This document shows, one piece after another, positions 1 through 64,000 of a stretch of 64,000 nucleotides of DNA (position 1 is its first letter; every line of letters begins with the position of its first letter). The translations under genes and the position numbers were made by a program. This DNA comes from Sporosarcina sp. P33. Its GTDB lineage: Bacteria; Bacillota; Bacilli; Bacillales_A; Planococcaceae. The stretch lies in the NCBI RefSeq assembly GCF_002077155.1, contig NZ_CP015027.1, positions 2,086,501 through 2,150,500 of the forward strand, in the 5' to 3' direction. The notes beneath the pieces are model-generated. The model had not been told where the DNA came from and searched no databases. It worked only from the letters and a program-made list of their open reading frames with translations.

Positions 1-2
1 TA

Positions 3-779
3 CTGGAAGCATTTGAAAAAAGCATGAATGAGGAAATCCGTGCAAATCAGCAGGCGGTGAAAGACAGTGTGAAACAGCAAATTGGCAGTATTGCGCTGAA
101 AATCGAAGAGAAATCTGAGTCCACGTATTCTGTTGTCAGTGAGTTGATTGAACAGTCCGCGGAGCTCGACGGAAAAATCCAGGAAAGTATTGTGCGCTCT
201 AAATCATCTGCAAATCAGGCGCAATCCGGAATTGACCAGATGACGCAGATGGTCCTGACATCGGAAACAATCGTCAAAGAAACAAAAGGCATGGCGGAAC
301 TGATTGAAGAACTGAATCGCGCTTCCATTCAGATAGAAGAGGTGGTGCAGCTGGTAAAGTCGATTGCCGATCAGACAAATCTGTTGGCGCTGAACTCGGC
401 TATAGAAGCAGCGCGCGCAGGGGTGCACGGCAAAGGATTTGCTGTTGTGGCGGATGAAGTGCGCAATTTAGCCGATCAGACAAAGCGTTCGACTGATAAT
501 ATTGCGCAGCTCGTTGCCGGATCCAAGGCGAAGACCCGGGCGGTTCATGACGCAATCGAAAATGTTACGAAGTTTGCAGATATAGGAATGAAGGAAACGG
601 AAATGTCGAAGGAAACATTCCAGAGCATCACAGATACAGTCCGTTTGACAATTGATGATATTCAGCACTTCTCTGATCATATGAATAGTCTGCAAGAAGT
701 TGTCACATCAATCGGCGGCGTATCAAAAGAAGTAGTTTCAACATCTTACGAGCTGGAAGAAGCAATTGAAGTCCTATAA
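3..779 (+). CDS. methyl-accepting chemotaxis protein, C-terminal part (cut by window start)
   Basis: The reading frame is open to the left edge, so only the C-terminal part of about 258 residues is visible. It carries the chemoreceptor signalling hairpin: the tip reads [18 protein letters not shown] and is followed by [14 protein letters not shown], the segment that contacts CheA and CheW. The flanking helices are heptad-rich coiled coils. No C-terminal CheR-tethering pentapeptide is seen. The sensor part lies outside the window, so the ligand is unknown, and the protein could be membrane-bound or a short soluble receptor. The stop is 17 bases before the next start, so it is probably cotranscribed with the HrtAB-like exporter genes. 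Confidence 0.93.
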
Positions 780-796
780 AAGGAAGTGAATAGTAT

Positions 797-1867
797 ATGT
801 TTTTGGCCTGGAGCGAAATCAAGAAAAATAAATTACGATTTTTATTGATTACATCAATTTTGCTGCTCGTGTCATTCCTCGTGTTCTTCCTGTCGGGTCT
901 TGCCAATGGATTGGCGAGCATGAACAGGGAAGCAGTGGATGCATGGGGCGGCGATGCGATTGTACTGACTGAGGAGTCTGATAAGAGTTTGTATGAATCT
1001 GCGCTGGATAAACAATTGGCGGATGAACTCGGTGCGAAAGAAACCGCGGTTGTCAGCCAAATGGGTGCTATCGCAAACAACGGCGAAACGAAGCAGAACG
1101 TTATGCTATTCGGTATTGATAAAGAAGAATTCGTCAAACCCGAAGTCAGCGAAGGCGACCCGACATTTTACGTGCAAAACGGTGTTGTGGCATCTGACGT
1201 GCTGAAAGATGAAGGATTTAAAATCGGCGACACATTGGAATTATCTTCTTCCGATACAGAGCTGACGATTGTCGGCTTCACGAAAAAGGCGCGGTTCAAT
1301 GCATCACCGATCCTGTATATGAAATTGAATGATATGCAGAAAATCAAATACGGCGATGCCTACAGTATGAATAAGAACCTAGTCAATGCGGTTATCGTCA
1401 GAGACAAAGACTGGAAGGACCTATCATTGCCTGACAATACGGAAATCATTGAAACTGAGATATTCATTGAGAATCTGCCGGGTTATACGGAACAAAATTT
1501 GACGCTGACGTATATGATCTACTTCCTGTTCGTCATTTCCGCTGCGATTGTCGCGATTTTCCTCTACGTCTTGACCGTGCAGAAAATCAGCATGTTCGGG
1601 TTGATGAAAGCACAAGGAATTTCGAGCACGTACTTGGCAAAGTCAGTCGTTGCGCAAACATTCATCCTAGCGCTGATCGGTGTTGTCGTCGGTTTCGGTC
1701 TGACATTGCTTGCAGGAAGCTTCCTGCCAAGTGCGGTGCCTGTGATGTTTGATATCCCGACGATGGTCATTTATGGCTTCATTTTGATAGCAGTGGCGAT
1801 AATGGGAGCTGTCATTTCGGTTTGGACGATTATCCGAATTGATCCGCTCGAAGCGATAGGAGGGTAA
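797..1867 (+). CDS. HrtB-like ABC exporter permease (FtsX/MacB fold)
   Basis: A 356-residue membrane protein. It has one N-terminal transmembrane segment (about 12-32), a large extracytoplasmic domain (about 35-235) and three C-terminal membrane segments, the FtsX/MacB topology. The start MFLAWSEIKKNKLRF, the stretch YVLTVQKISMFGLMKAQGI and the end IDPLEAIGG resemble staphylococcal HrtB, the permease of the HrtAB heme-efflux system, as I remember that sequence. An AAAGGAAGTG ribosome site precedes the ATG. The ATPase gene follows three bases after the stop. Heme as substrate is inferred from family resemblance. No HssRS two-component system is visible nearby, and the upstream partner is instead a chemoreceptor gene. 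Confidence 0.85.
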   Translation: MFLAWSEIKKNKLRFLLITSILLLVSFLVFFLSGLANGLASMNREAVDAWGGDAIVLTEESDKSLYESALDKQLADELGAKETAVVSQMGAIANNGETKQNVMLFGIDKEEFVKPEVSEGDPTFYVQNGVVASDVLKDEGFKIGDTLELSSSDTELTIVGFTKKARFNASPILYMKLNDMQKIKYGDAYSMNKNLVNAVIVRDKDWKDLSLPDNTEIIETEIFIENLPGYTEQNLTLTYMIYFLFVISAAIVAIFLYVLTVQKISMFGLMKAQGISSTYLAKSVVAQTFILALIGVVVGFGLTLLAGSFLPSAVPVMFDIPTMVIYGFILIAVAIMGAVISVWTIIRIDPLEAIGG

Positions 1868-1870
1868 GCG

Positions 1871-2551
1871 ATGGTATTAGAATTACGGCGCGCGAAAAAG
1901 ACTTTCGGTGAAGGCAATACGCTGGTTGAAGCTATGAAAGAAACTAATTTCATCGTAGAACGGGGCGAACTGGTCGCAGTCATCGGTCCGTCTGGTTCGG
2001 GAAAAAGCACGTTCCTGACAGTGGCGGGCGGACTGCAGACACCAAGCGAAGGCGAGGTCATCATTAACGGCAATGAATTGTCGAAGCTCAATGAAAAGCA
2101 GCGATCCAAAGTCCGTCTGCAGGAAATCGGCTTTATTTTGCAGGCATCCAACCTTGTGCCGTTCCTGACAGTCGATGAACAGCTTGAATTGCTGAATAAA
2201 GTGAAAAAGAATAATATGTCAAAAGACGAGCAGCGCAAACTGTATGAAGATCTGGGCATCACGAAGCTGCATAAGAACTATCCGTCTGATTTATCGGGAG
2301 GGGAGCGGCAGCGCGTTGCGATTGCCAAGGCGCTGTTCAGCAAACCGTCTATCCTTCTAGCGGATGAGCCGACTGCTTCACTCGACTCTGACCGGGCGTT
2401 TGAGGTCATGGAAATCTTACGCAATGAAACAAAATCCAATCAGACAGCGACGATTGTGGTGACACATGATATCCGATTGATTAAATATGTGGATAAAGTA
2501 TACAAAATGACTGACGGCGTACTTGCGCTTGATGATACGGTTTATGAATAA
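1871..2551 (+). CDS. HrtA-like ABC transporter ATP-binding protein
   Basis: A 226-residue ATPase of the MacB/LolD/HrtA class. Walker A is GPSGSGKST (residues 39-47), the ABC signature LSGGERQR (142-149) and Walker B ILLADEP (162-168), followed by TASLD and the switch histidine in THDIRL. The FGEG N-terminus, the LVPFL segment after the Q-loop and the RLIKYVDKVYKMTDG tail are HrtA-like. It should pair with the permease encoded just upstream to drive export from the membrane, with heme or another hydrophobic toxic molecule as candidates. The ribosome site GGAGGG lies within the permease stop region. The gene ends in a strong intrinsic terminator. Confidence 0.9.
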   Translation: MVLELRRAKKTFGEGNTLVEAMKETNFIVERGELVAVIGPSGSGKSTFLTVAGGLQTPSEGEVIINGNELSKLNEKQRSKVRLQEIGFILQASNLVPFLTVDEQLELLNKVKKNNMSKDEQRKLYEDLGITKLHKNYPSDLSGGERQRVAIAKALFSKPSILLADEPTASLDSDRAFEVMEILRNETKSNQTATIVVTHDIRLIKYVDKVYKMTDGVLALDDTVYE

Positions 2552-2557
2552 AATAAA

Positions 2558-2599
2558 TGCTCCAGACGGCCAAGAGTCATGGCAGTCTGGAGCATTTTT
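2558..2599 (+). terminator. intrinsic terminator of the HrtAB-like operon
   Basis: A 10-bp perfect stem, TGCTCCAGAC (2558-2567) with GTCTGGAGCA (2585-2594), has an inner GCCA/TGGC pairing in the loop and is followed by TTTTTATT. It lies seven bases after the ATPase stop and just before repeat array 1. Confidence 0.92.
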
Positions 2600-2616
2600 A
2601 TTGTCTGTTTTTTGTG

Positions 2617-3200
2617 TGGCGCTCATGAAGTCATGTTAAGCGCTCAATGAGGTTTGGCAAGCGCTCATGGAGTCAGGTTAAGCGCTCAATGAGGTTTGGC
2701 AAGCGCTCATGAAGTCATGTTAAGCACTCAATGAGGTTTGGCAAGCGCTCATGAAGTCACGTTAAGCGCTCAATGAGGTTTGGCAAGCGCTCATGAAGTC
2801 AGGTTAAGCGCTCAATGAGGTTTGGCAAGCGCTCATGAAGTCAGGTTAAGCACTCAATGAGGTTTGGCAAGCGCTCATGAAGTCACGTTAAGCGCTCAAT
2901 GAGGTTTGGCAAGCGCTCATGAAGTCAGGTTAAGCGCTCAATGAGGTTTGGCAAGCGCTCATGAAGTCAGGTTAAGCACTCAATGAGGTTTGGCAAGCGC
3001 TCATGAAGTCACGTTAAGCGCTCAATGAGGTTTGGCAAGCGCTCATGAAGTCACGTTAAGCGCTCAATGAGGTTTCTCAAGCGCTCATAAAGCCTGGTTA
3101 AGCGCTCAATGAGGCCTCGCAAGCGCTCATAAAGTCCCGCCGCGCGCTCAACACACTCCCTCAAGCGCTCATAGCCGCCCGTCAACCGCTCATTCACCCC
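2617..3200 (+). repeat. repeat array 1: 42-bp dimers of a 21-bp CGCTCA monomer
   Basis: About 27 head-to-tail 21-bp monomers alternate between two types, GCGCTCATGAAGTCA plus six bases and GCGCTCAATGAGGTTTGGCAA, giving a 42-bp dimer. The middle copies are nearly identical, with single-base variants such as CATGTTA, CAGGTTA and CACGTTA. The last five or six monomers diverge but keep the 21-base spacing and the CGCTCA core. The B monomer contains the odd palindrome CTCA-A-TGAG. The array fills the gap between a plus-strand terminator and the convergent minus-strand thiF gene, whose stop codon falls inside the last degenerate monomer. No credible gene is present. Confidence 0.95.
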
Positions 3201-4210
3201 AATAATCCCGCCGCGATTTTCCTTGCGGCCGTGACATCTTTCGTGCCGTGAACGAGCATGCGGCCGTCACGGAAAAGTACGAGCCGGCTGCCGTTATATT
3301 CGCAAGACACTAAATAAGGGTTCTGTTTCAAATTAGAGACGATACCCTGAATGGATTCTGCGAATGAAACAAGCTCCACTTGACGATCTTTCGGCCATGT
3401 CAGCTGAACCGTATCACGCCCGCAGAGTACAGCGGTGCGGACAACTTCCCGGGCGGACAAATAAGGATACGCGGGATGTGCGGAACAGCTCGGGCACTCA
3501 GGCTTCTTCATGCTTTGCACATTCATCGCTGCACGCTCCCCGGTCCATAAGTCCACGGATTCGAGGCGCGGCTCCATTGCTGCGCCCGTCATGCATTTCA
3601 TCAGTTCTGCTGTTTGACGTGCAGCTGTTGTGACGACAATCGGTGCAATGACGCCAACGGTATCACAAGTTAAAGATTGCGGCGGCAAGGCTTCAAGCAG
3701 ACAGTGCAGGCAGGGTTCATCTTCTTTGACGCCAATCGGAAATGTCAGGCCGTAGCTTCCGACGCATGCACCCATGAAGAAGGGGATCCCTAATTGAAGA
3801 GCTGCGTCATTTGCCAGAAGGCGAGTCTCGATATTATCGGTGCCGTCCAAGATGAACTGATGGCCTTCGAATAACTCGAGAACATTTTCAGGCGTCACAT
3901 CGGCGACAATGCCGAGAATTTTCACATCACTATTAATGGCACGCAATCGGCTTTCGGCTGCAATCGCTTTCGGCAATTGATCAATGACATCCTGTTCTGT
4001 ATACAATTGCTGGCGGTGGAGGTTGGTCCATTCCAAAATATCCCGATCGACAATCGTCAGTTCACCGATGCCCGCGCGGACAAGCATTTCAGCACCCGCT
4101 GAACCGAGCGCGCCTGCGCCGAGAACAAATACTTTCGCTTCACGGATGCGCTGCTGACCGACCGGCCCGATCGGCGCAAACAGTTCCTGCCGTGAGTATT
4201 TCCCGATCAA
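3194..4210 (-). CDS. thiF: ThiF/MoeB-type adenylyltransferase for thiazole sulfur transfer
   Basis: A 338-residue E1-like enzyme that adenylates the C-terminal glycine of ThiS so sulfur can be loaded for thiazole synthesis. The nucleotide motif GAGALG is at 31-36, followed by [13 protein letters not shown], typical of the ThiF/MoeB/HesA superfamily. Two zinc-binding CxxC pairs are visible (C167/C170 in CLHC and C239/C242 in CPSC). C182 in TCDTVGV matches the position of the sulfur-carrier-linking cysteine. A C-terminal region of about 90 residues extends beyond the second CxxC. The start overlaps the thiG stop by four bases (ATGA), so the two are translationally coupled. The gene context favours ThiF over MoeB. 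Confidence 0.93.
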
Positions 4211-4980
4211 TTGGTTACAAGTCCTTCAATTGGACTGCTTGCGACGCCGTAATCACGTTCCGGCATGCGTCCCGCCTTATAACCGAGACGCCCCGCTTCA
4301 ATCGCCAACTTCATTGCTTCTGCCATCATGACAGGGTTTGCCGCTTCCGACACTGCCGTGTTCAGCAATACACCGTCAGCCCCCAGTTCCATTGCGTATG
4401 CCGCGTCTTTCGGAGAGCCGATGCCTGCATCAACGATGACGGGAACATTTGACTGTTCAATGATAAGAGACAGATTCAGCGGATTCAAAATGCCTTTGCC
4501 CGAACCGATTGGTGCAGCACCAGGCATAACCGCATGGACCCCTAATTCACAGAGCTTTCTGGCGAGCACCACATCATCTGACGTATAAGGCAATACAATA
4601 AAACCTTCGTCCAGCAACATTTCAGACGCGCGCAATGTCTCGACAGGATCAGGCAGCAATGAACGGCTGCAGCCGATAATTTCCACTTTCACCATGTCAC
4701 ATAGTCCGGAAGCTTTCGCCAGCCGTGCAATATGTACTGCTTCTTCCGCGGTGCTTGCGCCTGCCGTGTTCGGAAGAAGCGTGTAGCGCGTTAAATCCAA
4801 CTGCTCCAGGAAATTCGGCTGTGATGCTTCAAAAATATCCATTCTGCGAACAGCAAACGTCAAAATATCGGCTTCCGATACAGCCACTGCCTGCTTTTGT
4901 ATGTCAAATGAAGGGTATTTGCCTGTTCCTAATAATAAACGTGAAGAGAATTTCTTGTCTGCAATTTGTAACATCTTCAT
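4207..4980 (-). CDS. thiG: thiazole synthase ThiG
   Basis: A 257-residue TIM-barrel enzyme that forms the thiazole phosphate ring from 1-deoxy-xylulose 5-phosphate, dehydroglycine and ThiS-thiocarboxylate. It shows the hallmark segments [10 protein letters not shown] near the N-terminus, [16 protein letters not shown], and [16 protein letters not shown] with the Schiff-base lysine at K98. [27 protein letters not shown], given here only in outline, is the phosphate-binding end of the barrel. It overlaps thiS upstream and thiF downstream by four bases each, forming a tightly coupled operon. Length matches the family. Confidence 0.96.
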
Positions 4981-5183
4981 CCGCCTCCTACAAAATGTAT
5001 GATTTCAATTTGGTCTCTGTCCATGATCGGTGCATCGTAGCTGTCTTTCTGCAAAATTTCTTTATTCTGCTCTACTATCAAAATACGGTCACCGAGTTCC
5101 AGATGCGTAAGCAGCTGCTGGACCGTTTCCACTTCCGGCACAACGGTATAAGACTTTCCGTTCAAATCAATGATCTTCTTCAT
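4977..5183 (-). CDS. thiS: sulfur carrier protein ThiS
   Basis: A 68-residue beta-grasp (ubiquitin-like) protein ending in VGGG. The terminal Gly-Gly becomes adenylated by ThiF and then thiocarboxylated, donating the thiazole sulfur. The N-terminus [14 protein letters not shown] and the central [14 protein letters not shown] are typical. It overlaps the end of tenI and the start of thiG, so it sits in the middle of the coupled tenI-thiS-thiG-thiF unit. Confidence 0.95.
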
Positions 5184-5778
5184 TAGCTATCTCTCCTTTT
5201 TCAACTGCCGTCCGATAACCCCGTAATGCGTCTGATGAGCGCATAGGGGATAATAATGCAGCGCCAGCCACATGATGCCGCTGCAGATCTGTCAGATGAT
5301 GCGGATGGATTCCGCCGATCGCATACACCGGAATAGTACACGCCGACGCGATTTCAAATAATTCCTTCGTGCCGCGCGGAGGCAGCCCGGGTTTTGATGC
5401 AGTCTCGTAAACATGTCCATAGAGCAGCCAATCTGCCCCGTTTTGCTCCATTTGCAGTGCCTCATGCAGGGAATGTACCGAGCAGCCGAATGAAATATTC
5501 GGATAATCCCGTTGTGCATCTGTGACAGACAGTCCATAACCAGTCAGCTGAACCCGCGGGACAGCCAGCATACTTGCCAAAATCGGTCTGGCATGAATGA
5601 TAAGTTTAGCAAGCGGGAAATTCCTGTCCTTCAGACGTATTATCAAATCAGTCAACTGTTCATCTGTCTTGGACTTTTCGCGCAGAATCACAGCGTCAAG
5701 ATACGGCTCCGCCTGCTGTAAATTCTTCAGCAGCTCATCGTTCGTAAAACAGTCTCCGGTAACGCCAATTAACTTCAT
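5167..5778 (-). CDS. tenI: TenI-like thiazole tautomerase / thiamine phosphate synthase family
   Basis: A 203-residue TIM-barrel protein starting MKLIGVTGDCFTND. Segments such as DAVILREKSK, IIHARP, FGCSVHSLHEA, DWLLYGHVYETASKPG and VYAIGGIHPHHL place it in the ThiE/TenI family. In Bacillus, TenI aromatizes the thiazole product of ThiG, and its position at the head of a thiS-thiG-thiF operon favours that role over thiamine phosphate synthase. The start at 5778 is chosen because TTGGAGTGG precedes it at good spacing. A longer in-frame start at 5862 would run through the riboswitch terminator and should not be used. Confidence 0.85.
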   Translation of the reverse strand: MKLIGVTGDCFTNDELLKNLQQAEPYLDAVILREKSKTDEQLTDLIIRLKDRNFPLAKLIIHARPILASMLAVPRVQLTGYGLSVTDAQRDYPNISFGCSVHSLHEALQMEQNGADWLLYGHVYETASKPGLPPRGTKELFEIASACTIPVYAIGGIHPHHLTDLQRHHVAGAALLSPMRSSDALRGYRTAVEKGEIANEEDH

Positions 5779-5793
5779 GCGGTCCACTCCAAT

Positions 5794-5823
5794 AAAAAAC
5801 CACTTCCCGAATCGGAAAGTGGT
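5794..5823 (-). terminator. riboswitch-controlled intrinsic terminator before tenI
   Basis: On the minus strand, a near-perfect hairpin (CCACTTTCCGA with TCGGGAAGTGG) is followed directly by six U residues. Its 5' arm is complementary to the 3' strand of the riboswitch closing helix (GGGAAGTGG, about 5858-5866), the arrangement expected for ligand-dependent termination. Confidence 0.88.
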
Positions 5824-5857
5824 GGATGTGTCGACAGAAATAGATACGATGCGACGT

Positions 5858-5950
5858 GCCACTTCCCTCCGCAGGTTCTAACCTGTTCAGGTAATAAGGG
5901 TTTCAGAGCCACACTCTTTTCTCAGTCCTTGTAAAGGATTCCCCTAATGG
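5858..5950 (-). promoter_or_regulatory. TPP riboswitch (THI element)
   Basis: On the minus strand the order of conserved elements is CCATTAGGGG, then CTGAGA (5920-5925), then ACCCTTATTACCTGAACAGG (5882-5901), then CCTGCGGAGGGAAGTGG. This is the thi-box consensus that binds thiamine pyrophosphate. The P1 helix forms between CCATT and AGTGG at the two ends. The 3' P1 strand can alternatively pair with the downstream terminator, so high TPP should stop transcription before tenI-thiS-thiG-thiF. Confidence 0.95.
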
Positions 5951-6013
5951 TCAAAATATTTTGTTTTTCTCATCTAGCATATCATTTACAATCCTTAATG
6001 AAAAGGGCTTCTT

Positions 6014-6703
6014 TTATACTAGCAATAACTTATCCAAATCGAGAATATGCACAGTTTTCGCGCCGGACTGCCGGATCCAGCCCGAATCTTCAAAAAAGCT
6101 TAATTTTCGGCTGATCGTTTCAGGCGTCGTGCCGATATGGGAAGCCAAGTCTTTGCGGCTCATCGGCAGTTCCACCGTCAGTTGCTGCTGCTCTTCTGAT
6201 AAATCTGCCAAGTACAGGGCGAGCCGTGTCTCGGCAGATTCCATTCCAATCCGTGCGGCCCGCTGTTCTGTACCTGCCAGTCGATGAGAAAACTCTTCCA
6301 GCATTTTCAATGAAATTGCAGGGTGCTCTTGCAGAAGCTTCTGCATCTGATCACGTCCAATAATGCATAATTCCGCAGGCTCAAGCGTTTCTGCATAAGC
6401 ATCATGCGGTTTGGCGTCAAATAGTGACAGTTCACCTGTGAAATCACCGGGCTCTAAAATACGCACTAATTGTTCTTTGCCGTTTTCCGACAGGCGGTAA
6501 ATTTTGATCCGGCCTTTATGCAAAATATATAATCCTTGTGGATGGTCGCCTTCCCGGTAAATAGTTGCACCGCGTGAGTGAGACACGCTGTGTGCAAGTT
6601 CTACAATGCGGTCCATCTGCTGCTCTTCCAGATGATTAAACAGAGGCACCCGGGACACGCAGGAATAGTAGGGCATAGGGTCATCGTGCTGGTGCTGATT
6701 CAT
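6014..6703 (-). CDS. Crp/Fnr-family regulator with FNR-type DNA-recognition helix
   Basis: A 229-residue protein with an N-terminal cyclic-nucleotide-like beta barrel (about 20-125, including EGDHPQGLYILHKG and PGDFTGELSLF), a long dimer helix (about 128-155) and a C-terminal winged helix-turn-helix. The recognition helix TTPETISRKLSFFE keeps the E-x-x-S-R residues used by FNR to read TTGAT half-sites. Only two cysteines exist, C15 and C113, so the four-cysteine iron-sulfur site of FNR is absent. A cysteine pair at similar places forms a redox disulfide in lactobacillal and lactococcal FLP proteins. The start overlaps the ATPase stop by 23 bases, so it is the last gene of a three-gene operon. 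Redox or metal sensing is inferred. Confidence 0.9.
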   Translation of the reverse strand: MNQHQHDDPMPYYSCVSRVPLFNHLEEQQMDRIVELAHSVSHSRGATIYREGDHPQGLYILHKGRIKIYRLSENGKEQLVRILEPGDFTGELSLFDAKPHDAYAETLEPAELCIIGRDQMQKLLQEHPAISLKMLEEFSHRLAGTEQRAARIGMESAETRLALYLADLSEEQQQLTVELPMSRKDLASHIGTTPETISRKLSFFEDSGWIRQSGAKTVHILDLDKLLLV

Positions 6704-8582
6704 TCGCTTTCACCTCATTTTGATGTCGGTTAGATGGTTTATCACTAGTATACCGTATTAACCGAATTGCGTTCAGGATCACCAGAAGCACACTTGCTTC
6801 ATGGATGAGCATGCCTGACGCCAAGAAGACTTTACCGAAAAGCACACCAATGAGCAGCAAGAATACTGTGCCGACTGCGAAGAATGTGTTTTGCTTCATA
6901 TTTCTTACAGTCGCTTTTGATAATGCATAGGCGTGAGAGAATTGGTCGAGACGGTCGGCCATCAAGACGATGTCTGCTGTCTCCATGGAAATATCTGTTC
7001 CGCCTTCACCCATCGCCAGTCCGATATCTGCTGCAGCAATTGCTGGTGCATCGTTAATACCGTCACCTGCCATGGCAACCCGGTAACCTTGTTCTTTCAA
7101 TTTTGAAACGGCTGCCACTTTATCTTCGGGCAACAGTTCGGCATGCACTTGATCAAGCCCCAGCTGTTCGCCGACGAGACGGGCGGTATGCACATTATCG
7201 CCTGTCAGCATGATCATTTGCTTGATGCCGTTCTTCCGGAGCTTGGCCAGTGCAGCTTCTGCTTCCGGCCGAATTTGATCCGCAATAGAAATAATGCCTG
7301 CAATTTCATTTCCAACACTGATGAATACGGCAGTATTACCTGCTTTTTCGCGCTGGGCTGCATAAGCCTCTATTTCCGGATGAATGACTGTACCTTGCGA
7401 TTCCATCAATTTACGATTACCTGCGGCAAGCTGCTTACCTTCTACTTCGGCGGAAATTCCATTGCCTTTGATCACTTCTGTGTTTTGAGCTTTGTGCTGC
7501 AATTGAATGAATCGTTTCTTTGCTTCCCGGACAATGGCCTGACCTAAATGATGCTCTGACATGAATTCAGCTTCCGCTGTCAGGCGCAGCAGCTCATCTT
7601 TATCCATATTCCAGCTATGGATATCTGTGACGCCAGGGCGTCCTTTCGTCAATGTGCCTGTTTTGTCGAAGACGACCGTGTCAATTTTGGCTAATTGCTC
7701 CATCACGTCGCCGCCTTTAATGAGTACACCGTGCCGTGCCCCATTTCCAATTCCCGCCACAATAGAGACGGGTGCGGAAATAACGAGAGCACCGGGACAG
7801 GCAATAACCAGGAATGTTAGTGTCATTTCGATATTTCGTGTGAACAGATAGACGACGATCGACAGAATGACGATGGAAGGTGTGTAGATATTGGCGAAAC
7901 GCTCCAGAAACTTCTCGGTTTTAGATTTGGCTTCCTGCGCTTCTTCGACCAGCTCAATAATACGGGCGAATGCTGTATCGTCGCCGATGCGTTCTGCCAG
8001 CACTTCAATATAGCCATGATCGATCAATGTACCGCTGAATACTTGATCATCCAGCGTTTTAGAAGCGGGGACCGACTCTCCTGTAATTGCTGCTTCGTTA
8101 ATAGATGCGGTACCTGAAATAATCGGGCCGTCAACTGGAATTTTTTCGCCTGAGCGGACAATGACCCGGTCACCGGGCTCCACTTCTTCCACTGGAATCG
8201 TTACCCATTCACCTCCGCGCCAAACACTTGCTTCAAGCGGCGCCAGATCAGTAAGGGATTTGAGAGAGGAGCGGGTTTTCTCCATCGTGCGAATTTCCAG
8301 CAGTGCGCCGAATAAAAACAGGAAAGTGACCGCGGCGGATTCTACATATTCACCGATGAAGAGCGCCCCGATCACCGCAATGGTGACGAGAAGCTCAATG
8401 CTGAAAGCTTTCATGCGAATAGCTTTCCATGCCTTGATCGCGATTGGAGTTCCGGCGATAAACGTGGCAGCAATCAGTGTAATCTGACGGGCCTCGTGCC
8501 AGCCTGCGAAGTGCAGAATAATGGCGGCTCCAAGTAATATCGCGGAAAGGGACGTAATACGAACCGTTTGTTTGGCATTCAT
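6681..8582 (-). CDS. heavy-metal P1B-type ATPase with CPG membrane motif
   Basis: A 633-residue metal-transporting P-type ATPase. Four membrane helices precede the actuator domain, which carries TGES (167-170). The intramembrane metal motif is C262-P263-G264 in place of the usual CPC, SPC or CPH. The phosphorylation site is D306KTGT, the hinge GDGINDAP is intact, and the nucleotide-domain SEHPL motif is changed to S342-E-H-H-L. There is no N-terminal metal-binding domain; a separate CxxC chaperone is encoded just upstream. The family moves Cu, Zn, Cd, Co or Fe across the membrane, and the variant motif prevents a firm metal assignment. A GGAGG ribosome site precedes the ATG. Confidence 0.93.
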   Translation of the reverse strand: MNAKQTVRITSLSAILLGAAIILHFAGWHEARQITLIAATFIAGTPIAIKAWKAIRMKAFSIELLVTIAVIGALFIGEYVESAAVTFLFLFGALLEIRTMEKTRSSLKSLTDLAPLEASVWRGGEWVTIPVEEVEPGDRVIVRSGEKIPVDGPIISGTASINEAAITGESVPASKTLDDQVFSGTLIDHGYIEVLAERIGDDTAFARIIELVEEAQEAKSKTEKFLERFANIYTPSIVILSIVVYLFTRNIEMTLTFLVIACPGALVISAPVSIVAGIGNGARHGVLIKGGDVMEQLAKIDTVVFDKTGTLTKGRPGVTDIHSWNMDKDELLRLTAEAEFMSEHHLGQAIVREAKKRFIQLQHKAQNTEVIKGNGISAEVEGKQLAAGNRKLMESQGTVIHPEIEAYAAQREKAGNTAVFISVGNEIAGIISIADQIRPEAEAALAKLRKNGIKQMIMLTGDNVHTARLVGEQLGLDQVHAELLPEDKVAAVSKLKEQGYRVAMAGDGINDAPAIAAADIGLAMGEGGTDISMETADIVLMADRLDQFSHAYALSKATVRNMKQNTFFAVGTVFLLLIGVLFGKVFLASGMLIHEASVLLVILNAIRLIRYTSDKPSNRHQNEVKANESAPAR

Positions 8583-8597
8583 TGGAATACCTCCTTA

Positions 8598-8819
8598 TTA
8601 TGAAATCTTTTTGCTGAGCACAGGGTAACCGAGATTTTCAATCAGTGCCTGCAAGTCATCAGCGGCGATAATGGATTCGTCAAACTCTACTCGGATTTTA
8701 CTCGAGTGGAATAAAACCTTTACTTGCTGTACGCCTTTCGCACGGGATAGTGCACCTTCAATTTTTTTGATACATGACGGACAACTGAATGGCTCCATTA
8801 AAAATACAACTTTTTTCAT
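8598..8819 (-). CDS. small heavy-metal-associated (HMA) CxxC protein
   Basis: A 73-residue ferredoxin-like HMA-domain protein of the CopZ/MerP type, with the metal site SCPSC (C13, C16) in the first loop. It probably delivers metal to, or accepts it from, the P-type ATPase encoded 15 bases downstream, which lacks its own HMA domain. The ATG at 8819 is preferred: AAAGGATGAG lies about eight bases upstream of it, whereas the earlier in-frame ATG at 8828 overlaps that ribosome site. It is the first gene of the operon. Confidence 0.88.
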   Translation of the reverse strand: MKKVVFLMEPFSCPSCIKKIEGALSRAKGVQQVKVLFHSSKIRVEFDESIIAADDLQALIENLGYPVLSKKIS

Positions 8820-8847
8820 TACTCTCATCCTTTTTGTTTGTATTTGT

Positions 8848-8896
8848 TAACTTAAGTATAGGACGTTTTTATATATGCCGCCTTGACGCCAATCAA
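8848..8896 (-). promoter_or_regulatory. candidate FNR-dependent promoter of the metal ATPase operon
   Basis: On the minus strand a TATACT -10 element lies at 8855-8860, putting the start near 8848. The -35 position (8878-8883, AGGCGG) is poor. A 14-bp near-palindrome TTGAC-N4-ATCAA (8883-8896), one base from the FNR consensus TTGAT-N4-ATCAA, is centred about 41.5 bases upstream, the class II activator position. The FNR-like gene in the same operon is the obvious candidate to bind it. Confidence 0.55.
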
Positions 8897-8985
8897 GTTT
8901 AGCCAATCAGGACTTTTTCTTCTTGCCAAAGTGCTTTATACTGAATAGGTAGTACAACATTTATGAATAGAGGAGAATCGTACGG

Positions 8986-9666
8986 ATGAAATTAACCTAT
9001 TCTGGTAAAACGAAAGACGTCTATCAGCTGGAAGACGGCCACGTGCTATTGAAATTCAAGGATGATGTAACAGGGGAAGACGGTGTATTCGATCCGGGTG
9101 CCAACACAGTGGGACTGACGATTGAAGGAGCCGGGAAATCCGGTCTTCGCATGACGCAGTACTTTTTTGAGAAATTGGCGGAGCTGAACGTGCCTACACA
9201 CTACATCGGTGCTGATCTTGATGAAGTGACGATGACAGTGAAGCCTGCTACGGTCTTTGGTAAAGGATTAGAAGTGATTTGCCGATACCGTGCGGTCGGA
9301 AGTTTCTTGCGCAGATACGGTGCGTACTGTGAAGAAGGACAAGTATTGAATGCATTTGTGGAAGTGACGCTTAAAGACGATGAACGTCAAGATCCGCCGA
9401 TATCTGAAGACGCTTTGGCACAGCTACATATTTTGACGCATGAGGAATATGCGACGCTAAAAGAATTGACTCAGCAAATTTCTGAGGTAGTGCGTTCGGA
9501 GATGGCGGAAAAAGGTTTGGAACTGTATGACATCAAACTGGAATTCGGCCGGGATCCTGAAAGAAATATTATGTTGATTGATGAGATTTCGGGAGGAAAT
9601 ATGCGTGTTTATAAAGGCGACACGTATATCGAACCGATGGAATTAGAAAAGATATTATTTTCATAA
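8986..9666 (+). CDS. divergent stand-alone SAICAR synthase-like protein (PurC family)
   Basis: A 226-residue member of the PurC ATP-grasp-like family, which joins aspartate to CAIR in purine synthesis. It shows the N-terminal YSGKTKDVYQL loop, KFKDDVTG, ICRYRAVGSF and the C-terminal KLEFGRD block followed by MLIDEISGGNMRVYKG. In purine-operon PurC proteins the last block usually reads DEISPDTCRLWD, so the substrate-binding end is changed here. The gene is not in a pur operon: it stands alone between the divergent metal operon and the ectoine cluster, with its own terminator. It could be a diverged paralog or the only purC; the rest of the genome would decide. Confidence 0.82.
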   Translation: MKLTYSGKTKDVYQLEDGHVLLKFKDDVTGEDGVFDPGANTVGLTIEGAGKSGLRMTQYFFEKLAELNVPTHYIGADLDEVTMTVKPATVFGKGLEVICRYRAVGSFLRRYGAYCEEGQVLNAFVEVTLKDDERQDPPISEDALAQLHILTHEEYATLKELTQQISEVVRSEMAEKGLELYDIKLEFGRDPERNIMLIDEISGGNMRVYKGDTYIEPMELEKILFS

Positions 9667-9671
9667 ATTAC

Positions 9672-9703
9672 AACCGGAAACGAAAAACGTTTCCGGTTTT
9701 TTT
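9672..9703 (+). terminator. intrinsic terminator after the purC-like gene
   Basis: A perfect 11-bp stem, AACCGGAAACG (9672-9682) with CGTTTCCGGTT (9688-9698), has an AAAAA loop and a following U-run. Confidence 0.93.
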
Positions 9704-9783
9704 AATTCCGCTTCAGGCTATACGCTGACTGATCTGGCGGGGTTTTACTTTTTCATTAAATAAATGAAATTATATATTTACTG

Positions 9784-9812
9784 TTGACAACGTTTTCAGA
9801 GTTATCTATAAT
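9784..9812 (+). promoter_or_regulatory. sigma-A promoter of the ectoine operon
   Basis: TTGACA (9784-9789) and TATAAT (9807-9812) are exact consensus hexamers with a 17-bp spacer. The predicted start near 9819 leaves about 458 nt before the ectA start. Confidence 0.8.
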
Positions 9813-9818
9813 AACAAC

Positions 9819-10276
9819 CAGTGTCAGAGGAGACACATAGTTTGCTTCTTCGCCAGTGTGTGAACGTTGGCTGGATGAATGCGTATGGCAGTAAATTCAA
9901 GATAATGAAAGTGTCTTTCATATCAGCGAATCAATAGTAATCATGCTGTTTTCATGAACAAAAGCTCCCCGCTTTTGTATAGGCGCTCTTTTTTGCTCTT
10001 CATACCGCAAGGCAGAAAGTTAGCACCCAAATAGCCTGCACGAATCTCCATTTGGCTTTTCTACGTAAGTATCCTTGCTATATCCGCCAGATTTCTCATT
10101 CGGAATCTGCCGAGTGCTTATGCTCGGTCTTTAAAAACCTCACAGACAATAATTATTCAGTGAACCAATTTAGTATTGCCGCGTTCCCTGGCAGAGAAGC
10201 GACTTTACATCCCAGAAATTTACAGATAGTGAAAATTTGTGCATACGCACAAGACAGGACTTGGAGGAGAAACTGT
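9819..10276 (+). promoter_or_regulatory. long structured 5' leader of ectABC
   Basis: About 458 bases between the consensus promoter and the TTG start of ectA carry several hairpins. These are TGAAAG-tgt-CTTTCA (9906-9920), ACAAAAGC-tcccc-GCTTTTGT (9958-9978, with a U6 run shortly after), a paired CCAAAT/ATTTGG element near 10028-10056, and CCGAG...CTCGG (10110-10127). I could not match the whole to a known riboswitch class, including the ydaO/c-di-AMP type. An in-frame ATG at 10052 opens the ectA frame early but lacks a ribosome site. An osmotic or thermal RNA control element is possible. Confidence 0.5.
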
Positions 10277-10801
10277 TTGGATAAAAATCAGAAGGTTTCG
10301 ATTGCAGTACTGAACCGCGATGACTCCTACTCATTCCGTATCCCGACTGTGGAAGATGGAAAGTTCATCTGGCAGCTTATTAAGGATACGCAGGTTCTCG
10401 ATCTGAATTCTTCTTACAGCTATTTGCTGTGGGCAGATCAATTCAGCGAAACGAGTATTATCGTGGAGGAAGATGGCAAGCTCGTCGGCTTCATTTCCGG
10501 ATTTATTCAGCCGAAAGCCCAAGACACATTGTTTATCTGGCAAGTGGCGGTCGATGAATCAGCACGGGGCAAGCGGTTGGCATCCCGTATGCTGCACGCT
10601 ATTTTGCAGAGTGATGCATGTCGGAATATTCGGTATTTGGAGGCGACAGTGACACCGTCCAATATCCCGTCTACGAAGCTGTTTAAAGGGCTGGCACGTG
10701 ATTTGCAGACAGAATGCACAATTACGGAAGGCTACACGGAAGATCAATTTCCTGGAGGCGGACACGAATCAGAAGAACTGTTCCGTATCGGTCCATTCTG
10801 A
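10277..10801 (+). CDS. ectA: L-2,4-diaminobutyrate N-gamma-acetyltransferase EctA
   Basis: A 174-residue GNAT enzyme that acetylates 2,4-diaminobutyrate, the second step of ectoine synthesis. It shows FRIPTVEDG near the N-terminus, the WQVAVDESARGKRLASRML acetyl-CoA segment, and YLEATVTPSNIPSTKLF, all characteristic of EctA. The TTG at 10277 is chosen because GGAGGA lies eight bases upstream and the resulting length fits the family. Starting at the earlier ATG (10052) would add 75 unrelated residues. It is first in the ectABC operon behind a long leader. No ectD hydroxylase or dedicated aspartokinase gene follows. Confidence 0.93.
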   Translation: MDKNQKVSIAVLNRDDSYSFRIPTVEDGKFIWQLIKDTQVLDLNSSYSYLLWADQFSETSIIVEEDGKLVGFISGFIQPKAQDTLFIWQVAVDESARGKRLASRMLHAILQSDACRNIRYLEATVTPSNIPSTKLFKGLARDLQTECTITEGYTEDQFPGGGHESEELFRIGPF

Positions 10802-10867
10802 GCAACTGGCCGGCTGCCGCAATTGACACAGGAAAATACAGAAATTTAATGGAGGAATTAATTACAA

Positions 10868-12148
10868 ATGGTACTGACCAAAAGTCAGCAGGTAATGGAA
10901 GTATTCGAAAATCATGAGTCGCAAGTGAGAAGTTACAGCAGAAGTTTCCCGACAGTATTCAAAAAAGCAAAAGGCTATAAGATGTGGGACACGGAAGGCA
11001 AAGAGTATATCGATTTCTTTGCCGGTGCCGGTGCTTTGAACTACGGCCATAACAACGACAAGATGAAAGAAAAACTAATTGAGTATATTCAGGACGACGG
11101 CATTGCGCATAGTCTGGATATGGGTACGACAGTGCGAAAAGAGTTTCTTGAACGATTTAACGAAGTGATCTTGCAGCCGAGAAACATGAACTACAAAGTA
11201 ATGTTTCCAGGGCCCACTGGAACGAATACGGTCGAAAGTGCATTGAAGGTCGCCCGCAAAGCAACGGGACGCCAGAATGTAGTCAGCTTTACGAACGGCT
11301 TCCATGGCATGACGCTCGGTGCATTGTCTGTCACAGGCAATTCATACAACCGGGCAGGCGCCGGCGTACCGCTTACTAACACCACATCTATGCCGTTCGA
11401 CACGTTTTTAGACGAAGGCCAGTCACTGAACTATTTGAAAAAGTATCTGGCTGACGCGAGCAGTGGTTTGGATCTGCCCGCTGCGATGATTGTGGAAACG
11501 GTACAAGGGGAGGGCGGCATCAATCCCGCAAGCTTTGAGTGGCTGCGTGAAATTGAGCGCCTCTGCAGAAATTACGATATCTTACTGATTGTCGATGATG
11601 TGCAGGCAGGCTGCGGCCGGACTGGAACCTTCTTCAGTTTTGAACCGGCTGGCATCAAGCCCGACGTTGTCTGTCTTTCGAAATCCATTGGCGGCTATGG
11701 ACTGCCGTTAGCATTAACGCTGATCAAACCGGAATATGATAAATTCGGACCGGCTGAGCATAACGGAACATTCCGCGGAAATAATATGGCGATTTTGACA
11801 GCAACAGAAGCGTTATCGTACTGGGAAACAGATGAATTCGCTAAATCGGTACAAGAAAAATCCAAGCTTATCACCGAACGCATGGAGACAATCATCGAAG
11901 ATTATCCGCAGCTGAAAGCAACAACCCGAGGACGCGGTTTCATGCAGGGAATTGTCTGTGGTGAAGGCAAAGAAGATTACGCGGATAAAATTTGCGCGAA
12001 AGCTTTTGAAAAAGGTTTAATCATCGAAACATCAGGACCAGAAGGGGAAGTCGTCAAATTCCTCGGTTCGTTAATCATGGATGAAAAAGGGATTCACAAA
12101 GGATTCGATATTCTGGAAGAAGCGATTGAAGAAGTCGTTCACAACTAA
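10868..12148 (+). CDS. ectB: diaminobutyrate-2-oxoglutarate transaminase EctB
   Basis: A 426-residue class III PLP aminotransferase that converts aspartate semialdehyde to 2,4-diaminobutyrate, the first committed step of ectoine synthesis. The N-terminal [17 protein letters not shown] is typical of Ect[21 protein letters not shown] and [19 protein letters not shown] are cofactor and substrate segments, and [15 protein letters not shown] contains the PLP lysine. A GGAGGAATTAATTACAA ribosome site precedes the ATG. It lies 66 bases after ectA and 15 before ectC. Confidence 0.97.
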
Positions 12149-12163
12149 GGGAGAGAATAACCA

Positions 12164-12553
12164 TTGATCGTACGTACAATAGATGAAATCATAGGCAGTG
12201 AAAATGAAACGAAAGCAGAAACATGGGCAAGCCGCCGTTTCTTGCTGAAGAAAGACAATATGGGATTCTCGTTCCACGAAACGATTATCTACGCAGGCAC
12301 AGAAACACATATTCATTACCAAAACCACTTGGAAGCAGTGTATTGCGTCGCAGGAGACGGAGAGATTGAAACTGTGGCAGACGGCAAAGTCTATCCGATT
12401 AAAGACGGTACGATGTATGCGCTGAACGAACACGATGAGCATTACTTGCGTGGAGGAAGAGAAGACATGCGCCTGATCTGTGTCTTCAACCCGCCGGTAG
12501 TCGGAACAGAAACACACGACGAAAACGGCGTGTATCCGCTGATTGAAGACTGA
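12164..12553 (+). CDS. ectC: L-ectoine synthase EctC
   Basis: A 129-residue cupin that cyclizes N-gamma-acetyl-diaminobutyrate to ectoine. The start is TTG and gives [15 protein letters not shown], the classic EctC N-terminus. The cupin segments [22 protein letters not shown] and [17 protein letters not shown] carry the metal-binding positions (listed here as motifs within the range 45-95). The length equals the family norm. It closes the operon and is followed by an intrinsic terminator and repeat array 2. The product is a cytoplasmic compatible solute for osmoprotection. Confidence 0.97.
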
Positions 12554-12565
12554 ATTGAAAATATG

Positions 12566-12601
12566 AACGCTCCGGGGCTTATGCTTCGGAGTGTTTTTTT
12601 T
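12566..12601 (+). terminator. intrinsic terminator after ectC
   Basis: ACGCTCCG pairs with the TCGGAGTGT arm (one G-U pair) around a short loop and is followed by seven or more T residues. Confidence 0.85.
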
Positions 12602-12627
12602 ATGCTGGGATGTGTTGGACGCAGTGG

Positions 12628-13500
12628 AGCGCTCAATAGGGCTTCGCGAGCGCTCTAACCCCTTGTTCTAGCGCTCAATGAGACTTGTTATCCGCTCTAC
12701 CTCCTCGTCTAAGCGCTCAATGTGGCTTGGCGTCCGCTCTATCTCCTCGTCTAAGCGCTCAATGTGGCTTGGCGTCCGCTCATACCCTCCGTCCCAGCGC
12801 TCAATGAGGCCTCGTGTCCGCTCGTAACCCCCGTCTAAGCGCTCAATGAGGCCTCGTGTCCGCTCATAACCCCCGTCCCAGCGCTCAATGAGGCTTCGCA
12901 TCCGCTCATAACCCCCGTTCCAACGCTCAATGAGACTTGGTATCCGCTCTATCTCCTCGTCTAAGCGCTCAATGGGGCTTCGTGTCCGCTCTACCCCCCG
13001 TCCCAACGCTCAATGAGGCTTCGCGTCCGCTCGTAACCCCCGTTCCAGCGCTCAATGAGGCTTCGCGTCCGCTCATACTCTCCGTCCCAGCGCTCAATGA
13101 GGCTTCGCGTCCGCTCATACCCTCCGTCCCAGCGCTCAATGAGGCTTCGCGAACGCTCTAACCTCTTGTTCTAGCGCTCAATGAGACTTGGTACCCGCTC
13201 ATAACCCCCGTCCCAGCGCTCAATGAGGCTTCGCATCCGCTCATACCCTCCGTCCCAACGCTCAATGAGGCCTCGTGTCCGCTCATCCCCCCCGTCCCAG
13301 CGCTCAATGAGACCCCGCATCCGCTCTACCTCCTCGTCTAAGCGCTCAATGAGGCTTCGCATCCGCTCATAACCCCCGTCCCAGCGCTCAATGAGACTTG
13401 GTATCCGCTCTACCTCCTCGTCCCAACGCTCAATGAGGCCCCGCGCATCCGTTCTATCTCCTCGCCTAAGCGCTCAATGAGACTTCGCCGCCATTCATAA
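12628..13500 (+). repeat. repeat array 2: about 41 21-bp CGCTCA monomers
   Basis: Alternating monomers GCGCTCAATGAGGCTTCGCAT and CCGCTCATAACCCCCGTCCCA form 42-bp dimers over nearly 870 bases. Spacing is strictly 21, with more sequence variation than array 1 and CGCTCT replacing CGCTCA in some copies. The CTCA-A-TGAG palindrome recurs in every second monomer. It starts about 30 bases after the ectC terminator and ends about 115 bases before sodC. Because 21 is divisible by three, several frames stay open on both strands, but none has a ribosome site. Confidence 0.95.
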
Positions 13501-13616
13501 ACATTACACAATCACATGTTAGAAAACGTTAAATGTGGGTACAGTAGATACTATGAGTTCATCCTAATGGGTAATGAACAATACTAAAAGTAGCTTATAA
13601 GGGGAGGAGTTCAACT

Positions 13617-14213
13617 ATGTGGAAATTATCGAGTATGGTATTAGGGGCTGCGCTGCTGACGGCGGCTTGCGGAAGTGCGTCGGAGGATGAGAAAGTTCCG
13701 GTCAATGAAAATGAAGAAACGCCGGTGGAGCAAGAAAATGCGGCTGAACCAGAAATTACGGCGCCTGTCATGAATGTGGACGGCGAAGAAATTGGAACTG
13801 TGACATTGACTGAAGGGCCAACTGGAGTGGCGATGGATCTTGATGTAACTGGTCTTGAGCCAGGGGAACACGGCATGCATTTCCATGAAACGGGCGTCTG
13901 TACAGCACCAGACTTCAAAGCGTCTGCAGGCGGTCACTTTAACCCGACCGGCAAACAGCACGGAATGGACAATCCTGAAGGGCATCATGCAGGAGACTTG
14001 GAAAATATCGTGGCTGATGAAGACGGAAACGCAAAAGTTAGTATCACTGCGGAAGAAGTAACATTGGAATCAGGAAAAGAAAATTCATTGCTGGATGAAG
14101 ACGGGTCGGCATTGATCATCCATGAAGGTGCAGATGATTATAAAACGGATCCGGCAGGCGATTCAGGATCACCGTTCGCATGTGCAGAGATTACATCTGA
14201 GAATATGAAATAA
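13617..14213 (+). CDS. Cu/Zn superoxide dismutase-like lipoprotein
   Basis: A 198-residue exported protein. The signal peptide ends in the lipobox LLTAAC and is followed by an acidic, E/N/P-rich linker (about 20-55) and a SodC domain. All metal ligands appear present: GMHFHETG (two Cu histidines), GGHFNPTGKQHGM (bridging and Zn histidines), GHHAGD (Zn His and Asp) and IHEGADDY (last Cu His). The disulfide cysteines (TGVC, FAC) are kept. The active-site arginine normally found in the GNSGxRxAC block is missing; the sequence here is DSGSPFAC. It would act at the outer membrane face against superoxide. GGGGAGG precedes the ATG. Confidence 0.9.
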   Translation: MWKLSSMVLGAALLTAACGSASEDEKVPVNENEETPVEQENAAEPEITAPVMNVDGEEIGTVTLTEGPTGVAMDLDVTGLEPGEHGMHFHETGVCTAPDFKASAGGHFNPTGKQHGMDNPEGHHAGDLENIVADEDGNAKVSITAEEVTLESGKENSLLDEDGSALIIHEGADDYKTDPAGDSGSPFACAEITSENMK

Positions 14214-14221
14214 TAATGAAT

Positions 14222-14261
14222 AAAAAAGGATGTCCCCGAAGTTCTCAGGGCATCCTTTTTT
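14222..14261 (+). terminator. intrinsic terminator after the sodC-like gene
   Basis: AAAAAAGGATG-t-CCC pairs with GGG-c-ATCCTTTTTT across a ten-base loop and ends in a T-run. Confidence 0.9.
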
Positions 14262-14348
14262 GCGCACGGCTGTAGCGTTAGATCTGCTTCCGTCCGTTTG
14301 AATGAAGCATAAATCCTAACATCCGGCATTTTCTTTATGACAATAAAA

Positions 14349-14375
14349 AGAACACCCTCCGGAAAAGAGTGTTCT
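14349..14375 (-). terminator. intrinsic terminator of the YxcD-like gene (minus strand)
   Basis: AGAACAC (14349-14355) pairs with GTGTTCT (14369-14375). On the minus strand the stem is followed by TTTTATTG. Confidence 0.8.
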
Positions 14376-14380
14376 GCTGA

Positions 14381-14671
14381 TTATCGTACAATTGCGATAA
14401 TCCCTTCTTCATCATCCAGCTTTAACTGGATGCCTGCTGCCATCGGATCCTGATCGAGGTACTGCTCGATCCAAAGGCGAAGCGCTTCGACGAGACGGGA
14501 GGTAGTTAAATGATGCATCTTGCCGTTAAGCTCGGCCTCTGCTGAAAACCCGGTGTCGTCATCGTAAGCAAGTTCGACTTCTACGTCGTCAGGCATTGCC
14601 CGTGATTCTTTAGCGATCAATACACACACTGCATTGGCTACGTCTTGTTCGTAAATTATCTGTTGTTCCAT
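14381..14671 (-). CDS. YxcD-like small protein (DUF2653 family)
   Basis: A 96-residue acidic soluble protein. MEQQIIYEQDVANAVCVLIA at the start and the central DDVEVELAYDDDTGFSAEA resemble the DUF2653/YxcD family of Bacillales, whose function is unknown. No catalytic motif or membrane segment is seen. It overlaps the end of the upstream membrane-protein gene by 16 bases and is followed by its own terminator, so the two form a short minus-strand operon. Confidence 0.7.
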   Translation of the reverse strand: MEQQIIYEQDVANAVCVLIAKESRAMPDDVEVELAYDDDTGFSAEAELNGKMHHLTTSRLVEALRLWIEQYLDQDPMAAGIQLKLDDEEGIIAIVR

Positions 14672-15105
14672 TGATTCATATCCTCATTGCGTTTACGCTC
14701 TTTCTCTTTGAAGATCGCAAAAATCTTCCGTACCATATAGATGATGAAAACAATCGCAAGTACGTTAATCAATAAGCCCATAATGGAACCAAGGATACCC
14801 ATATTTGCAAACAGGCTGCCGAATAACAGACCCGCAAGTCCGCCGACGAATAGGCCCTTCATCAAGCCGCCGCCCATTCCGCCTGGCTTTTTGGCAGTAT
14901 TGCCTGCAGTGGCTTTATCGTTGTTTTGATTTGTATCCTGTTTCTTTTCTGCTTTATTTGGCTGTACACGGTTCGGTGTACTGAAGCTTTTCTTACCGGA
15001 TTTGTAGCCGCGCGCTTCCGCAGTGATTTCATCCTGAAAAATGATGTTCCCGATCGGCGACAAAATTAATGACGCGGCCAGGAAAAATGCAGCAATTTTT
15101 TTCAA
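14656..15105 (-). CDS. Tim44-like predicted membrane protein with signal sequence
   Basis: A 149-residue protein read from a TTG at 15105 (MKKIAAFFLAASLIL...), preceded by AAAGGAGA at eight bases. An upstream ATG at 15150 lacks a ribosome site. The parts are an N-terminal signal or anchor (3-25), a basic K/N/Q-rich stretch (about 35-75), a glycine-rich membrane hairpin (GGMGGGLMKGLFVGGLAGLL, about 77-97) and another hydrophobic segment (about 105-130). The glycine-rich part resembles proteins annotated as Tim44-related in Bacillales. Function is unknown. Confidence 0.65.
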   Translation of the reverse strand: MKKIAAFFLAASLILSPIGNIIFQDEITAEARGYKSGKKSFSTPNRVQPNKAEKKQDTNQNNDKATAGNTAKKPGGMGGGLMKGLFVGGLAGLLFGSLFANMGILGSIMGLLINVLAIVFIIYMVRKIFAIFKEKERKRNEDMNQWNNR

Positions 15106-15203
15106 TTGATAGTCTCCTTTAAAGCTGTAATGAAGGTCTTTACTGTACAAAAGCCCTTCACTCTATTTTACCGGATTACTTGCTGTAATGAAAGGAAATC
15201 CCC

Positions 15204-16331
15204 TTATTTTGCGAAGAAGTTTTCCGTGTAAAATGGCTGTTCTTTGTCATTGAAATCCACGCCGATTCCAAGGAACTGATAATCGCGTATCAGAATGTTT
15301 TCCCGGTGACCTTTCGAATTCATCAGCCCTTCATGAGCGAAAATACTGCTTGATTGGCCATAAGCCAAGTTTTCACCAGCGCTGACGAACTTGACCCCTT
15401 GCTTCTTCATTCGGTCAAAAGGGGATTCCCCTTTTAAGTTTTCGTGGCTGAAATAATCCTGTACGGCCATATCCGTACTGTGAAGACGAGCGGTTTCAGA
15501 AGCCAGCTGATCCCACGTAAGAATCGAGCGTCCGTGACGCACCCGTGCGGCATTCGTCAAATCGAAAAGCTGCATTTCAAAGCCTTTGCGCATTGCATCA
15601 TTCTTTGGTGCGTAAAGCGCAGTTTTACCTTGTTCCAAACGATCCGAAATCAGCTGCACCGCAGTAACGGCAGTATCCTTATGCAAATCATAAAAGACGT
15701 ACATATAAATACCGTCTGAATGAAAAACGTCCATTCCTTCATCGTCCTGGAGCTTATAAATATTCGTTTCTTTGCGTATTTCTGAAATCGGTTCGCCGAG
15801 GCTTTCTCGGATCTTCGCTTTTGGCACACCATATTCGATGCCGATCGATGAGGCGATCAGCCGGTCATTAGTGTAAATTGCATTGACACGGCGTTTGACA
15901 TCGTATGAAAGCATGATGAAGTTCTGGTAGTTTTCATGGAAGGTCAGCCATTCCGTGCCGTATTCATTGACAGACGTACGCACTGGATCGCCCAGTTTCT
16001 CCTTCACCTCTGCTTCTGACGTGCCGATTTCGATATTATGGATGGAAATAATGCCAGTTGCGGGCGCTTCCAGTTCCGGCTGGGCGACTTCATCCGGCGG
16101 ACTGCTTCCGGCGGCTTTCTCAGAAACATATGAAATTATATTGGTAATTGATTGTTTTGTATAATCAAGCGCAGATTCAACTGCTTCCTCGTTGAGAACT
16201 GTTTCCACCTTCGCATCAAGCGGATCGAGAAACGATAAATCCACGTAGTTCGATACCGGATCTTCCCAGTATGGCTTGAATGCGTAGACAATCACTGCGA
16301 GAAAAAGTAATTGAAAAAGGCGTTTTATCAT
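15204..16331 (-). CDS. YlbC-like CAP/SCP domain exported protein
   Basis: A 375-residue protein with an N-terminal membrane anchor or signal (4-20), a low-complexity linker, a CAP-associated N-terminal domain (about 92-230, including IGTSEAEVKEKLGDPVR and its repeat YGVPKAKIRESLGEP) and a C-terminal CAP/SCP domain (about 250-375). The last carries HSTDMAVQDYFSHENLKG, AGENLAYGQ and the GHRENIL box. The order of domains matches Bacillus YlbC. CAP domains are extracytoplasmic and of mostly unknown biochemical role in bacteria. It has its own gap on both sides and appears monocistronic. Confidence 0.85.
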   Translation of the reverse strand: MIKRLFQLLFLAVIVYAFKPYWEDPVSNYVDLSFLDPLDAKVETVLNEEAVESALDYTKQSITNIISYVSEKAAGSSPPDEVAQPELEAPATGIISIHNIEIGTSEAEVKEKLGDPVRTSVNEYGTEWLTFHENYQNFIMLSYDVKRRVNAIYTNDRLIASSIGIEYGVPKAKIRESLGEPISEIRKETNIYKLQDDEGMDVFHSDGIYMYVFYDLHKDTAVTAVQLISDRLEQGKTALYAPKNDAMRKGFEMQLFDLTNAARVRHGRSILTWDQLASETARLHSTDMAVQDYFSHENLKGESPFDRMKKQGVKFVSAGENLAYGQSSSIFAHEGLMNSKGHRENILIRDYQFLGIGVDFNDKEQPFYTENFFAK

Positions 16332-16477
16332 GTGACACCCACTCCTCTATCATATTATACTCTGTTTACCCTCCGGCAATACAGCGGGAACTATTAATTG
16401 TTGAAAATTAACGTCCAGAGATGCGCGAAAAAGGGTATACTTAAAAAAGAATGGAAAGTCTGGAAGGAGTGGATGGT

Positions 16478-16576
16478 ATGTTCGGCGGTGTGAGCAGTGT
16501 ACCTTCCTGGTTTTATATAGTAGCATTTGCAGTTGTCATACTGCTTGTACTGTTTATGGAATGGAAAACGAGATAA
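16478..16576 (+). CDS. 32-residue single-pass membrane protein
   Basis: A short frame, MFGGVSSVPSWFYIVAFAVV... ending LFMEWKTR, preceded by GGAAGGAGTGG at suitable spacing. It has one hydrophobic segment (about 11-26) with a positively charged C-terminus, predicting a single transmembrane helix with the tail in the cytoplasm. It lies 31 bases before the next plus-strand gene. Function is unknown; small size, membrane segment and good ribosome site make it a plausible real microprotein. Confidence 0.65.
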   Translation: MFGGVSSVPSWFYIVAFAVVILLVLFMEWKTR

Positions 16577-16607
16577 CAGATTAATTTAAGCAGAAAGAAG
16601 GAAAACC

Positions 16608-17069
16608 ATGTTAACATTTGAGGAGAAACAACAGATTATAGAAGAATTTCCAGAGCTAGTGAAAAAAGAAGTATCAATGAAACGGCTGAACTATCATTAT
16701 GAAGAGTCATTATATGATAAAACCGTCGTTGTACAGCATTTGCACCCGAATGGCAACGCATTTGTCTACGTAGCGGATGTGGAAGGGTACGAAGCGGATG
16801 ACCGCGGTCTGGTCAATGTGCGGGAATTCACAGCGGATGAATTGCGTGCTGTGATCTGTGCAGCGATTGAAGGGTTGGCGACAGAAGTGCAGGAAGCGGA
16901 CCCGATTGCTGAAACATGGCAAAATTCCAATGGCCAGAAGCTGACACTTCTCGAGGAAGACGGTTTCTTTAACATCTACCACGAAGCAAATCTGGAAGAA
17001 GGCTTTGGAGATTATTCGGAAGCGGCAAGCTATCTGAAAGAAGAAGGCTTTGCAGTCAAAACGAAATAA
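16608..17069 (+). CDS. conserved-looking hypothetical acidic cytosolic protein
   Basis: A 153-residue soluble, acidic protein not recognised. The N-terminal half has FPELVKKEVSMKRLNYHYEE and a strand-rich segment KTVVVQHLHPNGNAFVYVAD. The C-terminal half repeats a similar strand pattern (NGQKLTLLEEDGFFNIYHEA), ending in a short helix EAASYLKEEGF. AGAAAGAAGGAAAACC precedes the ATG. It lies between two tiny membrane-protein genes on the same strand and probably shares their transcript, which ends in the terminator at 17268. No function is proposed. Confidence 0.8.
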   Translation: MLTFEEKQQIIEEFPELVKKEVSMKRLNYHYEESLYDKTVVVQHLHPNGNAFVYVADVEGYEADDRGLVNVREFTADELRAVICAAIEGLATEVQEADPIAETWQNSNGQKLTLLEEDGFFNIYHEANLEEGFGDYSEAASYLKEEGFAVKTK

Positions 17070-17090
17070 TAGCAATAGGGGTGAAGTTGA

Positions 17091-17258
17091 ATGAAGGGTA
17101 AGACAGTTGCAATTGGTCTCGTGATCATGCTGATTATCGTCGTCGCGGCTATCATTCTCATGGTACAGGCCACATTCAGAAATAATCCTGTACAGAAAAA
17201 TCATCAATCAATGGACAACCAGCCCTACACCGAAACCGGTACATTCGGCTGGCAATAA
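17091..17258 (+). CDS. 55-residue N-terminally anchored membrane protein
   Basis: A short frame with start MKGKTVAIGLVIMLIIVV and one strong hydrophobic segment (about 5-26), followed by a polar tail rich in N, Q and T ending TGTFGWQ. AGGGGTGAAG lies upstream at good spacing. The topology suggests an N-in, C-out anchor with a 29-residue exposed tail. It follows the 153-residue gene by 21 bases and is directly followed by a strong terminator, which supports a real gene end. Function is unknown. Confidence 0.65.
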   Translation: MKGKTVAIGLVIMLIIVVAAIILMVQATFRNNPVQKNHQSMDNQPYTETGTFGWQ

Positions 17259-17267
17259 ATATAACGA

Positions 17268-17311
17268 ACTGTCCGGAATATCCCAAAGCGGGGTGTTCCG
17301 GACAGTTTTTT
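17268..17311 (+). terminator. intrinsic terminator of the small-protein cluster
   Basis: ACTGTCCGGAA (17268-17278) pairs perfectly with TTCCGGACAGT (17296-17306), with additional CCC/GGG pairing in the loop, and is followed by a T-run. Confidence 0.93.
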
Positions 17312-17443
17312 GTTTGGAGAAGTTTTGCTGTGTGCGTTGGAGCAGGGGGAGGGCGCATCAAGGCTGTCCCGCATCGTCCCATCACACACCACAAAAAAAC
17401 GCCCAAAGTCCAGTCAACTGACCAAACTCTGAGCGGCTCCATC

Positions 17444-19594
17444 TTATTTATTCGAATAATGCTTCGGATTGTTTGAACGATACAAACCTTTGCCGAACGG
17501 CAGCCACCAGTTCCATTTACCGAACAGCTTCATTAAACTTGGGACCAGCAACAAGCGAATGATTGTCGCATCGATTGCCACAGCTATCGCAATGCCGACG
17601 CCGATTTGCTTGACCGGCATGACGTCCGTGAATGCGAATGCACCTGTCAGAACGATCATGATGAGGGCGGCGGATGTGATCACTTTACTCGTTGTCGCGA
17701 GCCCCTCCACGGTAGATTTATCATTATCGAATGACTGCGCGAATTCCTCCTGCATTCTGGAAATAAGGAACACTTCGTAATCCATGCTCAAGCCGAATAC
17801 CAGACTAAAGACAATGACCGGGATAATGAGCGCCACCGTGCCGGGATTTAATCCGAAATGGCCATACTGGAATATATAAACAAGTATGCCGAACGTTGCA
17901 GACAGCCCGAGAATATTCATCAGAATCGCTTTCACTGGAATGATGAATGAACGGAAAGCAAACATTAGAATGAAAAACGTAGAAACGATGATAATCAGCA
18001 ATACATAAACGATATGACCTGCAATTTCATCGAAAATCTCCTGATTGAACCGAGGTTCCCCGCCAAGCAGAAGGTCAAAGCCGGTATCTTTGTCAGACCA
18101 GTCGCGGACCCAATCCTGTGCTTCATTGGAACTGCCGTCAGCTGCGAGTGTGACCGGGATGAGCAGACGGTTGCCGCTGTCCGTAAAGTTTTTTAGCACC
18201 GGATTGAGCTGATCGTACATTTGCGGGATGCGCAATGTCTGCTCCCACTGGGTGACGTCATCCAAACCGCTGATTGTAAAAATGGTTGATACGTTCTTAA
18301 CCAGCGCATCGCCGGTCAATTGATTCTGCAGCGTCAGCATATCCGTCAGACCTTCTGTTGTCTTCCAGCTGCCGTCGCGTTCTGCGATCAGAAAGACGGT
18401 GCTTTCATCTCCCAGTCCGAATTCATCTTCCATCTTCTCGAAAGCCAACCGGGTATCGAATGAGTCCGGCAATGAATCAATCTGCGGTATCGTCAATTCC
18501 ATGTTCTTTACTGGAATTACTGCGATTGCAAGCAGCACGAACGCTGCAGCCGCAATTGTTACCGGACGTTTCATCACGCTGTGAGCGAATTTTCGCCAGC
18601 CGTTCGCATCTTCACCGCGCTCTTTTAACAAGCGTCCCTTGTGGATCCGTCCGCCAAGCATCAGCAGCACGGCAGGCAATAAAGTAAGTGACGAAATGAC
18701 TGCCATCCCGACGACGATCATGCCGCCGAGTGCAATATTCCCGAAAATATCCACTTTGATCAGCAGCATTGCGCCTAAGCCGATAAAGACACAAATCGCA
18801 GAGAAGATAATCGAACGTCCGGCCGTGCAAATCGTCATGATGACAGATTCCACAGTACTGCGCTTTTTCAGCTCCTCACGATACCGGCTGATGAATAATA
18901 ACGCAAAGTCGATACTGAGTGCGAGGCCGAGCATCGGTACGATATTCAGCACGAAAATCGACAAATCAACGGTGTTGCCGAGCAATGCCAGGATCCCGAG
19001 TGAAGATACGACAGTGCCGATTCCGACAATCAGCGGAACGAATGAGGCAACGACTGTGCCGAAAGCAAACAGCAGGACGACAATGGCAATAGGTAAACCA
19101 ATAGCCTCAGCCGTCATCAAATCACGCTGGCTCGCCACGTTGACGTCGTGTTCAAATGCTCCGCCGCCGGTAAGGGTAATACCTGATTCGCCATGAATGG
19201 TTTCGCGGATATCTTCTACGGCTTGCGGCATATTATCCGGAGCTTCATTAAAATGGAGCAGGGCATAAGACAGCTTATTGGTATACTGTGCTTTTTCTGT
19301 CAGCGGTGAAACGGTCTCAGATACGATGTCAAGTGCATCCAGTCTGTCAAGGGCGGATTGAATTTCATTGTCCGATTTTCCTTCGAATACTAGAAATAAT
19401 GATTCTGCCGGCAATCCAAAGTCTTCGGAGACGATTTTCATAACCTGTTCATGTTCGCCGTCTACACGGAATCCATCACCCGCAAGCAAGCCGGGAAGCT
19501 GAATGGCAAAATAGGTCATTGCGCCAAACAGGAAGATCCAGAAGGTGAAAATCCATTTATATGACCGGGTCACAAACTTAGCGAAGTTGCGCAA
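17444..19594 (-). CDS. MMPL/RND-family transporter (YdfJ-like)
   Basis: A 716-residue protein with the two-fold MMPL layout: one N-terminal membrane helix, an extracytoplasmic domain (about 45-155), five helices, then a second helix, domain and helix set. Segments such as SIDFALLFISRYREEL and FGLSMDYEVFLISRMQEEF are the conserved paired helix-4 motifs of this family; SMDYEVFL carries the proton-relay-like acidic residue. It would export a lipid or hydrophobic compound using the proton gradient. The TTG at 19594 is chosen because GAGGAGGAA lies just upstream; an in-frame ATG at 19630 has no ribosome site. It appears monocistronic. Confidence 0.9.
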   Translation of the reverse strand: MRNFAKFVTRSYKWIFTFWIFLFGAMTYFAIQLPGLLAGDGFRVDGEHEQVMKIVSEDFGLPAESLFLVFEGKSDNEIQSALDRLDALDIVSETVSPLTEKAQYTNKLSYALLHFNEAPDNMPQAVEDIRETIHGESGITLTGGGAFEHDVNVASQRDLMTAEAIGLPIAIVVLLFAFGTVVASFVPLIVGIGTVVSSLGILALLGNTVDLSIFVLNIVPMLGLALSIDFALLFISRYREELKKRSTVESVIMTICTAGRSIIFSAICVFIGLGAMLLIKVDIFGNIALGGMIVVGMAVISSLTLLPAVLLMLGGRIHKGRLLKERGEDANGWRKFAHSVMKRPVTIAAAAFVLLAIAVIPVKNMELTIPQIDSLPDSFDTRLAFEKMEDEFGLGDESTVFLIAERDGSWKTTEGLTDMLTLQNQLTGDALVKNVSTIFTISGLDDVTQWEQTLRIPQMYDQLNPVLKNFTDSGNRLLIPVTLAADGSSNEAQDWVRDWSDKDTGFDLLLGGEPRFNQEIFDEIAGHIVYVLLIIIVSTFFILMFAFRSFIIPVKAILMNILGLSATFGILVYIFQYGHFGLNPGTVALIIPVIVFSLVFGLSMDYEVFLISRMQEEFAQSFDNDKSTVEGLATTSKVITSAALIMIVLTGAFAFTDVMPVKQIGVGIAIAVAIDATIIRLLLVPSLMKLFGKWNWWLPFGKGLYRSNNPKHYSNK

Positions 19595-19700
19595 AATAAT
19601 TCCTCCTCGAGCGATATAGGAAACGATCAATAAGTAGTTCTATGCCTATCATAACAAGTAAATATTGGAAAGTCCCGTGGGATTAAGGAAAGAAAACCAT

Positions 19701-19731
19701 AAAAAAACCACTCCCTAAAAGGAAGTGGTTT
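19701..19731 (-). terminator. intrinsic terminator of the cold-shock gene
   Basis: On the minus strand AACCACTTCC pairs with the GGGAGTGGTT arm (one mismatch) over a short loop and is followed by a run of seven U residues. Confidence 0.88.
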
Positions 19732-19742
19732 GTAAGGTTAAA

Positions 19743-19943
19743 TTAGTTTTTAGTAACGTTAGTTGCTTGAAGTCCGCGTTGTCCTTGTTCGATTTCGAAA
19801 GACACGTCTTGACCTTCTTCAAGAGTTTTGAATCCGTCGCCTTGGATAGCTGAGAAGTGTACGAATACATCGTCGCCATCTTCACGTTCGATGAAGCCAT
19901 AACCTTTTTCTGCGTTAAACCATTTTACTTTACCTTGTTCCAT
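19743..19943 (-). CDS. csp: cold-shock protein (CspA/B family)
   Basis: A 66-residue single cold-shock domain. It carries both RNA-binding motifs: KGYGFIER (RNP1-like) and VFVHFSAI (RNP2-like), after [11 protein letters not shown]. It binds single-stranded RNA and DNA and acts as an RNA chaperone. The ATG at 19943 is preceded by GAGGAGGAAACAA. A promoter lies about 120 bases upstream, leaving the long leader typical of cold-shock genes. It is monocistronic with its own terminator. Confidence 0.97.
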
Positions 19944-20060
19944 GTTTGTTTCCTCCTCGTGCACAATTGTGTACACATTGTATTACTATCCTTGCTCAAT
20001 TTCTTAAAAACGGTCGAGATGAAATCGCTGACCAACGTCGAACAAAAATAATTCTCCTTT

Positions 20061-20089
20061 ATCATAACAAGTATTGTTAGATATTGCAA
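20061..20089 (-). promoter_or_regulatory. sigma-A promoter of the cold-shock gene
   Basis: On the minus strand TTGCAA (20084-20089) and TATGAT (20061-20066) are separated by 17 bases. The predicted transcript has a leader of about 110 nt before the csp ATG. Confidence 0.65.
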
Positions 20090-20135
20090 GTTAAAAGTTC
20101 CATGCATGAAAAATCCCAAGTAAAGTTTACTGGGA

Positions 20136-21134
20136 TTAAAGGAAAACAGACAGCACTTTATAGATGACTGCCGCGACTGCTGCAGAGATGGGCATAGTAA
20201 TGATCCACGTCAGAACGATTCGTTGTGCGACGCCCCATTTCACGCCTTTCAAGCGCTGAGCCGATCCAACCCCCATGATGGACGAAGAGATGACGTGCGT
20301 CGTACTGACCGGCAGGTGGAGAAGGGTGGCGCCAAAAATGATGGCAGCGGAGTTCAAGTCTGCCGCAATCCCGTGAATCGGACGGATTTTCATAATCTTG
20401 CCGCCGACCGTCTTAATGATTTTGTAGCCGCCTATAGATGTGCCGATGCCCATCGAGGTGGCCGCAGCAATACGGACCCACAGCTGGATATCATCAGTCG
20501 TCTGCAATTCCGCCGCGATCAATGCCATTGTAATAATTCCCATCGCTTTTTGTGCGTCGTTCGTTCCGTGAGTAAATGATTGAACAGCCGCCGTACCAAT
20601 TTGCATATAGCGGATTCGGCGGTTCGCTTTGAATAAATTACGGTTCTTCAGGACAGCCCGCAATACGGTCATCACAATGAAACCGCCAACCAGGGCAATG
20701 ACAGGGGATAACAGAAGAGCCTGAATGATCTTAATGAAGCCGCTGTAATTTAAAATACCGAAACCCGCCGCCGCAATAGCTGCACCCGCGATGGAGCCGA
20801 TCAGTGCATGCGAAGAGCTGGAGGGAATTCCGAAATACCACGTCACCAAATTCCAGATGATTGCCGAAACAAGTGCCGCCAAAATAACGAGAGACCCATT
20901 TTCCAATAAAAACGGATCGATAATGTCTTTCGTAATGGTCTTCGCAACGCCTGTAAATGTCAATGCCCCGACAAAGTTCATTACCGCAGCGAGCATAATA
21001 GCCGACCGCGGTTTTAGTGCACGCGTTGAGACTGAAGTGGCAATCGCGTTGGCGGTATCGTGAAAACCATTGATGAAGTCAAATGCTAAAGCAAAAATGA
21101 CGACGAGAATGGTCAAAATGAGAATCATATCCAT
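20136..21134 (-). CDS. PiT-family inorganic phosphate transporter
   Basis: A 332-residue integral membrane protein with two inverted family signatures: FDFINGFHDTANAIATSVS near residues 14-32 and SFTHGTNDAQKAMGI near 191-205. It imports phosphate (usually as a metal-phosphate complex) with protons at low affinity. It follows the DUF47/PhoU-like gene by 13 bases on the same strand, the standard pit accessory arrangement in Bacillales. Confidence 0.95.
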   Translation of the reverse strand: MDMILILTILVVIFALAFDFINGFHDTANAIATSVSTRALKPRSAIMLAAVMNFVGALTFTGVAKTITKDIIDPFLLENGSLVILAALVSAIIWNLVTWYFGIPSSSSHALIGSIAGAAIAAAGFGILNYSGFIKIIQALLLSPVIALVGGFIVMTVLRAVLKNRNLFKANRRIRYMQIGTAAVQSFTHGTNDAQKAMGIITMALIAAELQTTDDIQLWVRIAAATSMGIGTSIGGYKIIKTVGGKIMKIRPIHGIAADLNSAAIIFGATLLHLPVSTTHVISSSIMGVGSAQRLKGVKWGVAQRIVLTWIITMPISAAVAAVIYKVLSVFL

Positions 21135-21147
21135 CGCTTATAGCTCC

Positions 21148-21768
21148 TTATGCGTTACGCATGATGATGGTTTCGATGTTGTTCGCCACGTCCTGGCAAT
21201 AGTCCGCGATATCTTCAAGCAGCTCATACAGATCTTTCAGCTGAATGATGCGGATCGGGTCTTTCTCGCGAATGAATAACTGCTTAATCGACGTCCGTAA
21301 GACTTCGTCGCAAATCCGTTCATATTCTTTGATCTGCACTGCATGTGTGCGCATTTCAACAAGCTTCTTTTTCGTCAGCAATTCCATCGCCTTCACGATT
21401 TCATCGGTGCTTTTCGTAATATTCGTAATGAATTTCTGCATGTATTCATCGATATCAATGAGCGAAAACATTTCAAGGTTTGCAAGGAAGTGTTCGATGC
21501 CGTCCAGGATATCATCCATTTTAATCGCGATATTTAAAATATCTTCCCGTTCAATCGGTGTCATGAACGACGTATTCAGCTTCGTAATCAGTTCATGGAT
21601 CAGGGTGTCGCCGGCTGTTTCATATTCTTTCATTTGAATACTGACCTCTTTCAGATCAGCGACCGTTTCAACTTGGAAATCATTTGCATAATACATGGAT
21701 TCTTGCACGTGTTTGGCGATGTCCAATAACGCAGTGAAAAACGGATCAGGTTTACGCGGGCCCAGCAT
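21148..21768 (-). CDS. DUF47 PhoU-like accessory protein of the Pit transporter
   Basis: A 206-residue, mainly helical protein. MLGPRKPDPFF opens the sequence, and the long helices containing KEYETAGDTLIHELITKLN and KMDDILDGIEHFLANL match the DUF47 (PhoU-like) family that is coupled to PiT transporters and thought to modulate phosphate uptake. The start at 21768 is chosen for its GGAGGTAATAAT ribosome site; an in-frame ATG at 21858 lacks one. It is first in a two-gene operon with the transporter. Confidence 0.93.
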   Translation of the reverse strand: MLGPRKPDPFFTALLDIAKHVQESMYYANDFQVETVADLKEVSIQMKEYETAGDTLIHELITKLNTSFMTPIEREDILNIAIKMDDILDGIEHFLANLEMFSLIDIDEYMQKFITNITKSTDEIVKAMELLTKKKLVEMRTHAVQIKEYERICDEVLRTSIKQLFIREKDPIRIIQLKDLYELLEDIADYCQDVANNIETIIMRNA

Positions 21769-22018
21769 ATTATTACCTCCATCCAGTAGTGAAATCGATA
21801 GTCTCTTCATCATAACAAAATCTTTATGTAAAAAGATAGCGAACATTGTAGAATACATGCGTAATTTGCGTGAAATTATAGACTTTGAATGGCTGACTGA
21901 ACATTTATAGGTAATTGGGCATTCTGACAGGTGAAAGGGTATGTCGCATAAACCTTCAAGCGATATACGTTCTTTGCTATACTGAATGAATTCTATAGAA
22001 GAAAAGGGTTTTGTACAT

Positions 22019-23236
22019 ATGAATAACCAATTACAAAAAAGAATACCGTTGCCTACTGTCTGGCTCGTCTTGCTGCTCGGTTCTTTGACAGCGTTCGGCC
22101 CGCTGTCGATGGATATGTATTTGCCGGGATTGCCTGTCGTGGCTCATGACCTGCAGGCATCCACATCACTTGTCCAATTAAGTCTAACAGCCTGTCTGAT
22201 CGGTTTAGGCGCAGGGCAGCTGATTTTTGGCCCGATGAGTGACATTTACGGCAGGCGCAAGCCGCTCATCACTACGCTCGTAGTGTACGCCATCGCTTCA
22301 TTTTTATGTGCGTTCAGTACGAACATCGGGGCTTTTGTTTTACTGCGTTTCATCCAGGGAATGACAGGTGCGGCGGGGATTGTCATCGCAAGAGCGTGTG
22401 CGCGTGATTTGTATACGGGGAGTGAGCTGACGAAGTTTATGGCGATGCTGTCAATCGTTAACGGGGCAGCACCGATTCTCGCGCCGATTGCTGGCGGTGT
22501 GGTGCTGAACTTTGCCTCGTGGCAATTTGTGTTCTTTATCCTCGGCGGCATTGGCTTGCTGATGTTTTTATCGACGGCTCTCTTTTTACCCGACACTCTG
22601 CCTGTAAAACAGCGGGCAGAAGGCGGAATGCTTGCAGTCGTCAAGACGTTTGGCGGACTGTTGAAGGACAAATGGTTCATGGGCATCGCGTTGACGCAAG
22701 GATTGATCATGTCGAGTATGTTCGCATATATAGCGGGCTCTCCATTCGTTTTGCAGAATCTGTATGATGTTACGGCTCAGCAGTTTTCTTTATTCTTCGC
22801 TTTGAATGGCGTGGGAATCATTACTGCGGCGCAGGTGACCGGACGTTTAGCGGGCAGAATTCATGAAGTGAAGTTTTTGCGCACAGGTGTGCTGATTTCA
22901 TTCGCCGGCAGTATCCTTCTTCTATTAACGGTCTGGAATAAATGGCCGCTCGCTGTCATCGCATGTGCATTATTTATGGTAGTCGCGAGTGTGGGCATGG
23001 TTTCCACTTCATCATTCTCGCTTGCGATGCAAAGTCAGGGAAAGTCGGCAGGAAGCGCAGCAGCGTTTCTCGGTCTGTTGCCCTTTATTGGCGGCGCCAC
23101 TGTGTCACCGCTCACAGGTCTTGCGGGTGACAGTTCCGCCTGGCCGCTCAGTATCGTGGTGCTGACATGCAGTGCGGGTGCAGTAGTGATATTTTTCACC
23201 GTGGTCCGGAAAGCGTTTCTATTGCAGAAGTTGTAA
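22019..23236 (+). CDS. Bcr/CflA-type multidrug MFS exporter
   Basis: A 405-residue, 12-helix MFS transporter. GPLSMDMYLPGLPVVA in the first helix and the loop 2-3 signature GPMSDIYGRRKPL are characteristic of the Bcr/CflA drug-resistance subfamily; RFIQGMTGAAGIVIARA is the helix 4 motif. The substrate is unknown; the family includes bicyclomycin and chloramphenicol exporters. The ATG at 22019 follows AGAAAAGGG, whereas an earlier ATG at 21986 lies right at the likely transcription start (TATACT at 21978-21983). Confidence 0.9.
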   Translation: MNNQLQKRIPLPTVWLVLLLGSLTAFGPLSMDMYLPGLPVVAHDLQASTSLVQLSLTACLIGLGAGQLIFGPMSDIYGRRKPLITTLVVYAIASFLCAFSTNIGAFVLLRFIQGMTGAAGIVIARACARDLYTGSELTKFMAMLSIVNGAAPILAPIAGGVVLNFASWQFVFFILGGIGLLMFLSTALFLPDTLPVKQRAEGGMLAVVKTFGGLLKDKWFMGIALTQGLIMSSMFAYIAGSPFVLQNLYDVTAQQFSLFFALNGVGIITAAQVTGRLAGRIHEVKFLRTGVLISFAGSILLLLTVWNKWPLAVIACALFMVVASVGMVSTSSFSLAMQSQGKSAGSAAAFLGLLPFIGGATVSPLTGLAGDSSAWPLSIVVLTCSAGAVVIFFTVVRKAFLLQKL

Positions 23237-23382
23237 GCTTCAAGCGGCGGAATCTGAAAAAGTGCACACCTCTTGCTTAGCATGTAACGCACCGCCCAAC
23301 CCTTATTAATTCAAATTTAACCGAAAATAAGGCATGATAGAGATAGAGAGTCTGATTATTATTTCGAGAGGTGGATGGAAAG

Positions 23383-24765
23383 ATGGAATATCGTATTGAG
23401 CACGACACGTTCGGAGAAATACAAGTACCTGCAGACAAGTTATGGGGAGCGCAGACGCAGCGCAGTAAGCAAAACTTTAAAATCGGCGGTGAACGTATTC
23501 CGCTTGGTGTAATCCAGGCTTTTGCCCATTTGAAAAAATCAGCAGCGATAGCAAGTCATTCCTACGGCAACTTATCCGAAGCGAAGATGAAAGCGATTAA
23601 AGCAGCAGCGGAAGAAGTGATCGAAGGGAAATGGGACGAGCATTTCCCGTTAGTCGTCTGGCAGACAGGAAGCGGCACGCAGTCCAACATGAACATGAAC
23701 GAAGTGCTTGCGAACCGCGGCAATCAGCTGCTTGAGGAGTGGGGCGAGGAAGAGCGCCTGCACCCGAATGATGACGTCAATAAATCACAGAGTTCCAACG
23801 ACACATTCCCGACAGCGCTTCACGTAGCGGGTGTTGTAGCGGTAGAGCGCGAAGTACTGCCGGCAATTGATAAATTAAAAGAAACACTTCATAAAAAATC
23901 TGAAGACTTTATGGATATTATCAAGATCGGACGCACGCACCTGCAAGACGCGACGCCACTGACGTTAGGACAGGAAATCAGCGGATGGCACCGTATGCTG
24001 GAGAAAACGCGCAGCATGCTCGAAGCAAGCGTCCAGTCTATGAAAGAGCTGGCAATTGGCGGAACAGCTGTCGGTACAGGACTCAACGCACCTGCTGGCT
24101 TCGGTGACAAAGTGGCGGAAGAAATTTCAAAATCCGTTGGCATCGAATTTACATCAGCAGAGAATAAATTCCATGCACTGACAAGCTATGATGAAGTAGT
24201 GTACACACACGGTGCGCTAAAAGCATTAGCTGCGGACCTGATGAAAATTGCGAATGACGTACGCTGGCTGGCAAGCGGACCGCGTTCGGGCATTGGCGAA
24301 ATTACGATTCCGGAAAACGAACCGGGCAGCTCGATTATGCCGGGTAAAGTGAACCCGACACAAAGTGAAGCATTAACGATGGCCGTGGCTCAAGTAATGG
24401 GTAACGATGCGACGATCGGCTTCGCAGCGAGCCAGGGGAACTTTGAACTGAACGTTTTCAAGCCGGTTATCATCTATAACTTCCTGCAATCATCGAAACT
24501 GCTTGCTGACGGCATGATCAGCTTCAATGATAACTGTGCAGTCGGAATTGAACCGAACCGTGAAGAAATCGACAATAAAGTAAAGAATTCATTGATGCTG
24601 GTGACAGCGTTGAACCCGCATATCGGTTATGAAAATGCAGCGAAAATTGCGAAGAAGGCTCACAAAGAGGGAACGACGCTGAAAGAAGCGGCGCTTTCCA
24701 CCGGTTTATTAACAGAAGAGCAATTTGACGAATACGTAGATCCAAGCAAAATGACAGGACTATAA
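23383..24765 (+). CDS. fumC: class II fumarate hydratase
   Basis: A 460-residue homotetrameric TCA-cycle enzyme interconverting fumarate and malate. The signature [16 protein letters not shown] is intact, as are [18 protein letters not shown], the [19 protein letters not shown] block and [16 protein letters not shown] with the catalytic histidine. It is the oxygen-stable, iron-sulfur-free class. The ATG at 23383 follows GAGAGGTGG; a GTG twelve bases earlier overlaps that ribosome site. It stands alone. Confidence 0.97.
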
Positions 24766-24852
24766 TAACTGTCATAAAATTGTACGTTCGTTTCGCTCGT
24801 AATCCTTGTATACTGAAGGCATTACGTCTATACAAAGGAGTCAGAACCATAT

Positions 24853-25377
24853 ATGAAAAAGAAATTACTTGCAGGGCTGGCTGCACTGACATTAGTGCTT
24901 GCGGCATGCGGAAACGGCGCAACAGAAAAACCGGCTGAAACAGATCCGCAAGATGCACGTGCAGAAGCAGGGCATGACCACATGGAGCATCTACCGAACG
25001 GTGATCTGCAGGAAGTAACAGCTTCAGCAGATATCCTGCCATCCTTCCTTGACGATAAGACGGAAGATATGCGCATGGTCTACCAAGTCGCAGCCAAAGC
25101 AACAGATGTGCTAGAATACATGCCTTGCTACTGCGGCTGCGGCGACAGCGCTGGCCATGAAAACAATATGAATTGTTTTCTTGATGAAATACGAGAAGAT
25201 GGCTCGGTTGTCTGGGACGATCACGGCACACGCTGCCTAGTTTGCCTGGAGATCGCCGTGAAATCGGTACAAATGAAACAAGACGGTAAATCCATGAAAG
25301 AAATTCGTGACGCAATCGACACGGAATACGGCAATGGAAACTATGCAAAACCAACAGATACTCCAATGCCAGCTTAA
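24853..25377 (+). CDS. PCYCGC-motif lipoprotein
   Basis: A 174-residue lipoprotein with a signal peptide ending in LAAC, a short acidic and His-containing linker, and a domain carrying MPCYCGCGDSAGHENNMNCF, the defining PCYCGC motif of a Bacillales family of unknown function. A second cysteine pair, TRCLVCLEI, follows. The clustered cysteines suggest metal binding or thiol redox at the outer membrane face, but this is inference. AAAGGAGTCAG precedes the ATG by a usable distance. A terminator follows, then repeat array 3. Confidence 0.88.
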   Translation: MKKKLLAGLAALTLVLAACGNGATEKPAETDPQDARAEAGHDHMEHLPNGDLQEVTASADILPSFLDDKTEDMRMVYQVAAKATDVLEYMPCYCGCGDSAGHENNMNCFLDEIREDGSVVWDDHGTRCLVCLEIAVKSVQMKQDGKSMKEIRDAIDTEYGNGNYAKPTDTPMPA

Positions 25378-25390
25378 TGAGTTGGCTATG

Positions 25391-25421
25391 AACCCCTTTC
25401 TACCGTGGAAAGGGGTTTTTT
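25391..25421 (+). terminator. intrinsic terminator after the PCYCGC lipoprotein gene
   Basis: AACCCCTTTC (25391-25400) pairs perfectly with GAAAGGGGTT (25408-25417) over a seven-base loop, then a T-run. Confidence 0.93.
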
Positions 25422-25471
25422 GACTTTGGAATATGTGTGGAGTCTCGGGGGTGAGGTGAGAAGACTCCGCC

Positions 25472-26337
25472 AAACGCTCTACCATGCTGCGCAGCCGCTC
25501 ATAAATCCCGTCCATCCGCTCATAGATTCCGTTGAGCGCTCAAAGACGCGGGGTAGCCGCTCAATGCCCGCGGTTATCCGCTCTAACCCCGTCTGTATCC
25601 GCTCAATGATCCGTTACAACCGCTCAATCCCTGTATTGGAGGCAGCCCAGCCAACTTATTTCGCCGTCCCGCTCATACATTCTGTCCATCCGCTCATAGA
25701 TTCCGTTGAGCGCTCAATGTTGCGGGGTAACCGCTCAATGCCCCCGGTTAGCCGCTCTAACCGCGTATGTATCCGCTCAATGCTCCGTTACAACCGCTCA
25801 ATCCCTGTCTTCAAGGCAGCCCAGCCAACTTATTTCGCCGTCCCGCTCATAGATTCTGTCCATCCGCTCATAGATTCCGTTGAGCGCTCAAAGTCGCGGG
25901 GTAACCGCTCAATGCCCGCGGTTATCCGCTCTAACCCCGTCTGTATCCGCTCAATGATCCGTTACAACCGCTCAATCCCTGCTTTCAAGGCAGCCCAGCC
26001 AACTTATTTCGCGGTCCCGCTCATACCTTCTGTCCATCCGCTCATAGATTCCGTTGAGCGCTCAATGTTGCGGGGTAACCGCTCAATGCCCCCGGTTAGC
26101 CGCTCTAACCGCGTATGTATCCGCTCAATGCTCCGTTACAACCGCTCAATCCCTGTCTTCAAGGCAGCCCAGCCAACTTATTTCGCCGTCCCGCTCATAG
26201 ATTCTGTCCATCCGCTCATAGATTCCGTTGAGCGCTCAAAGTCGCGGGGTAACCGCTCAATGCCCGCGGTTATCCGCTCTAACCGCGTCTGTATCCGCTC
26301 ATACCTCCCCGTCAAGCGCTCAATCCATCCATCAATC
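25472..26337 (+). repeat. repeat array 3: 174-bp higher-order repeat of CGCTCA monomers
   Basis: Monomers with the core CGCTCA or CGCTCT recur every 20-21 bases. Here they are organised into a higher-order unit of exactly 174 bases: six monomers plus a 49-base piece holding GGCAGCCCAGCCAACTTATT. That marker occurs at 25641, 25815, 25989 and 26163, giving about four and a half units. Neighbouring units alternate in details (AGTCGCGG versus TGTTGCGG; CCCGCGG versus CCCCCGG). 174 is divisible by three, so a 333-codon frame stays open, but it lacks a credible start. The array fills the gap between a lipoprotein terminator and the GNAT gene. Confidence 0.95.
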
Positions 26338-26431
26338 CATCCACATACGCCACCCCGCAGATCCATTCGTTTCATTGGAAAGTGCAAAGGGTATGGTATA
26401 ATTTAGTTAAACTAGGCAGGAGGGGATTCTG

Positions 26432-27424
26432 GTGATTCATTTTGTTCAATTTGAAGAGCGGTATATACCGAAGATGGCCTCTTTACTTGCGGCGAGACAT
26501 GCAGATGAACGGCAGCGATTTCCGTTTTTGCAGGAGCGCTTTGAGGACGTCGAACATGCAGAAGAACGTTTGCGTGAAGAAATGGAGAAGCCGTATACTG
26601 GGGGACTCGTAACATTGCGTGACGAAGAGGTGATTGGCTATTTATTGTATGAATATCGCCAAGACACTACGCGTGGCCGTACGGTGTATGTCGGCTATCC
26701 ATCATTTGTCATCCATGAAGACGAACATCCAAGACTTGCGCGCCTGATGTATACGGAAGCTGGAGCGGAGTGGGTTCGCAATGGGTATTTTGAACATGTA
26801 TTGGATGTGCCGGTAGGAAATGATGAATTAATTCTCGAAATGCTGGAGCAGTCGTTTCATTTTGAAGAACGCTTCGCGGCGTTATCACTTGAACGGTATC
26901 GCGCACAGCCCGGAGAAAATAGTCTTGTGAAAATGAAAGAACTTGCGGGCGAAGAGCAGTCTATATTGCGTAAAATGGCGCCATGGAACAGTATGCATCA
27001 GGCGAAAGCACCCGCGTGGAAACCGATCACGCAAGAAGCATTAGACGCGGAACGGGATGTATTCTCGGCTTATGCCGGAAAAGAAGGAACGCGCAGCTGG
27101 ATTGCTGAGCAGGAAGGAACGCCAGTAGCATTCCATCTGTACACACCTGCAGACGCCCGGCATGCTATGACGACACCTGACCAGTCGGCTGTGCTTGTGC
27201 AGGCTACGACGAATATTGATATGCGCGGACAAGGCATTGGGAAATCCATTGCAAACCACAGCTTTACACAAATGAAAAATGCAGGTTATGAATATATCAT
27301 GACGGATTGGCTGACGGCGAACCACTTAGCGTCGTATTTCTGGCCGAAGCTGGGATTCCGTTCGTATATGATTCGCATGGCACGAACAGTAGATGCGCGA
27401 ATCGCATGGGCGGACGGACAATGA
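26432..27424 (+). CDS. tandem GNAT-family N-acetyltransferase
   Basis: A 330-residue protein with two GNAT-like halves. The N-terminal one (about 1-165) includes HADERQRFPFL and DEEVIGYLLYEYRQDTTRG. The C-terminal one (about 170-325) has LVQATTNIDMRGQGIGKSIA, the acetyl-CoA-binding motif A, followed by NHLASYFWPKLGFR. Only the C-terminal half keeps a clear R/Q-x-x-G-x-G/A loop. The acceptor is unknown. The start is GTG with GGAGGGG upstream. Its stop overlaps the start of the next gene (ATGA), so the two are coupled. Confidence 0.88.
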   Translation: MIHFVQFEERYIPKMASLLAARHADERQRFPFLQERFEDVEHAEERLREEMEKPYTGGLVTLRDEEVIGYLLYEYRQDTTRGRTVYVGYPSFVIHEDEHPRLARLMYTEAGAEWVRNGYFEHVLDVPVGNDELILEMLEQSFHFEERFAALSLERYRAQPGENSLVKMKELAGEEQSILRKMAPWNSMHQAKAPAWKPITQEALDAERDVFSAYAGKEGTRSWIAEQEGTPVAFHLYTPADARHAMTTPDQSAVLVQATTNIDMRGQGIGKSIANHSFTQMKNAGYEYIMTDWLTANHLASYFWPKLGFRSYMIRMARTVDARIAWADGQ

Positions 27425-28095
27425 CGGGCGTGAAGTTCGTCTCGTCCTGGAGTGGCGGCAAAGACTCGGCGCTCGCGGTTTATCGCGCAATCCAGGCGGG
27501 CAATACGCCGGCTATGCTGTGGACGATGTTCGAAAAAGACCAGACCCATTCTAAATCACACGCGCTGCCGCTTGAGATTATTCAAGCGCAGGCAAAGCAG
27601 ATGGGCGTGCCGTCGATGATCAGGAAAGCGGACTGGGCAGGCTATGAGATGCAGTTTATCGATGCGATGCGCGTATGCAAAGAGCACGGTATACCAAAAG
27701 CAGTATTTGGAGACATCGATTTAGAAGATCACTTATTGTGGGTACAGACAATGTGCGCCAAAGTCGGCATGGAAGCATATCATCCGCTATGGGATGAACC
27801 AAGACGCAAGCTGCTGGAAGAATTCATCGCCGAAGGGTTCGAGGCGTATGTCGTAGTCGTCAATACGAAGATGATGCCTGCGGAATTCCTCGGAAGACGT
27901 TTCACGATAGAATTGATCGATGAACTCGAAGCACTGGGTATTGACAGCTGCGGCGAATCCGGGGAATTCCACACAGTCGTCGTCGGCGGCCCTCTCTTCA
28001 AGGAACGGATTCCTGTGATAATGAATGAAACGATTGAAAAAGACGGATATGTATTTTTGAAATGTGAAATCGAAAAAGACACTCCCGCAGACTGA
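27421..28095 (+). CDS. DUF71 / diphthine-ammonia ligase-like ATPase
   Basis: A 224-residue PP-loop (adenine nucleotide alpha hydrolase) protein. SSWSGGKDSALAVYRA is the ATP pyrophosphatase loop (about 8-23), and the C-terminal GIDSCGESGEFHTVVVGGP is diagnostic for the DUF71/Dph6-type family. Bacteria lack diphthamide, so the bacterial role is an unknown ATP-dependent amidation or ligation. The ATG at 27421 is chosen because it overlaps the upstream stop by four bases and yields the PP-loop right at the N-terminus. Confidence 0.9.
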   Translation: MTGVKFVSSWSGGKDSALAVYRAIQAGNTPAMLWTMFEKDQTHSKSHALPLEIIQAQAKQMGVPSMIRKADWAGYEMQFIDAMRVCKEHGIPKAVFGDIDLEDHLLWVQTMCAKVGMEAYHPLWDEPRRKLLEEFIAEGFEAYVVVVNTKMMPAEFLGRRFTIELIDELEALGIDSCGESGEFHTVVVGGPLFKERIPVIMNETIEKDGYVFLKCEIEKDTPAD

Positions 28096-28122
28096 TATCG
28101 GTCTGTAGAGTGTCTTTTTTCA
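28073..28122 (+). terminator. intrinsic terminator after the DUF71 gene
   Basis: AAAAAGACACTC pairs with GAGTGTCTTTTTT, with additional GCAGAC/GTCTG pairing inside. It overlaps the last codons of the gene and ends in a T-run. Confidence 0.9.
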
Positions 28123-28318
28123 TCGCGTGTATTTTCTGAGGAAATATCATTTTGCCGCTGTGCTCACTGATTGCATTTGTGTCCATGTCAAAAAAATTCT
28201 TCTGGTGTATTGAAGTTGGAACGTAATCCGTGCATATAAGGACAGAAAGAAAACTTTCTTACTTCCGCAATCGCACCTGTTTGCTGGTTGCTTCCTTACT
28301 GTCATAAACCTTCTTACG
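28123..28318. other. gap between convergent genes, nothing recognised
   Basis: About 200 bases between the DUF71 terminator and the end of the minus-strand flavoprotein gene. I see no ORF, repeat unit or clear terminator for the minus strand. Confidence 0.5.
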
Positions 28319-29485
28319 TTAGTTCGTCGCGTCCTTGTTCAAGGATTGGATTGCCTTATTCGCCATTTTTGAAATAACGACATCATCCATAGGGGGGTTA
28401 TATAAGCCTGCTCTGACGTTTAAATAATAACGGTGCATCGGATTCGATTCGGAAAATGCACGTGAACCGACAATTTTCATCGCTATATCAACAATTGAAA
28501 TCGCGGCTTTTGTGACCGCTATTTTGGTTACATTTAGTGCCTCTTCGAATGTTGTTTTATCAGATGCAGCTTCATATCGTTCAATCGTTCCATACATCAA
28601 ATGCCTCGCAGTGGACAACTCCAATTCCATTTCACCAATCTTTTGTCTGATGGATGGTACTTCGGCTATTGGCTTTCCCAATGAAACGGGTACGTACGAA
28701 GTAGCAAATTCAAGTGCGTAATTTCTGGCTGCCGCCGCAATTCCGATATAACAGGCTGGAATGTGAAGCAACCAGCCTTTCGATACTGGTTCAACAGGAG
28801 TGTTTTTCTTCAAAATATTCGTTTTTGGTACACGGACATTTTTTAACACGATAGTATCACTTGCCGTACCGCGCATTGCCATACTATCCCATGATTGCTT
28901 GATAGAAAGGCCGGTTGCTGTACGCGGAACCATAATATGCTCAACTTCTTGCTCTTCAGTCGTTGCGGAAACGAGGAAATAGTCAAGGACTGGAGATAGT
29001 GAGGTGTAAGTCTTCTCGCCATTGATGATCAAATCTTCACCGTCAGCAATTGCACTTGTTTGCGGTAATCCACCTCGCGTCGGGCTCCCGGTATTATTTT
29101 CGGTACCTGCTGAGTTGATAAGAGCACCTTTTCGTATTTCATCTAACAAAAACTGCCCAGTATTTTTATTCCAATGGCGATTTTCCGCATATTCAAGCAC
29201 TATCCCATTATGCCAGCCAATCGATAAACCTGTCGATCCGCTACCTTCAGAAATGGCCTCTTGCGCTAAAATATATTCATATAATCCAAAACCTTGCCCG
29301 CCATTTTCTTTCGGTAACGTTAATAAATGATAGTCAATTTGTTTAAGCTCTTCTATATCTTTAAAAGGGAATGAACCCAGCGCATCCAGTTCAGGTTCCC
29401 GTGCACGAAACGACGGCTGTAACGCTTTGATTTGTTCCATTAACTTTTTCTGTTCTGGTGTTTTAACAAATGAATGCATCGTCAA
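28319..29485 (-). CDS. acyl-CoA dehydrogenase-family flavoprotein (YdbM-like)
   Basis: A 388-residue protein of the acyl-CoA dehydrogenase fold: a helical N-domain (PKENGGQGFGLYEYILAQE), a beta middle domain (INGEKTYTSLSPVLDYFLVSA, IKQSWDSMAMRGTASD) and a helical C-domain. The expected catalytic glutamate segment of classical C-domain dehydrogenases (YEGT-like) is not seen; the region reads RAGLYNPPMDD. The protein may therefore be a YdbM/SfnB/DszC-like FMN- or FAD-dependent oxidoreductase rather than a beta-oxidation enzyme. It follows the TRAP permease on the same strand, suggesting that it acts on the imported compound. Confidence 0.82.
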   Translation of the reverse strand: MTMHSFVKTPEQKKLMEQIKALQPSFRAREPELDALGSFPFKDIEELKQIDYHLLTLPKENGGQGFGLYEYILAQEAISEGSGSTGLSIGWHNGIVLEYAENRHWNKNTGQFLLDEIRKGALINSAGTENNTGSPTRGGLPQTSAIADGEDLIINGEKTYTSLSPVLDYFLVSATTEEQEVEHIMVPRTATGLSIKQSWDSMAMRGTASDTIVLKNVRVPKTNILKKNTPVEPVSKGWLLHIPACYIGIAAAARNYALEFATSYVPVSLGKPIAEVPSIRQKIGEMELELSTARHLMYGTIERYEAASDKTTFEEALNVTKIAVTKAAISIVDIAMKIVGSRAFSESNPMHRYYLNVRAGLYNPPMDDVVISKMANKAIQSLNKDATN

Positions 29486-29524
29486 TCTTTCCTCTCAATT
29501 CAAAGTATCTTTCGCGAGTACTTC

Positions 29525-30805
29525 TCAATCGGGCATAAGTAAATTCGGAAGGAACAAAAATAGGTTTGGTATAAATACTCCAAGTAAAATGACGCCTAAA
29601 GTTAATCCGATAATCGGCAAAACCGCCAAGAATGCCCATGGTGTGGAAATCTCTGCAATTTGTGTTGCAATGAGTAAACAAATTCCATAAGGCGGCGTAA
29701 CCATACCAACTGCTAACGTTAAACAAACGATGATGCCCATATGAACTGGATCTAAATTGGCGATTGCGCCCAGCTTCATAAGAATCGGCAAGAAAATAAT
29801 AATCGCCTCTAAAGGACTTAAAAATGTTCCAACTACGAGGAGAAAAGCAATGATCATTAAATATATTCCCACAGGGGACGTTGTTATATTTGTAATGAAA
29901 TCCGCAACCAATTCAGGGGCGTGTAAATAGCCGATTAGCCATCCCATGATGCCCGCAGTTGCAATTGCGAACATTGGCAAGGAATACATAATGACTGACT
30001 CTTTCAAAATCCTTGGCAACTCTCTGACTTTCAGTGATTTGTAAAAAAACATCAGGACTAAAGCGTAAAACACTGCAATAACAGCAGCTTCAGTCGGTGT
30101 AAAGAACCCTCCTACAATTCCGCCTAAAATAATAACCGGCAATAATAACGTAGCAAAAGCTTGTTTAAATGACGTGCCTACTTCCTTTACCGTGGCTCTT
30201 GGGTAAGCTGGATAGCCATACTTAACAGCCATGTAATATGTATAACCCATTTGAACTAAACCAATTAATATACCTGGTACAATACCCGCTAAAAAAAGCT
30301 TTCCAATTGAAACTTGGGCCATGGCACCATACACAACCATCATAATACTGGGCGGAATGATGACACCTAATGTAGAAGATGCGGCGGTGATCGCTACTGT
30401 AAACCCTGCATCGTATTTTTCTTTTACCATCGCCGGGATTAATGTCGATCCAACAGCAGCAGTATCTGCGGCCGCTGACCCGGACAATCCCGCCATAATC
30501 ATACTCACCAAAATGTTTATATGACCTAAACCACCTTTAATATGACCTACAAGTGATCTCGAAAAATTAATCAATCGATTTGTAATGCCCCCGTCATTCA
30601 TCAAACTGCCTAATAGAAGAAAGAAAGGAACGGCCAAAAGTGTAAAAGAGTTAATACTCGCAAACATATGGTTTATAACGCTCGTAAATGGTAAATCAAT
30701 ATATATTATTGTGGCCATAGAAGAAATGCCCAGTGCAAATGCAATCGGCACACGTATGAAAATCAGACCAAAGAACACGATGAGGAGTAAAATGAGCGGG
30801 TTCAA
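29525..30805 (-). CDS. dctM: TRAP transporter large permease (DctM)
   Basis: A 426-residue, roughly 12-helix protein of the DctM/TRAP large subunit family. The LLLIVFFGLIFIRVPIAFAL start, LFLLLGSLMNDGG-like segment, MIMAGLSGSAAADTAAVGS and FTPTEAAVIAVFYAL are family hallmarks. Together with DctQ and DctP it imports an organic acid (carboxylate or sulfonate) using a sodium gradient. It overlaps the dctQ stop by four bases. The substrate is unknown. Confidence 0.95.
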   Translation of the reverse strand: MNPLILLLIVFFGLIFIRVPIAFALGISSMATIIYIDLPFTSVINHMFASINSFTLLAVPFFLLLGSLMNDGGITNRLINFSRSLVGHIKGGLGHINILVSMIMAGLSGSAAADTAAVGSTLIPAMVKEKYDAGFTVAITAASSTLGVIIPPSIMMVVYGAMAQVSIGKLFLAGIVPGILIGLVQMGYTYYMAVKYGYPAYPRATVKEVGTSFKQAFATLLLPVIILGGIVGGFFTPTEAAVIAVFYALVLMFFYKSLKVRELPRILKESVIMYSLPMFAIATAGIMGWLIGYLHAPELVADFITNITTSPVGIYLMIIAFLLVVGTFLSPLEAIIIFLPILMKLGAIANLDPVHMGIIVCLTLAVGMVTPPYGICLLIATQIAEISTPWAFLAVLPIIGLTLGVILLGVFIPNLFLFLPNLLMPD

Positions 30806-31296
30806 TTAACATACACCTCTTTACCATTTAATTTCAAAAATTTCTTTATATCGTTAATAATTAATTCGATTGTAAATAACAACATCGCGATTCCGGCGAC
30901 AGGTATCGTGGCGAAGAAGTAAGCTAAAGAAAAAGGCAATGAATTGGACGCCCGCGAAAAACCTGACATTGTAAATTTATACCCATAAACAATCATGACG
31001 TAGATGAGTGATAGAGTGATGAAATGAGATAAAATATCGAAACCTAAATTTAATTTCAATTTAGAGGGGGCTAAGTCGACTATAAAGTGTTTCTTATGTC
31101 TAAGGGCTATGGCAGCACCTAAAAATACTGTCCACATGAAACATAATAAAGAAAATTCATCTGCCCACACCATCGCAATATCAAAATAATTTCTAGCAAT
31201 AACCTTCACAAACACTACGATAATAAAGGTGGCCAGTAATAGTACAGAGACAAGAGCGAGGAATCGTTCTACTAAGTTGTTGAATTTTAACAGCAC
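30802..31296 (-). CDS. dctQ: TRAP transporter small permease (DctQ)
   Basis: A 164-residue, four-helix membrane protein. ARNYFDIAMVWADEFSLLCFMWTVFLGA is the classic DctQ second-helix region (here given as overlapping motif pieces at about 34-60), followed by RHKKHFIVDL. It forms the membrane complex with DctM. The start is GTG, with GAAGGGG upstream. It lies about 105 bases after dctP, with a strong hairpin in between. Confidence 0.92.
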   Translation of the reverse strand: MLLKFNNLVERFLALVSVLLLATFIIVVFVKVIARNYFDIAMVWADEFSLLCFMWTVFLGAAIALRHKKHFIVDLAPSKLKLNLGFDILSHFITLSLIYVMIVYGYKFTMSGFSRASNSLPFSLAYFFATIPVAGIAMLLFTIELIINDIKKFLKLNGKEVYVN

Positions 31297-31348
31297 TATA
31301 AAAACCCCTTCGAAAAATTCAATAATTCTGCCTACTAAATAGTTGCCC

Positions 31349-31381
31349 TGTCAGTGTGCGGTATTAGCCTGCACACTGACA
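31349..31381 (-). promoter_or_regulatory. intercistronic hairpin between dctP and dctQ
   Basis: A perfect 11-bp inverted repeat, TGTCAGTGTGC (31349-31359) with GCACACTGACA (31371-31381), lies just after the dctP stop. On the transcribed (minus) strand it is not followed by a U-run, so it looks like an RNA-stabilising or partial-attenuation structure that lets binding protein be made in excess over permease. Confidence 0.7.
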
Positions 31382-31400
31382 AAACAAATATATAAACCTG

Positions 31401-32432
31401 TCAGTCTTTTAAATCTCTTACAATTTCCAGTAAATCAGTTGCTTCAGAATCCTTAGCCAACTTGTCGTGCAGTGGCGTTAAGATGTCGATAAATGCTTGT
31501 TTATCAACTTCTGTCGTAGTCACTTTTAAAGAGGGCAGCTCTTCTACTAACTGTTTATCCATTTCCACTCCGCGTTTCGTGCCTAATTTACCAGCTTCGA
31601 TAGCTACTTTTTCAATAATCTTGTTATATTCGGCAGGTAATTTATTGTAAGTTGCTTCGCTCATTGAGAAGTGCGATGCCATATAAAGGTGTTCCGTTAA
31701 ACTGACATACGGTGCCACTTCGTATAGCTTACTGCCTGTATAACCGCTCAATGTACTTTCAAATGCATTAACAACACCTGTTTGAACTGCTGAATATAAT
31801 TCATTCCACGCGAGTGACGTTGGCAACGCTCCTAATGCTGACCATATTTCACTTTCAATCGGTGAGCTTGGAATGCGCATTTTAATGCCGTTTAAATCTG
31901 CAGGCTTGGCGATTTCACCTTTATTATTCGATAAGTAACGCGTTCCGCCGCCTGCTAAGGACAACAACTTCATATCTAAATTTCTGTTCTCATATTCTGA
32001 TTTTAAATAATCATATAAAGGACTATCATTGCTGATCGCTTTCTCGAAGTGATCCATGTCTTCAAATAAGTAACTGATTCCAAAAATTTGATACTGTGGG
32101 ACAAAAGCTGCCGCGTTTTGGGCACCGCCGATAATAAAATCAACTGTTCCCATGCGTAATTCTTCTATTATTGTTTCATCGTTTCCTAACGAGCCATTCG
32201 CATGAATTGAAACTTTAACATTGCCATCCGTTTGTTTTTCAACTTCCTCAGCGAAATATTTTGCCATGTCTGCCCACGGATGCGGTTCACTAATAACCGT
32301 TCCCAATCTAAGTTCGTATTTCTTCCCTGGTTCTATTTCATTACCCTCAGTCGCGCCTTCGTTATTCCCGCAAGCCGCCAGCACAAAAACCAATAAAATA
32401 ACGAGAGTAAATTGTACAATATACTTTTTCAT
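31401..32432 (-). CDS. dctP: TRAP transporter substrate-binding lipoprotein (DctP)
   Basis: A 343-residue lipoprotein. The signal peptide ends in LAAC and is followed by YELRLGTVISEPHPWADMAKYFAEEV, the DctP-type N-lobe (seen here as separate motifs), LNGIKMRIPSSPIESEIW with the conserved substrate-contacting arginine, and the SAVQTGVVNAFES hinge region. The ATG at 32432 (AAAGGG at eight bases) is preferred over one nine bases upstream. It is the first gene of dctP-dctQ-dctM-flavoprotein. The carboxylate substrate is not known. Confidence 0.93.
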   Translation of the reverse strand: MKKYIVQFTLVILLVFVLAACGNNEGATEGNEIEPGKKYELRLGTVISEPHPWADMAKYFAEEVEKQTDGNVKVSIHANGSLGNDETIIEELRMGTVDFIIGGAQNAAAFVPQYQIFGISYLFEDMDHFEKAISNDSPLYDYLKSEYENRNLDMKLLSLAGGGTRYLSNNKGEIAKPADLNGIKMRIPSSPIESEIWSALGALPTSLAWNELYSAVQTGVVNAFESTLSGYTGSKLYEVAPYVSLTEHLYMASHFSMSEATYNKLPAEYNKIIEKVAIEAGKLGTKRGVEMDKQLVEELPSLKVTTTEVDKQAFIDILTPLHDKLAKDSEATDLLEIVRDLKD

Positions 32433-33169
32433 TACATGCACCCTTTTCTTTTTATTTAATAAGTGGTCGGTTTTCTAATCAAACAGAAGACTATTTCTAT
32501 TAGTCCTGCTGATAACATTTCATCATTCACTGAGTGCTATAGGATTCAGGTGCACTGCGGGTAAACGATTACTTAGCAACCCTATTACTAACCCGAGCAT
32601 ATATATGCTTTTTCAATAGATCAAGGGTAATTGAATTACTCAGATAACTACAGACTTATTTGTGTGAAAAATATGGTATATGTCAGGGGAGCAAGAAGGA
32701 TATCGTCTGTTTATTAAACATATTCGTTTACTATGTTTTATGTGAAAAAAAATAACCCGAATGGAAATATATCAGAACTGTTTGATTCACATTACCATAC
32801 ACATTATTAATCTAGTTGTCAACATCACATGCAAAGTAATTTAAGTCGCAATGACTCTGAGATTGACTCGTATTGTGCGGGGCAATCAAGTGATGAAATT
32901 AAAAAACGACGTAATTTATACCCGTATTGTCGGGCGGCAAGGAGAGAGTGCCAGTTCCTCAAACAAATTCCATAATTGAAAGAGTATCTGACTCCACATC
33001 CTGGCTCCTTACCGGTTTCCGACAAGTACTCCGTTTAGTTTGCAAGTAGTTCTGATAATTAGTTTGCCCATGTTAAACACTTGAAATTTTATTAGCGAAT
33101 TCCTGATAATCAAGAAATCTCTTTGATCCATTAGTAAACCAGTTATTCAACTATTAAAACGCGCAAAGT
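32433..33169. other. long AT-rich gap upstream of the TRAP operon
   Basis: About 735 bases without a convincing gene. It holds a perfect 14-bp palindrome AGCATATATATGCT (32596-32609). It also has a possible minus-strand promoter, TTGACA (32817-32822) and TATGGT (32794-32799) with a 17-base spacer, which would give dctP a leader of about 355 nt. A 66-codon minus-strand frame (32825-33025) has no ribosome site and no recognisable family. No transposase remnant was seen. Confidence 0.5.
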
Positions 33170-33358
33170 TTACAGGCGGGTACGTACGTATTCCTCATCT
33201 ACTAAAGGTTTTCCTTCCGCATCAACGAGTACTGTCATGCCGAGACCGTATCCTTGCGCCTGAGACAGATAAAGAACACCCGTCTCATTGTCGCGGATCA
33301 CTTGGAATTGCTGCAGCTTCCCTTGTTTTTCGATGATTTCAAAACGTTTGGTATTCAT
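33170..33358 (-). CDS. small DUF6440-family protein
   Basis: A 62-residue soluble protein. RFEIIEKQGKLQQFQVIRD, then NETGVLYLSQAQGYGLGMTV and LVDAEGKPLV, follow the DUF6440 pattern (RF...VIRDKETGVxYL...G.GxTxLxDxxGKPLV). Function is unknown. The ATG at 33358 is chosen for GGAGGGGGC just upstream; the longer frame to 33538 has no support. It appears to be monocistronic. Confidence 0.75.
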   Translation of the reverse strand: MNTKRFEIIEKQGKLQQFQVIRDNETGVLYLSQAQGYGLGMTVLVDAEGKPLVDEEYVRTRL

Positions 33359-33568
33359 GATAGCCCCCTCCTTTTTATTAGTATTACTATACGGTAAGTT
33401 GTTTGACAATTCAAAAGTGATTGAGCTAAAGTGCAGAAAGGTCGTGACGAAACAGCTCCATACCGCGAGTTTCACCGTCCGAAAAATAATTTCAAATAAA
33501 CATGAAACTATTTTCCAAAGTCTGCGTCTGTACGGCACATTAGTAAACTATGGAAAGGACGAAGCGTA

Positions 33569-35056
33569 ATGAAAAATAAAATACTGGCAGTGTTCGGCAC
33601 AATTTTGCTGGCATTCAGTTTACCCTTAACAGGGGCGGCTGCAGACAATGCGAAATTTCCGGACGTACCGCCGGCGAAGCACTTCGCGGAAGCGGTTAAT
33701 GAGCTGGCGGCACGTAATATAATTGGAGGGTATCCGGACGGCACGTTTCGGCCGAGCGCTTCTATTACGAGAGGGCAGGCGGCTGCAATTATCGTGAAGC
33801 TGACAAAACTGAATACAGCCAATGTAAAAGATCCGAAATTCAAGGATGTCACGACAGCAAACGGCTACTACAAAGCAATTGCTGCACTGGCAGATAAAGG
33901 GGTTATAAATGGCTATGGCGACGGACGTTTCGGACCGAATGACTCCATTACGCGTGCACAAATGGCTTCCATTATTATCAAAGCATTTGAATTGCCGCTG
34001 TATCGTGATCCTGATTACGGCTTTAAAGATGTAGTCTATAAAAACAGTCACAGGGACGGTATTTATAGTATGTATCAGCTCGGACTGACCACAGGAACAT
34101 CTCCTGCTACGTTCAGTCCTAATGCCCCGATTACCAGAGGGCAGGCAGCGAAGCTACTTAAAGCCGCAGAAGATGTAAAGCCTGGGATTCGTACGTTGTA
34201 TGCGAAGGACTATCAATGGAAGCGATTTGCGGATGTCAGCAAAACTAGCTCCGATGTAGTTGATATCGTGCCGGGAAGTGAAATGCCGAGCCAAATTAAT
34301 CTGATGACAAAAATTCATATTGTGCCGAAAAAGGAAGGCACGGCCAGACTGACCTTCAGCACGTTCTCCGGTCAGGAATCCGGCCCTGACGATAAAGGTT
34401 ATAGAAAATACTATGTGCATGTTAAAAAAGTGGATAATGAATGGGATCTATCATTAGAAGAGACAGCTGATATTTATTCAACACCTGCACAGCTGTGGAT
34501 GCGCTATGAAATGAGAGAAGAGAACGAACCGCTAGTAAGTGCAGAATCTATTTCTCTTTCTACCGCGGAAGGTGAGTTATTGAATGATCATGTGGCATTT
34601 TCATCATGTGATGACGAGAGACTTCAATACTGCAGCATCATTCATCTGGACCAGCCGGGGGAATTTATTGCGACTGTTCATTATGAGGACGGTAAGGATT
34701 TCCGCTATTACATCACATCCACTGAATACGAAAATGCATTTTATTACGCGATTCATATGACGCCGATCAAGTCAGAGGAAACCGTGAAAGTATGGGAAGG
34801 CGCTTTGCTTGGCAAGCATGTGCTGCCAAAGGGGAGTGAACAGATTGCCGCGGTTACGAGAGATCCTGGAACGAATGTATTCCGCATCACACCGAAGAAA
34901 CCCGGGGAGTTCTTTATCGAGTTTCCGAACAGTGAGGTAGCTCCTGGCGATCATATGATTTATTACGGCATAACGGTGAAGGTCAGTAAACTGGGGCCTT
35001 ATCTGCATGTCAGTGCGGAAGTCAGCCATGAGGATGATATGATTTTTAATGAATGA
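33569..35056 (+). CDS. three-SLH-domain surface protein A
   Basis: A 495-residue exported protein. The signal peptide (about 1-25, ending near GAAADNA) is followed by three S-layer-homology domains (about 28-85, 88-145, 150-205) with FPDVPPAKHFAEAVNELAAR, IIGGYPDGTFRPSASITRGQ and VINGYGDGRFGPNDSITRAQ as repeat hallmarks. These bind pyruvylated secondary cell-wall polymer. The remaining 290 residues are beta-rich, with no enzyme motif recognised. AAGGACGAAGCGT precedes the ATG. It differs in its C-terminal part from the two other SLH proteins in this window. Confidence 0.9.
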   Translation: MKNKILAVFGTILLAFSLPLTGAAADNAKFPDVPPAKHFAEAVNELAARNIIGGYPDGTFRPSASITRGQAAAIIVKLTKLNTANVKDPKFKDVTTANGYYKAIAALADKGVINGYGDGRFGPNDSITRAQMASIIIKAFELPLYRDPDYGFKDVVYKNSHRDGIYSMYQLGLTTGTSPATFSPNAPITRGQAAKLLKAAEDVKPGIRTLYAKDYQWKRFADVSKTSSDVVDIVPGSEMPSQINLMTKIHIVPKKEGTARLTFSTFSGQESGPDDKGYRKYYVHVKKVDNEWDLSLEETADIYSTPAQLWMRYEMREENEPLVSAESISLSTAEGELLNDHVAFSSCDDERLQYCSIIHLDQPGEFIATVHYEDGKDFRYYITSTEYENAFYYAIHMTPIKSEETVKVWEGALLGKHVLPKGSEQIAAVTRDPGTNVFRITPKKPGEFFIEFPNSEVAPGDHMIYYGITVKVSKLGPYLHVSAEVSHEDDMIFNE

Positions 35057-35089
35057 ATGACAGATAGTGAGAGAATGAATTCGATGAAG

Positions 35090-35127
35090 ACGAACCTGAT
35101 GCCGCCGCGCAATTCGGGTTCGTTTTT
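35090..35127 (+). terminator. terminator after SLH protein A
   Basis: ACGAACC (35090-35096) pairs with GGTTCGT (35117-35123), with GC-rich pairing possible in the loop, followed by TTTTT. Confidence 0.75.
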
Positions 35128-35302
35128 GCGCTGCTCCAGAGCTTGACAGAGCAATTCCATTCCGTCACCGCACTAATTAACGTCATCGCCGCACCAGCCC
35201 GCACTTCAAGCCATCCAGAAGAAAAAATATTCCATCCCCGCCGCCGTATGCTACACTGAAATTAACAACAGGCTCCGGCTCAAACTAAGGGAGGGCATGC
35301 AG

Positions 35303-36202
35303 ATGAATGTGATTGAGATGAATCAGGTGACGAAGGAATTCGGCAAGCACCGTGCGCTGGATGGACTGGATTTGGCAGTGAAAAGTGGCGAAGTGTTCGG
35401 TTTTATAGGGCCGAATGGGGCGGGGAAGTCAACGGCGATTCGTACGTTGCTTGGTATGCTCCGCGCGACGAGCGGCACGTCGACAATTTTCGGTAAAGAT
35501 GTTTGGCGAGATGCGGTGGAGATCCATCGCCGCATTGCGTATGTGCCGGGTGATGTGAATTTATGGCCGCAGCTGACGGGCGGCGAAGTAATTGATTTAT
35601 TTGCAAGTCTGCAGGGGCGGGTGAATATACGCACACGTGATGAATTGCTTGCACGTTTTCAGCTGGATCCAACGAAAAAGTGCCGGACGTATTCGAAGGG
35701 GAATCGGCAAAAAGTTGCGTTGGTGGCGGCATTTGCCTCGGATGCAGAGCTGTTTTTGCTGGATGAACCGACGTCCGGACTGGATCCGTTAATGGAGAAA
35801 GTGTTTCAGCAATGTGTGGCGAAAGTGAAGGCAGAGGGGAAGACGGTGTTGCTGTCGAGTCATATTTTATCCGAAGTTGAAAAGCTGTGCGACCGCGTTG
35901 GCATCATTCGGCAAGGGCGTCTGATTGAATGCGGCACATTGAATGAACTGCGGCATTTGACGCGTATGCAGCTGACGGTGGAGACAAGAATTCCAATCGG
36001 GTCGCTGACTTCGTGGAATGGTGTCCATGACGCAGTGCCGACGGAAATGGGCTGGATATTTCATGCGGATATAGAAGAGATGGAAAACATCATGCGCAAG
36101 CTGAGTGAGCACGGAATACAAAGAATAGAAAGTGCACCGCCTACGCTGGAAGATCTGTTCATGCGGCATTATGAGGAAACAGCAGAAAGCAGGGAATTAT
36201 GA
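35303..36202 (+). CDS. ABC-2-type exporter ATP-binding protein
   Basis: A 299-residue ATPase of the DrrA/CcmA-like class. It carries GPNGAGKSTAIRTLLGM (Walker A), YSKGNRQKVALVAAF (a signature variant, SKGNRQK), LFLLDEPTSGLDPLM (Walker B and D-loop) and the SSHILSEVEKLCDRV switch region. A C-terminal extension of about 90 residues is typical of this class. The ATG at 35303 is preferred: GGGAGGG lies seven bases upstream, while the ATG at 35297 abuts it. It overlaps the permease start by four bases. Confidence 0.92.
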   Translation: MNVIEMNQVTKEFGKHRALDGLDLAVKSGEVFGFIGPNGAGKSTAIRTLLGMLRATSGTSTIFGKDVWRDAVEIHRRIAYVPGDVNLWPQLTGGEVIDLFASLQGRVNIRTRDELLARFQLDPTKKCRTYSKGNRQKVALVAAFASDAELFLLDEPTSGLDPLMEKVFQQCVAKVKAEGKTVLLSSHILSEVEKLCDRVGIIRQGRLIECGTLNELRHLTRMQLTVETRIPIGSLTSWNGVHDAVPTEMGWIFHADIEEMENIMRKLSEHGIQRIESAPPTLEDLFMRHYEETAESREL

Positions 36203-37782
36203 TGAAGGGGCGGCTTTCTGGAGTGTCCTATCTCTCACGGTTCATCGTTCGGCAGGACCGGATGCGCTATCTGTGGTGGCTCGCGGGAATTGTCATCATG
36301 ACGCTGATTGTACCGCCGGCTCTGAATGAACTCTATCCTTCTCAGCATGACCGGGATCTGATGGCAGAAACGATGAAAAACCCTGTGATGACGGCAATGG
36401 TGGGTCCTGGTGATCTCGCAAATTATACACTTGGCGCCATGGTGTCGCACCAAATGCTTCTGATGACCGCCATTGCGGCAGCTATCATGAATATTCTATT
36501 GACGGTGCGCCATACGCGGTCGGAGGAAGAGGATGGGCAGGCAGAATTACTGCGTTCGTTGCCGATTGCGCGCCATTCGCAGCTGACCGCTTCGATGCTG
36601 GTTCTGTTCGGTGTCAATCTGCTGCTCAGTGTGCTGATTGGTGCAGGTCTGTACAGTCTTTCATTCGACAGTATGGATTTGCCGGGTTCACTTGTTTATG
36701 GTGCATCGCTTGGAGCTGTCGGCTTGTTTTTTGCAGGATTTACAGCAGTTTGCGCACAGCTTTCGGACAGCTCGCGGGGGGCAGTCGGACTGGCGTTCAC
36801 GGGGATGATCGGCTGTTATTTATTGCGGTCAGGCTCCGAATGGATTCCGCCGTTTGGCTGGCTCGCACAAGTTCAGCCATACAGCGATAATAATTGGCTG
36901 CCAGTTTGGGGGCTGCTTGCCGCGAGTGTATTGCTGTTTATGCTCGCTGTAATTTTACAGGGGAGACGCGATATGGGATCGGGACTTCTTCCGTCACGAA
37001 GCGGCCGTGCGCACGCATCGATTCTGCTGCGTCATCCGATAGGGCTTGCGTGGATATTGCAGAGAACAGCATTCATTTCCTGGTCGATCGGAATGCTCGT
37101 TCTTGGGCTGTCTTACGGTTCCGTCCTCGGAGACTTAGATATGTTTTTCAAAGACAATGACATGCTGGCATCGATGATCGTGGCGGATGAAAACAGTTCG
37201 TTGACAGCGCAATTCTTGCCGATGCTGATGGCCGTCTTGGCATTCATCAGTACGATTCCCGCGCTGCTTGCCATCCACAAAATAGCGGGGGAAGAACGGA
37301 AATTGCGGCTGGATCACTTACTCGGACGTGCTGTTTCAAGAAAGAGGTTACTAGTTTCTTATATAGTGCTTGCGCTGTTTACTGGATTTGTGATGCTGAA
37401 TCTTTCTGCGCTTGGTTTATGGCTTGCTGGCACCGCTTCGATGGAAGATCCGTTCATGTTCCAAACCGTGTGGCAGGCCAGCATCGTTCACTTTCCTGCG
37501 ATCACCGTGATGATTGGAATCAGTGCCGCTTTAATTGGTGTTGCCAAAAAAGCAACGGGATTTGTCTGGCTCTATCTTTTCTATGGTTTCCTGACGCTTT
37601 ATTTAGGCGGCTTGTTTCAGTTTCCTGAATGGATGGAAAAACTGTCGCCGTTCGGTTTCGTGGCCAAATTGCCTATTGAGGATATGAACTGGCTGTATGC
37701 CGGGGGATCACTTACAGTTACAATGATTTTACTTATTTTTGGAATCAATCGCTACACGCGCCGCGATATACAGGATTCCTAA
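36199..37782 (+). CDS. ABC exporter permease, large TetAB/polyketide-exporter type
   Basis: A 527-residue, about 12-helix membrane protein. The start (RMRYLWWLAGIVIMTLIVPP), the extracytoplasmic NPVMTAMVGPGDLANYTLGA and the HTRSEEEDGQAELLRSLPIAR segment are typical of the family annotated as exporters of polyketide antibiotics (TetB-like, mostly actinobacterial). It pairs with the ATPase encoded just upstream. The substrate is unknown; toxic peptides or drugs are candidates. Confidence 0.85.
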   Translation: MMKGRLSGVSYLSRFIVRQDRMRYLWWLAGIVIMTLIVPPALNELYPSQHDRDLMAETMKNPVMTAMVGPGDLANYTLGAMVSHQMLLMTAIAAAIMNILLTVRHTRSEEEDGQAELLRSLPIARHSQLTASMLVLFGVNLLLSVLIGAGLYSLSFDSMDLPGSLVYGASLGAVGLFFAGFTAVCAQLSDSSRGAVGLAFTGMIGCYLLRSGSEWIPPFGWLAQVQPYSDNNWLPVWGLLAASVLLFMLAVILQGRRDMGSGLLPSRSGRAHASILLRHPIGLAWILQRTAFISWSIGMLVLGLSYGSVLGDLDMFFKDNDMLASMIVADENSSLTAQFLPMLMAVLAFISTIPALLAIHKIAGEERKLRLDHLLGRAVSRKRLLVSYIVLALFTGFVMLNLSALGLWLAGTASMEDPFMFQTVWQASIVHFPAITVMIGISAALIGVAKKATGFVWLYLFYGFLTLYLGGLFQFPEWMEKLSPFGFVAKLPIEDMNWLYAGGSLTVTMILLIFGINRYTRRDIQDS

Positions 37783-37943
37783 GTTAGGTGACTTCCGCCA
37801 ATGGAAGCTATACCGGACGAAATAGAGAGAATGTACATGGTATTCCAGAATGTTCTAAATATGTATATACTACTATTCGGATTATTGGTAATATAATAGT
37901 AGCTGGTACTAACTGGCGGATTATTTAACAGAGGAGTGGGAAT

Positions 37944-39197
37944 ATGAAGGGAATGTTCAAGGTTCTGATTTGGACTGCGCTGCTGCTGGCTTTATCGTTT
38001 ATTTACGCAGGTTCCAACGAAGCATCAGCAAAAGAGTTCACGGATGTCCCGAAGAAGCATCCGAACTATGCTGCAATTCAGGAAATGCAAAAAGCGGGCT
38101 TCATCAACGGCTATCCTGACGGGAAGTTCCGTCCGAATGAGCCGGTAAGCCGTAAGCACGTGGCGAAATTATTGGATAATGCTTTGAAATTTCCACAGCC
38201 AGCAAAGGACAAATACGTCTTTGCAGATGTGCCGAAGAATCATGCATATTATAGGCCGATTATGAAGCTGTATAATGAAGGAATTATAAGTGGCGGAACA
38301 AATGGGAAGTTCAACCCGGATGCTTCATTAACTCGCATTCAAATGGCGAAAATACTGGATTTGGCGTTTGATTTGAAAATTGACGAACGACAAGGTTCTT
38401 TTAATGATATGTACATGTTTCATTGGGGATATGTTCATGCCATGGCGCTGTATTCAACAGGTGTGTCAAAAGGGGACAAAGGTAACTATCTTCCGAATAA
38501 ACCGGTTACAAGAGCACACTATGCAGAATTTCTATCCCGTGCTATGAAAGTGAAGAAAGAGGACCCGAATGCAGCCGCCGTCAGCAAAGCGAAAGCAGTG
38601 GACCTATCCATTCGCCTGCCGCTTATCTTGGAAGGTACACGAATCCAGGGGAAGGTTGAAAAGAAAACGTACAGTCAGATCCGTTCTAAAATATTGCCGT
38701 ATGCCACAGTCAGATTTACAGATGGTTTGCTGAAATCTGATTATCCTTATGTATGTACGGAATGTGATTCATTCTTGTTCCCTTACATTACAATGGAGCT
38801 TTCCATGCGCTTTGATTACAGTCAGCCGGACCCGAATACATTAAAAGTCCGGACGATACTGCTGAATTCACCTGGACCGATGTCGGGCGGAGGGTTTGTT
38901 GATTTCATGTTCAAGAAAGAAAGCGGAACATGGAAGATGCATGATTACACTTATACCCAAATTGGGAAAAAGAACTTTGAACTTACACAGCAAGAAGCGG
39001 AACAAATTGTGAAGTACAATTACTCATTTAATTCATCAACTCCTGTAAAAGTCACGTTTGTATCCAAATCACGCTTGACCGATAAAGATCCTGTCACAAA
39101 GGAATCGTATCCGTTTGATCAATACAAGTTTACCGTGCAGTACAGCAATGGCCGTGAAACGGTATCCGTGAATTCAAATGACGGATGGATGGAATAA
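37944..39197 (+). CDS. three-SLH-domain surface protein B with CxxC
   Basis: A 417-residue exported protein with a signal peptide (about 1-29, ending ASAKE), three SLH domains (about 30-85, 90-145, 150-205) with FTDVPKKHPNY, FINGYPDGKFRPNEPVSRKH and GGTNGKFNPDASLTRIQ, and a C-terminal domain of about 200 residues. That domain is shared with the SLH protein at 44158: both end in a KKNF.LT..EA... and DPVT...FDQY pattern, and both carry a CxxC at the same place (C271-T-E-C274 here). A cysteine pair in a secreted Gram-positive protein is uncommon. Function is unknown. GAGGAGTGGG precedes the ATG. Confidence 0.9.
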   Translation: MKGMFKVLIWTALLLALSFIYAGSNEASAKEFTDVPKKHPNYAAIQEMQKAGFINGYPDGKFRPNEPVSRKHVAKLLDNALKFPQPAKDKYVFADVPKNHAYYRPIMKLYNEGIISGGTNGKFNPDASLTRIQMAKILDLAFDLKIDERQGSFNDMYMFHWGYVHAMALYSTGVSKGDKGNYLPNKPVTRAHYAEFLSRAMKVKKEDPNAAAVSKAKAVDLSIRLPLILEGTRIQGKVEKKTYSQIRSKILPYATVRFTDGLLKSDYPYVCTECDSFLFPYITMELSMRFDYSQPDPNTLKVRTILLNSPGPMSGGGFVDFMFKKESGTWKMHDYTYTQIGKKNFELTQQEAEQIVKYNYSFNSSTPVKVTFVSKSRLTDKDPVTKESYPFDQYKFTVQYSNGRETVSVNSNDGWME

Positions 39198-39258
39198 TAT
39201 AACTCACTGAAGTATGGCTATGCTGTAATGAAATAATTGCGCGAACGTATTTCCGCAT

Positions 39259-39306
39259 TAAAAAGGCTGACCGGAAAGTCATTGAATGACTTTCTGGACA
39301 GCCTCT
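39259..39306. terminator. bidirectional terminator between SLH protein B and the Nramp-like gene
   Basis: AAAAAGGCTG and CAGCCTCTT flank an inner perfect GAAAGTCA/TGACTTTC stem. It sits between convergent genes and can serve both strands. Confidence 0.85.
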
Positions 39307-39319
39307 TCTACAATCACTC

Positions 39320-40570
39320 TTACAAATATACTTGAACTGCATCAACTAAACTATATCCTCCAAGGAAAATCGCAATCAAGATGACGATAGCCCCAATGAT
39401 ATTGAGTAAAGCTGAGTTGCGCTGATCTCCGATTAATTGCTTGTTATTCATAATTACAAACAAGTATACCGCAACAATTGGAAGCAAAATACCATTCAGC
39501 GCTTGTGCCGCAAGCAATACATCGAGTGGACTGAAACCAATTGCGGATGTGATAATACCAATGATTATAACACCAGAGAATATCATTTTGAATTTTTTAT
39601 TCTTCATTCCGCCTTCCCACTTCATCACACTGCTGATTGCGACTGCTGCACCAAGCGGACTCGCGATAGCAGATGAGAAACCTGCAGCAAAAATTCCGAT
39701 CGCAATAAATACTTTCGCCCATGAACCGAATAAAGGTTCTAATTGGACGGAAAGATCAGCCACGCTCGTCACTTCCATGCCCATCATCGTAGAAGCTGCT
39801 GTGATCAATACTGCAGCGGTTATTAATCCGCCGATACAAATCGAGATGATGGTATCCCATCTTGCTTCCTTCAAGTCACTGACCTGGGTCCAGCGCTCCT
39901 GCACCATAGATGAGTGGATGAAGAAGTTATACGGGACGACTGTCGTTCCGACCAATGCAATAATCATAATGATCGAACCGTTCGGCATGCTTGGGATAAA
40001 TGCCCCTGCAAACACCGCGCCAATATCAGGTTTTACGACAATCATTGTCGTAATGAACGTCACGCTCATGACGATCACGAGAAAAATCATTAACTTTTCG
40101 ATTAGTTTATAACTTCCTGATAATCCCAAGAATAGAATCGCTATGCCGATGAAAGGGCTTACAATATGTGCTGGAATATTCGTCAATGTAGAGATGCCAA
40201 GGGAGGTTCCCATCAAATCACCTGAAATATACGCAGCACAGCCAACACCAATAGATATAATGATGAGCCATATAGAAGCAAATTTCAGTAAAGGCTGCTT
40301 GAATTGGTCGTGTATCGCTTCGCCCAATCCTTTTTTTGAAACGACACCAAGCCGTGCAGACATTTCCTGAAGAACGATTGTCGCGATAATAGAGAATACC
40401 ACTGCCCATAGAATGGCATAACCAAATCCAGCACCTGCACGAGTGGCGGTGGTGACAGTTCCCGGACCTATGAATGAAGCAGTAATAATGGCTCCTGGCC
40501 CCATCGATTTCACCTTTGAAAGTAACCCTTTTTTCTTAACTTGCTGTGTAGCGGGTACGTTAGCAACCAT
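39320..40570 (-). CDS. Nramp-related divalent cation transporter with altered metal site
   Basis: A 416-residue, about 11-helix protein of the Nramp/SLC11 superfamily, recognisable from GPGAIITASFIGPGTVTTAT (helix 1), ATIVLQEMSARLGVV (helix 2) and PYNFFIHSSMVQERW (helix 6). Both metal-binding motifs are changed. The usual DPGN in helix 1 is G35-P-G-T38, and the usual A-x-x-M-P-H in helix 6 is T209-T-V-V212-P-Y214. Canonical Mn/Fe binding through Asp, Asn and Met is therefore unlikely, and a different ion or small cation is possible. It ends an operon with a PAS/HTH regulator and a ureohydrolase variant. Confidence 0.85.
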   Translation of the reverse strand: MVANVPATQQVKKKGLLSKVKSMGPGAIITASFIGPGTVTTATRAGAGFGYAILWAVVFSIIATIVLQEMSARLGVVSKKGLGEAIHDQFKQPLLKFASIWLIIISIGVGCAAYISGDLMGTSLGISTLTNIPAHIVSPFIGIAILFLGLSGSYKLIEKLMIFLVIVMSVTFITTMIVVKPDIGAVFAGAFIPSMPNGSIIMIIALVGTTVVPYNFFIHSSMVQERWTQVSDLKEARWDTIISICIGGLITAAVLITAASTMMGMEVTSVADLSVQLEPLFGSWAKVFIAIGIFAAGFSSAIASPLGAAVAISSVMKWEGGMKNKKFKMIFSGVIIIGIITSAIGFSPLDVLLAAQALNGILLPIVAVYLFVIMNNKQLIGDQRNSALLNIIGAIVILIAIFLGGYSLVDAVQVYL

Positions 40571-40608
40571 CTTCTTTTCCTCCCCTAATTGTTCCCACTT
40601 AATAGGCG

Positions 40609-40634
40609 AGGAAAAGAAAGGTCACTTTTCCTCG
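40609..40634 (-). terminator. hairpin between the PAS regulator and the Nramp-like gene
   Basis: GAGGAAAAG and CTTTTCCTC arms form a nine-bp stem overlapping the end of the regulator gene. No long U-run follows, so it may attenuate or process the transcript, not fully end it. Confidence 0.5.
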
Positions 40635-41257
40635 AGTGAGTTATAAATAGTTTGTTTGGATACACCTACTAAATCCGCAATCCGGTCGGCGGCCCCTTGA
40701 ATCAAAAAGATTCCTTTACTTTCTAGCCTTCGTACAAAAGTAATACGGTCTTTACGTTTCAAGTTTTCCACATCGATTCCAAGCTCCACGATGGTGCTTT
40801 TCGTGATGTTATCGAACACCTCATCGATATGAGTTGCATATGTCTCATCGAAATGCTGCCCATCATAGCTTGTATCAGGACGGATCATTTCCTCAAGCAC
40901 CTGCTGCAGACGATTGATTTCCGTGATATCCAAATTGATGCCAAGGAAACCAATCACTTTGCCGTCCATATCTCTAATGAATACAATGGAAGTCTTAATA
41001 ATCTTTCCACGCGTCGTATTCGTGATAATACCATTCAGATCTTTAATATCCTCATTCTTCTTTTTCAATTCCTTCAAAATGACTTCTGTAGTAGGGGCGC
41101 CAACGGATCTGCCCGTTACATCACCTTTTAAATAAATTAAAGAGGATTCTACTTTCGTCACATCATGAATTACCACTTCACAATTCACATTGAACACGCT
41201 ATATATGGCATCAGCCATTCGCATATAAGAATCGAAAATCAATTGGTTTGGATTCAT
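40622..41257 (-). CDS. YheO/DauR-type PAS and helix-turn-helix regulator
   Basis: A 211-residue transcription factor. The N-terminal YheO-like PAS-related domain (about 5-120) includes NCEVVIHDVTK, NTTRGKIIKTSIVFIRDMDG and GFLGINLDIT. The C-terminal DauR-type HTH (about 160-208) reads FVRRLESKGIFLIQGAADRI then VGVSKQTIYNSLEE. The family includes DauR, which senses D-arginine-related signals in Pseudomonas. It lies between the ureohydrolase and the Nramp-like gene on the same strand and is the likely regulator of both. A ribosome site AGGAGTG precedes the ATG. Confidence 0.9.
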   Translation of the reverse strand: MNPNQLIFDSYMRMADAIYSVFNVNCEVVIHDVTKVESSLIYLKGDVTGRSVGAPTTEVILKELKKKNEDIKDLNGIITNTTRGKIIKTSIVFIRDMDGKVIGFLGINLDITEINRLQQVLEEMIRPDTSYDGQHFDETYATHIDEVFDNITKSTIVELGIDVENLKRKDRITFVRRLESKGIFLIQGAADRIADLVGVSKQTIYNSLEEK

Positions 41258-41362
41258 ATCTTTTTAACACTCCTCAGATTACATACTCTTTCTTATTTTC
41301 CTATACAAAGAAGGAAAAATCGACTGTTTTCGATCGAAAGATTTAGCAGTCTAAGCAGTAGA

Positions 41363-42316
41363 TTATTTTTCTTCTTTTTGCTGATTGTGAAGGATATTTC
41401 CTGCTAGTGCATATAGGATCAAAGTTGAAGCAAAATGAGCAGAAAATTGATTAGGATCTTGTTGCGGATAGATTTCCACGAAATCCATGCCAACTACGCC
41501 TAGTTTACAAATTTCATGAACCAATGTAAGTAATTCATAAGATGTCAAGCCGTTGCCATCTACCGGACCACCTGGATTAAATGCGAAGTCCAAAACATCA
41601 CTGCAAATCGTCAAGTAAACGCAATCCACGTCTTTTGAAGCTTGTGCATAGATTTCTTTAGCCATCTCTTTTAAATCTTTATGGCCACGGATTTCGTTGA
41701 TCGTAATAGTTACTGCACCAGCGGCTTTCGCATTGCGTCCGCTTTCAGGTTTATTGCGGGGACCGTGGATACCTGTATGAATAATACTTTCGTTTCGTAC
41801 GCCTTCTTGTTCATACAAACGAGCGAATGGACTGCACCGAGCGAACTGGTCACCGTTGTGAGACGGAAGATTATCATAGTGAGCGTCCATATGAATAATT
41901 CCAACCTTTTTATCCTGCTCTGCAATCGCTTTCACGATAGGGTACGTTATACCATGATCACCGCCCAGGCCGATAACAAACTTTCCTGATTTCCATAACT
42001 CCGATGTGAAATCGGTAATTCGCTTCATCGTTTCGTCTACATCTGCAGGCACGATGTCAATATCACCCATATCGCCTAGTGTAATGTGTTCGAAAATATC
42101 CATGTCGTCGATTTCAGGAAGGTAGCCTGAGTAGCGTGCAGAACATAAGCGCATCACTTTTGGCCCGAGTTCGCAGCCTGTGTAATCGCCCCACGTTACT
42201 GCGCCTTCCCAAGGAACTCCGTATACAATTACGTCTACATCCGAAATGTCTTTTGTTGCTGATATATTTTTAGCCCCTAACATACATGGGGTATTGCCGT
42301 AGATCATTTCTGTCAT
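41363..42316 (-). CDS. ureohydrolase (agmatinase/arginase family) with a Cys at a metal-ligand position
   Basis: A 317-residue enzyme of the arginase/agmatinase fold, which normally hydrolyses a guanidino group to urea at a dinuclear Mn site. Ligand motifs GGDH (H121) and DAHYD (D144, H146, D148) are intact. The third motif, normally D-x-D-x-x-D-P, reads C238-S-D240-V-L-D243-F, so the first metal-ligand aspartate is cysteine; the codon is TGC. This could change the metal, weaken the site, or reflect a different substrate such as guanidine or another amidine. The ATG at 42316 follows AAAGGTGG. It is the first gene of the operon with a DauR-type regulator and an Nramp-like transporter. Confidence 0.85.
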   Translation of the reverse strand: MTEMIYGNTPCMLGAKNISATKDISDVDVIVYGVPWEGAVTWGDYTGCELGPKVMRLCSARYSGYLPEIDDMDIFEHITLGDMGDIDIVPADVDETMKRITDFTSELWKSGKFVIGLGGDHGITYPIVKAIAEQDKKVGIIHMDAHYDNLPSHNGDQFARCSPFARLYEQEGVRNESIIHTGIHGPRNKPESGRNAKAAGAVTITINEIRGHKDLKEMAKEIYAQASKDVDCVYLTICSDVLDFAFNPGGPVDGNGLTSYELLTLVHEICKLGVVGMDFVEIYPQQDPNQFSAHFASTLILYALAGNILHNQQKEEK

Positions 42317-42348
42317 AATGAGTACCACCTTTAATTTTTTTAAAGAAC

Positions 42349-42377
42349 TTTTACTAATAGTAAAACATGTTTTACTA
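42349..42377 (-). promoter_or_regulatory. triple TTTTACTA half-site operator
   Basis: TTTTACTA (42349-42356), its inverted form TAGTAAAA (42358-42365) and TTTTACTA again (42370-42377) form two overlapping perfect palindromes, one of 17 bases and one of 20 bases (TAGTAAAACA/TGTTTTACTA). It lies 33 to 61 bases upstream of the ureohydrolase ATG. The PAS/HTH protein of the operon is the first candidate to bind it. Confidence 0.7.
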
Positions 42378-42505
42378 ATTGTCAAATAGTTTTAAAAATA
42401 TTAAATTTCAAAAGGTGGATAGTATAGTTTTAAGAAAGCAGGGAGAAGTATAAGGGGATAAACGAATTTTTGAGCGAGTGCATTATTAACTATATTTTCA
42501 CATGT

Positions 42506-42546
42506 AAAAAAAGCGCTCCACTGATGAAAACCAGTGGAACGCTTTT
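42506..42546 (-). terminator. intrinsic terminator of tatAC
   Basis: AAAGCG-c-TCCACTG pairs with CAGTGGA-a-CGCTTT. On the minus strand a run of U residues follows. Confidence 0.9.
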
Positions 42547-42551
42547 AGTCG

Positions 42552-43436
42552 TTAAGCTGAAGCCTCCGAAGTCAGGCGGTTTTCCGTCCGCGTGACAATG
42601 AAAATACTTGCTTCGTACAATGCAATCATCGGAATAAGAATAATGAGCTGACTCAGGAAATCGGGAGGGGTGATCAGCGCGGATACTACCGCCAGTGTTA
42701 CGTACGACCACTTCCTCACTTTCTTTAGCGTTTCTGATGTCAAAATGCCAATAGCCGATAAGAATAATGCCACAACCGGCAGCTCAAACAGCAAGCCGAT
42801 CGGCATCGTCGTCATCAGTAAGAAACGGGCATATTCTTTCGCCGTAATCATGACTTCAAAATTCATTTTGCCTAGCTTCACTAAAAAGTTATAGCTTAAT
42901 GGGTTGACTACATAATAGCCAAACGCCAGTCCGCCGACAAAAAGGATTAAAATTGCAGGGGAGTAGAGGCTCAGGAAGCGGCTCTCTTTCTGCGTCAGTC
43001 CGGGTTTTACGAATTGCCAGAGGAAATGGCAGACGAACGGGACGGATAATCCGAATGCCATCGCTGCGGAAATCGTCGTATAAAATGAAATGACTTCAAT
43101 TGGGCTGAGCACTATCAATTTATAGCCGCGTGTAATGTACGGGAACCACAGATTGATCGTACTGAAAGTGCCGATGAAGAAAATCAGAAAGACGACGATG
43201 CTTTTAATGAGCTGCTTCCGCAAGTCTGTCAAGTGTTCGACCAGAGCAGGATCTACGTCTGACTCCTCGTCGCTTGGTTTTTCCGGCGGTATTCTTGGCT
43301 CGTCCGGTTGCGGATCGGGCTTCAGCTGTTCAGTGGAGGAAGTCTCCGCAGAGTGATCGTGCGGCGCAGCTTCTTCCATGGCTTTGTTGTCTGCCGGATT
43401 TGAATTTTTACGGTTCTGATCACTATACGGTTCCAT
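42552..43436 (-). CDS. tatC: Sec-independent protein translocase TatC
   Basis: A 294-residue protein with an unusual acidic, E/P/S-rich N-terminal extension of about 60 residues, then the six-helix TatC core. LVEHLTDLRKQLIKS is the TatC signature region, and WQFVKPGLTQKESRF and GLLFELPVVALFLS are further conserved segments. TatC recognises twin-arginine signal peptides of folded proteins. The extension is not seen in the shorter Bacillus TatCd/TatCy (about 245 residues). It follows tatA by 12 bases. Confidence 0.95.
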   Translation of the reverse strand: MEPYSDQNRKNSNPADNKAMEEAAPHDHSAETSSTEQLKPDPQPDEPRIPPEKPSDEESDVDPALVEHLTDLRKQLIKSIVVFLIFFIGTFSTINLWFPYITRGYKLIVLSPIEVISFYTTISAAMAFGLSVPFVCHFLWQFVKPGLTQKESRFLSLYSPAILILFVGGLAFGYYVVNPLSYNFLVKLGKMNFEVMITAKEYARFLLMTTMPIGLLFELPVVALFLSAIGILTSETLKKVRKWSYVTLAVVSALITPPDFLSQLIILIPMIALYEASIFIVTRTENRLTSEASA

Positions 43437-43448
43437 CTTCTCACCTAC

Positions 43449-43673
43449 TTATTTAGTATCTTTTCGTTCCAATTCATTCGTTTTGGCAGAAGTGACAGTT
43501 GTTTTATCTTTCTCATCCTCGTCATCCATAATATCTTTTGCGGATTTTTTGAATTCCGCTAATGTTTTTCCGACAGCAGAGCCGACTTCCGGCAATTTAC
43601 GCGGCCCGAAGAGAATTAAGATAATCACAAGGATGATAATAAGTCCAGGTACTCCGATTGCTGCTAAGTTCAT
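43449..43673 (-). CDS. tatA: Sec-independent translocase TatA
   Basis: A 74-residue protein with one N-terminal transmembrane helix ([17 protein letters not shown]), the [10 protein letters not shown] hinge, an amphipathic helix ([18 protein letters not shown]) and a charged tail. It forms the Tat pore with the TatC encoded directly downstream. A GGAUG-type ribosome site (GAAAGGATGG) lies upstream. Confidence 0.96.
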
Positions 43674-43689
43674 TGTACATCCATCCTTT

Positions 43690-44157
43690 CAGTTTTGATT
43701 GGACGGGAGACCCGCCGTGTATACACTTTTTCTGTATTCTGTCTGCAAAACGGTGCACAAGTGCGCCAGTTACAGCAGACGGAATATATTCCCTATTATG
43801 ATTGAAGTTTACTGCGCCTACAAACATTTCGTTCTCCATGGCCCAAAGTACCAAGTGTTCATCCGCGATATCCATATGTCGACCAATCGTATATATCGTT
43901 TTCATTACTTCAAACGGACATACTGGAATTGCCGATAGCTGTATAATGGTCTTATGCTATCAAACGAATATCTATTGGTCAAATAGCTTGCGGCAAAAAA
44001 AGTATATTTATTCAACACTGCGGCAGCTTGTCTAATAAAGCGGCAAAATAAATATTTTGATTATTTGGAATATAATTATATACGAATCAAACAGAACTTG
44101 GTAGAATAAAGATAACCAGTAACGTACAGCCGACAAAATACTATTAGAGGAGGAAAG
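43690..44157. other. gap between divergent tatAC and SLH protein C
   Basis: About 470 bases. A minus-strand frame of 102 codons (43597-43905) overlaps tatA and lacks a ribosome site. The plus strand has CAAA (43911-43914), 16 bases, then GCCGATAG (43931-43938), which resembles a sigma-D promoter, and TATAAT at 43942-43947. GCGGCAAAA-type words recur three times between about 43990 and 44050. No gene is proposed. Confidence 0.4.
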
Positions 44158-45414
44158 ATGATGAAACAGCCCCGTCGGATTTTCGTTTGGACCGTATTAC
44201 TCGTCATGTTTTCATTTGTAAGTATAGGTTCCACGCAGGCAGCGGCAAAAGAATTTAAGGATGTGCCGAAGAACCACCCGAACTATGAAGCGATTCAGTA
44301 TCTGCAGGAAAAGGGCTTCATAGGGGGGTACCCTGACGGCACGTTCCGACCGCAAGAAAACATTTCACGCAAGCACGTGGCCAAGTTACTGGACCAAGCT
44401 TTGAAGTTGCCACAGTCAAGTACTGCTGTAGTGTACAAAGACGTTCCGAAGACGCATCCGTATTATGGACCGATTATGAAATTAACGGCAGCTGGCATAT
44501 TCAGCGGCGGCACGGATGGATACTTTAATCCCGAAGCACCGATTACGCGGATTCAAATGGCGAAAGTACTGGATATCGCATTTGATTTGTATATGACGAA
44601 ACAAAATTCATTTTATGATGTGTATATTGAGCATTGGGGCTATACACATGCCAATGCATTAAAAGCTAGTGGAGTTGCGAGTGGTTATCCTGACGGCGAA
44701 TTTAGGCCGAATGACCCCGTCACGCGCGCGCACTATTCACAGTTCTTATACGCAGCCATCAAGGTGAAGGAAGCTCGTCCGGCGACAGACAAAGTAACAA
44801 AAGGTAAAGCGTGGGATCTCGTCAATCGCAGAACGTTTGAACTTGAGAAGACTATGCGTGATGCGCGGATGAATCAGTGGGAATATACAGATATAGAGTC
44901 TGCTCTGCGAATGAGTGCGACAAAAGCGTTTGTAGATGGCGGTCTGAAAGGTTACTACAATCCTGCGTGTGTGGATTGCTATATGAACGTCTTGCCGTAT
45001 ATTAATAATGAGCCTTTGGTACGCTTTGAGTTTACACAGCCAGATTCCAGCACACTGAATGTAAACACAGTAGAATTCCAAAATGGCTATTCGGTTGGCG
45101 GATTTGTAGCTTACCAATTTAAAAAGCAAGATAAGAAGTGGAAGATGAATTCGTTAACGTATACGAAGGTTGGTACGAAGAACTTCCAGCTGACAATCAA
45201 TGAAGCCAAAAAAGTATTAGAAGCCGAGTTTATAACCTATGGACATAAAAATATTGTGGCAAAATATGTTACAACAACTCAGCAAGTTGAATTGGATCCG
45301 GTGACAGATGCGAAGTATACATTTGACCAGTATACGTTCAATCTGGATTCAGATTATGGACGCTTCAAAGTGAAATTCAATTCCTCAGATGGCTACACCT
45401 CATTTGTGAATTAA
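44158..45414 (+). CDS. three-SLH-domain surface protein C with CxxC
   Basis: A 418-residue exported protein closely related to the SLH protein at 37944, in the anchor repeats (FKDVPKNHPNYEAIQYLQEK, FIGGYPDGTFRPQENISRKH, SGYPDGEFRPNDPVTRAHY) and in the C-terminal domain. The shared C-terminal CxxC is at C271-V-D-C274. The similarity and nearby location point to a gene duplication. Function is unknown beyond cell-wall attachment. GAGGAGG lies four bases before the first ATG and seven before an adjacent second ATG (44161), which may be the real start. Confidence 0.9.
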   Translation: MMKQPRRIFVWTVLLVMFSFVSIGSTQAAAKEFKDVPKNHPNYEAIQYLQEKGFIGGYPDGTFRPQENISRKHVAKLLDQALKLPQSSTAVVYKDVPKTHPYYGPIMKLTAAGIFSGGTDGYFNPEAPITRIQMAKVLDIAFDLYMTKQNSFYDVYIEHWGYTHANALKASGVASGYPDGEFRPNDPVTRAHYSQFLYAAIKVKEARPATDKVTKGKAWDLVNRRTFELEKTMRDARMNQWEYTDIESALRMSATKAFVDGGLKGYYNPACVDCYMNVLPYINNEPLVRFEFTQPDSSTLNVNTVEFQNGYSVGGFVAYQFKKQDKKWKMNSLTYTKVGTKNFQLTINEAKKVLEAEFITYGHKNIVAKYVTTTQQVELDPVTDAKYTFDQYTFNLDSDYGRFKVKFNSSDGYTSFVN

Positions 45415-45416
45415 CT

Positions 45417-45463
45417 AAAGAAACGTGCACGCCATCGAGGCGGATGGATTGCACGTTTTTTGT
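45417..45463 (+). terminator. intrinsic terminator after SLH protein C
   Basis: AACGTGCA pairs with TGCACGTT, with further CGCCATC/GGATGG pairing in between, then a T-run. Confidence 0.88.
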
Positions 45464-45537
45464 ATGAATTTATATTGTACGGTGACTTCGGTTTTGGAAT
45501 GGAGGCCACTGAAAGATAAATCTGCCAATGGACTACT

Positions 45538-45969
45538 TTAATCCGTTCCGCTCGGCAATACTTTTCTCAGACCGTTAGATTCTATAACACCTTCTACTCC
45601 TTCTTCGCAAAACCCATACGAACGCCAAGAACACGTCTCACACACTACCGCGATATCCCCTGGCACTACATTCAGCCGAATTCTTCTCTCGACCTCACGC
45701 CAAGGCAGCACGTCGCTGACCTTCAATCCAAGTCTGCGTAAAATTTCCGAATCCCTCACGTAAATCCCATCATCCTCGCAATGGTACGGCTGCCCTTCAG
45801 GAAACTTCGCACATAAATAATCGGGGCCTTTTATGATCTGAATCATCGTATCCGGCCGCTCCCGTAACACATCGTGGATCTTCGTCATATTTTCCGCGTA
45901 TTCCTCTGAATAGCCCATCCCCCGGTATCCGAGAAGGCAAAAGATGTGATGCCCGCGTAATTTGATCAT
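45538..45969 (-). CDS. DUF1284 cysteine-containing protein
   Basis: A 143-residue soluble protein. IKLRGHHIFCLLGYRGMGYS is the family N-terminus, followed by LCAKFPEG, HCEDDG and CETCSWRSYGFCEEG, giving six cysteines and two histidines spaced like an iron-sulfur or zinc site. DUF1284 proteins have been proposed to be iron-sulfur proteins; the function is unknown. The ATG at 45969 follows GGGCGGG; a GTG two codons earlier is an alternative. It is convergent with the upstream SLH gene and monocistronic. Confidence 0.85.
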   Translation of the reverse strand: MIKLRGHHIFCLLGYRGMGYSEEYAENMTKIHDVLRERPDTMIQIIKGPDYLCAKFPEGQPYHCEDDGIYVRDSEILRRLGLKVSDVLPWREVERRIRLNVVPGDIAVVCETCSWRSYGFCEEGVEGVIESNGLRKVLPSGTD

Positions 45970-46135
45970 AAACACCCGCCCTTTCTAAACTGCACATTAG
46001 TTAACTGAATTTATTATTCAGTATACACATAATGACGTGCATGAGGGAAGTGCGAGCTTGGCGGCATTGACTTTATGTATGTACCTTCTATAATTAGCCC
46101 AATACAGAAATATTCTGTGGGAAGGCTTGTGAAGA

Positions 46136-47056
46136 ATGAAAGATATAAAAGTAATTATTACATTAGTACTCGTCATGTTCACATGGGGAGTTAACGTATC
46201 AGCACTCAAATATCTCGTGACCTATTTTGATCCGATCACTATGACGTCGCTGCGGATTATGTCGGCCGCGTCTTTAGTATTTCTTATTTTATTTTTTCTT
46301 AACAAGGTCCGCTTGCCAAAGAACAGGGAGTGGCTGTATATCATCGGGGGTGCCGCGACCAACGTAGTGATGCATCATTACTTTCTAGCAGAAGGACTCT
46401 CCAGAACGAGTGCTGCCAACGGAGGATTAATTTTAGGGCTTGGGCCGTTATTGACAGCGACTCTGGCTGTGTTCATTTTGAAAGAAAAGATCACCGGCAT
46501 ACGCACTTTAGGCTTTCTGTTTGGCGGTATAGGGGTAAGTATTGTAGTGCTTGGGGGCAGTGGAACAGTAGGCAAACCCTCATTCGGAGATTTAGAAATC
46601 TTCTTATCCATCTTGTCCCAGGCCGTTAGTTTTATGCTGATTAAAAAAGCTTCCAGAACAATGGATGCGAGGCTGCTGACAGGATACATGATGCTGGCCG
46701 GTTCCATCATTTTAGTCGTAATCGCACGCATCAAGGAACCGGGCGGCTTTGCTGAACTAAGTGAAGGAACAGCTGCTGTCTGGGGAGTATTCATGTTCTC
46801 GGCCCTGATTGCGACTGCCGTTGGTCACATGGCATATAATTCAGCTATTCAAACAATTGGTGCAGCGCGCGCTTCCATCTTTTTAAATTTCAATACATTT
46901 TTCGCATTAATAGGCGCAAGTATATTTTTAGGAGAGTCCATTTATCCTGCACATTTTATCGGTTTAATATTTATTGTGGCAGGGGTCATCTGTGGCTCAG
47001 GGTCTCTGGAAATGTTTATTAGGAGCCGGAATAAACACGTACCGCCTGTCAGATAG
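46136..47056 (+). CDS. EamA/DMT-family transporter
   Basis: A 306-residue, ten-helix drug/metabolite transporter with two EamA repeats (about 8-140 and 150-290). TWGVNVSALKYLVTYFDP, EGLSRTSAANGGLILGLGPL and FSALIATAVGHMAYNSAIQ are family-like. Substrates of this group are amino acids, nucleosides or drugs; none can be assigned. GGGAAGGC lies upstream of the ATG. Confidence 0.9.
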   Translation: MKDIKVIITLVLVMFTWGVNVSALKYLVTYFDPITMTSLRIMSAASLVFLILFFLNKVRLPKNREWLYIIGGAATNVVMHHYFLAEGLSRTSAANGGLILGLGPLLTATLAVFILKEKITGIRTLGFLFGGIGVSIVVLGGSGTVGKPSFGDLEIFLSILSQAVSFMLIKKASRTMDARLLTGYMMLAGSIILVVIARIKEPGGFAELSEGTAAVWGVFMFSALIATAVGHMAYNSAIQTIGAARASIFLNFNTFFALIGASIFLGESIYPAHFIGLIFIVAGVICGSGSLEMFIRSRNKHVPPVR

Positions 47057-47091
47057 TCAGTAGATTGTGATCGTTTGAAAAAACTCTTTCG

Positions 47092-47107
47092 TTACAAAAT
47101 ATTTACA
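47092..47107 (+). promoter_or_regulatory. possible PHO box upstream of alkaline phosphatase
   Basis: TTACA occurs twice with an 11-base period (47092 and 47103), like Bacillus PhoP-binding direct repeats, shortly upstream of a TATTAAT -10-like element near 47122. It fits a gene expected to respond to phosphate starvation. Confidence 0.4.
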
Positions 47108-47176
47108 TAGCCTTCTCAGGGTATTAATAATCTTCCTGTAGAGTTGAAGTTGATTACAAATACAGGAGGTTGTTTA

Positions 47177-48550
47177 TTGTTGAATAAGATGAGTAAGAGA
47201 ATTGTGCCTGTAGTAGCGCTATCAGCTGTTTTAATTGGCGGAGCAATCTGGACTGGGAATAATTCAGCGAGTTCAGCTGGTGAAGTGAAAAAGGAAGACA
47301 CTTCAGAGATCAAGAACATCATATTCTTGATTGGAGATGGTATGGGGAGTTCCTATACATCAGCTTATCGTTATTTCAAAGATGATCCGACTACCCCTGA
47401 GATAGAGTTAACAGAGTTCGATAAATATTTGGTTGGGCAACAAATGACGTATCCTGATGATGACGATGAATCGATTACAGATTCAGCGTCTGCGGCAACG
47501 GCCATGTCGTCAGGTGTCAAAACATACAATAACGCAATTGCAGTAGATAAAAAGAAAGAGCGCGTGGAAACCGTCCTGGAAGCTGCAAAAGCAGCTGGAA
47601 AATCGACTGGCCTCGTCGCTACTTCTGAAATCACACATGCTACGCCTGCAGCTTACGGTGCTCATAATGAAAGCAGAAAGAATATGGATGAGATTGCCGA
47701 TGATTATTATAACGAACGCATCAATGGGGAGCATACAATCGATGTCCTTCTAGGCGGCGGAAAAAAACACTTTGTCAGGAAAGACATGGACCTGGCGTAT
47801 TTATTTGAACTGCACGGATACGGCTATGCCACTACAAAAAAAGAATTATTGGAGAATAAGAACGACAAATTACTTGGATTGTTCGCGGATGGCGGTATGG
47901 AAAAAATGATTGACCGTTCGCCAGAAACACCATCACTGGAAGAAATGACAGAAGTTGCGATTGAGAAATTGAAGAAAAATGATGAGGGGTTTTTCCTTAT
48001 GGTGGAAGGCAGCCAAATCGACTGGGCAGGACATGATAATGATATTGTCGGTGCGATGAGTGAAATGGAAGACTTCGAAAAAGCATTCAAAACAGCCCTC
48101 GAATTTGCGGCGCAAGACGAACACACATTAGTTATTGCTACTGCGGATCATTCAACTGGAGGATTATCCATAGGAGCGGCTGGCGTATATAATTGGTCAG
48201 TGGATGCTGTCAAGGCAGTGAACCGTACGCCGGCCTTCATATCGCAACAAATCGCAAACGGTGCCGATGCAGAAGAGGCATTAGTACGCTACACCGATCA
48301 AGAAAGTTTGCCATTGGAACAGAAAGAAATTGAAGCAGTCAAGGCAGCAGGGACAGAGGCAAGTGAAATTGAAACAGCTATCAAACAAATCATCGACAAA
48401 CGTTCCCATACTGGCTGGACAACCGGCGGACATACAGGTGAAGACGTACCTGTTTATGCTTATGGACCATCCAAAGAGCGCTTTACGAGCTTGTTAGATA
48501 ATACGGATCATGCGAACATTATATTTGAAATTCTTGCGGGCAAGAAGTAA
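47177..48550 (+). CDS. secreted alkaline phosphatase
   Basis: A 457-residue exported metalloenzyme. A signal peptide (about 5-30) precedes IIFLIGDGMGSSYTSAYRYF with the first metal aspartate, DSASAATAMSSGVKTYNNA with the nucleophilic serine, HATPAAYGAHNE, ADHSTGG and the C-terminal GHTGEDVPVYAYGP. These are the PhoA/PhoB-family motifs for two zinc and one magnesium sites. It scavenges phosphate from organic esters outside the cell. The start is TTG at 47177 or 47180, with AGGAGG seven bases upstream. An ATG at 47144 lies before that ribosome site. Confidence 0.92.
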   Translation: MLNKMSKRIVPVVALSAVLIGGAIWTGNNSASSAGEVKKEDTSEIKNIIFLIGDGMGSSYTSAYRYFKDDPTTPEIELTEFDKYLVGQQMTYPDDDDESITDSASAATAMSSGVKTYNNAIAVDKKKERVETVLEAAKAAGKSTGLVATSEITHATPAAYGAHNESRKNMDEIADDYYNERINGEHTIDVLLGGGKKHFVRKDMDLAYLFELHGYGYATTKKELLENKNDKLLGLFADGGMEKMIDRSPETPSLEEMTEVAIEKLKKNDEGFFLMVEGSQIDWAGHDNDIVGAMSEMEDFEKAFKTALEFAAQDEHTLVIATADHSTGGLSIGAAGVYNWSVDAVKAVNRTPAFISQQIANGADAEEALVRYTDQESLPLEQKEIEAVKAAGTEASEIETAIKQIIDKRSHTGWTTGGHTGEDVPVYAYGPSKERFTSLLDNTDHANIIFEILAGKK

Positions 48551-48633
48551 GCCGATGTACTGAAAGGTGAATGAAAAAGATGCTGGAACATGAACAGAAA
48601 ATCTGCTGTGACCAACCATGATCACCAAATTAA

Positions 48634-48677
48634 CACCGCGTAAACCAGAGTTCGTGCAACCTGGTTTTGCGCGGCTT
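48634..48677 (+). terminator. terminator after alkaline phosphatase
   Basis: CCGCG-t-AAACCAG pairs with CTGGTTT-tg-CGCGG, followed by CTTTTC. The U-run is weak. Confidence 0.7.
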
Positions 48678-48903
48678 TTCTATTTGATGGAGTGTAGTCC
48701 CAACCTTATACTTGTGCTCGCTGTTGACCGACATACAATATAGTTGAAGTGAATATGAAAGGCAGAAGCAGTGGAAAAGCGGTGTAAACATGTTATGGAA
48801 TTTATTGTTAGATAAAGAATAATAAATATTAAAAACGCTAACTCTCTTCCTAAGCGTATAATACACAGTATATTGTATACTATTAACTTAGGGGGGATTA
48901 CAG

Positions 48904-50484
48904 ATGAATATTCAAGACGCATTAGCGATTGGTGACTTGACGAAAAGTAAGGTTGTTGCTGGATCTACTGGTATGACACGTACAATCACCTCTATCGAAG
49001 TAATGGAAGTTCCTGAAGTAGTCAGCTGGGTTACACCCGGGATATTAGTAATGACAGCGTTTTATTCCATTAAGAATGATAAGGACAAGCAAATTGAAAT
49101 CGTTCAGACGTTAATTGAAAAAAATGCGGCAGGTATTGTCATCAAACTTGGCCGATTCGTAGATGCATTGCCTGAGAAAATGCTGGCAATTGCGGATGAA
49201 GCGGACTTCCCCATTATAGTCATACCGAAAAATGTTTCCTATATCAATGTGCTTGCTCCCTTATATGAGCAGTTATACAAAGAGAAGCGGTTAAAGGAAA
49301 ACTCCTACCAGCCGCTAATAGATTTTGAATCTAAATCGTTCGCCTCTCTTTCAATAGCAATGGAAGAATTGAGTGAAATTATCGGAGGGCCATTATATAT
49401 AGAAGATAAAAAAGGCTCGCTGCTTTATTGTACGGAAAAATTTCTGCCGAATGGCTGGCGGGATTCCAGTTCCTTATTCTCTAGACCGATTCATGAGGAC
49501 TATGTAAAGCTTACCGGGGAATGGAAGAGTTCCCTGATACAAACCGGGGGAACTTCGCTGAAAATTGACGGTTTTCGGAAGATCCTTATCATGCCGTTAC
49601 TGTCTAACAAACACGTCTTTGGAATGCTTCATATCCCGTATACAGAAAAATTGGAAGCAGGCAACAGCCCAATTGAAAACCTGAAAGAAACTGCTGAAAA
49701 GATAGAAGAATTATTTATGAACGAACAGCTTTATTTGCAAAACAAGCGAATTGAACATCTTAAACGTCTGGAGCAATTTAACCAAGTGGATGAGGAAGGC
49801 CTTCAGTTAACGGAATACTTTGTTATTCGCTTCCATACCGGCTGGTTTGAAAAACATGATACATTGACACATTATCTGATTGATCATTCAAATATAGTAT
49901 TAAAAGAGCTTCTGCTCATGATGGAAGACATTCCGGACTGCACTTTTACATTGTTTGAAAAGCATGGTTACTTCTATGCATTGCTGGAATGTGAAAAAAA
50001 CAAGGATATGTCTGTTATGCAATCACTCAAAACAATGGCTACAGAAAGCGCCCATTCACTGACAATCGCAGTGGCTCCAATTGAAAGAGACAGTCGCTTG
50101 CTGACGGACAGTATCCGGTTGGCGGATAAAACTATGGAAATCGGACGCCTTATTAGAAAAGAAGAGAATTTCTATACCTATGATCAATTGGGCATTTATG
50201 AGATTCTTATCAACTTAACGTCACAAAGTGCGGTGAAAAATTATACAGAGGGCATTTTAGAGCCGTTGTCTGCAAATCAAAATAAAGAGTTACTTCACAC
50301 GCTGGAAATCTATTTGAATGAGAATGGAAATGTGACAAAGGCATCGGAAAAATTATTCATTCACAGAAGAACACTGACATTCCGGCTGCAAAAAATACAA
50401 GAACTGCTGCAAATGAATATTGATGACGCGGAAAATCGCTTCATTTTGAACTTTTGCTTGCGAATAAAATCTGTAGATCAGTAG
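48904..50484 (+). CDS. PucR-family transcriptional regulator
   Basis: A 526-residue regulator. The N-terminal PucR domain (about 1-125) reads VLVAxSTGMTRTI-like here as VVAGSTGMTRTITSIEVMEV and IVIKLGRFVDALPEKMLAIA. The middle is GGDEF-like or variable, and the C-terminal HTH (about 460-520) reads YLNENGNVTKASEKLFIHRR then TLTFRLQKIQELL. PucR proteins activate purine or amino-acid catabolic genes on sensing a pathway intermediate. It heads the catabolic cluster on the same strand, 126 bases before the first enzyme gene. AGGGGGG precedes the ATG. Confidence 0.93.
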   Translation: MNIQDALAIGDLTKSKVVAGSTGMTRTITSIEVMEVPEVVSWVTPGILVMTAFYSIKNDKDKQIEIVQTLIEKNAAGIVIKLGRFVDALPEKMLAIADEADFPIIVIPKNVSYINVLAPLYEQLYKEKRLKENSYQPLIDFESKSFASLSIAMEELSEIIGGPLYIEDKKGSLLYCTEKFLPNGWRDSSSLFSRPIHEDYVKLTGEWKSSLIQTGGTSLKIDGFRKILIMPLLSNKHVFGMLHIPYTEKLEAGNSPIENLKETAEKIEELFMNEQLYLQNKRIEHLKRLEQFNQVDEEGLQLTEYFVIRFHTGWFEKHDTLTHYLIDHSNIVLKELLLMMEDIPDCTFTLFEKHGYFYALLECEKNKDMSVMQSLKTMATESAHSLTIAVAPIERDSRLLTDSIRLADKTMEIGRLIRKEENFYTYDQLGIYEILINLTSQSAVKNYTEGILEPLSANQNKELLHTLEIYLNENGNVTKASEKLFIHRRTLTFRLQKIQELLQMNIDDAENRFILNFCLRIKSVDQ

Positions 50485-50521
50485 ACGTCTCTGAACGTCT
50501 ATTTTTTTATTGTGTAAATTA

Positions 50522-50561
50522 TGTGCAATGCAGTTGACTGAATATTGCACACTACTAACAT
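50522..50561 (+). promoter_or_regulatory. candidate operator/promoter of the catabolic operon
   Basis: A perfect inverted repeat, TGTGCAAT (50522-50529) and ATTGCACA (50544-50551), has arms centred 22 bases apart. TTGACT (50534-50539) lies between the arms and TAACAT (50556-50561) follows, so it would overlap a -35. The PucR protein encoded just upstream is the natural candidate to bind. Confidence 0.6.
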
Positions 50562-50610
50562 TACATTGAATAGTCAAACTATTTATAATCAATTCAAAGG
50601 AGTGATGGAA

Positions 50611-51258
50611 ATGTTGGGAATCATCAGGGTTTTGACAACAGACGATGAAAAGATTTTGCTCGAGCATGGAAGGCGCATGTGGGAAACAGATCAAATTCAA
50701 TCGATTACACGATGTATCCCAAATCAGCCAAATGGCATTTACGATCATAAGACAGAAGCAGAAGCGGTCCCAAAGATCATTTCTCTCGCTCAAGAACTCA
50801 TCAGTGAACCTGGGGTCAATGCCATTACGATTAGTTGTGCCGCTGATCCGGGGCTGCAGGAAGTAAAGGAAATAGCCAATTTTCCTGTCATGGGTGCAGG
50901 TGCATGTGGGGCTAAGGCGGCTATGCAAGCAGGACAAAAAGTTGCGGTGATAGGAATTACGGATACGGTTCCGAAAAATATCAAAAATGAATTAGGGGAC
51001 TGTTTTCATTCTTATACACATTCGCCAAACCTGCAAAAAACTACGGACCTGTTTACTGAACAGGCAAAAGCAGAATTACTGGCACTTGCGAATGAAAGAG
51101 TTAAATCGGGAGCCAATGTTTTATTGTTTGCCTGTACAGGATTTTCTACGATTCGCCTGAAAGCATATTTATCAAAAGCTATCCAAATACCAATTATTGA
51201 TTTGGTTGAAGCGCAGGCAGCCGTATATAAGCAATTCATAAAGGAGGGCAAGGGATGA
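50611..51258 (+). CDS. Asp/Glu/hydantoin racemase-family protein
   Basis: A 215-residue protein with the two-cysteine racemase architecture. The first is C76 in ITISCAADPGL and the second C175 in LLFACTGFST, each in a Rossmann-like half. The family interconverts enantiomers of aspartate, glutamate or hydantoins without a cofactor, and some members act as maleate isomerases. The ATG at 50611 follows AAAGGAGTG; upstream in-frame codons lack a ribosome site. It overlaps the next gene by four bases, so it is coupled to the OPT transporter. Confidence 0.85.
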   Translation: MLGIIRVLTTDDEKILLEHGRRMWETDQIQSITRCIPNQPNGIYDHKTEAEAVPKIISLAQELISEPGVNAITISCAADPGLQEVKEIANFPVMGAGACGAKAAMQAGQKVAVIGITDTVPKNIKNELGDCFHSYTHSPNLQKTTDLFTEQAKAELLALANERVKSGANVLLFACTGFSTIRLKAYLSKAIQIPIIDLVEAQAAVYKQFIKEGKG

Positions 51259-52826
51259 ATACAAAGACAAAAATATTTGATATACCGTTTGTAATATTTT
51301 CTATAATCATTTCAATATTTGGAGCCATCATTGGGATGCAGCTGATTACATCTTTAGGAATTACGCCGAACACATCAATTATCGGTGCGCTGATAGCGAT
51401 GCTGATCGCCAGAATACCCATGCAGATGTTTTATAAGTATCGGTCTATAGAGAATCAAAACCTTATTCAGACGTCAATCTCAGCGGCTACTTTCGGAGCG
51501 GCGAATAGTTTGCTCATTCCGATCGGTCTTCCATTTGTAATGGGGATGCCAGAGCTCATTACACCGATGCTGATCGGTGCAGGACTGGCTTTGTTCATCG
51601 ATGTATTTATTCTCTACAAAGTATTTGACTCCAAACTATTTGGAGCAAACGAAGCATGGCCGCCTGGCATTGCGACTGCTGAAGCTCTAAAAGCAGGGGA
51701 TCAAGGCGGTTCAAAAGCAAAATTCCTTGGAATCGGTATTGGAATCGGGGTAATCGGATCGTACTTTGGCATTGCAATGTCAGCATTTGGTGTGGCATTT
51801 ATCGGAAACATTTGGGCGTTGCTCATGTTCGGTATTGGTCTATTGCTTCGCGGCTATTCCGTTCCAATATTCGGTGTAGATTTAAATGAATTCTATATTC
51901 CGCACGGCATGATGATTGGTGCGGGCTCAGTTGCCTTACTGCAATTCGTCATCACGCTTTGGCAGGCGAAGAAACAAAAGAATGCGCAGCGTGAAGAAGC
52001 TGACTATAGCTGCACGCGCTCAGACAGTGATGTGAAAAAAGGATTTGGCATCGGTTTTCTGCTGTATTTAGTGTCCGCTCTGATTTTAGCGGTTATTGGC
52101 GGAATCATCGGCGACATGTCTGTTACACAGACTATTACGTTTGTACTGTTTGCAGCATTTGCAGCATTAGCCAGTGAAATCATCGTCGGAATTGCAGCCA
52201 TGCACTCGGGCTGGTTCCCGGCGTTTGCGGTGACATTGATTTCCTTGCTTATCGGTATGATGTTAGGCTTCCCGCCGATCGCACTGGCACTGCTTACAGG
52301 GTTTACGGCTGCGACAGGTCCAGCATTTGCTGATTTAGGCTATGACTTTAAATCAGGTGCAATCTTACGGAATCATGAAGTAAAAGCAATAGAGATATTT
52401 GGCCGCAGGCAGCAATTGAAAAGTTCATTAATCGGTTTTGGGGTAGCGGTTGTCATGGTCGCACTTTTCCATGATTCCTTCTTCGCACAAGATCTCGTAC
52501 CGCCAGTAAACTACGTCTATGCTACTACGATTGAAAGCGGCTTGGGCGGAAACGTTGGCATGTTGCTTCTTCTATGGGCAATTCCAGGAGCAATTATCCA
52601 ATTAATCGGCGGTCCCAGAAGACAAATGGGTATCTTATTCGCGACGGGGCTATTGATCGTTAATCCAATCGCAGGCTGGGCTGTACTTGTTGGTATCACA
52701 ATTCGGTTTATTGTACTGAAAGTAAAAGGTCCAGAGGCAGAATCTGCAATGTATACCATGGCGGCAGGATTTATCGCTGGGGACGCAATCTACAGCTTCT
52801 TCACATCACTATGGAAAGCAAAGTAA
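51255..52826 (+). CDS. OPT-family oligopeptide/small-molecule transporter
   Basis: A 523-residue protein with about 14 membrane helices. GANEAWPPGIATAEALKAG is the OPT/YSL hallmark, LASEIIVGIAAMHSGWFPAF and LGGNVGMLLLLWAIPGAIIQ are further conserved regions. OPT proteins import peptides or amino-acid-derived chelates with protons. In this cluster it is the likely importer of the compound processed by the racemase-, DUF917- and DUF1177-like proteins. Translationally coupled to the preceding gene. Confidence 0.9.
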   Translation: MNTKTKIFDIPFVIFSIIISIFGAIIGMQLITSLGITPNTSIIGALIAMLIARIPMQMFYKYRSIENQNLIQTSISAATFGAANSLLIPIGLPFVMGMPELITPMLIGAGLALFIDVFILYKVFDSKLFGANEAWPPGIATAEALKAGDQGGSKAKFLGIGIGIGVIGSYFGIAMSAFGVAFIGNIWALLMFGIGLLLRGYSVPIFGVDLNEFYIPHGMMIGAGSVALLQFVITLWQAKKQKNAQREEADYSCTRSDSDVKKGFGIGFLLYLVSALILAVIGGIIGDMSVTQTITFVLFAAFAALASEIIVGIAAMHSGWFPAFAVTLISLLIGMMLGFPPIALALLTGFTAATGPAFADLGYDFKSGAILRNHEVKAIEIFGRRQQLKSSLIGFGVAVVMVALFHDSFFAQDLVPPVNYVYATTIESGLGGNVGMLLLLWAIPGAIIQLIGGPRRQMGILFATGLLIVNPIAGWAVLVGITIRFIVLKVKGPEAESAMYTMAAGFIAGDAIYSFFTSLWKAK

Positions 52827-52839
52827 TGGAGGAATAATT

Positions 52840-53886
52840 ATGACAACAAGAACACTTACAAAAGAAGATGCTATCAACGGAGTATATGGAGGCTGTATTT
52901 TAGGCGGCGGCGGAGGAGGCTGGATCTCAGATGGCTTGGAGAAAACAGAGCAAGCTTTTGCTCTCGGCTCACCTCAACTTATCACGATAGATGAATTGAA
53001 AGATGAAGATTATGCAGCCTGTGTATCACTGGTTGGTGCCCCATCTGCAAGAAATGTATATATCAATAATGAACAGCTCGTTTCAACAGTGGAACGAGTA
53101 CAGCAAGAATTTTCAAAACCGATTAAAGCGCTCATGACAAATGAAAACGGCGCGGCCACTACTATTAACGGCTGGCTCCAAGCAGCTGCAACAGGACTTC
53201 CGTTTTTGGATGCGCCATGCAACGGCAGAGCCCATCCAACAGGATCTATGGGGTCTTTAAACTTATCGGAAGAAGAAGGCTACGTGTCAATCCAAGCATA
53301 TGCTGGCGGAGAAGGTGCCCGGCGAGTAGAAGGTGTTATCACCAGTACGCTGGATATTTCATCAAACGTAGTGCGTTCAGTCTCCGTAGAAGCAGGCGGC
53401 ATGGTAGGAGTTTGCAGAAACCCTGTATCCATTGGTCATATTAAAAAACATGCTGCGGTAGGCGGAATATCACAAGCTATTGAACTTGGCGAAGTCTTCT
53501 TCTCGGCAGAAGGCCCTGACCGGATCGAAGCGGTAGCTGCTCATTTAAAAGGCCGCGTCATTCATTCAGGCACAATCAGCCAGTTCGAATTAAAAGCTGT
53601 CAAAGGGTTTGACGTCGGCTTTGTCCAAGTGGATGATCTGGAGATGACGTTTTGGAATGAATATATGACGGTGGAGATGAATGGAGAGAGAAAAGGGACG
53701 TTCCCTGATCTCATTATGACATTTAACGCTGAAACAGGAATGCCCGTTGTCAGTGCGGAGCTGGAGGAAGGAATGAAGATCGCAGTAATTTCTGTGCCGA
53801 AAGAACATTTGAAATTAAGCTCGACGATGTTCAATGAAAAATTATTGCGTGTGATTGAACCGATTATTAACAAAACTATTCTTTGA
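52840..53886 (+). CDS. DUF917 / S-methyl-thiohydantoin desulfurase-family protein
   Basis: A 348-residue protein. GGCILGGGGGGWISDGLEKTE, FLDAPCNGRAHPTGSMGSLN (C and H possibly catalytic or metal-binding) and the C-terminal VISVPKEHLKL match the DUF917 family, now named after S-methyl-thiohydantoin desulfurase activity in some members. The reaction here may be on a hydantoin-like ring, but the substrate is not known. GGAGGAATAATT precedes the ATG. It lies 13 bases after the OPT gene and 15 before the DUF1177 gene. Confidence 0.85.
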   Translation: MTTRTLTKEDAINGVYGGCILGGGGGGWISDGLEKTEQAFALGSPQLITIDELKDEDYAACVSLVGAPSARNVYINNEQLVSTVERVQQEFSKPIKALMTNENGAATTINGWLQAAATGLPFLDAPCNGRAHPTGSMGSLNLSEEEGYVSIQAYAGGEGARRVEGVITSTLDISSNVVRSVSVEAGGMVGVCRNPVSIGHIKKHAAVGGISQAIELGEVFFSAEGPDRIEAVAAHLKGRVIHSGTISQFELKAVKGFDVGFVQVDDLEMTFWNEYMTVEMNGERKGTFPDLIMTFNAETGMPVVSAELEEGMKIAVISVPKEHLKLSSTMFNEKLLRVIEPIINKTIL

Positions 53887-53901
53887 AAAGGATGAGTACT
53901 T

Positions 53902-54843
53902 ATGTCATTAAAATATACAATGGACGTTATGGAAATTTTAGATGATATCCATGTCAGCGGAAAACAAATAGTCGATTTATTCGAGGGATTTGAACATTGT
54001 GAAGCTTCTTATAAGACAGTTACAGGTGCTGAAGGTTCTACAGACTTCGTGAAAATCATTGTCAAAGGAACAGAAGGCCGGCTTAGCGGAGGGGAGGCTC
54101 GAACACTTGGAATCGTTGGCCGTTTAGGCGGAATAGGGGCGCGTCCTCATAGAATAGGATTCGTATCAGACGGAGATGGGGCGGCGGCAGCGGTTTCAAT
54201 TGGTGTAAAACTCGCCAATATGTCGGTAAGGGGTGACCGTTTGCCCGGCGACGTCATTATTACTACACATATCTGTCCAACTGCCCCTACACAGCCACAC
54301 GAGCCAGTGGATTTCATGGGATCACCAGTAGATATCCTGACGATGAATCAATACGAAGTAGTACCCGAGATGGATGCGGTTGTTTCCATCGATACTACAA
54401 AAGGAAATCGGGTAATTAACCATCGCGGAATCGCACTGTCACCGACTGTAAAGTCTGGATATGTACTGAAATTCAGTGATGAATTACTTAGAATTATGGA
54501 AATGACAACAGGGGATCTGCCGGTAACATTTGCGGTGACTACGCAGGATATCACTCCTTACGGGAATGATGTCTATCACATTAACAGCATTCTGCAGCCT
54601 GCAGTCGCAACAGACGCCCCCGTAGTAGGTGTGGCAATCACTGCTAAAACAGCTGTACCAGGCTGTGGAACGGGTGCAAGTCATGAAGTGGATGTAGCGC
54701 AGGCAGTACGATTCACTATCGAAATTGCTAAAGAATATACAAGAGGTCAAATTGAATTCTATGACAGAAAAGAATTTGAACGTTTGGAAATGCTGTATGG
54801 TTCTATGAAACATCTCCAAACACTAGGGAATGAAGAAGCATGA
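53902..54843 (+). CDS. DUF1177 protein
   Basis: A 313-residue protein of the DUF1177 family, recognised from IVGRLGGIGARPHRIGFVSD, GDVIITTHICPTAPTQPHEP and VPGCGTGASHEVDVAQAVRF. The His- and Asp-containing segments could bind a metal, and the fold is not known to me. It overlaps the AroM gene by four bases. Its close partnership with the racemase, DUF917 and AroM genes argues for a shared pathway. Confidence 0.8.
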   Translation: MSLKYTMDVMEILDDIHVSGKQIVDLFEGFEHCEASYKTVTGAEGSTDFVKIIVKGTEGRLSGGEARTLGIVGRLGGIGARPHRIGFVSDGDGAAAAVSIGVKLANMSVRGDRLPGDVIITTHICPTAPTQPHEPVDFMGSPVDILTMNQYEVVPEMDAVVSIDTTKGNRVINHRGIALSPTVKSGYVLKFSDELLRIMEMTTGDLPVTFAVTTQDITPYGNDVYHINSILQPAVATDAPVVGVAITAKTAVPGCGTGASHEVDVAQAVRFTIEIAKEYTRGQIEFYDRKEFERLEMLYGSMKHLQTLGNEEA

Positions 54844-55511
54844 CAAAGAAAATCATAGGTGTTTTGACAATCGGACAGTCGCCGCGAACGGACGTGACTC
54901 CATTCATTCAATCCTATATGGGGCCAGACGTCACGATTATAGAAAGCGGAGGATTAGACAGCTTGACGGAAGAATCTATTCATTCTGTTGAACCTGAAGA
55001 CACTGATACTACCTATATTTCCAGATTGCGAAATGGCCAGTCCGTAAAAATCGGGAAAAGCAAACTCCTCCCTTTATTGCAGAAAGAATTAACCGAACTG
55101 GAGAGTAAAACGGATATTACATTAATGTTATGTACAGGTGATTTTCCCGCATTGCGCACGAAAAATCCTATTATCTATCCCGATCAAGTGCTAAATGAAA
55201 TGGTTAGGGCTATGTCACCGTCATGTCCGCTCGGGCTGATCATTCCATTAGAAGAGCAGAGAGAGAAATTGCTGGCGAAATGGGATCAGCAAGGGCTGAA
55301 GCTGCTTGCAGAAGCAGCATCGCCCTATGAAAAAAGTGATATCGCAGGAGCTGCACTTGCACTGCAAGAGCGAGGTGCCAGTATGATTGTGCTTGACTGC
55401 ATGGGCTATGATGAAGAGCATAAATTGGAGGCTGTAAAGAGCAGCGGGCTGCCGGTGATTTTGCCGCGTGCACTGGTTGCCCAAGTCCTGTCTGAGTTTG
55501 TGTCTGAATAG
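54840..55511 (+). CDS. AroM-family protein
   Basis: A 223-residue protein. IIGVLTIGQSPRTDVTPFIQ at the start, LMLCTGDFPALRTKNPIIYP and GASMIVLDCMGYDEEHKLEA define the AroM family, which resembles Asp/Glu racemase halves (two cysteines, in LCTG and LDCMGY). The biochemical function is unknown. It ends the first part of the catabolic operon and is followed directly by a strong terminator. Confidence 0.9.
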   Translation: MTKKIIGVLTIGQSPRTDVTPFIQSYMGPDVTIIESGGLDSLTEESIHSVEPEDTDTTYISRLRNGQSVKIGKSKLLPLLQKELTELESKTDITLMLCTGDFPALRTKNPIIYPDQVLNEMVRAMSPSCPLGLIIPLEEQREKLLAKWDQQGLKLLAEAASPYEKSDIAGAALALQERGASMIVLDCMGYDEEHKLEAVKSSGLPVILPRALVAQVLSEFVSE

Positions 55512-55534
55512 ACCCGGTTTTCCGGGTCTTTTTT
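55511..55534 (+). terminator. terminator after the AroM gene
   Basis: GACCCGG (55511-55517) and CCGGGTC (55522-55528) form a perfect seven-bp stem with a TTTT loop, then six T residues. Confidence 0.88.
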
Positions 55535-55552
55535 ACATGGGGGGGTAGTAAC

Positions 55553-56422
55553 ATGCCAGTTATCGCTTTATTCTTGCTCAGCGTACTGTGGGGCTCGACA
55601 TTCTATTTTACTAAGTTATTATTACCAGACTTCCATCCAGTGTCTATTGTATTTTATCGCTGCATATTTGGCGCGCTGACATTATTGCCATTTTATCTAA
55701 TGAAAAAAGAAAAAGGAAAATGTACTTGGGACGAGGTTCCTTTACTGTTGGGAATTCCTTTGCTGAGCGCAGGGATACCGTGGATACTAATGAGCATCAG
55801 TTTGCAGAACTTAGACACGACGATCAGTGCAGTGTTAAATGCAACGGGTCCGATATTTGGTGTGCTGCTTACTATGATTTTATTAAGAGAACGTGTAGAA
55901 AGAACAGCCATTATTAGTGTCATTGTTGGCTTCACGGGGATTTTCATTGCTTTTGCAATTGGTTCAGCAGAGACGAAAAGCTTTCAGGCAGGGAGTGCGA
56001 TTATATTGCTTCTGGCTGTGAACTTTTATGCGTTATCGTCTGTGTTAACAGGGAAGTTCTTAACGAAGTATTCAGTCGTGACCATATCCCTTTGTTCTAT
56101 GACGGCTGGCATCCTCTTTTCAGGTCCTATCATGCTGGCGGCGGATCCAGGCAGCCTGCAAGGATTTACAGACAGTCAAAATTTCTGCTGGTTTTTGCTG
56201 CTGGGCGGAGTCAACTCGGGTATAGGAAATTTACTTTTTTATTATATAGTGAAGTCTGGCGGAGCCATTTTTGCGCTTTCGATTACGTATTTGATGCCTA
56301 TCACAACAATTTTTTTAGGTTATTTTTTATTGAGTGAACCAGTAGGCCTGGGAACCTTTATTGCGTTAGTATTTGTGTTATATAGTGTATATTTATCAAA
56401 AAGAAAGGGTGCAGCAGAATGA
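55553..56422 (+). CDS. EamA/DMT-family transporter in the catabolic cluster
   Basis: A 289-residue, ten-helix protein. FLLSVLWGSTFYFTKLLLPD, IFGVLLTMILLRERVERTAI and ITYLMPITTIFLGYFLLSEP are typical of the EamA repeats. It overlaps the M29-like gene by four bases, so the two are coupled even though a terminator lies just upstream of this gene. GGGGGGG precedes the ATG. It may export a by-product or import a related amino-acid compound. Confidence 0.9.
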   Translation: MPVIALFLLSVLWGSTFYFTKLLLPDFHPVSIVFYRCIFGALTLLPFYLMKKEKGKCTWDEVPLLLGIPLLSAGIPWILMSISLQNLDTTISAVLNATGPIFGVLLTMILLRERVERTAIISVIVGFTGIFIAFAIGSAETKSFQAGSAIILLLAVNFYALSSVLTGKFLTKYSVVTISLCSMTAGILFSGPIMLAADPGSLQGFTDSQNFCWFLLLGGVNSGIGNLLFYYIVKSGGAIFALSITYLMPITTIFLGYFLLSEPVGLGTFIALVFVLYSVYLSKRKGAAE

Positions 56423-57330
56423 ATAACTTTCAACAAACAGTTTCTAAGCTAATGGTAAATAACTTTGAAGTAACAAAAGACATCAATGTGTTAGTTCTAA
56501 TGGATAAGAGTACTGAGGAATTGGGTAAGAAATTTGCAGATGCCCTGCAAGAAGATGGCTGGAAAGTACGTGAATATTGCATGGAAGATCGCACGAGGTC
56601 CGGAGAAGAACCTCCTCAGGAAGCTGCAGATGAAATGTTGAAATATGATCTGGTGTTTTGTTTGACGAAGCATTCATTGACTCATACAGTCGCCAGAAAG
56701 AATGCCAATACTCATGGAATCAGCGTCATTACAATGCCGGGTATTACCGAAGATATGTTTTTAAACGGTGCGATGTCCGCTGATTACAGCCGGGTGGAAG
56801 AGGAAACGTTTAGTATGACGGAGAGATTAACAGAGGCGAATACGGTTACTATTCAAACAGGGGAAGCGCATGAACTAGTCATACCAGTAACCGGCCGTGA
56901 CGGAGTACCAAGCACAGGGGTATTCCGCGGACAAGCGGCGTCTGGAAACCTCCCGTCTGGCGAAGCATATATTGCGCCGCTTGAAGGGGAAGCGGAAGGA
57001 AGAATTGAAATAAACGGATCAATTTCGGGTATAGGATTAGTGGCGGAGCCTGTACTATTAACGATAGAAAAAGGCCGGTTAATTGACGCCAGCGGAGAGG
57101 ACGGAAAGAAATTGCTGGACCTGCTGGGTGATGGAGACGGAAGGTATTTATGCGAACTAGGTATTGGGACAAATCACGCAGCTCGTTTAACCGGCAATAT
57201 TCTTGAAGATGAAAAAGCGTATGAAACAATCCATGTCGCATTTGGTTCCAATCATACATTTGGCGGAAAGATTAAAACAAATGTGCATATTGATTGTGTG
57301 ACGAAAAATCCAATAGTAAGTTGGCAATAA
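56419..57330 (+). CDS. M29-type metallopeptidase-like / NicX-like protein
   Basis: A 303-residue protein of the aminopeptidase T (M29) superfamily, which also includes ring-cleaving 2,5-dihydroxypyridine dioxygenases. GEAYIAPLEGEAEG, CELGIGTNHAARLTGNILED, TIHVAFGSNHTFGG and VHIDCVTKNP hold the Glu, Glu, His, His and Asp residues that bind the metal in this family. In this setting it could open or hydrolyse the compound imported by the cluster. A terminator follows. Confidence 0.82.
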   Translation: MNNFQQTVSKLMVNNFEVTKDINVLVLMDKSTEELGKKFADALQEDGWKVREYCMEDRTRSGEEPPQEAADEMLKYDLVFCLTKHSLTHTVARKNANTHGISVITMPGITEDMFLNGAMSADYSRVEEETFSMTERLTEANTVTIQTGEAHELVIPVTGRDGVPSTGVFRGQAASGNLPSGEAYIAPLEGEAEGRIEINGSISGIGLVAEPVLLTIEKGRLIDASGEDGKKLLDLLGDGDGRYLCELGIGTNHAARLTGNILEDEKAYETIHVAFGSNHTFGGKIKTNVHIDCVTKNPIVSWQ

Positions 57331-57385
57331 TATTCATAAATAAAGTTTAGTCAATTCTGTTAGTGGTCAAAAGATTACAGCAAAA

Positions 57386-57425
57386 GAAGTTGAAGCTCAA
57401 AACACGAGCCGCAACTTCTTTTTTT
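57386..57425 (+). terminator. terminator after the M29-like gene
   Basis: GAAGTTG (57386-57392) pairs with CAACTTC (57412-57418), with a pairing GGCTC/GAGCC-like inner segment, then eight T residues. Confidence 0.8.
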
Positions 57426-57506
57426 GCGGACAGGTTATTTCAGCTGGTATACCACTCAACAGAAGAGATCAAAGAATTAAGCACATGACCGGGATGAATT
57501 TCATCG

Positions 57507-58580
57507 TTACACATATTTAGATTCAATTATATCTAATATTGCATTTCCTACTTCTATTGTACTCGCGCTGCCGCCTAAATCAGGAGTCAGCGCAGACTTT
57601 GTCGTCAATAACTCCTCAATGGAATCCAGCAACAGTTTTCCAAGGTCTTCATATCCAAAGAAATCGAACATTTGACTGGCTGACCAGATTGCTGCCAATG
57701 GATTCGCGATATGCTGTCCGGCAATATCGGGCGCGGAACCATGCACTGGCTCAAACATAGAAGGGTAGCTCTTTTCAGGGTTAATATTCGCTCCGGCAGC
57801 GAGACCCATTCCGCCAGCAAGTGCGGCACCCAGATCGGTTAAAATATCACCGAATAAATTGGACGTCACGACAACTTCAAACCGCCCCGGATCTTTAATC
57901 ATCAGCATGGCCGCGGCATCAACGAGATAGCTTGCCGTCTGAACATGCGGATAGTCTTTACTCACTTCTTCAAACACTTCGTCCCAAAAAACCATCGAAT
58001 AATTCAGCGCATTTGCTTTACTGATGCTCGTCAGTGTCTTCCCCATAGCTGAAGCAGTTTCAAATGCATAGCGAATGATGCGCTCCGTTCCTTTGCGCGA
58101 GAAGACGCCTGTCTGCAGTACGACTTCTTCTGGCTTCCCTTTAAACAGCCAATCACCGGCACCCGCGTATTCACCTTCACTATTTTCGCGAATAAACAGC
58201 ATGTCGATCGTTTCCTTCGAACCGTTTTCAATCGGACAAGGAGCTCCATTCAATAGCTGGATCGGCCGAATATTCACATACTGATCAAACTGCTTTCGGA
58301 TAATCAAGAGCAAATCCCATAAGGAAATATGATCCGGAACCCCCGGAAAACCGACAGCCCCTAAATAAATGGCATCGAACTTCTTCAACTGTTCCATCCC
58401 GTCAGGCGCCATCATACTTCCGTGCTCCAGATAATATTCACAGCCCCACGGAAAATACGTGAACTCAAAGGACAGGCGGCCATCCAATTCCGCTGCCTTT
58501 TTCATTACCTTTATGCCTTCATCAACCACTTCCGGCCCAATCCCGTCTCCGGCAATTACCGCAATGTTAAATGTTTTCAT
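57507..58580 (-). CDS. tartrate / isopropylmalate dehydrogenase-family enzyme
   Basis: A 357-residue NAD-dependent decarboxylating dehydrogenase of the isocitrate/isopropylmalate family. GDGIGPEVVDEGIKVMK opens it, DQYVNIRPIQLLNGAPCPI follows, and GSAPDIAGQHIANPLAAIWS is the C-terminal nucleotide block. The sequence between these (LWDLLLIIRKQFDQYVNIRP) is most like tartrate dehydrogenase/D-malate dehydrogenase (TtuC, DmlA). It probably oxidises a hydroxy-diacid brought in by the adjacent TctCBA transporter. It is read in the same direction as the LysR gene upstream. Confidence 0.88.
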   Translation of the reverse strand: MKTFNIAVIAGDGIGPEVVDEGIKVMKKAAELDGRLSFEFTYFPWGCEYYLEHGSMMAPDGMEQLKKFDAIYLGAVGFPGVPDHISLWDLLLIIRKQFDQYVNIRPIQLLNGAPCPIENGSKETIDMLFIRENSEGEYAGAGDWLFKGKPEEVVLQTGVFSRKGTERIIRYAFETASAMGKTLTSISKANALNYSMVFWDEVFEEVSKDYPHVQTASYLVDAAAMLMIKDPGRFEVVVTSNLFGDILTDLGAALAGGMGLAAGANINPEKSYPSMFEPVHGSAPDIAGQHIANPLAAIWSASQMFDFFGYEDLGKLLLDSIEELLTTKSALTPDLGGSASTIEVGNAILDIIESKYV

Positions 58581-58679
58581 GTTTCAACTCATTTCTGTTT
58601 ATCATTATATTCCGTTAATAGATTATCATGGGTAATTCCATTTGTGTATAAGTTATTTTAGAATCTTAATTATATTTGA

Positions 58680-59582
58680 TTAATGAATATCCAAAATTTT
58701 TACTATTTCTTTTGCTACTTTAATAAAATGTTCCGCTGCTGCTTTTTTCACGCCGTTTTTGGAGGTCACTAAATTTAATTTTGAATAAAGAACCGGATCA
58801 GACAGCTCCAAAAGCGGGGGAAGATCCATTCCATCTAGTTTTGAGAAAGCTTCGGGACAAAATGCCACGCCCATACCTTTCTTTACCATATTGAGCATAG
58901 GTAAAGTTTCAGTTCCCCAATAAATGATGTTCGGATTAAATCCGCGAATATGACATTCTTCCAATATATCTTCAGAGATGCCATGACCGAAAGTTGTATG
59001 CTGCATAAAGAACTTCTCATCTTTTAGTTCATCTAATGTAATGGATTTATTGTCGGCCAAAGGATGGGAAGGCGGAAGGGCTACCAGCAATCTCTCAGAT
59101 AATAAAGGAATCGTATGCAAGTCTTCTTTATTAAAAACATTACGCAAAATTCCTATGTCCATCTTATGATGACGTATTTGCTCCAGTATATAGGCCGCGT
59201 TGCCTTCCTTGACATGGATAATAATCGGTATATCCCGTTCATTAAAGTAATGAACAACTTCGGGAATGATTGTTAGATTTGCAATAGTTGAAGACCCGAT
59301 CGTAATATGTCCGCCTTCACCTTGATGATGTTCATGAATTTCTTGAATAATTATTTCTGCAGACGCCAATAACTCTTTTCCGCGCCTATATAATAACCGT
59401 CCGGTATCGTTCAGATACATCCTTTTCCCGATTCTGTCGAATAAATTGACGCCTATTTCATCTTCAAAACCTTTGATTGCCGCACTTAACGGCGGTTGGG
59501 TAATATTTAGTGCTATGGCGGCTTTTGAAATGGTGCCGTGTTCAACAACTGCCATAAAATACTTTAGTCTTTGAATATTCAA
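58680..59582 (-). CDS. LysR-family transcriptional regulator
   Basis: A 300-residue regulator. The N-terminal winged HTH contains HGTISKAAIALNITQPPLSA and DEIGVNLFDRIGKRM. The C-terminal inducer-binding fold spans about 90-295. It is divergent from tctC and probably controls both the transporter and the dehydrogenase. The start is TTG at 59582, with AGGGGGC at usable spacing. Two identical-pattern sites lie in the divergent intergenic region. Confidence 0.92.
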   Translation of the reverse strand: MNIQRLKYFMAVVEHGTISKAAIALNITQPPLSAAIKGFEDEIGVNLFDRIGKRMYLNDTGRLLYRRGKELLASAEIIIQEIHEHHQGEGGHITIGSSTIANLTIIPEVVHYFNERDIPIIIHVKEGNAAYILEQIRHHKMDIGILRNVFNKEDLHTIPLLSERLLVALPPSHPLADNKSITLDELKDEKFFMQHTTFGHGISEDILEECHIRGFNPNIIYWGTETLPMLNMVKKGMGVAFCPEAFSKLDGMDLPPLLELSDPVLYSKLNLVTSKNGVKKAAAEHFIKVAKEIVKILDIH

Positions 59583-59606
59583 TGAAGCATGCCCCCTTAT
59601 TCCTTA

Positions 59607-59670
59607 TATACGAAAAAGATATATAGAATACACTTAATATATATTTTACATTTATACGAACACCATATAT
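59607..59670. promoter_or_regulatory. two TATACGAA-N4-ATATAT sites between LysR and tctC
   Basis: TATACGAA-aaag-ATATAT (59607-59624) and TATACGAA-cacc-ATATAT (59653-59670) are direct repeats 46 bases apart in the divergent promoter region. They look like binding sites for the LysR protein encoded alongside. Confidence 0.6.
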
Positions 59671-59760
59671 TATAACACTACGTTTAAATTTTCTGAAACC
59701 TTACCTAGGAGTTTCAGAAAAAGAGCGCATAAATTTTAAAGAAAAAGAGGAGGAAATAAA

Positions 59761-60759
59761 ATGATTAAAAATAGTAAAAAGCTTATGATGCTTTTTCTTA
59801 CATTGGCACTTGTTATTCTCACTGCCTGCAATAAAGATAGCGGAAGTGAAAGCGCTTCATCGGGTGATTTGGATTATCCGAAGCGCCCGATTAGTTTGAT
59901 AATCCCTTATGGTCCCGGGGGAAGTGCGGATGTACAAGCCCGCTTGATCGGTCAATCTCTGCAAAATCAATTAGGGCAGACGGTTAACGTGGTCTCTAAA
60001 CCTGGCGGCGCAGGAGCAACAGGAATGAACACGCTGAAAGGATCAAAACCAGATGGCTATACAATTATTCTAACGGCTGTCGGACCTTCTACATTGACGC
60101 CAAATGCAAATGACGTGGGATATAACGTGACGGAAGACTTTTACCCGATTGCTCAGATTTCTGAAGCACCGTATGGCATAGCAGTTAATTCGGATTCAGG
60201 TATCAATTCTCTGGATGAACTTCTGCAATTTGCAAAAGAAAATCCAGGACAAGCTACGTACGGAACTACTGGTGCCGGATTGCATCAACACGTTGTTACT
60301 GCTGAATTTTTAAATCAGATTCCAGATACAGAAATGGAGCACGTTCCATTCGATGGAGGGGCGGAGGCTGTCAGTGCATTACTTGGCAATCATATCACGG
60401 CTTCAGTAAATACTATTTCTGAGATTACCCCTCATGCAGAAAGTAACGCACTTAAAATTCTTGCGGTAACTTCAGATGAAAGATTAGAGAATCTGCCTGA
60501 CGTGCCAACCTTTAAAGAATTAGATTATGAATTGGTTGGTCAAGGTGCTTGGTTTGGTTTCATGGCACCTAAAGATACACCAAAAGAAATAGTAGACAAA
60601 TTGGATGAAGCAATTAAAAATGCATTGGATGAAGACAAAGTAAAGGGGCAGTTCCAAAATGCGGGACTTCCAATCAACTATCTTAACTCTGATGAATTTA
60701 AAGAAAAAGTATCAAATGAAAATGAGAAGAATGGAAAAGTAATTCAGTCGTTAAATTAA
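59761..60759 (+). CDS. tctC: tripartite tricarboxylate transporter substrate-binding lipoprotein (TctC/Bug)
   Basis: A 332-residue lipoprotein with a signal ending in LTAC and the Bug-family motifs YPKRPISLIIPYGPGGSADV, VNVVSKPGGAGATGMNTLKG and EHVPFDGGAEAVSALLGNHI. It binds a carboxylate (citrate, tartrate, or an amino-acid-like acid in some Bug proteins) for the TctAB membrane complex. GAGGAGG precedes the ATG. It is first in tctC-tctB-tctA-M20. Confidence 0.94.
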   Translation: MIKNSKKLMMLFLTLALVILTACNKDSGSESASSGDLDYPKRPISLIIPYGPGGSADVQARLIGQSLQNQLGQTVNVVSKPGGAGATGMNTLKGSKPDGYTIILTAVGPSTLTPNANDVGYNVTEDFYPIAQISEAPYGIAVNSDSGINSLDELLQFAKENPGQATYGTTGAGLHQHVVTAEFLNQIPDTEMEHVPFDGGAEAVSALLGNHITASVNTISEITPHAESNALKILAVTSDERLENLPDVPTFKELDYELVGQGAWFGFMAPKDTPKEIVDKLDEAIKNALDEDKVKGQFQNAGLPINYLNSDEFKEKVSNENEKNGKVIQSLN

Positions 60760-60788
60760 AATAACACGACATAGGTGGTATGGAATCT

Positions 60789-61232
60789 ATGAAAAAAGAA
60801 ATTAGTGATATTTCTACAGGTATAGTTTTATTGTTGTTTTCAGTGATTGGTTATTTTTTCTCTTCAAAGTTAAAAGTAGATTCTACTATTAAATACGGGC
60901 CGGATTTCTTTCCCAAATTGGTCTTCCTGTTAATTGCGGTTACCTCTGTTATTTTACTAATCACCGCAATACTGCGTTTCAAGCGCAGTAAAGACGTAAT
61001 AGCCTTTAATGGAAAGACAGTCTTTGGAGTAGTTCTATTCATTATTGTGCTGCTCGGCTATATAGCATTATTCTTTCAAACGGGGTTCATTATTTCAACC
61101 ATAGTATTCCTTTTTATTGGGCAGTGGTTATTTGGAATTCGGAAGATTCCAATCTTGATCGCTACGTCTATACTGTTGCCGTTTGTTTTATATTACGTGT
61201 TTACTTTCCTTTTCAAAATTCCATTACCTTAA
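60789..61232 (+). CDS. tctB: tripartite tricarboxylate transporter small subunit (TctB)
   Basis: A 147-residue, four-helix membrane protein. GPDFFPKLVFLLIAVTSVIL is the family-typical second-helix region, and FQTGFIISTIVFLFIGQWLFG follows, split here across two helices. It forms the membrane pair with TctA. The ATG at 60789 is preferred; GGTGG lies eight bases upstream and an ATG at 60780 abuts it. Confidence 0.9.
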   Translation: MKKEISDISTGIVLLLFSVIGYFFSSKLKVDSTIKYGPDFFPKLVFLLIAVTSVILLITAILRFKRSKDVIAFNGKTVFGVVLFIIVLLGYIALFFQTGFIISTIVFLFIGQWLFGIRKIPILIATSILLPFVLYYVFTFLFKIPLP

Positions 61233-61254
61233 ACTTTAAAAAGGAGGGGATACT

Positions 61255-62760
61255 GTGTCCCCAGATATTATTGCAGGATTACTATTCGCTTTGGCTCCGG
61301 TCGCACTCCTTGCTAACTTAGCAGGAGTTGCACTGGGCATTGTATTTGGAGCATTGCCCGGGCTCACAGCGACAATGGGGCTGGCATTATTAATACCGCT
61401 GACATTCGGAATACCGCCTATCGTTGCGTTCAGTGCATTGCTGGGCGTGTATGTTGGAGCCGTCTATGCCGGTTCTATCACGGCTATCCTCGTTGGAACA
61501 CCAGGAACTGCAGCAGCAGCGGCAGCACTATTGGAAGGGCCGGCATTGACAAAAAGAGGAGAAGCGAAAAAGGCACTTACCATGACGACTGTTGCATCTG
61601 TAATTGGCGGAATTTTCAGTTGTGTGGTGCTGATTCTCATTTCACCGCAATTAGCAAAGTTTGCTTTAACGTTTGGACCTCCAGAATATTTTGCTTTGGC
61701 AATTTTCGGCTTATCGATAGTGGCGGGCGTATCGGGGAAGTCACTATTAAAGGGCGTTATTGCAGGCTTAATAGGATTAATCATTGCTTCTATTGGACTA
61801 GATCCGGTTAAAGGAACAGAAAGATTTACTTTTGGCAGTGTAGATTTATTAAACGGAATTAACGTGGTACCTGCTTTGGTTGGGTTATTCGCAATTTCAG
61901 AAGTCTTGACAAGGATGGAAGGTAAAAGCGAGCAATTGCAAAGTAAGATAGGGTCGACTTCTATTGGCCTAAAGATGTCAGAGTTGAAAAGAAACTGGTT
62001 TAACTTGCTTCGTTCTTCAGCGATAGGAACATTTATAGGGATTATTCCGGCAACAGGATCAGGTGTAGCTTCATTCGTTGCTTATAATGAAGCAAAACGT
62101 GCCTCAAAAGATAAATCCCAATTTGGAAAAGGAAACGTAGATGGTCTGGCTGCAACTGAATCTGCTAATAGTGCAGTAACAGGCGGAGCATTAGTACCGC
62201 TGCTGACATTAGGAATTCCAGGTGATGTAATCACGGCAGTAATGCTTGGTGCATTGATGATACAAGGCCTGACACCGGGCCCTATGTTATTTACAACAAA
62301 TGCCGATGTGATTTATGGAATTTTCATGGCATTAATTGTAGCGAATATCTTTATGCTCGCATTGGGACTTGGAGCCACTAAAATATTCCCGAAGTTATTG
62401 CGCATACCGGAAGGAATTCTAATGCCGGTGATTGTGGTGCTTTGTGTATTAGGTTCATACTCCATCGCCAATTCAATGTTTGATGTAATGATCATGCTGA
62501 TATTTGGATTGTTGGGCTATGTGATGCTAAAAGTCGAATTACCTCTGGCTCCTTTACTGTTAGCCATGATTCTGGCACCTATCGCAGAAACAAACTTCAG
62601 AAGATCTATGTTATTGTCCCAGGAAAGTTTAAGTATCTTCTTCACAAGACCAGTCAGTGCAGTCATTTTAGTTATCACGTTCTTCGTATTTGGAAAAATT
62701 ATATTTAATGAATTCAAAAAGTACACGCTGGCAAGGAAATTAGAAAAGGAAAGTGATTAA
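61255..62760 (+). CDS. tctA: tripartite tricarboxylate transporter large permease (TctA)
   Basis: A 501-residue protein with about 12 membrane helices. GALPGLTATMGLALLIPLTF, AGSITAILVGTPGTAAAAAA and VTGGALVPLLTLGIPGDVIT are the conserved TctA loops. Driven by a proton or sodium gradient, it imports the ligand delivered by TctC. The start is GTG, with AAGGAGGGG upstream. It lies four bases before the M20 gene. Confidence 0.95.
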   Translation: MSPDIIAGLLFALAPVALLANLAGVALGIVFGALPGLTATMGLALLIPLTFGIPPIVAFSALLGVYVGAVYAGSITAILVGTPGTAAAAAALLEGPALTKRGEAKKALTMTTVASVIGGIFSCVVLILISPQLAKFALTFGPPEYFALAIFGLSIVAGVSGKSLLKGVIAGLIGLIIASIGLDPVKGTERFTFGSVDLLNGINVVPALVGLFAISEVLTRMEGKSEQLQSKIGSTSIGLKMSELKRNWFNLLRSSAIGTFIGIIPATGSGVASFVAYNEAKRASKDKSQFGKGNVDGLAATESANSAVTGGALVPLLTLGIPGDVITAVMLGALMIQGLTPGPMLFTTNADVIYGIFMALIVANIFMLALGLGATKIFPKLLRIPEGILMPVIVVLCVLGSYSIANSMFDVMIMLIFGLLGYVMLKVELPLAPLLLAMILAPIAETNFRRSMLLSQESLSIFFTRPVSAVILVITFFVFGKIIFNEFKKYTLARKLEKESD

Positions 62761-62763
62761 ATT

Positions 62764-63927
62764 ATGAGCGCGCAAGTCATGACAAAGCTTACCGAATACC
62801 TGGCTGCAAATGAACAAGAAGCCCTGGACTTTCTCAAGTCAATTGTAAATACAGACAGTTATTCTTACGATAAAGCAGGCGTCAATAATGTAGCCGCAAA
62901 GATTATGGAATTGCTTGACGGCAAAGGGATTTCCTATGAAGTAAGAGAAAATGAGGAATTCGGAAATCATATAATCGCTACTATTAAGGGGCCAAAAGAC
63001 GGGAAGATCCTACTGATGGGTCATATGGATACGGTCCATCCGGATGGAACGACAAAAGACAGACCGTTCGCCGTAGAGGGAAATCTTCTGCGCGGACCCG
63101 GAGTATCAGACATGAAAGCCGGCTTGGTGACGATGATTTATGCAGCTGCAGCGCTGAAGGAATTTGCTGTTGATGATTTATGCGATATTGAAATCTTGTT
63201 TACACCGGAAGAAGAAATTGGTTCCCCGATTTCGAGAGCAGTTATTGAAGAAAGAGCTAAGGATGCATTAGCAGTTTTTAATCTTGAAGCAGGGCGACCT
63301 GATGGTTCAGTTGTCACCGCAAGAAAAGGATCTGCTCATCTCAAAATTGAAGTAGAAGGAAAGGCATCCCATTCAGGAGCATTTATTGAAAATGGAATTA
63401 GTGCGAATGATGAACTTGCGTTAAAGATGATCAAAATTAAGGAACTAATGAATAATGATAAGGATGTAACCATTAATATTGGCATCATCCAGGGCGGTGT
63501 CAGCAACAATATGGTATCGCCGCATGCATCAGCTACGGTCCATTCAGGATTTTGGAAAACAGAAGATTTTGATGAAGTGTATAAAGAAATCGAAAAAATT
63601 GTAAATACATCATATATTCCAGGAACGAAAAGCAGTTTATCAGGCGGGGTCAGTATTTTGCCAATGGAATATAACGATGGCATAGCGAACCTTTACGAAA
63701 TTGTAGAAAAGTGTGCGCAGGACATGTCATTGCCAATCACAGAGCAGAAAACAAAAGGGGCCGCTGATGCAGGATTTGCCTCATCGATTGGAATACCTAC
63801 AATATGTGCAATGGGTCCCGTAGGCGGTAACTGGCATGCAGCCGATGAGTATATGGAATTGGATACATTTCTTCCGAGAATGGAATTGTTAATGCGATCG
63901 GTTCTGACATTTTCCAGAAGTATTTAA
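62764..63927 (+). CDS. M20-family peptidase / glutamate carboxypeptidase-like
   Basis: A 387-residue zinc metallopeptidase of the CPG2/ArgE type. LLMGHMDTVHPDG holds the first metal histidine (H87) and D89; GPGVSDMKAGLV holds the bridging aspartate, FTPEEEIGS the Glu pair and NLEAGRPDG the next ligand region. The dimerisation domain lies in the middle (about 185-295). It would hydrolyse an N-acyl- or carbamoyl-amino acid or a short peptide, consistent with the amino-acid-like theme of the cluster. It is the last gene of the tctCBA unit. Confidence 0.92.
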   Translation: MSAQVMTKLTEYLAANEQEALDFLKSIVNTDSYSYDKAGVNNVAAKIMELLDGKGISYEVRENEEFGNHIIATIKGPKDGKILLMGHMDTVHPDGTTKDRPFAVEGNLLRGPGVSDMKAGLVTMIYAAAALKEFAVDDLCDIEILFTPEEEIGSPISRAVIEERAKDALAVFNLEAGRPDGSVVTARKGSAHLKIEVEGKASHSGAFIENGISANDELALKMIKIKELMNNDKDVTINIGIIQGGVSNNMVSPHASATVHSGFWKTEDFDEVYKEIEKIVNTSYIPGTKSSLSGGVSILPMEYNDGIANLYEIVEKCAQDMSLPITEQKTKGAADAGFASSIGIPTICAMGPVGGNWHAADEYMELDTFLPRMELLMRSVLTFSRSI

Positions 63928-64000
63928 TCGATAAATTGGCAGAAGGAGAAGTAAACAACCTTCATCTTCCTTTATGGACCATTGAAAAATTAATCGAAAT
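63928..64000. other. end of window, no gene recognised
   Basis: About 70 bases after the M20 stop. GGCAGAAGGAGAAGTAAAC may be a ribosome site or part of a terminator; nothing is supportable within the window. Confidence 0.3.

Follow-up and report, generated by a model that had tools for sequence, protein, structure and literature searches.

Analysis of a window of Sporosarcina sp. P33 DNA (the whole stretch studied, 64,000 nucleotides) revealed a conserved cluster of eight genes at positions 48904-57330, which we tentatively interpret as a system for the PucR-regulated catabolism of peptidase-resistant, peptide-derived compounds, the likeliest substrates being cyclic dipeptides (2,5-diketopiperazines) or related cyclic amides, D-residues included. 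We regard this as the best explanation, at somewhat short of an even chance. An ORF check placed all eight open reading frames on the + strand, in the order PucR, racemase (Race), OPT, DUF917/S-Me-THD-like, DUF1177, AroM, EamA and M29, and every family name was backed by a Pfam score above cut-off; the eight co-directional genes claimed in the preliminary description were therefore confirmed by both coordinates and families. The genes and the associated regulatory features are as follows.

48904..50484, + strand, PucR-type transcriptional regulator (N-terminal PF07905, 105 bits; C-terminal HTH_30, 67 bits)
50480..50503, + strand, terminator-like hairpin with a T run, directly after pucR
50522..50551, + strand, perfect inverted repeat TGTGCAAT-N14-ATTGCACA, candidate PucR operator (found by script)
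50560..50589, + strand, candidate promoter of sigma-A type for the racemase transcript, ATTACA-18-TATAAT (10 of 12 consensus positions matched)
50611..51258, + strand, Asp/Glu/hydantoin racemase-fold protein, Race (PF01177, Asp_Glu_race, 81 bits)
51255..52826, + strand, OPT-family transporter, predicted peptide importer (PF03169, 130 bits)
52840..53886, + strand, DUF917/S-Me-THD-like predicted ring-acting hydrolase of a divergent subgroup (PF06032, 79 bits; PF20906, 95 bits)
53902..54843, + strand, DUF1177 protein, core cluster gene with a predicted M17-aminopeptidase-like fold (PF06675, 445 bits)
54840..55511, + strand, AroM-family protein with racemase fold (PF07302, 236 bits)
55510..55529, + strand, terminator-like hairpin AGACCCGG-TTTT-CCGGGTCT plus T run, between AroM and EamA
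55553..56422, + strand, EamA/DMT transporter, accessory (PF00892, 136 bits)
56419..57330, + strand, M29 aminopeptidase-like metalloenzyme, short version (PF02073, 44 bits)

The Race/OPT, DUF1177/AroM and EamA/M29 pairs overlap by 4 bases each, and 13 and 15 bases separate OPT from DUF917 and DUF917 from DUF1177, respectively; on recount, five junctions show an overlap or a gap under 16 bases, one more than the four originally reported. Wider gaps are found between AroM and EamA (41 bases) and between PucR and Race (about 126), the Race start having been chosen from its ribosome-binding site and homologues, which favoured 50611 (RBS AAAGGAG) over the ORF start at 50545. The neighbouring block downstream consists of tartrate dehydrogenase/Tct genes; considered as a possible part of the cluster, it was left out because its nearest genes lie on the opposite strand and the arrangement is shared by no related locus.

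The gene order is maintained across dozens of species, and the clustering exceeds chance: of 398 Bacillota genomes, 37 carry both DUF1177 and AroM where 5.0 would be expected (p = 3e-37 by Fisher's test, a nominal value because the genomes are related). A lack of co-occurrence in other genomes had been set beforehand as one outcome that would refute the initial proposal, and the genes do co-occur. Neighbourhoods were compared at 119 DUF1177 loci, a sample that covers archaeal and proteobacterial contexts thinly, and the recurrent companions of DUF1177 were peptide transporters, peptidases and cyclodipeptide oxidase.

At these loci the importer slot is occupied by an OPT transporter (68 loci), an oligopeptide ABC transporter (SBP5/OppBC, 35 loci) or both (1 locus), and the importer type changed at least 13 times on the DUF1177 tree. 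This near-exclusive and repeatedly switched exchange argues for the functional equivalence of both transporters as peptide importers, which upholds the OPT importer recognized earlier and points to the peptide type. Bacterial OPT substrates are, to our knowledge, poorly known, a point that weighs against the peptide reading.

The peptidase slot is likewise variable, being filled by M29, M20 or PepE. The M29 protein of the window has 303 residues and matches profile positions 194-350 of 406, which is shorter than a full-length M29 domain (about 410 residues) and about 100 residues shorter than PepS. Its PDB matches are PepS/AmpT/AmpS and NicX, with which it shares a conserved C-terminal metal-site region; E182, E246, H272, H290 and D292 are invariant in 24 homologues and reproduce the Glu/Glu/His/His/Asp metal site of M29 aminopeptidases, where they presumably act as metal ligands, judging from the PepS/NicX alignment. 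NicX (2,5-dihydroxypyridine 5,6-dioxygenase), however, has Phe and His where this protein has Glu, and the protein is therefore more aminopeptidase-like; the M29 half of its former M29/NicX-type label holds, and a NicX-type ring dioxygenase role was rejected.

Recurrent peptide importers and peptidases, including a PepE dipeptidase at four enterobacterial loci (331 bits, cut-off 156), would also suit the salvage of linear peptides in which aspartate is damaged (D-Asp, isoAsp or succinimide) or D-amino acids are present. In that case racemases of the Asp/Glu superfamily would convert the residue or the released amino acid and metallopeptidases would cleave the peptide. Such a scheme, which we consider unlikely, leaves unexplained both the presence of DUF917 at 73 of the 119 loci and the repeated arrival of cyclodipeptide oxidase.

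Regarding the enzymes, the two racemase-fold proteins previously proposed were both borne out, each with two invariant cysteines. Cys78 and Cys177 of Race (numbered from 50605) are invariant in 23 homologues, one in each half of the protein as in the two-cysteine (PLP-independent) racemase superfamily, and the closest solved structure, matched nearly end to end, is the hydantoin racemase-like 2EQ5 (E 3.7e-77), itself annotated only as a hypothetical racemase. AroM keeps the two cysteines of the Asp/Glu/hydantoin racemase superfamily as well (Cys98 and Cys187, retained by all of 34 homologues), and its profile resembles that of Race (hhalign probability 95.6%, E 1.3e-8); this combination of family similarity and conserved cysteines identifies it as a remote branch of the superfamily with a predicted racemase activity.

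The DUF917 protein scores well above the cut-off of 27 for each of its two S-Me-THD-like superfamily domains, its AlphaFold2 model matches 2O3I with a TM of 0.73, and it aligns over nearly the whole length with thiohydantoin and S-methyl thiohydantoin desulfurases (NF058529 and NF058532; PF06032). However, it reaches 274.3 and 231.6 bits against these two NCBIfam equivalogs, far under their cut-offs of 440 and 450, and unlike the named desulfurases it represents a divergent subgroup associated with DUF1177 and AroM. Hence, its earlier placement in the S-methyl-thiohydantoin desulfurase family was kept at the superfamily level, and its identification as either desulfurase was rejected.

These scores also bear on a possible breakdown pathway for hydantoins, thiohydantoins or N-carbamoyl amino acids, in which the racemases would act on the ring, DUF917 would open it and another enzyme would remove the carbamoyl group. 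Both Race and DUF917 belong to families named for such chemistry; HyuA lies near DUF1177 at 7 of 119 loci, accompanied at L024, L025 and L033 by a nitrilase-type hydrolase and an NCS1 permease in a hydantoin/pyrimidine-like set, and an N-carbamoyl amidohydrolase was identified downstream at one locus, L117. The window cluster, however, has no HyuA, dihydropyrimidinase or carbamoylase by Pfam, and oligopeptide ABC/OPT importers, M29, M20 and PepE would not be expected for hydantoins. Given the DUF917 scores below cut-off, the low frequency of HyuA, the single carbamoylase locus and the recurrent peptide companions, a hydantoin is the less likely substrate, behind a cyclic dipeptide, and we assign this pathway a low probability. 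What survives of the initial proposal is the import, epimerisation and hydrolysis of a modified amino-acid or peptide compound, which the racemases, the peptide importer and M29 all fit, with a hydantoin no longer the favoured substrate.

For DUF1177, sequence comparison with the PDB returned chance-level matches only, and the literature search yielded a single passing mention; searches on diketopiperazine hydrolase genes, ergothioneine/thiohydantoin and the family accessions gave nothing further about the gene set. The best Foldseek matches of its AlphaFold2 model (pTM 0.88) were M17 leucyl aminopeptidases (E about 1e-9, probability 1.00, TM about 0.5, identity 10-14%), suggesting a possible M17-like fold at the level of a predicted model. 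Sequence homology to M17 peptidases was rejected because the hhalign score was equalled by 32 of 100 column shuffles and was thus not significant, and the M17 signature NTDAEGR is absent from the DUF1177 consensus; homology to M42 peptidases was rejected as well, with a marginal hhalign score equalled by 1 of 60 shuffles. A bolder proposal, which we hold to be improbable, is that prokaryotes widely possess a pathway, so far unrecognised, for opening and stereo-correcting cyclic dipeptides, with DUF1177 and AroM as its core enzymes and DUF1177 as a new family of metallohydrolases cleaving the diketopiperazine ring.

Cyclodipeptide oxidase subunit B (CDOB) occurs within the cluster at 8 of 119 loci, the majority being without it, and its 8 changes on the tree correspond to separate gains. 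The oxidase subunits are nearest to AlbA (E 6e-24) and AlbB (E 4e-4 to 6e-4) in the PDB, and at L074 their genes come immediately after M29, overlapping or spaced by fewer than 20 bases. The window's genome has no PF19585 match for subunit B, and its cluster is not a cyclodipeptide-oxidase cluster as defined by CDOA plus CDOB. Cyclodipeptide oxidases have known roles in biosynthesis. For oxidase clusters without a synthase, purine metabolism or secondary metabolites have been suggested (PMC11055893). Together with EamA, a possible product exporter in the window cluster, this could indicate the tailoring or detoxification of peptide secondary metabolites, with EamA exporting, rather than nutrition. 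Importers, however, are present at 104 of 119 loci against just 19 for EamA, and no peptide-scaffold synthase is found among the eight genes. PucR and IclR regulators, in turn, are typical of catabolism, and we judge tailoring very unlikely.

In agreement with regulation by PucR, probably an activator of the cluster, a pucR gene in the same orientation is found no more than 9 kb from DUF1177 at 85 of 119 loci. The inverted repeat is located just upstream of the racemase promoter; its half-site bases T-G-n-G-n-A and T-T-n-C are invariant in 15 aligned upstream regions, and a genome-wide search gave a single occurrence of the pattern and none of a control pattern. A TATAAT-like box is aligned across 15 loci upstream of the racemase; in the overall scan, predicted promoters were no more numerous than in shuffles. 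Hairpins similar to those after pucR and AroM were found at 13 and 12 other loci, respectively, the latter possibly serving as a read-through control. Because of these two hairpins and of the promoter with its conserved repeat before the racemase, the eight genes are unlikely to form one plain transcript, and transcription is probably split.

For the catabolism of cyclic dipeptides, we infer a route in which PucR would sense the substrate or a product and, acting at the 50522-50551 repeat, switch on the racemase promoter, OPT would take up the compound, and Race and/or AroM, using two cysteines, would epimerise its acidic alpha-carbon(s); the ring would then be opened by DUF917 and/or DUF1177, M29 would cleave the resulting dipeptide to amino acids, and surplus product may be exported by EamA. 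This route is consistent with the importer exchange, the variable peptidase slot, the oxidase gains, the two-cysteine signatures and the gene sets of PMC11055893. Counterpoints are the oxidase-free genome of the window, the action of named DUF917 relatives on five-membered thiohydantoins, the HyuA neighbours and the derivation of the M17-like fold from structure prediction. The genome of Paenibacillus chibensis NBRC 15958 carries the cluster (L059), and this counts for little because, in a Paenibacillus genus group, 23 of 75 genomes have DUF1177 anyway, the strain with cyclo(Asp-Phe) hydrolysis (P. chibensis DSM 329) is a different one and its activity was not inducible.

Cyclic dipeptides are abundant and peptidase-resistant, and the enzymes for their bacterial hydrolysis were stated to be unclear in a 2013 study (PMC3852281). 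The cluster offers a concrete and widespread candidate gene set, including two families without assigned activity (DUF1177 and AroM), a candidate operator usable in reporter tests and many culturable hosts.

Among known systems, hydantoin racemase, DUF917, AroM, OPT, EamA and peptidases have been described around cyclodipeptide oxidases (Nat Commun 2024, PMC11055893), and the synthase-less clusters of that study share with ours the PF01177 racemase, DUF917, AroM, OPT/peptide ABC importers, EamA and peptidases. The suggestion of a new pathway is thus tempered by overlapping gene sets already noted there, and retains its novelty in DUF1177, which that study does not name, and in the function proposed. 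Those clusters have an oxidase whereas the window cluster has none; some DUF1177 loci themselves contain one, and our interpretation would lend a catabolic reading to cyclodipeptide-oxidase clusters without a synthase.

The eight plus-strand genes at 48904-57330, located in a 3.24 Mb single-contig genome (window = C1:2086501-2150500) and having Sporosarcina species as nearest named relatives at the locus, were all present as the preliminary description had stated, and profile matches upheld its family assignments: PucR, a racemase-fold protein (Race), OPT, DUF917, DUF1177, AroM, EamA and M29. Five of the seven junctions within the cluster overlap or are less than 16 bases long, and the racemase start is most likely at 50611. 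Our best single reading is that these genes serve the catabolism of peptide-derived cyclic compounds, diketopiperazines foremost, a function that is predicted. In the adjoining interval 57507-63927, a LysR gene and a gene resembling tartrate dehydrogenase (490 bits against a cut-off of 470) lie on the minus strand, beside TctC/TctB/TctA-like and M20 hydrolase genes on the plus strand; this make-up suggests an organic-acid uptake unit distinct from the cluster.

A scan for DUF1177 yielded 418 confirmed relatives, from which 79 distinct loci were retained; among the 80 loci obtained by including that of the window, AroM was present in 76, M29 in 65, PucR in 62, Race in 58, DUF917 and OPT in 55 each, and EamA in 15. 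In whole-genome sampling, the distribution of DUF1177 was patchy: it was present in 12 of the 68 genomes sampled from the genus and in 46 of the 398 sampled from the phylum. DUF1177 and AroM were found together in 37 genomes against 5.0 expected, and the divergent DUF917 subgroup that includes the window protein was found in 24 genomes, 22 of them with DUF1177 against 2.8 expected; p-values for such co-occurrence are only nominal because the sampled genomes are related. One sampled genome without a DUF1177 match carries a divergent DUF917 gene adjoining AroM (G377:C1:2448904-2450614). A further protein of about 280 aa adjoins DUF1177 in clostridial clusters, at the following loci:

L106:8455-9297, minus strand, protein of about 280 aa adjoining DUF1177
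L109:9705-10526, plus strand, protein of about 280 aa adjoining DUF1177
L116:8229-9062, minus strand, protein of about 280 aa adjoining DUF1177
L118:10021-10860, plus strand, protein of about 280 aa adjoining DUF1177

The four copies have KGGTTVSA and SGR motifs in common, those of L106, L109 and L116 are encoded between DUF1177 and AroM, and no Pfam or NCBIfam match was obtained for the L106 copy; we read this protein as an orphan family linked to the proposed pathway.

Terminator-like hairpins were found after pucR and after aroM, both recurring at equivalent positions in related loci, and the interval between pucR and the racemase gene contains two further elements:

50522-50551, perfect inverted repeat TGTGCAAT-N14-ATTGCACA, between pucR and racemase
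50560-50589, candidate promoter, downstream of the inverted repeat in the same interval

In an alignment of 15 pucR-racemase regions, the half-site bases of the repeat were invariant and a TATAAT-like box was conserved; a whole-genome search for the pattern TGTGnAA-N16-TTnCACA returned a single occurrence, at this interval, and a control pattern returned none. The conservation of these elements is the stronger argument, single promoter and terminator scans being weak evidence. We read transcription as pucR, racemase-OPT-DUF917-DUF1177-AroM, and EamA-M29, with read-through, rather than as one uniform operon.

Regarding the individual proteins, Race matches 2EQ5 over almost its full length and has invariant C78 and C177, and AroM, a remote homologue of Race, has invariant C98 and C187. 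The M29 protein displays invariant E182, E246, H272, H290 and D292, which we take to be metal ligands from general knowledge of these families; E182 aligns with Glu in PepS, whereas NicX has Phe at this position and His at that of E246. The DUF917 protein scores under the thiohydantoin and S-methyl thiohydantoin desulfurase cut-offs, and its structure model matches 2O3I. For DUF1177, an AlphaFold2 model built from 37 sequences reached a pTM of 0.88, and the best 50 Foldseek matches listed for it were M17 leucyl aminopeptidases; the invariant residues D90, D92, H123, C125, H133 and D164 would suit a metal site. The profile comparison of DUF1177 with M17 was, however, not significant, and the NTDAEGR signature is not present in DUF1177, so we take the predicted M17-like fold as likely but assign no mechanism.

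Across loci, the common theme is peptide uptake, a peptidase, a racemase and ring chemistry. The importer slot was occupied by OPT in 68, by a peptide ABC system in 35, by both in 1 and by neither in 15 of 119 DUF1177 loci, a set pooled from several sources in which some genomes may be counted twice. A tree built quickly from 114 DUF1177 sequences, a rough model, requires at least 13 importer switches; the peptidase slot is filled by M29, M20 or PepE. On the same rough tree, cyclodipeptide oxidase, found in eight loci, required 8 changes, and the oxidase subunits of one of them (L074) have AlbA and AlbB as closest PDB entries. A genome search found no cyclodipeptide-oxidase subunit B in the genome of the window. 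In L018, L023 and L041, two tandem nitroreductase-like genes without a DUF6092 partner follow M29, occupying the position of the cyclodipeptide oxidase in other loci.

The strongest support for cyclic-peptide catabolism is that this oxidase joined an otherwise unchanged cluster repeatedly and independently, together with the interchange of peptide importers; linear D-peptides and hydantoins are nevertheless serious rivals as the substrate. DUF1177 also occurs in a different, hydantoin-like setting (L024, L025, L033), with PucR, a nitrilase-type hydrolase, an NCS1 permease, a distant DUF917 and HyuA. Within the diketopiperazine reading, PepE acts on Asp-X dipeptides, and its occurrence in enterobacterial clusters points, speculatively, to aspartyl diketopiperazines. 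Hydrolysis of cyclo(Asp-Phe) by unassigned enzymes has been reported for P. chibensis DSM 329, and the cluster is present in the P. chibensis genome of another strain (L059); this counts as a hint only, since DUF1177 occurs in 23 of the 75 genomes sampled from a Paenibacillus group.

In the open literature searched, we found no account that defines the cluster around DUF1177, nor any description of the candidate operator, of transcription in separate units, of the interchange of importers or of the fold predicted for DUF1177. The novelty is moderate, as the gene set overlaps published clusters, and most of its families have been listed around cyclodipeptide oxidases without synthases (PMC11055893).
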